From Bacteriovoracaceae bacterium (GTDB lineage Bacteria > Bdellovibrionota > Bacteriovoracia > Bacteriovoracales > Bacteriovoracaceae), in the NCBI GenBank assembly GCA_947448495.1, contig CANFNX010000010.1:1-35582 (forward strand): DNA of 35,582 nucleotides, written 5' to 3'. Below the pieces are notes generated by a model. That model worked only from the letters and a program-made list of their open reading frames with translations, did no database searches and was not told where the DNA came from. How positions within the stretch are numbered: position 1 is the first letter of the stretch; every line of letters starts with the position of its first letter. Position numbers and translations under genes: made by a program. This document shows positions 1-35,582 of this stretch, piece after piece.

Positions 1-788
1 ATCTGAATGATATTTTTCTCAGGTAGGGGGAAACTCGCCTTGATATGACTGAAAATCAACGTTTTTTCTTTTAGTTCGTCCGTCAAAACAAAAGAGTTCT
101 CTGGTAGATTTCCAGAATGGGTAAAGATAATTCTGTAAGGTTGCTCTCCAGTGTAGTTCTCAAGACGCACATTGAGACCTGGATTATCTTTCCTAATTGT
201 TTCTGCTCCAACGGCGATGGCCTGGTGTTCAGCGCGCATTTGATGAACTAATTCTCTTGCCGTTGGCCCAGTGATCCACTTTGATTCCCCACTGGGGAGG
301 GCTATTTTTCCATCCAAAGTTGAGGCGAGTTTCAAATGAACAAAGGGGCGTTTATTTATTTGAGCATGAAAAAAAACTTCGTTGATTTTTTTGCCCTCGT
401 CATTCAGAATTCCGGTTTCAACATCAATCCCTTTTGATCTGAGTAGTTCCACACCTTTTCCATTAACGGCAGGATTAGGATCAAGGTTACAAATGACGAC
501 TCTTTTAATTTTTTCTTTTATAAGAAGTTGTGTGCATGGTGGAGTTTGCTTATTGGTGTGACAGCAGGGCTCAAGATTCACATAGACGGTGGAGCCTTCG
601 GGAGATTCTATGCAAGAATTTATGGCTTCAACCTCGGCATGATGAGAGCCGTATTTTTTATGAAAGCCTTCGCCAATGATCTTTCCGTTTTTGACAATCA
701 CGGCACCGACAAGCGGATTAGGCCAATTCGGCCCCTTTCCCATTAGGGCGAGTTCAAATGTTCTTTGAATAAATTGAAGATCACTCAT
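1..788 (-). CDS. ribD: RibD, riboflavin deaminase/reductase (3' end cut by window)
   Basis: This is a bifunctional enzyme of riboflavin synthesis: it deaminates the diaminopyrimidine made from GTP, then reduces its ribosyl side chain in the cytosol. I translated 262 residues without a stop before the window ends; family members are about 360-370, so roughly the last 100 are missing. The deaminase domain (about 1-145) has the NPLVGAVIV segment, the zinc and proton-shuttle motif HAE (50-52), and the zinc cysteines in EPC (C75) and PPC (C85). The gap between these cysteines is one residue longer than in E. coli. The reductase domain starts near residue 148 with LKLASTLDGKIA and then SGESKWITG. 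The ATG at 788 overlaps the stop of the upstream recombinase-like gene by 8 bases, implying translational coupling. Identification is secure. Confidence 0.93.
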   Translation of the reverse strand, partial: MSDLQFIQRTFELALMGKGPNWPNPLVGAVIVKNGKIIGEGFHKKYGSHHAEVEAINSCIESPEGSTVYVNLEPCCHTNKQTPPCTQLLIKEKIKRVVICNLDPNPAVNGKGVELLRSKGIDVETGILNDEGKKINEVFFHAQINKRPFVHLKLASTLDGKIALPSGESKWITGPTARELVHQMRAEHQAIAVGAETIRKDNPGLNVRLENYTGEQPYRIIFTHSGNLPENSFVLTDELKEKTLIFSHIKASFPLPEKNIIQ

Positions 789-1722
789 CCTCGAGATCCT
801 TATAGACTTTACCTGAGGGGTCTTTTTTTAATTCCTCAAGATAAAGATCCAGTGAATATGAGGGAGTTACACCCATCCATTCTTTAATGGTTGTGTGATT
901 GACATTATAATTGAGCCACTTAAAGATACATGATTGGCGCAAAGATTTTGCTGTCATCTCCGATTTAACAATTTTTCTTAAATCCTCAAAAAAAAGCTCC
1001 GTGCCTCTAGGAGACAATCCTCCTGCTAGGATTTTATAAGGATTCGCATTGAAAAGGAGTTCTTCAATTTCAAGTTCTTCTTTTTTTAAAAACTGCAAAT
1101 AATGTGTTTTATAGAACTGAAAGTCGGAATTAAAAATCGCCGGCAGCGGAATAGAGTAGGGATCACGCTTGGGATGATCGACTAAGACGCGATATCCTTT
1201 TTGCTCTTTTAAAATACTAGAGAAATGAAGCTTCGCCATATCAGAAACTTTTAGGCCTGCTCCATAGATAAGATGGAAAATAATTACGTTCCTAGCACTC
1301 ACCAATTGGATTAAGCCTTCCGAAGTGGCCACTTTGTTTTTTAAAAGTTGATAGGTCTTGATGACTTCTGGAAATGGTGTGGGCCTTGGTAAATCAAGCA
1401 CCTTAGGTGAAACCGCCATCTTCTTGAGTGGGTTCTCTGAAAATAGGTTTTGTCCTAGTAAGTAGTCAAAAAATAATCTTAAAGCCTGAACTCTTCTTCT
1501 AACCGAATTTGATGAACCATATTTGGTATCTAAAAACTGAGAATACTCCTGAACTTGAGTAGGTGAGAAAGATCGTAGTTTTAGATGTTGTTGTTTGTGG
1601 ACTAAGAAACCATTAAAGCATTGAAGATCAGCTTTGTAGTTTTTTACTGTGTTGAAGCTCTTTCCTTGTTTTTCAAGGAGTTTTAAAAATTCTTGTTGTT
1701 TCTCAATTAAGTTGAATTCCAT
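781..1722 (-). CDS. Tyrosine recombinase-like protein (Xer family), active site degraded
   Basis: The 313 residues follow the two-domain plan of XerC/XerD: an N-terminal SAM-like core-binding domain (about 1-105) and a C-terminal catalytic fold (about 120-300). Catalytic-fold landmarks are present: LIYGAGLKVSDMAKL where Xer has a GLRVSEL segment, a SLRQS segment for the HxLR box, and Y294 at the right spacing for the nucleophile. By my alignment several active-site residues are changed: K158 in place of the first Arg, K259 in place of the HxLR His, and V285 in place of the LGH His. R262 and Y294 remain, and K185 may be the beta-hairpin Lys. It may bind DNA without efficient recombination, or the chemistry may be altered. 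It overlaps ribD by 8 bases. No clear Shine-Dalgarno precedes the ATG. The family is fairly sure; activity is not. Confidence 0.75.
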   Translation of the reverse strand: MEFNLIEKQQEFLKLLEKQGKSFNTVKNYKADLQCFNGFLVHKQQHLKLRSFSPTQVQEYSQFLDTKYGSSNSVRRRVQALRLFFDYLLGQNLFSENPLKKMAVSPKVLDLPRPTPFPEVIKTYQLLKNKVATSEGLIQLVSARNVIIFHLIYGAGLKVSDMAKLHFSSILKEQKGYRVLVDHPKRDPYSIPLPAIFNSDFQFYKTHYLQFLKKEELEIEELLFNANPYKILAGGLSPRGTELFFEDLRKIVKSEMTAKSLRQSCIFKWLNYNVNHTTIKEWMGVTPSYSLDLYLEELKKDPSGKVYKDLEDE

Positions 1723-1725
1723 GGC

Positions 1726-1740
1726 TTCGTATATTACGAA
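1726..1740. promoter_or_regulatory. Inverted repeat upstream of recombinase-like gene
   Basis: TTCGTA-TAT-TACGAA is a perfect 6+3+6 inverted repeat that ends four bases from the recombinase-like start codon, in the divergent gap with the ABC-F gene. On the minus strand it contains TAATAT, which could act as a -10 box. It may be an operator for autoregulation; that is inference. Confidence 0.35.
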
Positions 1741-1796
1741 AATCCTTTGGACTTGGGAAGGGAAAAGCGATATTCTCAGCTCACTTCGGAGGCGAA

Positions 1797-3407
1797 ATGA
1801 TCACAGTTGCTAACTTAACTAAATCCTATGGTGGACAAGTTCTTTATCAGAATGGTTCTTTTTTTATTGGACCAGGTGAAAAGGTCGGTTTAGTAGGACC
1901 AAATGGTGCCGGAAAAACGTCACTTTTTAGATTAATCATGGGCGAAGAACGTGCTGATTCAGGATCGATCGATTATCCTAAAAGTTTACGACTTTGTTAT
2001 TTTTCACAGAACGTGGGTGAGCTTAAAGGGCGAAGTGCCATTGAGGAAGTTATTCATGGCAATCCTCGATTAGGTTTTCTGAAAAATGAAATTAGTAAGA
2101 TTGAAAAATCACTTGAAGACGGTGAATATTCAGATGAGCTCTTGGAAAAGCTTGGTGATTATCATACTGAGTTTGAAAAACTTGGTGGTTACGATATCGA
2201 GCACCAGGCCGCTGAAGTATTAACAGGCCTAGGAATACTTCCCGAGGCCCATCAGAGGCCCGTTGAATCTTTCTCTGGTGGTTGGAAAATGCGGATTGCC
2301 CTCGCAAAAGTGTTAGCACAGAAACCAGAATGCATTCTCATGGATGAGCCTACGAACTACCTTGATGTTGAATCGATTGTCTGGCTTGAAAGTTGGCTAA
2401 AGAACTTTAAAGGCTCTGTCTTTATGACCAGTCACGATCGAGACTTCATGAATGGTCTCGTCAAAAAGATCGTTGAAGTGAATCATAAAACGATTACCGT
2501 TTATTCTGGGAATTATGATTATTACGAAAAAGAGCGGGAGATTCGACGAGAGCAACTGGTGGCAAGTTCAGAACGACAACAGGCCATGCTCCAAAAAGAA
2601 GAGGAGTTCATTGCTAAATTTGCGGCAAGGGCTTCTCACGCTGCTCAGGTTCAGTCGAGAGTGAAAAAGCTAGATAAAATTGAACGAATAGAGGTGATAC
2701 CCGAAGATCAAGCTATCAACTTCGAATTTCCTAAACCTCCTCGTTCCGGTAACGATGTTGTAAAGCTCGATGGTGTTGGCAAAAGTTTTATTACTCCTGA
2801 GGGGGTAGAGAAAAGAGTTTTTGCCAGTGTCTCTGGCGTTGTGAAAAGGCTTGAAAGATTAGCTGTCGTAGGTGTTAACGGTGCAGGAAAATCGACACTT
2901 TTAAAAGTCATAGCTGGTTTACTTGATTCTAGTGAAGGCAAAGCCGAAGTTGGCGCCAATGTCAGTGTGGGATATTTTAGTCAGTATTCAATGGATGTTT
3001 TAAATCCTCAAAAAACAGTTTTTGAAGAGGTTAGAGATAGAGTTAAAGACAAGTCCGATGGCTATATGAGAAATCTTCTCGCGGCATTTCTTTTCAGAGG
3101 TGATGATGTTGAAAAGAAAGTTTCAGTTCTATCTGGGGGAGAAAAATCGCGTTTAATTCTGGCAACAATCCTCACCAATCCCTGCAACCTTTTGATCCTT
3201 GATGAGCCAACGAACCACTTAGACATCAGGTCTAGAGAGGTGCTCGTTGAGGCACTTAAAGTGTTTGAAGGCACAATTCTTATTGTCTCCCATGATCGCC
3301 ACTTTCTAAAACAGATAACAACGCAAGTTGCTGAGGTTGATAAGGGTGGGGTCACCTTCTATCCTGGAAGCTACTCTGAATATCTCAATCGTGTTGGGAG
3401 GCCCTAA
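1797..3407 (+). CDS. ABC-F family ATPase (YheS/YdiF-like)
   Basis: A soluble 536-residue protein with two ABC ATPase domains and no membrane segments, as in ABC-F proteins that act on ribosomes (translation factors or antibiotic-protection proteins). Domain 1 has the P-loop GPNGAGKT (34-41), signature SGGW (160-163), Walker B with DEPTNYLD (183-190) and switch H213. Domain 2 has GVNGAGKS (359-366), signature LSGGE (445-449), DEPTNHLD (469-476) and H499. The charged linker at about 245-310 corresponds to the ABC-F interdomain linker (P-site tRNA-interaction motif). It resembles YheS or eukaryotic ABCF3 more than Uup, since it lacks a C-terminal coiled coil. A strong GGAGG lies just before the ATG. 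Its stop overlaps the next start (TAATG), so the two are coupled. The cellular role cannot be read from the sequence. Confidence 0.9.
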   Translation: MITVANLTKSYGGQVLYQNGSFFIGPGEKVGLVGPNGAGKTSLFRLIMGEERADSGSIDYPKSLRLCYFSQNVGELKGRSAIEEVIHGNPRLGFLKNEISKIEKSLEDGEYSDELLEKLGDYHTEFEKLGGYDIEHQAAEVLTGLGILPEAHQRPVESFSGGWKMRIALAKVLAQKPECILMDEPTNYLDVESIVWLESWLKNFKGSVFMTSHDRDFMNGLVKKIVEVNHKTITVYSGNYDYYEKEREIRREQLVASSERQQAMLQKEEEFIAKFAARASHAAQVQSRVKKLDKIERIEVIPEDQAINFEFPKPPRSGNDVVKLDGVGKSFITPEGVEKRVFASVSGVVKRLERLAVVGVNGAGKSTLLKVIAGLLDSSEGKAEVGANVSVGYFSQYSMDVLNPQKTVFEEVRDRVKDKSDGYMRNLLAAFLFRGDDVEKKVSVLSGGEKSRLILATILTNPCNLLILDEPTNHLDIRSREVLVEALKVFEGTILIVSHDRHFLKQITTQVAEVDKGGVTFYPGSYSEYLNRVGRP

Positions 3408-3751
3408 TGTCTAAAGTCACAATTAAGGCCAACGATATTCTGCTTCGTGAAGGGGAACATTCCAACAGTATGTACTGGGTTCAGAAAGGGCAGCTTGTAG
3501 TGACTCGTAAGCGACTGCATGAGGAAGTTATTCTTGGTCACATATATGAAGGTGAACTCGTTGGGGAAATCTCTTTCCTAGACAAAGAAGCCAGAAGTGC
3601 CACTGTTAAGGCCTTAGTGGACTGTGAATTGATTGAGATCCCTCAAGAAACGATCGAAAATATCTTTAAGACTCAGCCCAAGTGGCTTGAAATTTTGGTC
3701 ATGACGTTGGCAGAAAGATTAAGAAAAGCGAATGCTAGAATAAAAGTGTAA
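3407..3751 (+). CDS. Stand-alone cyclic-nucleotide-binding domain protein
   Basis: This 114-residue protein is a single cNMP-binding (CAP-like) beta-roll and nothing more: there is no helix-turn-helix, kinase or channel part. The phosphate-binding cassette is recognisable as GEISFLDKEARSATV (53-67), with E54 and R63 in the positions that contact the ribose-phosphate in CAP, so nucleotide binding is plausible. The C-terminal helix (about 90-112) would be the hinge helix. It starts inside the stop codon of the ABC-F gene, so the two proteins are probably made in a fixed ratio. Whether it binds cAMP, cGMP, a cyclic dinucleotide or nothing is unknown. Confidence 0.82.
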   Translation: MSKVTIKANDILLREGEHSNSMYWVQKGQLVVTRKRLHEEVILGHIYEGELVGEISFLDKEARSATVKALVDCELIEIPQETIENIFKTQPKWLEILVMTLAERLRKANARIKV

Positions 3752-3782
3752 GCACTTCCGTGTGCCTAGGCTTTATTTGGGT

Positions 3783-4859
3783 TTACTTACTACAGGCTGG
3801 ATCATTCACTTTACAAAGTTGAGCCGCTTGTTCAAGTGTTAATGATTTCGCTTGAACAACTCCTTGTTTGATTTGTGCAAATTTTGCTCTTGCAGCAAGG
3901 ACATGGGGATCTGTTTTGATCCATTTGTCTGATGCATTGATATAAGGAGTATCTAATTTATTTGCATCAAAGAGACCGGCCTGTGAAAAAGCAGCTGGCA
4001 TTTTATTGCCGTTCTCTTCAACAGCGACATAGTAAAGTGCAACTTGATCAGGTGGTAATTGTTTAAGTTGGGCGTCTGTCATGGAAAGCAATTCGGTGAT
4101 TCCTGCAAGTTGAAAAACATCGTAGCCAGTATTCATCTGTCCAACCATCGATGCAGCTTGATCTATGACCGCTTTGTCTAGGGCCTGAGACTCATACTGA
4201 CTACAAGTAATCATTTTGGCCTGATTGTTTTTGGCCTTCGTCGCCGCACCCCAAGCCGCTGAACAGATGCTTGGACTCAATTTAATGAACTGAACCATGC
4301 TTCCTACTTTTCCTCCGAGCTCGGATGTTCCACAAAGGATTTGTCCGCTGGCACAGGCTTCTTTAGGGTTAACAAACATAAATTTAGACGTATCAAGAAC
4401 TGAAATCCCCCCAGTCACGCTTGGAGGAACAGGAACTGTACATACATCACCCTGCTTGATTGCGTTTTCTAGAACGTTTTTTACAAACTGTTTAATATCC
4501 GAGCTGTAGACAATTCCTGTCGTGCTTGGCCAATTAATGGGTTGAGTAGGAGAGCCTTTCCAAGAAGTACATCCAGTTCCGTCTCCCGAAGATGGGTTTT
4601 TTCCCCATCCCTTCATTCCCAGTGACCCAACTTTATTACCCATAAAATAGTAGGCACAGGCACATGAGGCGCAATTTTTAGCGTCACTTAACCGGCATTT
4701 ACCGAAGACTGTCTCACCTTGAGCGTTGATAGACAGTAGTGCCGTCCAGACTTGTTCCTTGCTCATGGAATCGAGTAGGGTTTTGAGTTCAGATTGCCCG
4801 TAGGCATTCCAAATATTGAGAAGTAGAAGAAGTGGTAAAATGCGAGTCAAGGTTTTCAT
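3783..4859 (-). CDS. Secreted cysteine-rich protein, function unknown
   Basis: I do not recognise a family. The 358 residues begin with a clear Sec signal peptide: K3, a run of leucines at 8-14, and probable cleavage after NAYG. The mature part has many cysteines, including KNCASCACAYYF near 61-72 and scattered single cysteines to the C-terminus (a CK and a final ACSK), suggesting disulfide bonding in the periplasm or outside. It contains Gly/Ser/Thr-rich stretches and no predicted membrane span. A good Shine-Dalgarno (AAAGGAGA) precedes the ATG. It is divergent from the pseudopilin gene, and the shared AT-rich gap holds a two-way -10-like element, so the two may be co-expressed. Its 3' end is convergent with the cNMP-domain gene. 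Confidence 0.75.
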   Translation of the reverse strand: MKTLTRILPLLLLLNIWNAYGQSELKTLLDSMSKEQVWTALLSINAQGETVFGKCRLSDAKNCASCACAYYFMGNKVGSLGMKGWGKNPSSGDGTGCTSWKGSPTQPINWPSTTGIVYSSDIKQFVKNVLENAIKQGDVCTVPVPPSVTGGISVLDTSKFMFVNPKEACASGQILCGTSELGGKVGSMVQFIKLSPSICSAAWGAATKAKNNQAKMITCSQYESQALDKAVIDQAASMVGQMNTGYDVFQLAGITELLSMTDAQLKQLPPDQVALYYVAVEENGNKMPAAFSQAGLFDANKLDTPYINASDKWIKTDPHVLAARAKFAQIKQGVVQAKSLTLEQAAQLCKVNDPACSK

Positions 4860-4906
4860 TCTTTCTCCTTTAGGCGAAGAAAAATTAAGTTTTTCATTAC
4901 GAATGG

Positions 4907-4914
4907 ATTATAAT
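4907..4914. promoter_or_regulatory. Two-way -10-like element between divergent genes
   Basis: ATTATAAT reads as a perfect TATAAT on both strands (plus 4909-4914, minus 4912-4907). It lies in the gap between the secreted protein and the pseudopilin gene. No convincing -35 box was found for either direction, so the promoter call is tentative. Confidence 0.35.
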
Positions 4915-4973
4915 TGAGAAATCGTGGAACATGAGACTTTTACTAAAGTTTATTGAGATTTCAGGGGGTTCGT

Positions 4974-5819
4974 TTGTTTTTTCATACATTATTAAAAAAA
5001 TCCCGCCAAGAATTGAGGGCAATCTTTAATAATTTTAAAGGTTTTTCTATCGTCCAAGTGATGGTGGCCTTTGGATTAATGGGTGGTCTTTCGTTAATGA
5101 TGATGAGAATGATGGAGAGTCAAAATAAACAACAGAAAACCATGGAATTGAAATCTGAGCAACTGGATCTGGCCAATATAGTTCGCAATGCTTTGAAGGA
5201 TAAGGAGTCGTGTGAGGCGACTTTTATTGGAATGTCTCCGGGCGATACCATAAAAGAAATTAGAACCAGTAATGATCGAAGTTTACCGGCCTTCGCTGAA
5301 ACCGGTGTTAAATTTAGAAACTCGAATGTTTATATCAAAAGTATGTATCTGCTTACTCGTCAAGAAGCCATCGATGCTAATGAAGCTCCGAAAGGTTATA
5401 AAATTAATTATAGTACCGGTTATGGCTATGCCGTGTTGAGAGTTGTTTTCACTCGCAATATTGGTGTTGTGAGTGATGCAAATAAGACCCATAATTTTTA
5501 TGGTGCTAAAGATGTTGCGATAAGACTTCAAGTGAATGGATATTTTTATGACAGAGAAGTTGTGAAGGCTTATCCTGCAACGTTTGCAAAATTGCAGGAG
5601 TCCTGTTGGCAAAAAGCGTCTAGTCATGGCGTTAGCTGTAATAGCACCGACAGTTCAAGGTGCTCGCTCTGGGATTTTAAAGGAAATCAAATTAAAGATG
5701 ATGCTGGGTTAGTTGCGGCCGATCAATTTACGGATAGTTCCTCGCATTTTAGTGTTGCAACGGCCGATTGCCATTATTCGACGGATGATTCTCCGTTTAT
5801 GGCCTGTGGTACAAATTAA
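4974..5819 (+). CDS. Type IV pilin-like (pseudopilin) protein with non-canonical prepilin motif
   Basis: A 281-residue protein with a basic leader ending in FKG, then FSIVQVMVAFGLMGG: the prepilin peptidase site G-F followed by a hydrophobic helix, as in type IV pilins and type II secretion pseudopilins. The residue at mature position 5, normally Glu, is Gln here; some minor pseudopilins also lack this Glu. The helix is rich in Met (LMMMRMM). The mature domain has several cysteines near the C-terminus (CWQK, VSCN, RCS, DCHY, ACG). I chose the TTG at 4974 because AGGGGG lies five bases upstream; TTG at 4953 (288 residues) or at 5013 (short leader, more usual) are alternatives. The downstream FHA gene is only 23 bases away and probably co-transcribed. 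It could be a minor pilin or an assembly initiator; no pilus machinery is in the window. Confidence 0.7.
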   Translation: MFFHTLLKKSRQELRAIFNNFKGFSIVQVMVAFGLMGGLSLMMMRMMESQNKQQKTMELKSEQLDLANIVRNALKDKESCEATFIGMSPGDTIKEIRTSNDRSLPAFAETGVKFRNSNVYIKSMYLLTRQEAIDANEAPKGYKINYSTGYGYAVLRVVFTRNIGVVSDANKTHNFYGAKDVAIRLQVNGYFYDREVVKAYPATFAKLQESCWQKASSHGVSCNSTDSSRCSLWDFKGNQIKDDAGLVAADQFTDSSSHFSVATADCHYSTDDSPFMACGTN

Positions 5820-5842
5820 AAAATGATGATGAGGGAAGAGCG

Positions 5843-6922
5843 TTGAAGCTGATATTTCATTTTGAAAGCAAAAATTCCGAAGAATTTATTATTTCCAAGA
5901 ATAAGGCTTTAATAGGCCGAGGAAGTGATTGTGATGTGGTTTTACATCATGACGGATTCTCCCGGCATCACGCGGTGATTGAGCTTCAAGGCGGTGAATT
6001 TTTTATCACTGACAATAATAGCACTAATGGTGTTTTTATTGATAGTAAAAGGATTCCGGCTTCCACAAGAGTTCCATTAAATACATTTCTAAATCTTCAA
6101 ATAGCCTCAGCTTTTCAAGTTGAGTGTATTGATGATTCAGCATCCAGCATGGCATGGTCAGCCGAGGAGGAATTACGATTTCCATCAGCTAAATCTCATC
6201 CGTCTAAAGCTGAAAAAACACAAAACATTTTATCTGAAGGCAAGCCTCGTGTAAGATCTTCCTCGAGACCACAAACACCCACAAAAAATTCTCTCACAGA
6301 TAAACCTTTGGTCTTGATCATTCCAGTCTTGGCCATCGCTGTTTTCTACATGTTTTTTGAAAGTCATGGTAATCCAAAGGAAGGGGCAAGCTCTGATCAG
6401 CGACCTCCATCCCAAACTGAAGCCGTGATTATTTCCGAATTCGCTCCTGCATCGTCTTATTCTGATTTCTTTCAATCAAAGTCATGTGCTGCCGAAAATG
6501 CTTCATGGTGTGATGCTGGTAAATTGGTCGAATCTAAATCTGAAGGTATATATGCTGATGGAAAAAATCTCTTTGTGTTTCTAGATATGACGGATTTGAT
6601 TTCACAACAATATTCCGAAAAATTCTCTAATCACTCAGAGCTGACAAAAATCGAATTATTAATGTTAAGGAAAGTGTTTGTTTCAAATCTGATTAGAAAG
6701 TTTTCTCAGCAAACTCTATTTGATTCACTCCAATGTACGGCCTTTATTAAGACAGGGCAGGGACCTAAGTTAAAGGTCACTACAAAGGTAAGTCGCAACT
6801 TAGATTTTAATAAATATGACAAATTCACCGTTAATGGCATGCTTGATCAGATCATTAATCAGGGAAACGACGCTGATTATAATGAGATCTCGGGTATTTA
6901 TGAGTCTCGAGGTCTAGAGTAG
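5843..6922 (+). CDS. Membrane-anchored FHA-domain protein
   Basis: The N-terminal FHA domain (about 1-95) has the phosphothreonine-binding landmarks GRGSDCDVVL (25-34), SRHH (40-43) and NNSTNG (58-63). A Ser/Thr/Pro-rich linker follows, then one membrane span at about 154-172 and a soluble C-terminal part (about 177-359) that I do not recognise. The expected topology puts the FHA domain in the cytosol and the rest in the periplasm, so it could relay a Thr phosphorylation state across the inner membrane. The start is TTG with GAGGGAAG upstream. It sits 23 bases after the pseudopilin gene; FHA proteins in delta-type bacteria are often tied to secretion or pilus systems, but the link here rests on position only. 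Confidence 0.85.
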   Translation: MKLIFHFESKNSEEFIISKNKALIGRGSDCDVVLHHDGFSRHHAVIELQGGEFFITDNNSTNGVFIDSKRIPASTRVPLNTFLNLQIASAFQVECIDDSASSMAWSAEEELRFPSAKSHPSKAEKTQNILSEGKPRVRSSSRPQTPTKNSLTDKPLVLIIPVLAIAVFYMFFESHGNPKEGASSDQRPPSQTEAVIISEFAPASSYSDFFQSKSCAAENASWCDAGKLVESKSEGIYADGKNLFVFLDMTDLISQQYSEKFSNHSELTKIELLMLRKVFVSNLIRKFSQQTLFDSLQCTAFIKTGQGPKLKVTTKVSRNLDFNKYDKFTVNGMLDQIINQGNDADYNEISGIYESRGLE

Positions 6923-6942
6923 GTAGACTTTACTTGGCTTTC

Positions 6943-6971
6943 TTGACACCTGCCGGCCACCTTAGTAAAAA
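6943..6971 (+). promoter_or_regulatory. Candidate promoter for rnc-era-der
   Basis: TTGACA (6943-6948), a 17-base spacer, then TAAAAA (6966-6971, 4 of 6 matches to TATAAT). It lies 60-90 bases before the rnc start and follows the FHA stop. The -35 is perfect; the -10 is weak. Confidence 0.45.
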
Positions 6972-7034
6972 GCCGTATCATTAAATTTTGTCCGGAGCGG
7001 CATACTCTGGAAGTAGACGACCTTAAGGTGATGC

Positions 7035-7784
7035 ATGTCACAGTTTTCTTTACATGAAAATCTTCAGCTATTATTTCTTGAGAGGAATCCTCATCACCTC
7101 AACGCTTGTTTGAACCACCAAGATTTCGTTACTTTTCTTAATAAGCATTCCTTAAAAATACCGTTACAGAAAATGGCACTGGCCTTTACTCATTCATCAT
7201 TTTCTCATGAGTATGATGTCCAACATCAAGAACTTTCTGAGTTCTTTGGTGATGCCGTCATTCAATTAATCGTGACTCAAGAGCTGATGAGGCGTTTTCC
7301 AGATGAGAAAGAAGGCAGATTATCCAAGCTAAGAAGCTCCATCGTAAATGAGAAGACTCTGGCGATGGTTGCTTCATATTTGAATCTTCAAGATTTAATT
7401 CTTGTTGGTAAAGGTGAATTCAAAAAAGAGCTACATCTTCAAGATACTGTTATATCTGATACCCTTGAAGCGCTCATGGCAAAAATATTTGAAATTCATG
7501 GGCTTGAAATGACCTCAGCTAAGTTTCTCGACTGGCTTCTGGCGGCCGTGCCTGATGTTTTCAATTTGGAAAATCTCAATAATTATGATGTGAAATCAAA
7601 ACTTCAAGAGGCAACTTTAGCAAAATATAAATCTTTGCCACGCTATAGTGCTGATGCCACCCTCGATGGTTTCAATGTCAAGGTTTGGGTGAATGAAAAC
7701 CTTCTTGCAGAAGGTGTCTTTAGTTCAAAAAAAATAGGGGAGCGAGAGCTTGCCCGTCAAGTTTTAGAAAAAAACGACTTTTAA
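7035..7784 (+). CDS. rnc: Ribonuclease III
   Basis: A cytosolic endonuclease that cuts double-stranded RNA, including the long stems of pre-rRNA. The catalytic domain (about 25-170) has the signature as ELSEFFGDAVI, with metal ligands E69 and D73, and the second pair in SDTLEALMAK (D142, E145), so all four catalytic acids are kept. The double-stranded-RNA-binding domain (about 183-249) begins with DVKSKLQEATLAKY and includes SSKKIGERELA. At 249 residues it is slightly longer than E. coli RNase III because of an N-terminal extension of about 25 residues. The next gene, era, starts 9 bases later with a good Shine-Dalgarno, the usual rnc-era order. Identification is secure. Confidence 0.95.
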   Translation: MSQFSLHENLQLLFLERNPHHLNACLNHQDFVTFLNKHSLKIPLQKMALAFTHSSFSHEYDVQHQELSEFFGDAVIQLIVTQELMRRFPDEKEGRLSKLRSSIVNEKTLAMVASYLNLQDLILVGKGEFKKELHLQDTVISDTLEALMAKIFEIHGLEMTSAKFLDWLLAAVPDVFNLENLNNYDVKSKLQEATLAKYKSLPRYSADATLDGFNVKVWVNENLLAEGVFSSKKIGERELARQVLEKNDF

Positions 7785-7793
7785 GGAGATCAT

Positions 7794-8762
7794 ATGCTTT
7801 TAGAAGATCAGCACCCGCACAATAAATCGATTATGATTGCCGTCCTCGGTAAACCGAACGTCGGAAAAAGTTCATTCATTAATCATCTTCTTGGGTTTGA
7901 TTTGTCGATTGTGAGCGCTAGACCCCAAACGACGAGAAATAACTTTCATTGTGCTTTTACAATTGATCGGACAGAAGTCGTCCTCGTCGATACTCCGGGA
8001 GTCCATTCTAATAACCAAGAATTAAATAAGCGTATGAACGGCCAGGCCCAAATGGGTGCTGAAGGTGTTGATCTGAATTTCGTGCTGCTTGATTTGACGA
8101 CTGATATTGTAGCCGAGTTTAAAGATTTTCTCAAAAATTTTGAACATCCATTAACTCAGACATGGTTAGTTTTTACGAAAGCGGATTTGGTTAATAAAGA
8201 AGCTGTCACTCTGACTGAGACAATGAAGGTCCTTAAGGAACTCTGTCCTTCTATTGAAAAGCATTTTGTCATTAGTTCAAAAGATGGCCACAACATTCAT
8301 GAACTCACTGGTGCCATTCAGGATTCTGCTCAAAATGGGCCACACATGTATCCAAATGGAGATGTTTCAAATAAGAGCCAGCGATTTTTTGCCACAGAGT
8401 ATATTCGTGAGCAGGCCTTTAGATTACTTAAAGAAGAAATTCCTTATGAAGTTGCTGTGGTTATTGATGAATATAAAGACGTAAGAAAAAAAGATGAAGA
8501 AGCAGCTCCTGAGGCCCATATATCGGCTTCTATTTTAGTGAATCGTCCTTCTCAGCGTGCCATTGTTGTTGGCCGGGGCGGATCTATCATAAAAGAAATT
8601 GGTGTGAATGCACGTAAGAAAATTGAGGCGATGACCGGTGGGAAGGTTCACCTCAACCTTCACGTTAAAGTTTCTCCTAAATGGTTTAATAATAATTTTG
8701 TTTTAGATGAGATTGGATTGCCAAGAACTCAAAAATCCGCACGCGTGTGGAGGAAGAAATGA
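7794..8762 (+). CDS. era: GTPase Era
   Basis: Era binds the 3' end of 16S rRNA through a KH domain and acts in 30S subunit maturation. GTPase motifs are G1 GKPNVGKS (19-26), G2 QTTRN (45-49), G3 DTPG (66-69), G4 TKAD (128-131, where most Era proteins have NKxD) and G5 near SSKDG (161-165). The C-terminal KH domain has GRGGSIIKEIG (260-270) and the closing VHLNLHVKVSPKWFNN segment. The length of 322 is a little over the usual 300, partly from an N-terminal tail before residue 13. It is preceded by AAGGAG and ends in an ATGA overlap with der, so der translation is coupled to it. Confidence 0.95.
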   Translation: MLLEDQHPHNKSIMIAVLGKPNVGKSSFINHLLGFDLSIVSARPQTTRNNFHCAFTIDRTEVVLVDTPGVHSNNQELNKRMNGQAQMGAEGVDLNFVLLDLTTDIVAEFKDFLKNFEHPLTQTWLVFTKADLVNKEAVTLTETMKVLKELCPSIEKHFVISSKDGHNIHELTGAIQDSAQNGPHMYPNGDVSNKSQRFFATEYIREQAFRLLKEEIPYEVAVVIDEYKDVRKKDEEAAPEAHISASILVNRPSQRAIVVGRGGSIIKEIGVNARKKIEAMTGGKVHLNLHVKVSPKWFNNNFVLDEIGLPRTQKSARVWRKK

Positions 8763-10615
8763 ATAAAAGATCAATGGTCGTTTCCATTATTGGAAGACCG
8801 AATGTCGGTAAGAGTACGATTTTCAATCGTTTAATGAAAAAGCAATACCTGGCCATGACACATGACCAGCCAGGTGTGACGCGCGATCGTCATTATGGAA
8901 TACTTAAATTGGAAGAACTCTTTGAGGGCGAGCTGGCCGAAGAAGATATCATTCTGGTTGATACTGGGGGCTTTTATCCAGATAAGATTGATATTGATTT
9001 AAAAAAGAAAAATAATATTGATCCCTTTTTTAATATCATGGCAGATCATGCAAAGCTTGCCATTGATGAATCTGATCTTGTCCTTTTTGTGGTTGATGTT
9101 AGAGATGGATTATTGCCTTTTGATAAGGGGATTTGCGATTACATCCGATCAACCAAAAAGAACTTTTGGTTGTTGATGAATAAGTTTGATTCTGAAAAGC
9201 AAGAAGGCGATCAGTATGACTTCTTCAATCTTGGGCTTGATGATGAAGATATGCACCGTATATCGGCGGAACATAACCGTGGGTTCAATGATCTCAGAGA
9301 GCGACTGATGGTCGCAGTGAAAGGATTTAATAAAACAGTAAAGGCAAAGTCCGAGGAAGAGTTCTTACAGAATGGTGTGAAACCAAGAAATGATGTAGTT
9401 TCATCTGTCGCCATTATTGGGGCACCCAATGCTGGTAAGTCGACTCTTCTGAATTGTCTTGTCGGAGCCCAACGGGCACTTGTCTCTGAAATCGCTGGGA
9501 CAACAGTAGACCCGATTGAAGGTTACATTGATCTTTATTTTGGCCCTGATTCTGAGATTTTGAGTTTGCAAGACAATGCCTTCAGAAAGGACAATTCTAA
9601 AATATTCGAGGAGATGAAGAAGTTTGCACAGTCTGGTGACATTGATCTTGATGAAGTTGATGAAGAAGAGCTTTCTGAGAATGAGAAGAAAATCTATATT
9701 GAATTTGGTGAAACAGAGGAATTCAAAGGTTTTGCAGATGAAGAATTAGAAACCCGTGGAGCTGCTGATTTTAGTTTCGACGAATCCAATGTCGGGGAAG
9801 ATCTTTTTTCTGAGAAACAAATTCTGAGAGAAATTGAAAAAAACTGGGATGCTCCAGCCGAACAGGTTGAAAATCTTGAAAACGCTCTTTATGTTAACCG
9901 CTGGCGTTCAGTAAAACTTGTTGATACGGCCGGAATAAGAAAAGCAAAACTCGTTGATGGTTTTATTGAAACTCAGTCTGTTTACCGATCTTTACGTGCG
10001 ATTTCTGAATCAGATGTAGTTCTTTTTATGATTGATTCGACTCTTGGGATAACTCATCAAGATCGACGACTCATTGATATTGCTCTCGAGAAGGGGAAAT
10101 CCTTGATTGTGTGCCTAAATAAAATCGATCTTTTAAGAGACATATTTGCTGACCAGAAAAAGAAAAAAGAGTGGACTCAGAATTTGCGTGATCAAGTTCC
10201 TTGGTTGAGTTTCTGTCAGCTCGTTACGATTTCTGCACAAAAGAATAGAAATATCAATTACCTTCGAGAGGCACTCAAGCGGACTGTCGTGATCCGTAAT
10301 CGTAAGATCCCAACTGGTGCTCTGAACCGAACACTCACCACACTGACTGACAAGAACCCTGTCGTGATTAAAAAGACTAGTGGGGCGCGCTTTAAGATTA
10401 AATATGCTTCGATGTTAAAATCGAGTCCACCAACTTTTTTAATCTTCTCAAATAAATCACAAGGGATTCCTGATAACTATCGCCGTTATCTTGTGAATGG
10501 CTTGAGAACAACTTTTGATCTCACCAATACGCCAGTCCATTTGATTTTCAGGACTTCTACGGATATTGAGCGAAGAATGAAAAAGGTTGAAAAAAAAGCT
10601 GGTTCTACCAAGTGA
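8759..10615 (+). CDS. der: GTPase Der (EngA) with a large acidic insertion
   Basis: Der has two tandem GTPase domains and a C-terminal KH-like domain and acts in 50S subunit assembly. Domain 1 shows GRPNVGKS (12-19), GVTRD (39-43), DTGG (68-71) and NKFD (141-144). Domain 2 shows GAPNAGKS (221-228), GTTVD (247-251, Arg replaced by Val), DTAG (389-392) and NKID (454-457). The KH-like domain spans about 510-601. The protein is 618 residues, whereas most Der proteins have 440-490. The excess is mainly about 115 residues (near 262-378) between G2 and G3 of domain 2; it is very rich in Asp and Glu. I chose ATG 8759 because it overlaps the era stop (ATGA) with GGAGGAAG just before it; GTG 8747 would add four residues and hide that ribosome site. 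Confidence 0.93.
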   Translation: MNKRSMVVSIIGRPNVGKSTIFNRLMKKQYLAMTHDQPGVTRDRHYGILKLEELFEGELAEEDIILVDTGGFYPDKIDIDLKKKNNIDPFFNIMADHAKLAIDESDLVLFVVDVRDGLLPFDKGICDYIRSTKKNFWLLMNKFDSEKQEGDQYDFFNLGLDDEDMHRISAEHNRGFNDLRERLMVAVKGFNKTVKAKSEEEFLQNGVKPRNDVVSSVAIIGAPNAGKSTLLNCLVGAQRALVSEIAGTTVDPIEGYIDLYFGPDSEILSLQDNAFRKDNSKIFEEMKKFAQSGDIDLDEVDEEELSENEKKIYIEFGETEEFKGFADEELETRGAADFSFDESNVGEDLFSEKQILREIEKNWDAPAEQVENLENALYVNRWRSVKLVDTAGIRKAKLVDGFIETQSVYRSLRAISESDVVLFMIDSTLGITHQDRRLIDIALEKGKSLIVCLNKIDLLRDIFADQKKKKEWTQNLRDQVPWLSFCQLVTISAQKNRNINYLREALKRTVVIRNRKIPTGALNRTLTTLTDKNPVVIKKTSGARFKIKYASMLKSSPPTFLIFSNKSQGIPDNYRRYLVNGLRTTFDLTNTPVHLIFRTSTDIERRMKKVEKKAGSTK

Positions 10616-11387
10616 AATTATAAGTTATCATCATGGTTATAACGTTACCGGTGAGGTCGTTATAACCATAGGTGCTAGCTGTGTCTGATGTCCTACGATA
10701 GTCTTGAGTGTATTTATCAAAGAAGTTCACGACGTGGTAAAGAAATTCCACATCTATATATGAAGCCTTTAGCTCCACTGGAAATTCAAAGCCAAAGCCA
10801 ATCCCTGTCCCGATGCCACCACCTTTTTGCACATCAAAGTTCTTTTTATCGATAAACTTATTCGATTGGTACCAATATTCCAGCCGACCGACAAAATAGG
10901 GATTTGAGTAAGTGATAGCAGTGCCTAGGTCAGTGGTATCAATAAAATATTTGAATCCAGTAAAAAGTCTAGTCATGTCAGTGACAACTGCGCCAAGCCT
11001 TCCCGCAGTGGGATAACCGTTAACAACCGTATCGAGAACCATTGTGTGCTTGGAGTATTCAACTCCCAGAAGAATGGCTTTTTGAAAATCGAGGAAATAA
11101 TTTACTGATAAATGAAAAGATGGGGGATTATCATCGTAGGCCCTGCCACGATTTCCCGTAAAGGTTGTGATGCCGCCACCAAGGTTTACTGAAAAAAAAC
11201 GTCCATAGCGATAGAAACGCTCATCTTCTAAGACCTGGGTAGACTCAAGATCCTCGTTAAAATCTGAAAAGATATCCCCACCACTTAGCGTGTCATCGTC
11301 CATTTCTTGCATAACCTGATCTGTCGATTGAGCAAAGGCGCTCAAGCTCAACGTGATCAAAATAAGCAGGGCTAGCAGTTTATGCAT
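10605..11387 (-). CDS. Outer-membrane beta-barrel protein, unknown function
   Basis: A 260-residue protein with a Sec signal peptide (cleavage likely after SAFA, residue 19), a 35-residue acidic stretch, then alternating hydrophobic/aromatic strands from about residue 60. It ends in MITYNFTW, and a terminal aromatic residue is typical of substrates of the BAM machinery. I do not recognise the family. It starts 3 bases after the stop of another small barrel gene and has no obvious Shine-Dalgarno, so it is probably translated by coupling. Its 3' end overlaps the der stop by 11 bases on the opposite strand. Confidence 0.78.
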   Translation of the reverse strand: MHKLLALLILITLSLSAFAQSTDQVMQEMDDDTLSGGDIFSDFNEDLESTQVLEDERFYRYGRFFSVNLGGGITTFTGNRGRAYDDNPPSFHLSVNYFLDFQKAILLGVEYSKHTMVLDTVVNGYPTAGRLGAVVTDMTRLFTGFKYFIDTTDLGTAITYSNPYFVGRLEYWYQSNKFIDKKNFDVQKGGGIGTGIGFGFEFPVELKASYIDVEFLYHVVNFFDKYTQDYRRTSDTASTYGYNDLTGNVITMMITYNFTW

Positions 11388-11390
11388 AGA

Positions 11391-11882
11391 TTAAAGGTAA
11401 AAATGAACAGCGGCTTTAAGCATGCTGTCACCTAGTGTTTGGAAGCTACTGCCACTTGATTGTCCAGCCTTTCTAACCGAAAGACCTGTCTCGAAGCTAA
11501 ATCCAAGGCTCTCTAGACCAGCGAAATGAAACTCAGTTCCAAGGGTCCCATCAACCTGGTAGCCCGTTTGTACCTTTGCTGATCCCGCTTGGTAATTTTC
11601 TGATGCCAAAAGGCCGGCCATGTAAAAATTTAGCTGTGGTTCGTCAAAAATGATGCGGTAGAACTTAACCCCAGCTCCATAAAGAGTATTGTTTTGATTG
11701 GATTGGAAGCCGATCACTGCCCCTAGGGCCATCGTTTTTGATTGTTGAACCTTAAGTGAGATCGCTGGAAGGCCATTAGCGAGCTGATTGCTCATTCCGA
11801 CCCCCATTCTGCCTCGCAGATCAGCACAAAAAGCCAAAGAGGGAATAAAAAGCAAGAACAGGTATAAAAATTTTTGCATCAT
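11391..11882 (-). CDS. Small outer-membrane beta-barrel protein
   Basis: A 163-residue protein with a signal peptide (probable cleavage after AFCA, residue 19). The mature chain has Gly-rich beta-strand patterning: short amphipathic segments such as GVKFYRIIF and LGFSFETGL separated by turns, ending in AAVHFYL. This fits an 8-stranded barrel. The start may be either of two adjacent ATG codons. It is first in a two-gene unit with the next barrel gene and divergent from the YfgM-like/bamB pair, which makes sense for outer-membrane proteins beside a BAM component. No family was recognised. Confidence 0.7.
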   Translation of the reverse strand: MMQKFLYLFLLFIPSLAFCADLRGRMGVGMSNQLANGLPAISLKVQQSKTMALGAVIGFQSNQNNTLYGAGVKFYRIIFDEPQLNFYMAGLLASENYQAGSAKVQTGYQVDGTLGTEFHFAGLESLGFSFETGLSVRKAGQSSGSSFQTLGDSMLKAAVHFYL

Positions 11883-11910
11883 AAGTTAAGTCTAGGGAAT
11901 CTTTTGATCT

Positions 11911-11938
11911 TTGACAACGCTACTCACGAAGTTTTAAA
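11911..11938 (+). promoter_or_regulatory. Candidate promoter for the yfgM-like/bamB pair
   Basis: TTGACA (11911-11916), a 16-base spacer and TTTAAA (11933-11938). The -10 region lies inside a perfect inverted repeat (11928-11942), so a repressor could block it. Confidence 0.45.
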
Positions 11939-11942
11939 CTTC
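11928..11942. promoter_or_regulatory. Perfect inverted repeat over a -10 region
   Basis: GAAGTTT-T-AAACTTC is a perfect 7+1+7 inverted repeat in the divergent gap, overlapping the candidate -10 box of the YfgM-like/bamB unit. Both arms are short, so an operator is more likely than a terminator. Confidence 0.4.
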
Positions 11943-11977
11943 TAAGGAATTTTTTATTGGCCACCAAAAGGATATCT

Positions 11978-12646
11978 ATGAGCGAAATGACTCAGACTCA
12001 GACTCAAACTCTCGAACAAACTCTTAATAAGACCGACCTTGGTCATATTATTTTTGAATATAGAAAAGTTTTTTTTGGTGTTATCGCTGCCATTCTCATG
12101 GCCGTTATGGGTTATACGATGTGGAAACAATCCCAGCAGTCTCACACTGAGTCTATTTCCGTTAAAGTTTTTGAATTTCAATCTAAAACTTGGGCCGGAG
12201 CTAAAGAAGGCAAAGTTGCCATACCTGAGCTTCTAAAGGTTTTTAAAGATTTAGACTCTGAAGTTAAAAATGCTCCTATCATGGTTCCCTTGGCCCTTGA
12301 GATGGGGAAGTTCCTTTTTGAAAAAGGCTCATTTTCCGAGGCTGAAGAAATTCTTTCTCAAGTATCCACTGAGCACCCTGTCTCATTGTTTTTCCTTAAT
12401 AGTCAGAGAGCTGTCATTCTGGAGAAATTAAATAAAATCCCTGAAGCGATTGGTGTGCTTGAAAAATTAGCTAAGGATAAAGATTCTATCATGATGGCAA
12501 AACTCAATCTGGAATTAGGTCGTTTAAATCTTTTGAACGGCGAAAAAGGAAAAGCACAGACTCATTTTGATTATGTTCTCTCTACATTTCCAAATGATGA
12601 GTACGCAAAGCTCGCAAAACTTTATTTGGCCAAAATGGCCCAATGA
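11978..12646 (+). CDS. YfgM-like membrane-anchored TPR protein
   Basis: A 222-residue protein with a Gln/Thr-rich N-terminus, one membrane span (about 31-50, VFFGVIAAILMAVMGYTMW) and a periplasmic region of tetratricopeptide-like helices, for example GKFLFEKGSFSEAEEILSQV and LELGRLNLLNGEKGKAQTHF. This matches YfgM, an inner-membrane protein that works with the SecYEG/PpiD chaperone network. E. coli carries yfgM directly before bamB and der, and the same partners occur here. I chose ATG 11978, with AAGGAT six bases upstream, over TTG 11957. Its stop overlaps the bamB start (ATGA). The fold is fairly sure; the YfgM function is inferred from topology and context. Confidence 0.75.
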   Translation: MSEMTQTQTQTLEQTLNKTDLGHIIFEYRKVFFGVIAAILMAVMGYTMWKQSQQSHTESISVKVFEFQSKTWAGAKEGKVAIPELLKVFKDLDSEVKNAPIMVPLALEMGKFLFEKGSFSEAEEILSQVSTEHPVSLFFLNSQRAVILEKLNKIPEAIGVLEKLAKDKDSIMMAKLNLELGRLNLLNGEKGKAQTHFDYVLSTFPNDEYAKLAKLYLAKMAQ

Positions 12647-13740
12647 AGTTTTTAATTTTTTTTGCTTTATTCGCTCTGGTGGGGTGCTCTGGTTTTAAGC
12701 TAGAGGGCCCTGCCAAAAATAATCGAGTTCTTAAAAATATCTGGTCTAAAAATTTAGATTCAGACTACATGTCTGGTAATCTCCCCATAGGATTAGGTGC
12801 TCCTCGCATTTATAACGACATTGTTTACATGGGGAGTCTTACAGGCATTATGACTGCCTATGATGTTGAATCGGGACGTGAGTTGTGGAGTGTAAACGAT
12901 AAAACTCCGCTCGGTGCACCTGTTGAATATTTCAATGACCAAATTGCCTATGGAGGAATGAATGGGCGTTTATTCGTACGTCATTACCTGTCTGGGAAAT
13001 TAAAATATGCCATCGATTTAGCAGCGCCTATTGAAAGTGCTCCCGTTTTTTTTAAAGACCACTTATTTGTTTATTTGAGAGGCCATCAGTTGGTGCATTT
13101 AGATGCGGCAACGGGAAAAATTCTTTGGGTTTACAAGCGTGCTGTTCCTGTCACCACAACGTTACAGAGAACATCTAAGCCCCTAGTGGTTGGAAACAAA
13201 GTCATTGTCGGGTTCGCAGATGGCTTCTTGGGAGCGTTGTCTCTCTCAGAAGGCCTTATTATTTGGGAAACAAAGCTCGTTGATAATTCCAAATTTGTTG
13301 ATGTTGATCTGAATCCCTTACTTGTTGGGAATATTATTGTCTGTGGCTCACCATCAGGAGAACTTAAGGCGATAAATCCTGAAAATGGTGCTATTTCTCG
13401 TTCCTATGGGCTTAGTGTTATGGCCCATCCTGTTCTTAAGGGAGAGCAGCTTATTCTTGGCACAAACGATGGCGAAGTTGTGATTATGGGCCTTTCAGGT
13501 CAAATCCTAAAAAGAGCAAAAATTTCAACACAGTCCATTAGTGCCATCAATTGGTGGAAAGACATGCTTATCGTTGCAAGTTTCGACGGTAAAATTCATG
13601 CGGTTGATCCACTCACAATGAAAATTAAAGATCAGTTTAATCTAGGATATGATTATTCTGCCATCTTTTCTGACATTGCTTTAACTGATGACTTTATGGC
13701 GCTTTACTCATCACGAAATCGTCTTTACGTTTTTCAGTAA
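12643..13740 (+). CDS. bamB: BamB, outer-membrane assembly lipoprotein
   Basis: BamB is the beta-propeller lipoprotein of the BAM complex that helps insert barrels in the outer membrane. The signal peptide ends in the lipobox LVGC (12-15), giving a lipidated Cys15. The mature part has repeated PQQ-type blades, recognisable by segments such as TAYDVESGRELW, VHLDAATGKILW, GALSLSEGLIIW and KAINPENGAISR. Length 365 is close to the family's 380-390. It overlaps the YfgM-like gene by four bases. A generic PQQ-repeat lipoprotein is possible, but the pairing with a YfgM-like gene and the nearness of der support BamB. Confidence 0.87.
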   Translation: MKFLIFFALFALVGCSGFKLEGPAKNNRVLKNIWSKNLDSDYMSGNLPIGLGAPRIYNDIVYMGSLTGIMTAYDVESGRELWSVNDKTPLGAPVEYFNDQIAYGGMNGRLFVRHYLSGKLKYAIDLAAPIESAPVFFKDHLFVYLRGHQLVHLDAATGKILWVYKRAVPVTTTLQRTSKPLVVGNKVIVGFADGFLGALSLSEGLIIWETKLVDNSKFVDVDLNPLLVGNIIVCGSPSGELKAINPENGAISRSYGLSVMAHPVLKGEQLILGTNDGEVVIMGLSGQILKRAKISTQSISAINWWKDMLIVASFDGKIHAVDPLTMKIKDQFNLGYDYSAIFSDIALTDDFMALYSSRNRLYVFQ

Positions 13741-13829
13741 AAAAATCTAAAAAAACATTTCTTCGTTATAAGATCATGGCCGATGCTTTGGGCCAAGGGT
13801 ATTATAGCGAATGAAACAAAGGATTGTTT

Positions 13830-15140
13830 ATGAGAAATATTTTAATTGCATCGTCTCTCTTGCTAATCAGTACTCTTTCTCTTGCCTCAGTGAAAATTGA
13901 AGAAGAACTCTATGTCCTAGGCCAAAAACCCGAAGTTGTTAAAGATCTTATAACCGCCGGTTCTGTTGAAATTGATCATGTGACCTCTCAAGGATTTGAG
14001 ATCTATGGACGCAAAGGTTTGTCTTCGTATTTGAATTCACGAGGCTTGGATCATTTTGATATGAAGCCCATCACGAAATCTGTGCTTGCCGATTATCCCT
14101 CTCATGCTCAAATAACGAGTAAATTGAAAGCCGCCGAAGCAAAAAATCCTAAAATCATGAAGCTTTTTAGCATCGGAAAGTCTGTTACCGGCAAAGAGCT
14201 TTGGGTTATGAAAATCTCAGATAATGTGGAAGTCGATGAGGTTGAACCAGAGTTTAAGTATATTTCTTCCATGCATGGAGATGAAATCACAGGTCGCGAA
14301 TTAACAGTCACTTTGATTGAAGAGATTGCCTCGAAATATGGCAGTGATGCTGAAATCACTGATCTCGTAAATAATTCAGAAATTTATATCATGCCATCCA
14401 TGAACCCAGACGGATCAGAACGTAAGCAGCGTGCTAATGCAAATGGAACGGATCTTAATAGAAATTTTCCAGAACTGAGTGAGAATGGAACAGATTTAAA
14501 TGGAAGAGAGATTGAAAACCAATTTGTGATTAAGTATCAGAAAACTCGACAGTTCTCTCTTTCTGCGAATTTTCATGGTGGCACAATCGTTGTGAATTAC
14601 CCATGGGATTCAACCTATGATCGTCACCCCCTTGATACTTTTGTTAAGGAATTATCGCTCGGTTATGCAGAATTAAACCCAGACATGAGAAACTCAACAG
14701 AGTTTGCAGGTGGTGTTACTAACGGTGCTGATTGGTATATCGTCAAAGGTGGAATGCAGGACTGGAGTTATTTCTTTTTTAATGATCTTCAAGTCACAAT
14801 TGAGTTATCTCACACAAAATGGCCTTCCTATTCAGACATACCTGGATTTTATAAAAATAACCGCGATTCTATGATTTACTTCATGAAGCAAGTTCATCAT
14901 GGAGCGGGAATAAAATTTTCAAAAACAGGAATTTCTGGAACAGTTGGTATTAAACAAGTTTCACCTGTTGCCAAAGATTTTGGTTCATTCGCTTTTAATT
15001 CTTCAGAGTTCTATAAAGTGATGCCTGAGGGGGAGTATGTCTTTAGCGTGAAGACGAGCAATAAAACGAATAAAGAAATTCGAGTTTCCGTTGATAAAGA
15101 TAAAATTGCTCAGAATGGTAACTACACCTTGGTTGATTAG
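13830..15140 (+). CDS. Secreted M14 zinc carboxypeptidase
   Basis: An exported metallocarboxypeptidase that would remove C-terminal residues from peptides. After a signal peptide (cleavage about residue 20), the catalytic domain has all key residues of the M14B (carboxypeptidase N/E/D) type: zinc ligands H149 and E152 in HGDE and H249 in FHGG; substrate-binding N210 and R211 in LNRNFP; and the general base E325 in TIELSHTKWP. The usual NPDG (192-195) and VNYPWD segments are also there. Residues from about 360 look like the transthyretin-like beta domain that follows M14B enzymes. ATG 13830 has AAGGA well placed, so I prefer it to TTG 13824. In a predator this could help digest prey protein, but that is inference. 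Confidence 0.92.
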   Translation: MRNILIASSLLLISTLSLASVKIEEELYVLGQKPEVVKDLITAGSVEIDHVTSQGFEIYGRKGLSSYLNSRGLDHFDMKPITKSVLADYPSHAQITSKLKAAEAKNPKIMKLFSIGKSVTGKELWVMKISDNVEVDEVEPEFKYISSMHGDEITGRELTVTLIEEIASKYGSDAEITDLVNNSEIYIMPSMNPDGSERKQRANANGTDLNRNFPELSENGTDLNGREIENQFVIKYQKTRQFSLSANFHGGTIVVNYPWDSTYDRHPLDTFVKELSLGYAELNPDMRNSTEFAGGVTNGADWYIVKGGMQDWSYFFFNDLQVTIELSHTKWPSYSDIPGFYKNNRDSMIYFMKQVHHGAGIKFSKTGISGTVGIKQVSPVAKDFGSFAFNSSEFYKVMPEGEYVFSVKTSNKTNKEIRVSVDKDKIAQNGNYTLVD

Positions 15141-15598
15141 TTTCCAAGTTTTAAGATAAAACGAAATTCTTCTGGGGTAACCGGTAATATTGAAAGCCGG
15201 TTGCCCTTTTGCATAAGCCTCATCTGTGACAAAGCGCTATGTCTCTTCAGATCTTCAAGTGAAACAAATTTTTTCAAATCTTTTTCAAATGAGACATCGA
15301 CTAAAAACCATCTGGGTATCTCTTGAGTGGCTTTTGGATCAAAATAGTCGGATTTTGGATCGAATTGTGTGGTGTCTGGGTATGGCGTTGAACTGACCTT
15401 TGCGACTCCCGCGATTCCTGGAACATCGCAACTCGAGTGGTAAAAAAGGATGAGATCTCCTACCTTCATCTCGTCACGCATGAAATTTCGGGCCTGATAA
15501 TTTCTCACACCATTCCAGGGTTCAGTTTTCTTTGGCCGAGATTTAAGGTCCTCAAAAGAGAAAACATCAGGTTCAGATTTCATTAACCAGTATTTCAT
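15137..15598 (-). CDS. EVE-domain protein
   Basis: A 153-residue protein that is almost entirely an EVE domain, a PUA/YTH-like fold proposed to bind modified bases in nucleic acid. Recognisable parts are the opening MKYWLMKSEPDVFSF, WNGVRNYQARNFM, VGDLILFYHSS and GIAGVAKV. I chose the ATG at 15598 because family members start exactly at this Y-W-L-M-K-S-E-P block; the frame is open to ATG 15661, which would add 21 residues. Neither start has a good Shine-Dalgarno. Its end overlaps the carboxypeptidase stop by four bases on the opposite strand. The exact target in the cell is unknown. Confidence 0.87.
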   Translation of the reverse strand: MKYWLMKSEPDVFSFEDLKSRPKKTEPWNGVRNYQARNFMRDEMKVGDLILFYHSSCDVPGIAGVAKVSSTPYPDTTQFDPKSDYFDPKATQEIPRWFLVDVSFEKDLKKFVSLEDLKRHSALSQMRLMQKGNRLSILPVTPEEFRFILKLGN

Positions 15599-15675
15599 TG
15601 CTTTATTGTTAACGGATTTCGTCGGGAAATCAAGTTTCATGTTCTTTTGTCGAAGAGTCATTTAGAGGTGAAGCT

Positions 15676-16404
15676 ATGAAGTATTTAACTTGGTTTGGGG
15701 TGATCTTATTTTCGTCCTGTTCTCATTATCAGGCAGCACAGGATCAAGTAGTTGTTGATTTGCCATTTGCTGCTGATTTGGTGCAGGAGATTCAGAAGAC
15801 AGCTTCCCGTGAACCCGCAAGCTTAGGTCACCATGATTCTTCTAAATCACCTAAACGGATCTATTTTAGTGCCCTCTATCATCAGTATTTAACATTTGGT
15901 CGTCACTTGGCAGAAACCACTGAAATGAATTCTTGCCCCCAGTTTCACCATGATAAAATCGAAACAGATGCTGTGATAATTCCAAATTTTTCTTTGTTCA
16001 AATCATCTCTTTTTGAGACTGAGAAGCAATATTTTCCAGAGTCTGTCTTCACGAATAAATTTTCTCTTTTAGATCATTTTAAACAAATAAAAAGTGAAGT
16101 GGAGACTTTATGTGAGGAGGGGATTAGCGATAATTATTATAAGTTCGATAATCTTGTCACTTACTATGCCTCGAAAGAAAACTTTCATAAGCGACCGGAT
16201 TCGATGAGAGCGGTCCTTAAAATTCCAGTTTTTGCAAACTACTATTTATTAAAAATGCTTCAATCAAATCAGAGAATGGCCATTATTCATCCAAATGAAA
16301 AAGATGTAATTAAAGTCACACATACTCATTGGTTTGAAAATTATGTGAACCGAGCCTCACAAGTGAGAAGCTCGTTTATTAAAAATAAAATGGTCCAAAG
16401 GTAA
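15676..16404 (+). CDS. Putative lipoprotein, unknown function
   Basis: A 242-residue protein whose N-terminus ends in FSSC at residue 15, a slightly unusual lipobox (Phe at -3), so it is probably lipid-anchored. The mature part is mainly helical with many His, Phe and Tyr, and I see no known domain. AGAGGTGAAG precedes the ATG. It lies 5 bases before a second lipoprotein gene, and the two are likely co-transcribed. Confidence 0.65.
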   Translation: MKYLTWFGVILFSSCSHYQAAQDQVVVDLPFAADLVQEIQKTASREPASLGHHDSSKSPKRIYFSALYHQYLTFGRHLAETTEMNSCPQFHHDKIETDAVIIPNFSLFKSSLFETEKQYFPESVFTNKFSLLDHFKQIKSEVETLCEEGISDNYYKFDNLVTYYASKENFHKRPDSMRAVLKIPVFANYYLLKMLQSNQRMAIIHPNEKDVIKVTHTHWFENYVNRASQVRSSFIKNKMVQR

Positions 16405-16409
16405 GACGA

Positions 16410-17087
16410 ATGAAAATAATGACAGTTATGCTTTGCTTACTTATGATCTCCTCCTGTGGGAGAGTGGAAGTCGCTGCAACAAATGGTGTTGGGGACTTTA
16501 AGAATTTAAGCTCTCTCACGATTGATCAGAATCAGATGAGTGCCATTTCTACCTTGTGCCAATCTCTAACGAGAAAAAATACTGCGCTACCTGCACTTGT
16601 CAACACACCATATGTGTTCTCATACAGCTCAAAAAAATGCAGTGATTCAGGAATTTCTGCAGCTGCCGATGTTGCAACAACACTTCAAAATTTGGGGAAT
16701 AGCTACAAATTTCTTCAGGCCAATGGTTCAACTTTTTATTTTGGTGAAGTGGAAACTCCAACAAGCGGATCCTTAAGTCGTATCTGTCAACAAATGGCGG
16801 ATACGGGTGGTCTTACAAATCCTATAGTCTCCGGAAGTGAAGTCCTCTTTATCACTGCTGGTATCGCTGGTGTTGACTGTCCACCTGTTGATAATGAATC
16901 TTGTCTTTTCTTAGAAAAAGGAACAAGTGATGGTAATGGACTTGCTAAAATTCATACCAAACAATGGATTCGCTTTAACACGAAGATAAGTTCAGGAAGA
17001 GATGGCTTTTTCACTTATCAAAAACAGATCACATCAAAAGGTTGTAATGAAGGTGCTTTTTCTGTCAACCAGGCCATCCTTAAATAA
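16410..17087 (+). CDS. Putative lipoprotein, unknown function
   Basis: A 225-residue protein with a signal sequence ending in the lipobox ISSC (Cys16). The mature chain is Ser/Thr/Asn-rich with several cysteines (LCQS, KKCSD, RICQQ, DCPP, ESCLF, KGCNE), suggesting a disulfide-stabilised periplasmic or surface domain. No family was recognised. It follows another lipoprotein gene by 5 bases and overlaps the 3' end of the convergent secreted-protein gene by 8 bases. Confidence 0.65.
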   Translation: MKIMTVMLCLLMISSCGRVEVAATNGVGDFKNLSSLTIDQNQMSAISTLCQSLTRKNTALPALVNTPYVFSYSSKKCSDSGISAAADVATTLQNLGNSYKFLQANGSTFYFGEVETPTSGSLSRICQQMADTGGLTNPIVSGSEVLFITAGIAGVDCPPVDNESCLFLEKGTSDGNGLAKIHTKQWIRFNTKISSGRDGFFTYQKQITSKGCNEGAFSVNQAILK

Positions 17088-17880
17088 AACATCCTTGAGA
17101 ATATCTCACTTTTAGGATCTTTTTCGTGTCTGCCTCCATGACAGTCTTGCAATAATAATACATAAAAACGTTTGTGGGTTTCGCTTTTTCTCCAGGACAC
17201 TCAATTTCTTGTCTATATTCTTCCCACTGACTTAATTGAGTCATATCAATAGAGGCTATCTTCCATTCGCCCTTAGGATTAATGGCAAGAGCATAGTACA
17301 AATCATTATCTTCTCTGAGAACATAGAGCTCCTTATTTTTAATAAATAGGACCTGATCTCCCAAAGGTAAAAGATAAGTCTCCGGGCCCGAATCATAAAA
17401 TACAGTCACTGGTTGAGGCATGAGATGATCGATCACTGGTAGCTCGATTTGAGATTGATCCCTCCATATCAAAGCTTTGGTTGTTGAGAGGGACTTAATA
17501 AAAAGTGTCGCTCTTAGAATCTTTTCACCTGACTTGGGATTATGCTCTTTGCAGTTTGAACTGTGAATGGCAGGTCGAAAACTTGCTTGAGCTTTATGAG
17601 TCGTATAGATCTCAACTGGAATACCGTACTTTGATCTATAAAGTTCGAGAGCTGGACCCACTTTTGTTGAATCGTTGAGGGCCTTTAATCTCTTAATCAT
17701 CTCTTTCCAGTTATTTAGCATATGACCCATGATTTGATCACACTCAGAATTTTCTGGGCACCCTTTAAACTCGTGATCAAAGTCTTCAATCGACTGAGGA
17801 TTTGGAAGAACTTCAATTCTCGGTTTGTTTTGAGCTTGGGCCTCAAAAGTGAGCAATAATAGCAATAAAGTTATCCGCAT
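17080..17880 (-). CDS. Secreted protein, unknown function
   Basis: A 266-residue protein starting with MRITLLLLLLTFEAQAQ, a short Sec signal peptide (cleavage after AQA). I took the ATG at 17880, with AGGA seven bases upstream, because the extra 41 residues available from 18003 are not signal-like and run over the promoter region of the lysine-rich protein gene. Mature features include paired cysteines (CPENSECDQ), a CKEHNPKSGE segment and a C-terminal CFI. No domain was recognised. It is divergent from the lysine-rich protein gene. Confidence 0.68.
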   Translation of the reverse strand: MRITLLLLLLTFEAQAQNKPRIEVLPNPQSIEDFDHEFKGCPENSECDQIMGHMLNNWKEMIKRLKALNDSTKVGPALELYRSKYGIPVEIYTTHKAQASFRPAIHSSNCKEHNPKSGEKILRATLFIKSLSTTKALIWRDQSQIELPVIDHLMPQPVTVFYDSGPETYLLPLGDQVLFIKNKELYVLREDNDLYYALAINPKGEWKIASIDMTQLSQWEEYRQEIECPGEKAKPTNVFMYYYCKTVMEADTKKILKVRYSQGCFI

Positions 17881-17953
17881 GGTGGTTCCTATCGTTTGAA
17901 AAAAAGATTCTTTTATTATAGACTGAGTCGAATTGATACATTGAGGAGGATTT

Positions 17954-18076
17954 ATGAAAAAACTTAAAAAGTCACGCCCAGCTAAAAAGGCATCTAAGAA
18001 CAAAAAAAGCGGAGTTAAGCTTAAGCGCCTAGCTCGTAAGAAAAAACTTCTTAAAGGTCATAAGAAAGGTAAATAA
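17954..18076 (+). CDS. 40-residue lysine-rich protein
   Basis: A very small gene with strong expression signals. GAGGAGG lies at ideal distance before ATG 17954, and a perfect GC-rich terminator follows 10 bases after the stop. The product has 18 Lys, 3 Arg, one His and no acidic residue in 40 positions; examples are MKKLKKSRPAKKASKNKK and RLARKKKLLKGHKKGK. Such composition fits an RNA- or DNA-binding protein: a ribosome-associated small protein or a histone-H1-like compaction factor. I do not recognise an exact family, and it is clearly not bL34, bL36 or bTHX by sequence. An AT-rich TATTATAGA upstream (17914-17922) may be the -10 region. Being a real gene is well supported; the role is open. 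Confidence 0.75.
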   Translation: MKKLKKSRPAKKASKNKKSGVKLKRLARKKKLLKGHKKGK

Positions 18077-18086
18077 TCTTTCCTGA

Positions 18087-18115
18087 AAAGGCCCTCGCAA
18101 GAGGGCCTTTTTGTT
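18087..18115 (+). terminator. Rho-independent terminator after the lysine-rich protein gene
   Basis: Perfect 10-bp stem AAAGGCCCTC / GAGGGCCTTT (18087-18096 with 18101-18110) closed by a GCAA tetraloop and followed by Ts. It ends the transcript of the 40-residue gene. Confidence 0.92.
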
Positions 18116-18197
18116 TGCGCAGTTTGTAAAGTTCTTGAAAGTCCATTAAAGCGTCAGTTTCATGACAATCAAATATACTAGATATAGTGTTTTTCGT

Positions 18198-18227
18198 TTG
18201 ACGGGTCGATTCTTTGACTGGTTTAAT
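18198..18227 (+). promoter_or_regulatory. Candidate promoter of a small transcript
   Basis: TTGACG (18198-18203), an 18-base spacer and TTTAAT (18222-18227), each 5 of 6 to consensus. It lies between two plus-strand terminators with no plus-strand gene in between. Confidence 0.4.
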
Positions 18228-18233
18228 GATTTT

Positions 18234-18312
18234 ATTAACTCTTAAAAATGAATTTGAAAGAGATTTAATTCCTGCACACACACATGAAAGCCTCCGAATG
18301 GAGGCTTTTTTT
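18234..18312 (+). ncRNA. Candidate small RNA
   Basis: A stretch of about 80 bases between a good promoter candidate and a strong plus-strand terminator, with no credible open reading frame; the only ATG frame gives six codons. The promoter-terminator arrangement is what an intergenic small RNA gene looks like, and its 3' end would be the terminator hairpin. It would face the minus-strand gene ending at 18316 without overlapping it. It could instead be leftover terminator sequence serving read-through. Existence is inferred only. Confidence 0.35.
18287..18312 (+). terminator. Rho-independent terminator
   Basis: Nine-bp stem AAAGCCTCC / GGAGGCTTT (18287-18295 with 18300-18308), GAAT loop, followed by a run of Ts on the plus strand. 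It might also stop the convergent minus-strand gene, but the T-run in that direction is only three. Confidence 0.9.
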
Positions 18313-18315
18313 ATT

Positions 18316-18585
18316 TTAGTCGTCTTTATCTAACTCATCTAAGGCCTTCTGCTGATCTTCCTTTAATTTCTGCCCCTGCTGAACCTTTTGCAAAATATCT
18401 TGGGCCTGCTCAGGAGTTAAGCTCGGAACGGACGAGGCTGAAGGGGCAGGTCCTGATGAAGCATGGGGGAGAGAAACAGAACGGGCCGGGGCCATCTTAG
18501 TTTGACTCACTACCGGTGCTTCATCGTCTTGGCCGTAGGCCAGAAAGCTAGCAATGAATAAGCATGCAAATAATAAAGCTCTCAT
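18316..18585 (-). CDS. Small secreted protein, unknown function
   Basis: An 89-residue protein with a signal peptide (cleavage after AYG, about residue 18), a Pro/Ala/Ser-rich disordered middle (PHASSGPAPSASSVPSL) and a charged helical tail (TPEQAQDILQKVQQGQKL onward to DKDD). GAGGA precedes the ATG at good spacing. It lies 14 bases after the thioesterase gene and is probably the last gene of that operon. No family was recognised. Confidence 0.65.
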   Translation of the reverse strand: MRALLFACLFIASFLAYGQDDEAPVVSQTKMAPARSVSLPHASSGPAPSASSVPSLTPEQAQDILQKVQQGQKLKEDQQKALDELDKDD

Positions 18586-18599
18586 GCGATGTCCTCTGA

Positions 18600-19088
18600 T
18601 TATGATTTTTGCCTTAAGGAATCTCTTACTGTTTTTTTCATTGAGACTCTTTTCTTAGCATTTTCAAAACGTCTTTTTTCATCCTCACTAACAGGTGAAA
18701 GTGAAGGCACTTCAACAGGTCGACCGAGATCATCTAGGGCGACAAATGTGAGATAAGCTTTTGTGGTTGTGCGAGATTCACCAGTATAGGGATTTTCTGA
18801 GGTCACTTTAACTCCCACAATCATCGAAGTGCGGCCTACGTAGTTGAGAGAAGCCTGTATCAAAACGTGGTAACCCATTTTGATTGGTGCAATGAAATCG
18901 ATATCGTCAATATGGGCCGTAACAACTGGACGTCCGCAGTGACGAGCGGCCACCATGGCAGCTGCAACATCGATCCAGCTCATGACAGTGCCTCCAAAGA
19001 CGGTATTTTGGGGATTTGTGTGATTGGGCATGACCATCTCACGCATTTCAACACTTGAGTCTGAGGGAGTTTTGGGATTTGATTTCAT
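18600..19088 (-). CDS. Acyl-CoA thioesterase (hotdog fold, YciA/BACH type)
   Basis: A cytosolic hotdog-fold enzyme that hydrolyses acyl-CoA. The 162 residues contain the family core NTVFGGTVMSWIDVAAAMVA (about 28-47) with N28 and the catalytic D40, followed by VVTAHIDDIDFIAPIKMG and GESRTTTKAYLTFVALDD, as in YciA and the cytosolic acyl-CoA hydrolases. AGGAAAAT before the ATG overlaps the end of the giant lipoprotein gene, whose stop is only 9 bases upstream. It is the only clear metabolic enzyme in an operon of exported proteins, and its substrate chain length cannot be inferred. Confidence 0.9.
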   Translation of the reverse strand: MKSNPKTPSDSSVEMREMVMPNHTNPQNTVFGGTVMSWIDVAAAMVAARHCGRPVVTAHIDDIDFIAPIKMGYHVLIQASLNYVGRTSMIVGVKVTSENPYTGESRTTTKAYLTFVALDDLGRPVEVPSLSPVSEDEKRRFENAKKRVSMKKTVRDSLRQKS

Positions 19089-19097
19089 ATTTTCCTA

Positions 19098-22000
19098 TCA
19101 GTCTTGGCAGTAAAGATGGTGATTCCATCGAAAACCTAACATGAAGGCAGAGTATCCAACAGCGACACTTGTCCCAGCGTTAGATAATTTCCCTTCGTCA
19201 TTTGAAGAATCTACAATGCCATAAATTTTATCACTTAAATTAGTATTATTACCAACAGGCTCGAGCGGGAATTCTCCAAAAGCTCCACCTTGACGAACTT
19301 TTTTAGAATCACAATAAGCTTGGCCTAGCTTAGAAATCTTAATGTTTACATCGGATGTAAGTCTAGGTTCTCCTGTCAAAAAATTATAATCAGCATCTAC
19401 TAGACCTCCACCTGGTTTATCTGTCCCAACAGCTTCATTAGACACAAAGCGATTGAAATATACCATGAGGTCAGTTCCCGCAGGAAGAGAACAGGTAAAG
19501 GTATTTGTATTTGGGGCCTGAACACCATGGCCAGAGCAGCATTTCGTTTCATCAGAAGTTGTTTTACCAAGTGGAGTACAACATTTGAAATCATTCTCGG
19601 AAAAGACCGGTTCGTGATCTAGACCATAACGATTCGTATAGTAAGAGTTTGTCGTTATGCTGGTGTCAGGATCGGTTAAAGACTGCTGAAATGAATACGT
19701 AGGATCGGTAAAATCAGACACTTTCATATCCGTTACACCAGATTTTTTGAAAAGACCTGGAACGATGCGATCAGAGTTGTCACTACAAGTAATTGGATTG
19801 TAGGAAATTTGTGGAATCCCAGTGAGTTCTAATTTTCCAAGCCTCTGAAGATAATAGGTGTTGGATCCAGGTTTTTTTCGGTTATTTGACCAAGAGCCAG
19901 CAGTGTAAGCGTTGATGAATTTTACACCCATTTTTTTAGATGTTTGACTAGGATTGAAATTCCCATCAATGGCCGGAACGACTTTCACTGTTCTTGTTGT
20001 GGAGTCAAAAGCATAGCAACAATGATCCCCGTCGGAAGTCGAGCACTGACCCGTGCCGTCTGTGGTTGGGGAGATGAGTGTCGTGAGGAGAGAGGATTTT
20101 TTTACACAAGGGTAGTATTCAGTAGTTTCATTGGAAATTTCATACATATGAACTCTCGCAGCAGGGGCCCATTTAGTGGCGTTTCCATCGGCAAGTGAGG
20201 AAATATTGTTATCCCAAGATCTTGAAATAAAGCTCGGTAATTTGACTGAAATATTTCTTCGGCCTGAAGTCTTACCGTTTTGAATAATAATTTCAGAATC
20301 AGCATCGGTACTTTTAGGATAAAAATAAAAATCCCTCATAACAGTAAAATCGATGCCATAAGTTTTATAATGGGATGTGTCTGATCCTGTAGGATAGATA
20401 ATCGGATCAGAGCTTTGGGCAATCTCAGCAAGATCGTCACTGATGGTGTACTGTGCACAAGTTCCATTCGTCAAAGTGGTTGAGTTTTTACAATAGCTAC
20501 TTCGATCTTGATTGGATAATGATGTTGCCTCACCGACAAAGTTATAATCAAAAGAGACATCTTCAGGTTTTGTAAGAAGAGTCGTAGTAGAGTTAATACA
20601 AGCAAAATTCTTTACATCGATATAGACGCGATCTCGCTTAGACCAATCGTTAGAGCCATCTGAGAATTTTCTGATCCAACCTCCACCACAGCAAGACTCA
20701 GAATTTGCCTCACTTAAAGTTTTCCATTGGTAAGGCGTCATTACATTTGAACCGTAGGCCGAAGTTAATGACGAGCCAGACTTGTCTTGAAACGCTGTCA
20801 GACCAGGGCGCGACGCTGTCCCAAGATTTTCAACTGTCGCAAGTCGCGAATAGCGTAAGGGATCATTAGGTGCCAGGCCTGGTGCAAGTGTTGTTTTAAG
20901 ACCAAAACTCACTTTATCATAAGTGTCGTCAGTTGTTGTTGAATTCGTGTTGGAAGAACTATTGGGATTTACATTGGTAGGTATAAAGCTTGTATAAGTC
21001 GTTAGATCGCTGCCAATCTCACGGCAACAGCGATTCTTGTTCATGTTAAAAGCTTTATACTTGAGAGAGTCAAGCGGTGAGGGCTTCGCATCTCCCTGTC
21101 CACAGACAAGATATTCTGAATAATATTTTTTCTCAGCTTCATTACCAAAATAATCAGTATTGTAGTTTGAAGCTTGATCCGCATGCAGTTTATTAGGACC
21201 ACAATCTAGATCTGTGTGACAAACCTGACCTGCTCTGCGAAGACAAGCATCTCTGGCAAAAGTAGGCTCAATCGCAGTTTGAAGGTTTAATGGCTTTGAT
21301 TCAATAGACTTAAACGGAGAGACGCTTAATAAATTATCAGCCGAATTATTTAAAGAGATATTTTTATAAAGTGAATCAAGACCGCAAGAGTTTTGATTTC
21401 TTGCTCGATCTTGATAACCGGTGAGCGAAAATGTCGATGTTAAAAATTCATAATTTCCCTCAGGTCCAACGACTGGACATGAAGAGTATCGATAATTGGA
21501 AAAAAGACCAGCGTTACAAGAGCCGATTTGGCTGATGAAATCTGATCTCAAAGAAGGATCAGGAGTTTTCAATTGTTCGTAGGGGTTGTACATCGTTAAC
21601 TGTGTTGTTGTTTCCGGAAGCGCTTTGCCAGGTAAGCATAGACCTGTATAACCGTTAGAGGTCGTTGTGTTTTGGGCCATGTTTTGAGTCAGTGCAAGTC
21701 GAATATCATTAGGTAAACTTGTAGTCAGAGATGAGGCGACATAGCTTAAGGGGCGTCCAAGAACATTGGCATCTTTCCCGAAGAAATGATTGTTGGCGAC
21801 AGGGAGATCTTCAAGATTCGAAGCGTAACGGGATACTTTTGAGTTGAATGCTGCACTTGAACTCACATTTGCACAGTAGAAGTTGGGAGCGCAGCTTAAC
21901 TTTTTTCTTAAATTTAAATCAGCGATGGCAGTGAGATTTTGAGCACAAAGGGAGCCAGAACCTCTATAAACACATCTTTTAGTGGAAGAAGAAGGAAATC

Positions 22001-24299
22001 GTTTTTGGGCAAGGATCTGATCAATCGTAACAGCCGTCGCAACTCCTGCCTTTTCTTTTGCCTCAGAATCAAATTCTGGCAGTAATGTTTTTGTCGTTTG
22101 GACATCCGCGCACATGTATTCCCAGCCAAGCCGAGTAATACAATCTGTATCTGTAGAACACATATGATTGGATTGACAGTTACCAGCTTCATTTTGGTAA
22201 GGATGGTAGTTGTGATACTGAGGATCATAATCCACTTGAGCTGCTTGAGTGATTCCATCATAGGCCTGAACGTTCACTACATGAAGTGTAGGATTGGCCA
22301 GATCTGCGAAAGGGGCATTAATCGCTAGGAAAAGTTTTGTAGATGTTGATCTCACAATTCTTCCTTTTCCGACAGCAAACCATGTCACTCCATCGAAAGA
22401 TCCGATAAGAGCACCTTTGTTGAAACCAAACCAATCCCTTTGGTACCCATTCGCGTAAAGCGCAGCCTGTGTCTTTAATCTCTCCAGACGCTGGGTTTGT
22501 ACATCTGAGTAGGCCTTGTGGGAAAAAGGAATCATGGTTGGAGGAATCCAGCAGGCCCTCCCAAAAATTGTATCTTCGTAATTCCCGCCAGTCGTATTAT
22601 AATCAAACCCATCCCGAGTCGTAGAATGACCCACGGCCTGGAGTCCACTCCCATAAGCAGATGTTGGATAAGCTGAGAACGAGGAGAACCAAGAGTCTTT
22701 ATTGCAAGTTGGACAAGGACTATAAAAACCCGAAATGGTAGAAATTTGATAAACTTGATCTAGTTCTATTTTCACCATTTTTGCCGGAAGGGCCTTATCA
22801 AGCGTAACATTCATTTGTCCTAAAATAGAATTCATTCCAAAAGTTTCTTGTGAAGGTAAAACTTTGCCTTCATCTAAGTAGGAAAATGCGTCACCTTCCT
22901 GAGTCGCATTCCCAGAGCATGTTGTACTGCTTGAATATTCATCGCCACATCCAGAAAAGAAGCGATGAGGAGCACTCCTCGAGTTCACAGAAACAGTTTG
23001 TTGCAGAGGAACTGCTTGAGATATGACTGGAGGAGTATAGCAATCAATCCGATTAGGTAAACCTGAGCTTTCAAAATAATTGACTGAATATTCGTAAGCG
23101 GGACAAAAAGCAACCATATCATTAAGTGTCGTTTTCGAGCAGCCGCAATTCTGATACAGCCTTTTCGCCACATTTAAATAATTCATATTAGAAGTCGGGT
23201 CAGCATTATTACGGCATTCAATATCTGTTGGATAAAGCGTTGAGGGATTATTTGCAATGTCTGGAATATCTAGGTCATCTGGAAAAAAATTTAGACCTGT
23301 TAGTAAGTCCTGATGAAAGGTTGCACCAGTTTTATATTTTTTCATGTGCTCAACACAGAAATAATCTTTTTTTAATTGCGTAAGTCCTTGCTCATAACTT
23401 CCAGAAGTTTGGCCAGTAGAAGTATTGGGCACCGATGCTCCACAAATGTAATAGAGTTGTGGATAATTAAGATAGGCCAAAGGGTTATTGAATCTTTCTT
23501 GCTCAGCTGCCTGAAGTTGTGAGGAATATAATGTCGTAGCGGTAGGCCTCACTGATCCATCTGTTATACATTGATTATCTAAACAACAGTCAAAGCCTCG
23601 TGCGATACATTGAGATTTTGAGCAGGTTCCTGAATTATTGGTTGAAATATTGTTAGGATTCACACTCAGTGCAAGTGTGCTTAAATTTATTTGAGCACCA
23701 GTTAATTGTTTAAGATCCAAGGGCGTTTTTTTAAATAAAAGAATTGTTCCTGAGGCAAGAACATTTGAGCAGTTACTACATAGTTGAGAAGGATCATAGG
23801 TCGAATGAGAGACCATAGTTGTATCTGCAACAAATCCTCCATTTGCATCTACGACCATCAGAGGGGCCGTACTACAAATGGATTGAGAATTGCTCAAGTC
23901 ATTAAAATCTGCCCTAAGAATTTTTACCGTCCTCTTGGCAGTGAAGTCATAAAATGAGATGGGTACCACTCGTGTGCGGAGTTCATATTTTAAACCATTA
24001 AGTGAATAACGACTTACTAAGCAATAATCCTCAGAGAAATTTCCCGATGTATTTAAAAAAAGTTCAACGTCTTTACCTGTGATATAGGCATTATTCAGAT
24101 TTGAAGCATTCACTGTAATTGTTGTTGAGAGATCGCCTAGGAAGTTCCATTGGGTCGGAGACTCTGGAATTGTTGATGTTGTTGAATTACTATTTGGATT
24201 GGTGCTGGTAGAGTCACCAGATAAATTTCCCTGACTCACCTGAGATTGCGGCAAGCAAGCGACTAATAAGAATAAGAGTATTAAGTACCTAACATCCAT
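19098..24299 (-). CDS. Giant cysteine-rich lipoprotein (1733 residues), unknown function
   Basis: I do not recognise a family over the full length. The signal peptide ends in the lipobox LVAC (Cys15), then a long Asn/Ser/Thr-rich linker (about 16-50), so a very large lipid-anchored protein on the periplasmic or outer surface is expected. Cysteine-dense modules recur along the chain: CSKSQCIARGFDCC (226-239), a CSTDTDC module near 710, a CHTDLDC module near 1030, and CC-containing segments (NRCCREIG, ESCCGGGW, DHCCYAFD, KCCTPLG, KCCSGHG) in the last 650 residues. The C-x-T-D-x-D-C pattern recalls short extracellular disulfide-rich repeats. Asn/Ser/Thr content is high and there is no membrane span. 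GAGGGAA precedes the ATG. It sits in an operon downstream of another large secreted protein. Confidence 0.8.
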   Translation of the reverse strand: MDVRYLILLFLLVACLPQSQVSQGNLSGDSTSTNPNSNSTTSTIPESPTQWNFLGDLSTTITVNASNLNNAYITGKDVELFLNTSGNFSEDYCLVSRYSLNGLKYELRTRVVPISFYDFTAKRTVKILRADFNDLSNSQSICSTAPLMVVDANGGFVADTTMVSHSTYDPSQLCSNCSNVLASGTILLFKKTPLDLKQLTGAQINLSTLALSVNPNNISTNNSGTCSKSQCIARGFDCCLDNQCITDGSVRPTATTLYSSQLQAAEQERFNNPLAYLNYPQLYYICGASVPNTSTGQTSGSYEQGLTQLKKDYFCVEHMKKYKTGATFHQDLLTGLNFFPDDLDIPDIANNPSTLYPTDIECRNNADPTSNMNYLNVAKRLYQNCGCSKTTLNDMVAFCPAYEYSVNYFESSGLPNRIDCYTPPVISQAVPLQQTVSVNSRSAPHRFFSGCGDEYSSSTTCSGNATQEGDAFSYLDEGKVLPSQETFGMNSILGQMNVTLDKALPAKMVKIELDQVYQISTISGFYSPCPTCNKDSWFSSFSAYPTSAYGSGLQAVGHSTTRDGFDYNTTGGNYEDTIFGRACWIPPTMIPFSHKAYSDVQTQRLERLKTQAALYANGYQRDWFGFNKGALIGSFDGVTWFAVGKGRIVRSTSTKLFLAINAPFADLANPTLHVVNVQAYDGITQAAQVDYDPQYHNYHPYQNEAGNCQSNHMCSTDTDCITRLGWEYMCADVQTTKTLLPEFDSEAKEKAGVATAVTIDQILAQKRFPSSSTKRCVYRGSGSLCAQNLTAIADLNLRKKLSCAPNFYCANVSSSAAFNSKVSRYASNLEDLPVANNHFFGKDANVLGRPLSYVASSLTTSLPNDIRLALTQNMAQNTTTSNGYTGLCLPGKALPETTTQLTMYNPYEQLKTPDPSLRSDFISQIGSCNAGLFSNYRYSSCPVVGPEGNYEFLTSTFSLTGYQDRARNQNSCGLDSLYKNISLNNSADNLLSVSPFKSIESKPLNLQTAIEPTFARDACLRRAGQVCHTDLDCGPNKLHADQASNYNTDYFGNEAEKKYYSEYLVCGQGDAKPSPLDSLKYKAFNMNKNRCCREIGSDLTTYTSFIPTNVNPNSSSNTNSTTTDDTYDKVSFGLKTTLAPGLAPNDPLRYSRLATVENLGTASRPGLTAFQDKSGSSLTSAYGSNVMTPYQWKTLSEANSESCCGGGWIRKFSDGSNDWSKRDRVYIDVKNFACINSTTTLLTKPEDVSFDYNFVGEATSLSNQDRSSYCKNSTTLTNGTCAQYTISDDLAEIAQSSDPIIYPTGSDTSHYKTYGIDFTVMRDFYFYPKSTDADSEIIIQNGKTSGRRNISVKLPSFISRSWDNNISSLADGNATKWAPAARVHMYEISNETTEYYPCVKKSSLLTTLISPTTDGTGQCSTSDGDHCCYAFDSTTRTVKVVPAIDGNFNPSQTSKKMGVKFINAYTAGSWSNNRKKPGSNTYYLQRLGKLELTGIPQISYNPITCSDNSDRIVPGLFKKSGVTDMKVSDFTDPTYSFQQSLTDPDTSITTNSYYTNRYGLDHEPVFSENDFKCCTPLGKTTSDETKCCSGHGVQAPNTNTFTCSLPAGTDLMVYFNRFVSNEAVGTDKPGGGLVDADYNFLTGEPRLTSDVNIKISKLGQAYCDSKKVRQGGAFGEFPLEPVGNNTNLSDKIYGIVDSSNDEGKLSNAGTSVAVGYSAFMLGFRWNHHLYCQD

Positions 24300-24486
24300 G
24301 TGTACAATTTCCCTCTCTCATTTTCGGAATTTCGTCAGTTTATCTTAATTGTAGGACAGGTTGGGGTAAACTTTGCCAGTGTCCTGGTGGTTGATTGTAA
24401 GTGTTTAATATTACGACTGAGCGAGGAAAAGGGTTGACCCATCGGACGCCAAGGCTGCCAATTTAAATAATCAAGTTTATGGTTGT
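24300..24486 (-). other. Intergenic gap with coding-like remnant of the upstream gene's 3' end
   Basis: This 187-base gap shows coding-like traces on the minus strand. In the frame of the upstream gene, beyond its stop, the translation contains YNQPPGHWQSLPQP (near 24400-24360), echoing that gene's own end, YFNYPPGH. In another frame it reads LDYLNWQPWRPMGQPF. The bases AGTGTCCTGG occur at both places on the plus strand. It may be a decayed longer C-terminus or a partial duplication. Confidence 0.35.
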
Positions 24487-26448
24487 TTAGTGTCCTGGGG
24501 GGTAGTTGAAGTAACTTGAAGTCCCAAAACTGTAAGGGGAGTATGTTCCTCCTACGCTGGCCGATGAGTATGGCGGAAGGCCTGGTGTCATGCGATAGTT
24601 TCCCCATCCAGTCATCAATGCAGGGGTCATGATTTGAGTCGAAATGTCCATGGCCGGAGCTGTTGGTGGAAGATAGGGATAGTTTGGCGTATAAGGGTTT
24701 TGATAAACCGGTGCCGGAGCAAAAAAATTAGCTGTGGTTTGAAGGAGAGATTGGGCAAATTGTCCAAATATCTCTCCGCCACTGTTCCTGGTGTCGGGAT
24801 CAACAGGCGCCTGAAAATAATCCGGATTCTCTTTTTTTGTTTTTTTCTGGGGCTCTTTTTCTGTCAATTGGCACAGTAAATCTTTTCCTTGTATCAAAAT
24901 GGATTTATCGTCACAGATCGTTTTGATATCAGTATCTTCTTTCGGTTTTTCTAAAACATACAGAATATCATTGGCCTGTCCACTTAGCACATAGGCTTCT
25001 TTAGAAATTGTTCCTATGTCTTGATCGCAGCCTGTAATGTTTGAGTCTGAAGTTGTCGTGCATTCTCCTGAATGAAGTTTCTCGAGAGCAAAGTTTCTCA
25101 AAGCAAATAGATTTGGATTGTCTTGATAATGTTTCGCCTTTAGGGCATTGAGGTAATTTGCTTTCTCAATAAGCTCCGTTAACTTTGTGGTTATTATTCC
25201 ATCGCATTCAGTTGGATATTTAAGATTCTCATCAGGGATGCATTTGCTGAGGGCTTGATCCAATTGTGTTCGGTATTTTTGTCCATGGGCAAATTCATCA
25301 CTCAAATCTTTGATAATCGCCTTATCTAATTGTGGAAGTTCTTTTTTATTTATCAACAATTTAAGACAGTCCTCAATGGGGGCATCCAAGGTTTGAGCAT
25401 TTTTACAAGCATCACTCCCAGTTTCTGGATATTCAGCGTACTGGTTCAAAACGAGAGATAATTTACTTTTCATCTCCCATTCTTCTCGACTTTTTAGATC
25501 AGTGAGATATCCCGAAAAACGTTGTGGTATTTTTTGAGCGAGAACCAGTTTTTCTGAGGCGGTAATATTTTGTAACGAAGATTGCATGTTTTTAATAAAG
25601 CCAAATTTGGAGTTCCCCTGGAGCTCTGGTAAAGACTTAAGAGTCTTTAAATCTTCATCTGAAAAAAGGCCATCTTTTTCGGGTGATTTAATTTCACTTA
25701 GAAGTTTTGAATAACTATAAGGATCTTTACCTTTTTTGATGGCCATTGCGTCGGTCAAATCTTCTATGTGCTTTCGATTAAATTTTCTTTCAGTGTTTTT
25801 ACCGACTTTAATCATGCCATTGATTTCGTTATAGACAATATCAGTCATAACAAAAGCTGGAGAGCATACAGAATTGCTACCTACTAGTTCTGACTTAAAT
25901 TCGAGACAGTACTTCTGCCTTAAAGCATCAAAACTCTGTGAATCTTTCCATCCCGATTTGTCAGCGGCCATTTTGGATAAGATATTTTCAGATTTGGAAT
26001 TGTTTGTTCCTAAAAATAACTCAATTGTGCTTGCAATTTGCAGATTATCCATAAAGGTTGCAGTTGCCTCTGTTGCAATCTTAGGATCATTGAATTCTTT
26101 AAGTGTGATCAGCCCTTTTTCAATTTCATTTTTTAGATTTGAAATTCCTTTAAGGAGGGCAATTTCGTTTTCTACAGATTTTAATTGCATCTCAAGGGCT
26201 GAATAATCTTTGCACCGATAATCCCAGTCAGCATTTGCACCCTCGGCTTTGGCGAAATTTGGAAAACCAATCGATTTGTTATCAAGTCCTAATGACTTTG
26301 CTTCAATCTTGTCGCAATCAGATCCGAAGCGACTCTTTTGGATGCGTTTTTCTAAATCTTCGGCGGTTTTTTTCAAGGCGGTACAGTCAGGCGTTACTGC
26401 CATTGCACTAAGGTAGGGAATTGCTAAAAATAGTGGCCAGAATTTCAT
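24487..26448 (-). CDS. Large secreted protein with Pro/Tyr-rich C-terminus, unknown function
   Basis: A 653-residue protein beginning with a signal peptide (MKFWPLFLAIPYLSAMA, then VTPDC). The N-terminal two thirds is mainly helical with a probable coiled coil near 65-105 and paired cysteines (SDC, YRC, KYC, VCS) typical of an exported protein. From about 555 onward it is low-complexity and rich in Pro, Tyr, Ser, Gly and Asn (NPYTPNYPYLPPTAPA, SSYFNYPPGH), as in surface or matrix-binding tails. I took ATG 26448 for the signal peptide, though an in-frame ATG lies at 26490; neither has a good ribosome site. It is first in the operon containing the giant lipoprotein, so the two may act together outside the cytosol. 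Confidence 0.72.
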   Translation of the reverse strand: MKFWPLFLAIPYLSAMAVTPDCTALKKTAEDLEKRIQKSRFGSDCDKIEAKSLGLDNKSIGFPNFAKAEGANADWDYRCKDYSALEMQLKSVENEIALLKGISNLKNEIEKGLITLKEFNDPKIATEATATFMDNLQIASTIELFLGTNNSKSENILSKMAADKSGWKDSQSFDALRQKYCLEFKSELVGSNSVCSPAFVMTDIVYNEINGMIKVGKNTERKFNRKHIEDLTDAMAIKKGKDPYSYSKLLSEIKSPEKDGLFSDEDLKTLKSLPELQGNSKFGFIKNMQSSLQNITASEKLVLAQKIPQRFSGYLTDLKSREEWEMKSKLSLVLNQYAEYPETGSDACKNAQTLDAPIEDCLKLLINKKELPQLDKAIIKDLSDEFAHGQKYRTQLDQALSKCIPDENLKYPTECDGIITTKLTELIEKANYLNALKAKHYQDNPNLFALRNFALEKLHSGECTTTSDSNITGCDQDIGTISKEAYVLSGQANDILYVLEKPKEDTDIKTICDDKSILIQGKDLLCQLTEKEPQKKTKKENPDYFQAPVDPDTRNSGGEIFGQFAQSLLQTTANFFAPAPVYQNPYTPNYPYLPPTAPAMDISTQIMTPALMTGWGNYRMTPGLPPYSSASVGGTYSPYSFGTSSYFNYPPGH

Positions 26449-26516
26449 ACATTGATATTTTCGGCTATTTTGGGCAAGACATTTAGTCATTTATTGAAAG
26501 AGTCGGTAAAAAGAGG

Positions 26517-27611
26517 TTATCCGTGCCCCGAACTCATGAAAACTTCATCATAATTAATGAATTTTTGAGATTCGCCAAGGGATAGAAAGTAGTCCTCGGT
26601 AAATTTCATGGTATCCCCTAAATGTTGGCAACCGAAGATTTGTGATCTAAAGGCAGCAGCGTGGGGAAAGCCAGCAGCAAACCACACGATTAACTTTCTA
26701 AGCTGAACCAAGGTTGTTCTTTCTTCGGGGAAAATTTCAGTATTATAAGTGTAGAGTCGCTGTACCACTTCCCAATAATCTTTGCCATGAAAGATGGATC
26801 TTTTTTGTTTGGCGTAATTTGGGTCAAGTGATTCCAGAAAAATAAATGGATTTCTAAGCGCACCACGGGCAATCATGAGGGCATTACAATTTGTTTTTAA
26901 TAATCTGTCTGAAACTCCATAGGGGTGATGAAGATCTCCGTTACCAACGAGAGGGAGTTTTTTTACTTCATTTAAATTTTCAATGAAATTCCAATCAGCG
27001 AGTCCAGTATATTGCTGGGTTCTTGTTCGACCATGAATCGCCACCCATTCGATGCCAGAGTCATGAGCGATTTTTAAAATCTCGGCTGCATTTAAATGGT
27101 TCGCATCCCAGCCTGTTCTGATTTTTATGGAGAGTGGGATTTTTATTTTGCTGCGTACTTTTTCAAACAGGGGAGCCAGTTTTTCAACTTCTTTCATTAG
27201 GGCAGAGCCCCCACCTTTAGTAACGACCTTATTAACTGGACATCCCATGTTTATATCAAGAAATTTTGGTCCATAATTTTGTGCGACTTCTGCTGCCCGC
27301 GACATGGCCTCCGCATCCTCACCAAAAAGCTGAAGACCAACATTTTTTTCTAAATTGTCAATTTTTAGCATTTCGAGGGTGCGTTGATTGGCATAGTTTA
27401 TACCATGACAGGAAATAAGCTCTGAGACTGTTCCGCCAGCACCAAGGTCTTCCATCAGGAGTCTGAAGGGGATATTGCAAATTCCGGCCATCGGGGCCAA
27501 TAAAAGTTTTGATGAAAAATCAACTGTCCCAAGTTTCATGGGCGCTGCTTGGGCCTGAAATTGTTCAATTTTATTGTTCAGTTCGGGGCTAAAGGGTGCT
27601 GGTTTCTTCAT
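26517..27611 (-). CDS. tRNA-dihydrouridine synthase (DusB-like)
   Basis: A flavin enzyme that reduces uridine to dihydrouridine in tRNA. The TIM-barrel core starts at about residue 34 with LLLAPMAGICNIPFR, has the catalytic cysteine C124 in NMGCPVNKV with the following KGGGSALM, and shows IKIRTGW, IHGRTRTQQYTG and VGNGDL, all Dus landmarks. The wording of the active-site loop fits DusB best among DusA/B/C. At 364 residues it is somewhat longer than usual because of a 24-residue N-terminal tail; ATG 27539 would match the common start, but neither start has a clear Shine-Dalgarno. It is a single gene on the minus strand. Confidence 0.9.
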   Translation of the reverse strand: MKKPAPFSPELNNKIEQFQAQAAPMKLGTVDFSSKLLLAPMAGICNIPFRLLMEDLGAGGTVSELISCHGINYANQRTLEMLKIDNLEKNVGLQLFGEDAEAMSRAAEVAQNYGPKFLDINMGCPVNKVVTKGGGSALMKEVEKLAPLFEKVRSKIKIPLSIKIRTGWDANHLNAAEILKIAHDSGIEWVAIHGRTRTQQYTGLADWNFIENLNEVKKLPLVGNGDLHHPYGVSDRLLKTNCNALMIARGALRNPFIFLESLDPNYAKQKRSIFHGKDYWEVVQRLYTYNTEIFPEERTTLVQLRKLIVWFAAGFPHAAAFRSQIFGCQHLGDTMKFTEDYFLSLGESQKFINYDEVFMSSGHG

Positions 27612-27736
27612 GCATGGTATTTAAACGAAGTCTATTGAACTTGCAATTGCTTTAGCATTTTTTTAATCATTCTCTTGTCTGATAATTTGAATCGGTTTAT
27701 GGTTCGGGCCTAAATTGTTTGTACTCAGGAGTGTCC

Positions 27737-28132
27737 ATGAAATTTATTTTAGTGTTCCTTGTTTTTGCTGCTCAATTCGCTATGGCCGATGAAACCTGCA
27801 GTACATGTGATCATGATTTCAGAATTTCTAGTAATTATATTGAAGCTAGTGGTAGAGGGGAGCATGTGAAAATCCCTTATGATCAAATGAGAACACTCAG
27901 CCAAAATAATCGAAATGATTTTAAAACTCTTGTGAATACATTGTTAGATCATACTAAGACAGATGAAGTGCTTTTAGCTGAAGAGGCTGCAAGACTTTAT
28001 CGATTTTCTCTAACCGTAGCAGACGCAAAGGAAAATTTTGTGACCCTTAAGTATATTAAAGGATACGATGCTTCAGGAATGCTTGTCGTTCGTTTCATGA
28101 TCACTGAGGAAGGTGCTTTCCGCTGCCAATAA
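27737..28132 (+). CDS. Small secreted protein, unknown function
   Basis: A 131-residue protein with a signal peptide (MKFILVFLVFAAQFAMA) and a mature start DETCSTCDHDF, a CxxC-like pair that could bind metal or form a disulfide. The remainder is helical and ends GAFRCQ. ATG 27737 has AGGAG at good spacing, so the upstream in-frame TTG at 27719 is rejected. No known domain was recognised. The HAD-hydrolase gene follows in the -1 frame and appears to overlap its end, suggesting coupled translation. Confidence 0.68.
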   Translation: MKFILVFLVFAAQFAMADETCSTCDHDFRISSNYIEASGRGEHVKIPYDQMRTLSQNNRNDFKTLVNTLLDHTKTDEVLLAEEAARLYRFSLTVADAKENFVTLKYIKGYDASGMLVVRFMITEEGAFRCQ

Positions 28133-28590
28133 ATTCTGAATTACAAAAACATATCGTTTTTGATTGTGATGGGACGCTTATTAATACGTCCCATCCAGTC
28201 TATACTGCCTTTGAGGGAATCAAAGATCTTCTCTCAACTCTGTATTTAGACCATCATTTATACGTTTGGACTGCCCGAGATCGACTTTCTCTGCTTCGAT
28301 TACTCCAGTTACATTCAATCCATACATATTTTGAAGGATTTTATACCTCCGACGATGCCTTCCCAAAGCCTCACATCAACGGCCTTTATGAGCTTCTTGG
28401 TCCCGTGGATAAGGGTCAAGTTTGGATCATTGGAGATACGACTCATGACATATTAGGTGCCAAAAATTATGGAGCAAAATCCATTGGTGCTTGTTGGAAT
28501 AAGGCGGTTAAACCTGAACAACTAAAGCTTGCAGGCGCTGATTTTCTTTCTCATACCCCTAAAGAGTGCCTGACTTGGCTCATTCTTTAA
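28123..28590 (+). CDS. HAD-family phosphatase without an ordinary start codon
   Basis: The frame reads as a complete small HAD phosphatase. Motif I is VFDCDGT, motif II is VWTARD, the motif III lysine lies in FPKPH, and motif IV is IIGDTTHD followed by GAKSIGA. The downstream Gly-Ala pattern resembles the phosphoglycolate phosphatase group. The frame opens after a TGA at 28105, and there is no ATG, GTG or TTG before motif I. The best candidate is CTG 28123, nine bases after GAGGAAGG (28106-28113), giving 155 residues starting with M-P-I-N-S-E-L-Q-K-H. ATA 28129 is another option. It overlaps the stop of the preceding gene, so reinitiation or a -1 shift could also deliver it. The family is sure; the start is not. 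Confidence 0.8.
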   Translation: MPINSELQKHIVFDCDGTLINTSHPVYTAFEGIKDLLSTLYLDHHLYVWTARDRLSLLRLLQLHSIHTYFEGFYTSDDAFPKPHINGLYELLGPVDKGQVWIIGDTTHDILGAKNYGAKSIGACWNKAVKPEQLKLAGADFLSHTPKECLTWLIL

Positions 28591-28656
28591 TTCGACACTT
28601 CGCGTTTCCTTGAAATTGATGTAAGCTCTCGCTGTTTGAAAATTGAGGAGACAGTC

Positions 28657-30096
28657 ATGTTTGATAATTTAAGTGAAAAGTTTTCAGATGCTTTTCGCTC
28701 ACTTCGTGGAAAAAGTAAAATCTCAGAAGAAAATATTGAGGAAACCTTAAAGGCAGTAAAAACTGCTCTACTTGAGGCCGATGTAAATTTCAAAGTCGTT
28801 AAAGAGTTTGTTGAGAAAGTTAAAACAGAAGCGTTAGGCGAAAAAGTTCTCCGTGGAGTTGAGCCTGGTCAGCAGTTTGTTAAGATCATGCATGATGAAC
28901 TAGCTAATCTCATGGGCAAGGAGAATGAAGGACTAAATGTTAATCGCCCTCCTGTCATGCCTATACTTATTGTGGGACTTAACGGAGCTGGTAAGACGAC
29001 TTTCGCGGGGAAACTTGCACTATTCCTTCGTAATAAAAATAAAAAAGATATTTATCTTATACCTGCAGATAATTTCCGTCCTGCTGCCAAAGATCAGCTC
29101 ATCACCCATGCTAAAAATTTAGGTGTCGATTACTTTGATTCTGATTTGTCTCAGTCTGCGGTCGAAATCGTGAAGAACGGTATGGCCGAAGCGAGAAAGC
29201 TTCATAAGGAAATTGCGATTATTGATACCGCTGGTCGCTTGCAGGTTGATGAAGAACTTATGGGTCAACTCGTAGATGTTCGCAAGTCCCTCGATAATCC
29301 AGAAGTTTTGATGGTTGCTGATGCGATGACTGGTCAAGAAGCTGTTAACGTCGCGAAAGTTTTCCATGAGAAGGTGGGCTTAACAGGTGTTGTCCTTTCA
29401 AAAATGGATTCTGATGCTCGAGGTGGTGCTGCTCTCTCTATTCGCTATGTAACCGGAGTACCGATTAAGTTTATTTCTGTAGGCGAGAAGATGAAGGATC
29501 TTGATCCATTTCATCCAGATCGTTTGGCCAAGCGAATTCTTGATATGGGTGATGTATTGTCTTTAGTCGAGAAAGCTGAAGAGGCCATCAATCAAGATGA
29601 TGCGATGGGGATGATGGCCAATCTTGAAAAAGGTAAATTCACCATCAATGATTTTGTAAAACAGATGGAGACGATCAATCGTCTTGGCTCTTTCGGTTCT
29701 ATTTTAAAGATGATACCTGGCATGGGGGGAGCCCTCCGACAAATGGGTGATTTAAGTGCCGCTGAAAATGAAATGAAAAATATGAAAGTCATGATCAATT
29801 CGATGACTAAAAAAGAGCGTGAAAATACCTCTCTCATTGATAACTCTCGTCGTAAGCGAATTGCGGCTGGTTCTGGAAGATCTCTTCAGGATGTAACTCA
29901 GTTCTTGGAACGTTTTGAACAAATGCGTCAAATGATGGTGGGGATGATGGGGATGATGAAAGGTGGTGGATTGCCAAACATTCCCGGTATGGGTCCGGTG
30001 AAAGGCTTTAGACAGGCCCCGCAAACCCAACAACCTTTTGGCCAGCAGCCTGCCAAAGGTCCTAAAAAGGGTCAGTTCGGGAAGAAGTATTTTTGA
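28657..30096 (+). CDS. ffh: Signal recognition particle protein Ffh
   Basis: Ffh binds 4.5S RNA and signal sequences and brings ribosomes to FtsY at the inner membrane. The N domain (about 1-90) is followed by the G domain with P-loop GLNGAGKTT (107-115), DTAGR (190-194), SKMD (248-251) and ARGGAALS. The C-terminal M domain has RRKRIAAGSG (398-407) for RNA binding and a methionine-rich signal-peptide groove (QMRQMMVGMMGMM). The P-loop has Asn where most Ffh proteins have Gln; Asn is usual in the partner FtsY. The length of 479 is normal. ATG 28657 follows GAGGAG; TTG 28636 is rejected. It leads the rpsP-trmD-rplS block. Confidence 0.95.
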   Translation: MFDNLSEKFSDAFRSLRGKSKISEENIEETLKAVKTALLEADVNFKVVKEFVEKVKTEALGEKVLRGVEPGQQFVKIMHDELANLMGKENEGLNVNRPPVMPILIVGLNGAGKTTFAGKLALFLRNKNKKDIYLIPADNFRPAAKDQLITHAKNLGVDYFDSDLSQSAVEIVKNGMAEARKLHKEIAIIDTAGRLQVDEELMGQLVDVRKSLDNPEVLMVADAMTGQEAVNVAKVFHEKVGLTGVVLSKMDSDARGGAALSIRYVTGVPIKFISVGEKMKDLDPFHPDRLAKRILDMGDVLSLVEKAEEAINQDDAMGMMANLEKGKFTINDFVKQMETINRLGSFGSILKMIPGMGGALRQMGDLSAAENEMKNMKVMINSMTKKERENTSLIDNSRRKRIAAGSGRSLQDVTQFLERFEQMRQMMVGMMGMMKGGGLPNIPGMGPVKGFRQAPQTQQPFGQQPAKGPKKGQFGKKYF

Positions 30097-30115
30097 GGGG
30101 TTAATGGCCATCGGT

Positions 30116-30144
30116 TTGACTTTGGCCGTTAGATAGACTATAAA
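30116..30144 (+). promoter_or_regulatory. Promoter of rpsP-khpA-rimM-trmD
   Basis: TTGACT (30116-30121), an exact 17-base spacer and TATAAA (30139-30144), each 5 of 6 to the sigma-70 consensus. It gives a leader of about 30 bases before rpsP with a strong AGAGGAG. It sits after the ffh stop, so the ribosomal genes have their own start. Confidence 0.72.
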
Positions 30145-30182
30145 ACATAAAATTTTTTGTGTACTTTAGAGGAGATTTCCAA

Positions 30183-30425
30183 ATGGTTAAAATTAGAATG
30201 GCCCGTGGCGGCCGCAAAAACCGTCCTGTTTATACAATCGTAGCTACTAATTCTCGTAGCCCACGTGATGGCCAATTCCTTGAAAAATTAGGTCAATACG
30301 ATCCAAAAGCTACAGAAGCTATTAAATTTGTTAACGTTGAAGGTATCAAGACTTGGGTTACTAAAGGTGCTCAACTTTCTGATACTGTAAGAACATTGCT
30401 CAAAAATAACAATATTACGCTATAA
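30183..30425 (+). CDS. rpsP: Ribosomal protein bS16
   Basis: An 80-residue 30S protein. The start MVKIRMARGGRKNRPVYTIV, RSPRDGQFLEKLGQYDP and a C-terminal GAQLSDTVRTLL segment are diagnostic. ATG 30183 has AGAGGAG nine bases upstream; the upstream GTG at 30159 is rejected. It is first in the usual rpsP-khpA-rimM-trmD order. Confidence 0.97.
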   Translation: MVKIRMARGGRKNRPVYTIVATNSRSPRDGQFLEKLGQYDPKATEAIKFVNVEGIKTWVTKGAQLSDTVRTLLKNNNITL

Positions 30426-30484
30426 TACTGTTAACCCCTCGGTCTTAACTGTTCCCGGGGCAATGACCCTTTCAAGTAGGTGTT

Positions 30485-30727
30485 ATGAGCAGTGAATTGA
30501 AAACTCTAATCGAGTTTGTCTCAAAAGCTTTGGTGGACATGCCTGAACGCGTGGAAGTCAATGAGATTGAGGGAGAGCAGACAACAGTCATAGAACTCAA
30601 AGTTGATAAATCAGATTTGGGTAAAGTGATTGGTAAGCAAGGAAGAACCGCAAGAGCATTAAGGACAATCCTAAACGCTGCTTCGACCAAGCTTAGAAAG
30701 CGATCAGTACTCGAGATTATTGAGTAA
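30485..30727 (+). CDS. khpA: KH-domain RNA-binding protein KhpA
   Basis: An 80-residue protein that is one KH domain with the GxxG loop as [12 protein letters not shown] (G50-G53). KhpA works with KhpB as a global RNA-binding pair in many bacteria. The position between rpsP and rimM is the conserved one for this protein. Length and sequence fit, and the start has TAGGT five bases before it. Confidence 0.93.
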
Positions 30728-30750
30728 ATTAAGTATTAGGAAAACATTTC

Positions 30751-30797
30751 GCCTCAACTTACCGGCTGGTTTCAGTCGAGTCAGTTGAGGCTTTTTT
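30751..30797 (+). terminator. Long two-tier hairpin terminator between khpA and rimM
   Basis: Outer 9-bp stem GCCTCAACT / AGTTGAGGC (30751-30759 with 30783-30791), a nested 6-bp stem CGGCTG / CAGTCG with one G-U pair (30763-30768 with 30773-30778), then six Ts (30792-30797). It stands just before rimM, whose possible ribosome site GAGG (30787-30790) is in the 3' arm. It likely reduces rimM-trmD expression relative to rpsP-khpA. Confidence 0.75.
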
Positions 30798-30802
30798 ATT
30801 TT

Positions 30803-31345
30803 ATGAGCAAAGAACAAGATAAAATGATCAAAATTGCGAATGTCTTTCACCCCCATGGGATTAAAGGTGAAGCAGAGCTTCGGTTGCTGAATGATAATCA
30901 TGAAGACTCTATTCTGGAAGAAGGAATGACTGTTTATCTTTATCCTGCCTCTGAGAAGTCCCAGGTTTCAAAGGGAGGAGAGGAGTGGTTGATTCAGAAA
31001 TTGCGCTTCGGCAATAAAGTTATTTGTTATTTTGAAGGAATAAAGGACCGCACTCATCTTGAGTCAATGCTTCCTTTTGAAGTGCGAGTTCCAAGAGAGG
31101 CGTTTCCAGAGGCCGGAGAGGATAAAGTCTATCTAGTTGATCTCATCGATTGGGATGTGGTGAATCCTAATGGGGATAAAATTGGAACGCTTGAGAGCTT
31201 TTCTGACAATGGAATGCAGTATCTCTTTGATGTACGTCTAAGCGATGGATCTCTTATTACGCTTCCTTATGTGGATGCTTTTTTTCCAAAAATTGACACC
31301 GAAAACAAGAATATTGTGATGATTCATCCGGAGTACACGGAATGA
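30803..31345 (+). CDS. rimM: Ribosome maturation factor RimM
   Basis: RimM binds S19 and helps mature the 30S head. The 180-residue protein has the N-terminal beta-barrel start KIANVFHPHGIKGEAELRLL, a mid segment VYLVDLIDWDVVN and the C-terminal PRC-barrel, ending with LPYVDAFFPKIDTENKNIVM. I chose ATG 30803; ATG 30824 (just before the conserved core) is possible, and TTG 30785 lies in the terminator stem and is rejected. It overlaps trmD by four bases (ATGA). Confidence 0.92.
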   Translation: MSKEQDKMIKIANVFHPHGIKGEAELRLLNDNHEDSILEEGMTVYLYPASEKSQVSKGGEEWLIQKLRFGNKVICYFEGIKDRTHLESMLPFEVRVPREAFPEAGEDKVYLVDLIDWDVVNPNGDKIGTLESFSDNGMQYLFDVRLSDGSLITLPYVDAFFPKIDTENKNIVMIHPEYTE

Positions 31346-32076
31346 TCAAGCGCATTTGGATCCTCACCCTTTTTCCTGAAATGTTTAAGCCATTTTTAGA
31401 TTGCGGGATTGCTGGAGCTGCTTTTCGTGGTGAGAGAAGTGAAGACTTTAAATTTGAATTACACTTTGTGAACATTAGAGATTACTCCACGACAAAATAT
31501 AAAAGTGTAGATGACTCTCCTTACGGCGGTGGCCCTGGTATGGTCATGCGAGCCGATATCTTAAAAGACGCTCTTCTCAAAGGTGTGCAAGAGGCCGGTG
31601 GCTATGAATCTCTAGACCAGCTTGAAGTGGTTTATACTTCTCCACGTGGAACGGTTTGGACGAATAAGGTCGCCCGCGATTTTGGAGTCAGCATTTTAGG
31701 AAGTCCCGATAAGGATATTGTGTTCATTGCTGGTCGCTATGAAGGGGTCGATGAAAGATTTCTTTCTAAATATGTGACGAAGTTTTATTCAATTGGCGAT
31801 TATGTTCTCACCGGTGGGGAGCTTGCGATAATGACTATCCTTGATTCAGCGGTTCGCTTTGTTCCGGGCATTCTTGGCAACAAATTATCAAGTGAATACG
31901 ATTCATTTGAAGATGGGATGATTGAATTCCCTCAGTATACCAAGCCCAGAGAATTTGAGGGGATGGAAGTTCCATCAATCCTTCTTGAAGGTCATCATAA
32001 AAAAATCCAAGAGTGGCAGCATCAAGAAAAACTTGCAATGACCAAAAACTGGCGACCTGATCTACTCAAAAAATAA
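31342..32076 (+). CDS. trmD: tRNA (guanine-N1-)-methyltransferase TrmD
   Basis: TrmD makes m1G37 in tRNA, guarding the reading frame. The 244-residue SPOUT enzyme has SVDDSPYGGGPGMVM, YTSPRGTVW, the knot residues AGRYEGVDER and the IGDYVLTGGELA segment, and the C-terminal EYDSFEDG with the catalytic-region Asp and the later VPSILLEGHHKKI motif. It is translationally coupled to rimM. The usual next gene, rplS, comes after a divergent lipocalin and a methyltransferase. Confidence 0.96.
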   Translation: MIKRIWILTLFPEMFKPFLDCGIAGAAFRGERSEDFKFELHFVNIRDYSTTKYKSVDDSPYGGGPGMVMRADILKDALLKGVQEAGGYESLDQLEVVYTSPRGTVWTNKVARDFGVSILGSPDKDIVFIAGRYEGVDERFLSKYVTKFYSIGDYVLTGGELAIMTILDSAVRFVPGILGNKLSSEYDSFEDGMIEFPQYTKPREFEGMEVPSILLEGHHKKIQEWQHQEKLAMTKNWRPDLLKK

Positions 32077-32080
32077 TCTA

Positions 32081-32599
32081 CTATTGCTGAGGCACCTTTT
32101 GGATCAACGTAGTATCGTAATGTTGTGCTTCAATTCTTTTTAAAATGTCTTGGTAAGTTGCCTCTGGCAAAGTAGGGGTTCTGGCCATAATCCAGACATA
32201 ACTTCGGTTCGGCACTCCGACCACAGTATAAGAGTAATCTGTCGCAAGATCCATCACGAGGTAAGGGAATTTAAGAGGCCAAAACATTTGGATGCGCCAT
32301 TCAGCATTGGAAGTCTTATCGTGAATAAACGCTTTCTGAGGGTAGTTCTTTTTCTCGCCCTCGAAGGAATTTTTACGAAATTCAAAATTCACATCTATTC
32401 GATTTTCTTTTTCATTCCAAGTATATGTTTCAACTGCATTATGGGCACCTTTCTCAATGAAAGTGGGAATGTTGGCGATAACGTACCATTTGCCCATAAA
32501 CTTTTGTATATCGACCTTGGGCACAGTCCTCACTGCAGGCTTGGGCGAATTAGAGCAAGAGGTAAGGAGACTCAATGTAATGATGAATAGTTTTTTCAT
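32081..32599 (-). CDS. Bacterial lipocalin (Blc-like lipoprotein)
   Basis: An outer-membrane lipocalin that would bind lipids or fatty acids. The signal peptide ends in LTSC (Cys15). The mature chain has the lipocalin GxW motif as FMGKWYVIANIP (G36, W38), then the 8-stranded barrel signature with NAVETYTW, YLVMDLATDYSYTVVGVPNRSYVWIMARTP and a helix at the end. This is the Blc/apolipoprotein D type. It is on the opposite strand between trmD and the methyltransferase gene, so it interrupts a block that is usually continuous and may be a later insertion. Confidence 0.93.
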   Translation of the reverse strand: MKKLFIITLSLLTSCSNSPKPAVRTVPKVDIQKFMGKWYVIANIPTFIEKGAHNAVETYTWNEKENRIDVNFEFRKNSFEGEKKNYPQKAFIHDKTSNAEWRIQMFWPLKFPYLVMDLATDYSYTVVGVPNRSYVWIMARTPTLPEATYQDILKRIEAQHYDTTLIQKVPQQ

Positions 32600-32635
32600 T
32601 ATGTCATTCTAGCCTATCTTCACATATTGGCCCTA

Positions 32636-32666
32636 TGACATTTGTCAGACCAAATCCCATTGTCAG
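32636..32666. promoter_or_regulatory. TGACA inverted repeat and repeated TTGTCAG
   Basis: TGACA-TT-TGTCA (32636-32647) is a perfect inverted repeat. The heptamer TTGTCAG occurs at 32642-32648 and again at 32660-32666, where it includes the -35 of the methyltransferase promoter, 18 bases apart. This looks like a regulator binding region between the two divergent genes. Confidence 0.35.
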
Positions 32667-32689
32667 AGGCCACTTGAATATCTTATAAA
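32660..32689 (+). promoter_or_regulatory. Promoter of the RNA methyltransferase gene
   Basis: TTGTCA (32660-32665), an 18-base spacer and TATAAA (32684-32689). Transcription would start about 7 bases after the -10, at or near the ATG at 32696, so the message may be leaderless or nearly so. Confidence 0.6.
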
Positions 32690-32695
32690 AACAGG

Positions 32696-33283
32696 ATGAG
32701 TTCATTCCCTCCATTTTATATCGGTCTCGTCCATGGTCCAATCCGTTCTAAGGATGGCAAAGAAATCACGACCTCAGTCACGAATCTGGATATCCATGAC
32801 ATCGCCCGTAGTGCTCGAACTTTTGGGTTCAAGAAATATTTTTTGATTACTCCGATTCTGAATCAACAGGCCATGGTAAAGAAAATTCTTGGTTTTTGGG
32901 AAGCTGACTCTGGGCTGATTTATAACCCAGACAGAAAAAATGCACTCTCTGAAGCGACTGTGGTGGATACCATTCAGATTGCGATTGATGAAATTACAAA
33001 ACTAGAAGGGAAGCGTCCTTTTGTGGTTGTCACAGGCGCAAATTTTCCAAGCTATGATGGAAAAGAAAAGAACTTATTAGAAAAGATTAAAAATCTTAAC
33101 GCCCCAATGCTTTTGCTATTTGGGACTGGTTGGGGGCTTACGCAATCAGTAACAGATTCGGCAGATTTCCGATTAGAACCAATCTTTGGCAATGCTGCGG
33201 ATGGTTATAATCATCTCTCGGTACGATCCGCCGTGGCGATCTATTGCGATCGACTTGCACGTGCGCAGGAAGAAATGATCTAA
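32696..33283 (+). CDS. SAM-dependent RNA methyltransferase (TM1570-like SPOUT family)
   Basis: This 195-residue protein matches the family of putative RNA methyltransferases related to Thermotoga TM1570 and commonly linked to trmD and rplS. The N-terminus YIGLVHGPIRSKDGKEITTS and VTNLDIHDIARSARTFG are the hallmarks, with a SPOUT-like C-terminal part containing LLLFGTGWGLTQSV and YNHLSVRSAVAIYCDRLA. The RNA target is unknown. It lies between trmD and rplS as expected. The ATG has only a weak GG upstream, and the promoter is so close that a leaderless message is likely. Confidence 0.87.
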   Translation: MSSFPPFYIGLVHGPIRSKDGKEITTSVTNLDIHDIARSARTFGFKKYFLITPILNQQAMVKKILGFWEADSGLIYNPDRKNALSEATVVDTIQIAIDEITKLEGKRPFVVVTGANFPSYDGKEKNLLEKIKNLNAPMLLLFGTGWGLTQSVTDSADFRLEPIFGNAADGYNHLSVRSAVAIYCDRLARAQEEMI

Positions 33284-33356
33284 TTGCTCCCAACTCTTGA
33301 CGAACTGCCTATAAATCTGTTATTTCCTACAGCCTAGAGATTTATTGCCTCACGTT

Positions 33357-33385
33357 TTGAATAGCTTAAAAGTGACGAATATTAT
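33357..33385 (+). promoter_or_regulatory. Candidate promoter of rplS
   Basis: TTGAAT (33357-33362), an exact 17-base spacer and TATTAT (33380-33385). It leaves an untranslated leader of about 95 bases before rplS. A TTGACG further up (33297-33302) lacks a good -10. Confidence 0.5.
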
Positions 33386-33391
33386 CACGAT

Positions 33392-33486
33392 TAATCTATG
33401 GCAGCTGAAGCCTCTGATCTCATAAATTTTCCCTTCCCTCTGGCCACATGTTGCGCGAATGGAAGGCTCGTCATTGAGAGGACGTT
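33392..33486 (+). promoter_or_regulatory. Structured 5' leader of rplS
   Basis: Two hairpins can form. CCTTCC (33432-33437) pairs with GGAAGG (33461-33466). CGTC (33469-33472) pairs with GACG (33481-33484), placing the ribosome site GAGAGG (33476-33481) mostly in the loop, with its last base in the stem. This resembles autoregulatory leaders of ribosomal protein genes, where L19 could bind its own message. No conservation could be tested. Confidence 0.35.
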
Positions 33487-33849
33487 ATGAATTTACTAGA
33501 TGTTGTTGAAAAGATTTATGCTAACCCGAATGCAAAAACATTCGCACCATTCAGAACTGGTGACACTGTTGAAGTAGCTGTTCGAATTAAAGAAGGCGAA
33601 AAGACTCGTATCCAGAATTTCCAAGGGACATGCATAGCCATGAAAAACCCTGGTCAAATGAATGGCCACTTCCGCGTTCGTAAGATTTCTGACGGCGTGG
33701 GTGTTGAGCGTGTTTTCCCTTTCCATTCTCCAGCTGTTGAAGGCGTCAAGATTATCACTAAAGGTAAATCTCGTCGTGCTAAACACAACTATTTACGTGA
33801 GAGAACTGGTAAGGCAGCTCGTGTTGCTATTGATTACAACCGCGATTAA
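33487..33849 (+). CDS. rplS: Ribosomal protein bL19
   Basis: A 120-residue 50S protein at the 30S-50S interface. The family core is clear: FRTGDTVEVAVRIKEGEKTRIQ, FQGTCIA, FRVRKISDGVGVERVFPFHSP and a C-terminal RRAKHNYLRERTGKAAR. It is set in the usual trmD-rplS order, with its own promoter, leader and terminator. Confidence 0.97.
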   Translation: MNLLDVVEKIYANPNAKTFAPFRTGDTVEVAVRIKEGEKTRIQNFQGTCIAMKNPGQMNGHFRVRKISDGVGVERVFPFHSPAVEGVKIITKGKSRRAKHNYLRERTGKAARVAIDYNRD

Positions 33850-33873
33850 TCTCGAGATTGAGAAACAAAAGAG

Positions 33874-33898
33874 GGCTCCGCAAGGAGCCTTTTTTTTT
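33874..33898 (+). terminator. Rho-independent terminator of rplS
   Basis: Six-bp stem GGCTCC / GGAGCC (33874-33879 with 33884-33889), GCAA loop and nine Ts. It lies 25 bases after the rplS stop and just before rnhB. Confidence 0.92.
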
Positions 33899-33912
33899 GC
33901 TAAGTGTTGATT

Positions 33913-34614
33913 ATGATCGAATTAAAACTCATTGATTCATTCCCTCAAGAAATCATTGCTGTTGATGAAGTTGGGCGTGGTCCCTTATGTGGACCTGTTG
34001 TTATTGGTGCGGTTCGATTGAAAGTTCAGAGCAAAGACGAGCTCAAACGGGTTTTAAAATCTCTTAAATCTACCGGAATCAATGATTCTAAAAAACTTTC
34101 CTCTGCTAAACGTATAAACATTTTATCTCAATTAGGTCTTCATCTTTTAGACTATCGGCAGAATGATGCAATTAAATTTGGTGGGTTAAAAATAAACTAT
34201 CTGACTTGGGAAATGGATCATCAAGTGATTGATGAAGAAAATATTCTTGCCGCTAGCCTCCGCGGGATGAAAGAAGCGGCATTGTATCTTTCAGAGGCGA
34301 AAAAAAATCTCACCACTGTACTTATTGATGGAAATAAGAAGTTGAGATGGGATAAAGCTTCACCCTTTAACGAGATCCCAATTATTGGGGGAGATCAGAA
34401 GTCGCTTTTAATTGGCCTAGCATCGATTGTTGCCAAGGAGAAGCGTGATCAACATATGAGAGATTTACATGAGCTCTTCCCGCAGTATGGACTTGCATCA
34501 CACTTTGGATACCCAACGAAGTCTCACAAAGAGGCCATCAGGAAGTTTGGGCCATGCCCCTATCACCGAAAAACCTTTAAGGGAGTCAAAGAAGTTCTTG
34601 CCGAAAGGCCTTAA
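33913..34614 (+). CDS. rnhB: Ribonuclease HII
   Basis: RNase HII cuts RNA in RNA-DNA hybrids and removes single ribonucleotides from DNA. The 233-residue enzyme has the DEDD metal ligands: D18 and E19 in AVDEVGRGPLCGPV, D139 in VLIDGNKK and D179 in SIVAKEKRDQ, plus GINDSKKLS. The C-terminal YPTKSHKEAIRKFGPCPYHRKTF is typical. I chose ATG 33913; GTG 33904 would add three residues. It lies just after the rplS terminator, so it may need its own promoter or read-through. A YraN-like gene overlaps its end. Confidence 0.95.
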   Translation: MIELKLIDSFPQEIIAVDEVGRGPLCGPVVIGAVRLKVQSKDELKRVLKSLKSTGINDSKKLSSAKRINILSQLGLHLLDYRQNDAIKFGGLKINYLTWEMDHQVIDEENILAASLRGMKEAALYLSEAKKNLTTVLIDGNKKLRWDKASPFNEIPIIGGDQKSLLIGLASIVAKEKRDQHMRDLHELFPQYGLASHFGYPTKSHKEAIRKFGPCPYHRKTFKGVKEVLAERP

Positions 34615-34888
34615 TCAAGAGCTCAGTCATTCGAAAAATTTTCATCATAACTCAATTCCGCTTTTAGTATCCGCCCAAATTTTACGATCGAGAAATTTAG
34701 GACAGCTAGATCTTGTAAAATTGGATAAGAAGAATGGATTTTGGTTGATAGAAGTTTGCGAGGTTAAAAGTTCAAAAATTGGAGATGAAGCCTCATTGCG
34801 CTCTCAGGTCAAGCGACTGAAAGCCGCAAGTGCTTTTTTGGCATCAGTTTTGGGTCAACCAGTGAAACTTACTAAACTTGTCGGATAG
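34598..34888 (+). CDS. Short YraN/UPF0102-like protein
   Basis: A protein with a restriction-endonuclease-like core: ILRSRNLGQLDLVKLDKK then FWLIEVCEVKSS, giving a G-x-L-D ... E-V-x-x-V-K pattern like the GE-I-D-L ... E-V-K of YraN proteins, followed by a helix with RSQVKRLKAASAFL. Genes of this family often follow rnhB, as here. I chose the TTG at 34598 (overlapping rnhB by 17 bases) with AAAGAAG upstream, giving 96 residues. The ATG at 34469 gives 139, but its first 43 residues are read from another frame of rnhB. In either case the conserved N-terminal G-x-x-G-E helix of YraN is missing. It may be a shortened or divergent family member. Confidence 0.5.
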   Translation: MPKGLNQELSHSKNFHHNSIPLLVSAQILRSRNLGQLDLVKLDKKNGFWLIEVCEVKSSKIGDEASLRSQVKRLKAASAFLASVLGQPVKLTKLVG

Positions 34889-34933
34889 CGTTTATCTTTT
34901 GCAAAAAGTCTCGAGTTTCATTAACCTAATCCT

Positions 34934-35443
34934 ATGAGAAAATTCATCAGTTTATTCTTAGTTCTTTTCCTCTTTAGTGCCTTGGTTAAACCACAGCAGG
35001 CACGTGCTGAAATTCCACCCAAGGCCAAGGCTTTTTTGACGATGGCCGGATATGGAGCAGGTGGTGGCGCGCTGTTAGGTTTTGCAACTATGGCATTTGG
35101 AAATTCATCCCGTGCTATTGCCCAAGGTGCTTCATTGGGCTTATATGCAGGTATTATTTTTGGAACCTATGTTCTCGTGTCTCACTATCAAAAACAAACT
35201 GGTACTTATGATGATAATTCTTCTCCTTATCAAGACTCGAATGATGTTTATGGTGATGAGTACAATTCTGAAGAGGGTGGAGGAAGTGATTCAGATTCTG
35301 GTTCAAAGCGTGGAGGTTTTTTTGACCGCTTTAAGGCCATGCAAGATCCTAATTATAATCAAAATTTTACTTTTGAGTCTGAAAAACATCGCGGACCGCA
35401 ACTACCACCAATCCACATTGATATTTTAAATTATCATTTTTGA
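34934..35443 (+). CDS. Secreted protein with glycine-rich membrane segment, unknown function
   Basis: A 169-residue protein with a signal peptide (MRKFISLFLVLFLFSALV, cleavage near ARA, residue 25), then a Gly-rich hydrophobic region (about 37-80: GYGAGGGALLGFATMAFG and GASLGLYAGIIFGTYVL) that could form one or two glycine-zipper membrane helices. The tail is acidic and Ser/Gly/Tyr-rich (EEGGGSDSDSGSK), probably disordered. No family was recognised. There is no clear Shine-Dalgarno. Its terminator region seems to be interrupted by the IS element just downstream. Confidence 0.62.
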   Translation: MRKFISLFLVLFLFSALVKPQQARAEIPPKAKAFLTMAGYGAGGGALLGFATMAFGNSSRAIAQGASLGLYAGIIFGTYVLVSHYQKQTGTYDDNSSPYQDSNDVYGDEYNSEEGGGSDSDSGSKRGGFFDRFKAMQDPNYNQNFTFESEKHRGPQLPPIHIDILNYHF

Positions 35444-35460
35444 TAAAAAAAGGGCCTTAC

Positions 35461-35582
35461 TGACCGGCCCCCCATTTTTCAGACAGTTCAAAGCTTTAGA
35501 AGCAACATGACAAATCCCTCCTTTTATGCCAAAGGAGGCACATGAAAAAATCTAGATTTACTGAAGAACAAGTTATCCATGC
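35461..35582 (+). mobile_element. Left end of an IS3-family insertion sequence
   Basis: The element appears to start at 35461 with TGACCGGCCCCCCATTTTTC, the type of terminal repeat (TG, then a C-rich run, then ATTTTT) seen in IS3-family elements. It carries the start of orfA. Most of the element lies beyond the window. No target duplication can be tested because the right end is missing. Confidence 0.7.
35542..35582 (+). CDS. IS3-family transposase OrfA (start only)
   Basis: ATG 35542 follows AAAGGAGG at good spacing and reads MKKSRFTEEQVIHA, the standard opening of IS3-family OrfA proteins (helix-turn-helix subunit). The window ends after 13 codons, so only the N-terminus is visible. The family is inferred from this short motif and the terminal sequence upstream. 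Confidence 0.8.
   Translation, partial: MKKSRFTEEQVIH

Follow-up and report, generated by a model that had tools for sequence, protein, structure and literature searches.

What do two very large exported proteins, encoded side by side in a member of the Bacteriovoracaceae, build together? The question arises from a metagenome contig (C10) that belongs to a genome of 2.85 Mb in 202 contigs, and by the window we mean the whole 35,582-nucleotide stretch of this contig that was analyzed. From the letters alone, the original prediction had described an operon encoding a Cys-rich lipoprotein, a secreted protein, an acyl-CoA thioesterase and a small secreted protein, and had proposed it as an undescribed surface system. 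An exported, disulfide-rich and conserved system in which two very large proteins are kept together does emerge from our analysis, and it is undescribed as far as the libraries searched extend. With regard to its purpose we are more guarded. Our preferred reading, in which belief and doubt are evenly balanced, is that the lipoprotein (LIPO-A) is an outer-membrane-anchored, disulfide-stapled structural scaffold that is accompanied by an exported helical partner and is specific to the Bacteriovoracaceae.

Gene Organization

The genes of the locus run along the minus strand from dus through the partner, LIPO-A and a YciA-like thioesterase to a small exported ORF:

26517..27611, minus strand: dus, tRNA-dihydrouridine synthase (Pfam Dus, E 7.4e-68)
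24487..26448, minus strand: predicted exported helical partner, 653 aa (alignment of 34 sequences, AlphaFold2 (AF2) model, tail composition)
24300..24486, minus strand: 187-bp spacer from partner to LIPO-A (63 loci: median 188 bp, range 42-394)
19098..24299, minus strand: LIPO-A, 1733-aa lipoprotein of outer-membrane type, 57 Cys
22200..22892, minus strand: LIPO-A segment of highest conservation, residues 470-700 (63% mean column identity in 45 sequences)
18600..19088, minus strand: YciA-like 4HBT acyl-CoA thioesterase, 162 aa, cytosolic (Pfam 4HBT, E 1.1e-20)
18316..18585, minus strand: exported ORF, 89 aa (28-41% identity, near relatives only)

The four minus-strand ORFs from the partner onward lie where they had been placed, and the gaps of 9 bp between LIPO-A and the thioesterase and of 14 bp between the thioesterase and the 89-aa ORF are likewise as originally given. 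The claim of an operon stands only in part: the downstream gaps are short, but between the two large genes lies a spacer whose length class is conserved among the 63 loci and which, at 187 bp, is no sign that the partner and LIPO-A are co-transcribed. A scan for promoters and terminators returned counts no higher than in shuffled sequence. The gene cluster probably starts with dus, outside the coordinates first proposed and 26-68 bp upstream of the partner, for which an alternative in-frame ATG at 26490 would give a length of 667 aa. Of the 61 loci whose upstream DNA is long enough, 45 have both dus and a partner-like ORF upstream of LIPO and on its strand. That the large proteins are real, and not chance ORFs, follows from the full-length, stop-free homologues that exist across the Bacteriovoracaceae.

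Other features of the window lie beyond the locus. At 17954-18076 on the plus strand is a very basic 40-aa ORF (MKKLKKSRPAKKASKNKKSGVKLKRLARKKKLLKGHKKGK) missing from the ORF list, with a strong ribosome-binding site and with a hairpin and T-run just 3' of it; it recurs at full length and 92-100% identity in close relatives and matches no Pfam or NCBIfam family. This ORF overlaps the listed TTG start of a 307-aa exported ORF on the minus strand, which probably starts in reality at an ATG near 17880. A 225-aa lipoprotein at 16410-17087 on the plus strand, convergent with the 307-aa ORF, has no family match and was found in one near relative alone, at 45% identity.

The LIPO Lipoprotein Family

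LIPO-A proved to be the Cys-rich lipoprotein that had been predicted, with a lipobox (LVAC) whose Cys, the predicted acylation site, is C15 and keeps its place in 90% of 80 homologues. Among the 71 homologues with a located lipobox, the +2 residue is Leu, Val, Met, Thr or Ile, rarely Gly or Gln and in no case Asp (0/71), and the linker after the lipobox Cys averages 73% S/T/G/N/P/Q/D/E; in LIPO-A this linker is rich in Ser, Thr and Asn. Sorting to the outer membrane in the absence of Asp at +2 is a rule established for E. coli and may not hold for the Bacteriovoracaceae. Across 80 full-length homologues, paralogues included, 50 of the 57 Cys are each retained at a rate of approximately 90% or higher, and some 50 conserved Cys argue for an oxidising compartment, since they are expected only there.

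Members of the family measure about 1600-2060 aa. LIPO-A consists of a family-wide core (approximately residues 370-1250) and a C-terminal Cys-rich domain (approximately 1465-1733); within the core, segment 470-700 contains FGRACW..P and DW[FY]GF[ND].G...GSFDG..WF and matches nothing in Pfam or the PDB. The repeated C-x-T-D-x-D-C and CC modules from which a long surface structure had been envisaged did not hold up: the former motif is present just twice, at residues 714-720 and 1027-1033, CC occurs six times, and self-BLAST of LIPO-A reveals no internal repeat, though the Cys of both motifs are individually conserved. Most invariant residues of the family are Cys, Gly, Trp, Phe or Arg, and no catalytic set can be recognised among them. 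With 62-67% identity to near relatives, against 44-60% for the other exported neighbours, LIPO evolves slowly for an exported protein and is unusually conserved in its neighbourhood.

The earlier statement that none of the exported proteins is recognisable is correct for the two large ones. Neither LIPO-A nor the partner has a significant match in Pfam, NCBIfam or PHROGs, or among PDB sequences when searched singly or as profiles, and the HMM searches that had been suggested as a check linked the pair to 0 adhesin or enzyme families. An AF2 model of LIPO-A residues 40-1239, built with 50 homologues, reached a mean pLDDT of 80 and a pTM of 0.67, with 477 residues at pLDDT 90 or above, and gave no Foldseek match at E<=1e-3 in the PDB or in viral predicted structures. 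For an adhesin domain or fold in particular, the tally was 0 Pfam or NCBIfam families for LIPO-A and 0 Foldseek PDB matches for residues 40-1239. Near residues 633-661, the pattern GSFDGVTWFA.G.GR....KLFLAIN is, as we take it, reminiscent of the LecA/PA-IL jelly-roll; a galactose-binding lectin of this type was rejected, as neither Pfam, PDB profiles nor Foldseek supported it. The openly accessible papers searched yielded no mention of a LIPO protein.

The Exported Partner

Both the signal peptide and the Pro/Tyr-rich tail first attributed to the 653-aa protein are borne out. The signal peptide is followed by a helical body with conserved Cys (approximately residues 22-460), a linker, a helix at 556-576 and a disordered tail (577-653) rich in aromatic residues, Pro, Gly and Ser. 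P, Y, F, G, S, T, N and A account for 71% of the last 70 residues vs. 41% of the body, charged residues make up 7% of the tail vs. 29% of the body, and 63 of 67 partners have Phe, Tyr or Trp within their final five residues. In the AF2 model (pLDDT 70) the body is helical and the tail disordered, and the model has no fold match in the PDB; on the strength of this model we rejected a beta-barrel outer-membrane protein, for which the aromatic C-terminus might have spoken.

Upstream of LIPO, approximately 56 of the 61 loci with sufficient flanking DNA have a partner-like ORF for an exported protein of 440-1100 aa, and the arrangement is kept across genera. Iterated HMM searches joined 60 partner sequences into one family; further positional partners fall outside the partner profile, yet share its architecture. 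Six Cys are invariant in the 34 aligned partners, whose identity beyond the closest relatives is 13-26%, reaching down to 13-17%. Rapid change driven by prey was considered and rejected as an explanation for this divergence: identity to near relatives (44-48%) is ordinary for exported neighbours (44-60%), and is therefore not evidence of it.

Distribution and the LIPO-B Locus

In a phylum-wide scan, LIPO was present in 97 of the 104 Bacteriovoracaceae genomes and in 0 of 186 from elsewhere in the Bdellovibrionota, and so was absent from every other family of the phylum sampled. A scan of the order placed it in 93 of 100 genomes; the seven that lack it (G028, G109-G112, G116 and G121) include several that are nearly complete, and their dus loci hold a match to neither LIPO nor the partner. 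Where relatives in the best 80 loci bear names, the records are nearly all of Bacteriovoracaceae or Halobacteriovorax type. In G109, one of the LIPO-lacking genomes, the gene next to dus encodes 978 aa or more, with 30 Cys and a poly-Thr tract (L146 3968-6904, minus strand).

Two LIPO paralogues are usual in the genomes checked: LIPO-A, which lies at the dus locus, and LIPO-B, approximately 30% identical to it, between cinA and uppP. The neighbours of LIPO-B in four genomes (G016, G024, G027 and G035) comprise uppP, an FHA-domain or RDD-like protein, a small protein, an exported helical-looking protein of 1020-1115 aa and a lipoprotein of 790-854 aa. These last two, the exported protein with 20-23 Cys and the lipoprotein gluzincin-like, form a conserved pair at the LIPO-B locus family-wide (L033 2-5581, L124-L127). 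HExxH and NEGxAD-type motifs are conserved in four sequences of the lipoprotein from different genera, with HExxH and a downstream Glu invariant, and there is a weak match to M4_C (E 0.0012; 19.2 bits, below the Pfam cut-off of 24.4). The exported family of the pair persists in a diverged form in six of the seven LIPO-lacking genomes and is thus not tied to LIPO; as a possible relative of the partner, the 1022-aa exported family of the LIPO-B locus was rejected as unrelated by sequence (hhalign probability 0.7%).

LIPO and the M4-like lipoprotein occur together in 91 genomes, LIPO only in two, the M4-like protein only in none and neither in seven, for a Fisher p of 2e-9 with genomes treated as independent. 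In a FastTree phylogeny of DUS and Ffh, the LIPO-lacking genomes take several positions, suggesting several losses. A single clade of LIPO-lacking genomes was not rejected by the AU test on a 44-taxon set (p 0.585), so the Fisher value overstates the independence of the losses, and we do not count the correlated absence as independent evidence. The joint absence may be one evolutionary event. The M4-like gene lies within the LIPO-B cluster, LIPO-A at a distant locus.

The Downstream Thioesterase

The 162-aa protein scores 74.1 bits over residues 28-102 against Pfam 4HBT (PF03061; cut-off 20.6). It also aligns with YciA (NCBIfam NF007970, E 3.9e-15), but at 55.9 bits fails that equivalog's cut-off of 162. 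It is an ordinary hot-dog thioesterase, and a relative of the YciA family only. Of 62 loci, 28 have the gene right beside LIPO, in most cases at a distance of 8-12 bp; another nine have it 2.4-2.7 kb away on the downstream side, past three intervening genes. Genes for a znuACB-like metal transporter lie directly 3' of LIPO in two loci that were read gene by gene (L038 11611-14010; L149 11111-13478), and in L149 they stand between LIPO and the thioesterase. The position next to LIPO is a conserved one, and a linked function is putative.

Proposed Role and Alternatives

LIPO-A is very probably exported, anchored in the outer membrane and stapled by disulfides, with a dedicated exported partner; lipobox, Cys conservation and gene neighbourhood all point this way. 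On the scaffold reading, LIPO-A would be exported by Sec and then acylated on Cys15, sorted to the outer membrane by virtue of its +2 residue, and held there on its flexible Ser/Thr/Asn linker. Approximately 25 disulfides, on a presumed pairing of the Cys, would staple the protein, which would be non-enzymatic. The helical partner would be a dedicated companion that may bind LIPO-A, probably by docking or co-polymerising through its uncharged, aromatic and disordered tail, and LIPO-B and the M4-peptidase-like lipoprotein would be parts of the same lineage-specific envelope system. The only pointer to the cell surface is lipoprotein sorting logic, which would put LIPO-A there.

Whether such a system may touch prey is the question behind the strongest alternative, a surface apparatus for prey attachment or invasion in which LIPO-A forms a stalk on the cell surface and the aromatic tail of the partner is its adhesive part. 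We consider this possible, and distinctly less probable than a scaffold. The family counts periplasmic predators among its described members (Bacteriovorax, Halobacteriovorax; PMC11656739), and the locus occurs in records under the titles Bacteriovorax sp. DB6_IX and Halobacteriovorax marinus; a large Cys-rich lipoprotein of outer-membrane type beside a partner with a low-complexity, aromatic tail would also suit the role. Against it stand the want of any match to an adhesin family or fold, the absence of LIPO from all other Bdellovibrionota families sampled, and the reduced 1.6-Mb genome G108, which keeps LIPO and is missing flagellin. A predation role specific to the Bacteriovoracaceae is possible. 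A connection with type IV pili or flagella was rejected: PilT is present in 16 of 16 genomes tested irrespective of LIPO, and flagellin, missing in one LIPO-lacking genus, occurs in three further genomes without LIPO. The most ambitious form of the idea, a new prey-contact apparatus of two giant lipoprotein paralogues, adhesive-tailed partners and a dedicated metallopeptidase that replaces whatever the Bdellovibrionaceae use, we regard as unlikely.

LIPO might instead have nothing to do with prey and serve the Bacteriovoracaceae in housekeeping, as a periplasm-facing envelope or cell-wall scaffold or as an export-assembly factor. Its near-universality in the family, its slow evolution for an exported protein, and the two widespread paralogues beside core genes (dus; cinA and uppP) are consistent with this. 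Seven genomes dispense with LIPO, several of them nearly complete, and no known periplasmic factor is similar to it; we judge the account somewhat less probable than attachment. An unrecognised secreted enzyme, for instance a lipoprotein acting on carbohydrates or lipids, to which the thioesterase would add a linked metabolic function, would fit the short gap between the two genes in many loci and is very improbable given invariant residues that form no recognisable catalytic set, no match to an enzyme family or fold, and the nine loci in which other genes separate the two.

Comparison with Known Systems

LIPO is an exported family of very large, strongly conserved proteins, confined to the Bacteriovoracaceae in our sampling, with a sequence and a predicted fold that resemble none recognised. 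If the family does form an envelope apparatus, it would offer an entry point to how the surface is built in a predator lineage whose gene content is very unlike that of Bdellovibrio, and its confined distribution, together with the few genomes that lack it, supplies ready comparisons. Among known systems, the YciA-type 4HBT acyl-CoA thioesterases share their 4HBT domain with the 162-aa protein, which differs in scoring below the YciA cut-off. M4/gluzincin peptidases have in common with the M4-like lipoprotein the HExxH and NEGxAD-type motifs and the weak M4_C match; the LIPO-B-locus protein is longer, is a lipoprotein and scores below the Pfam cut-off, and its peptidase activity is putative. 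LIPO itself resembles the Lol-sorted outer-membrane lipoproteins processed by SPase II in its conserved lipobox, non-Asp +2 residue and flexible linker, whereas it shares no domain with any library family and differs from outer-membrane lipoproteins generally in its unusual size and in its approximately 50 conserved Cys.
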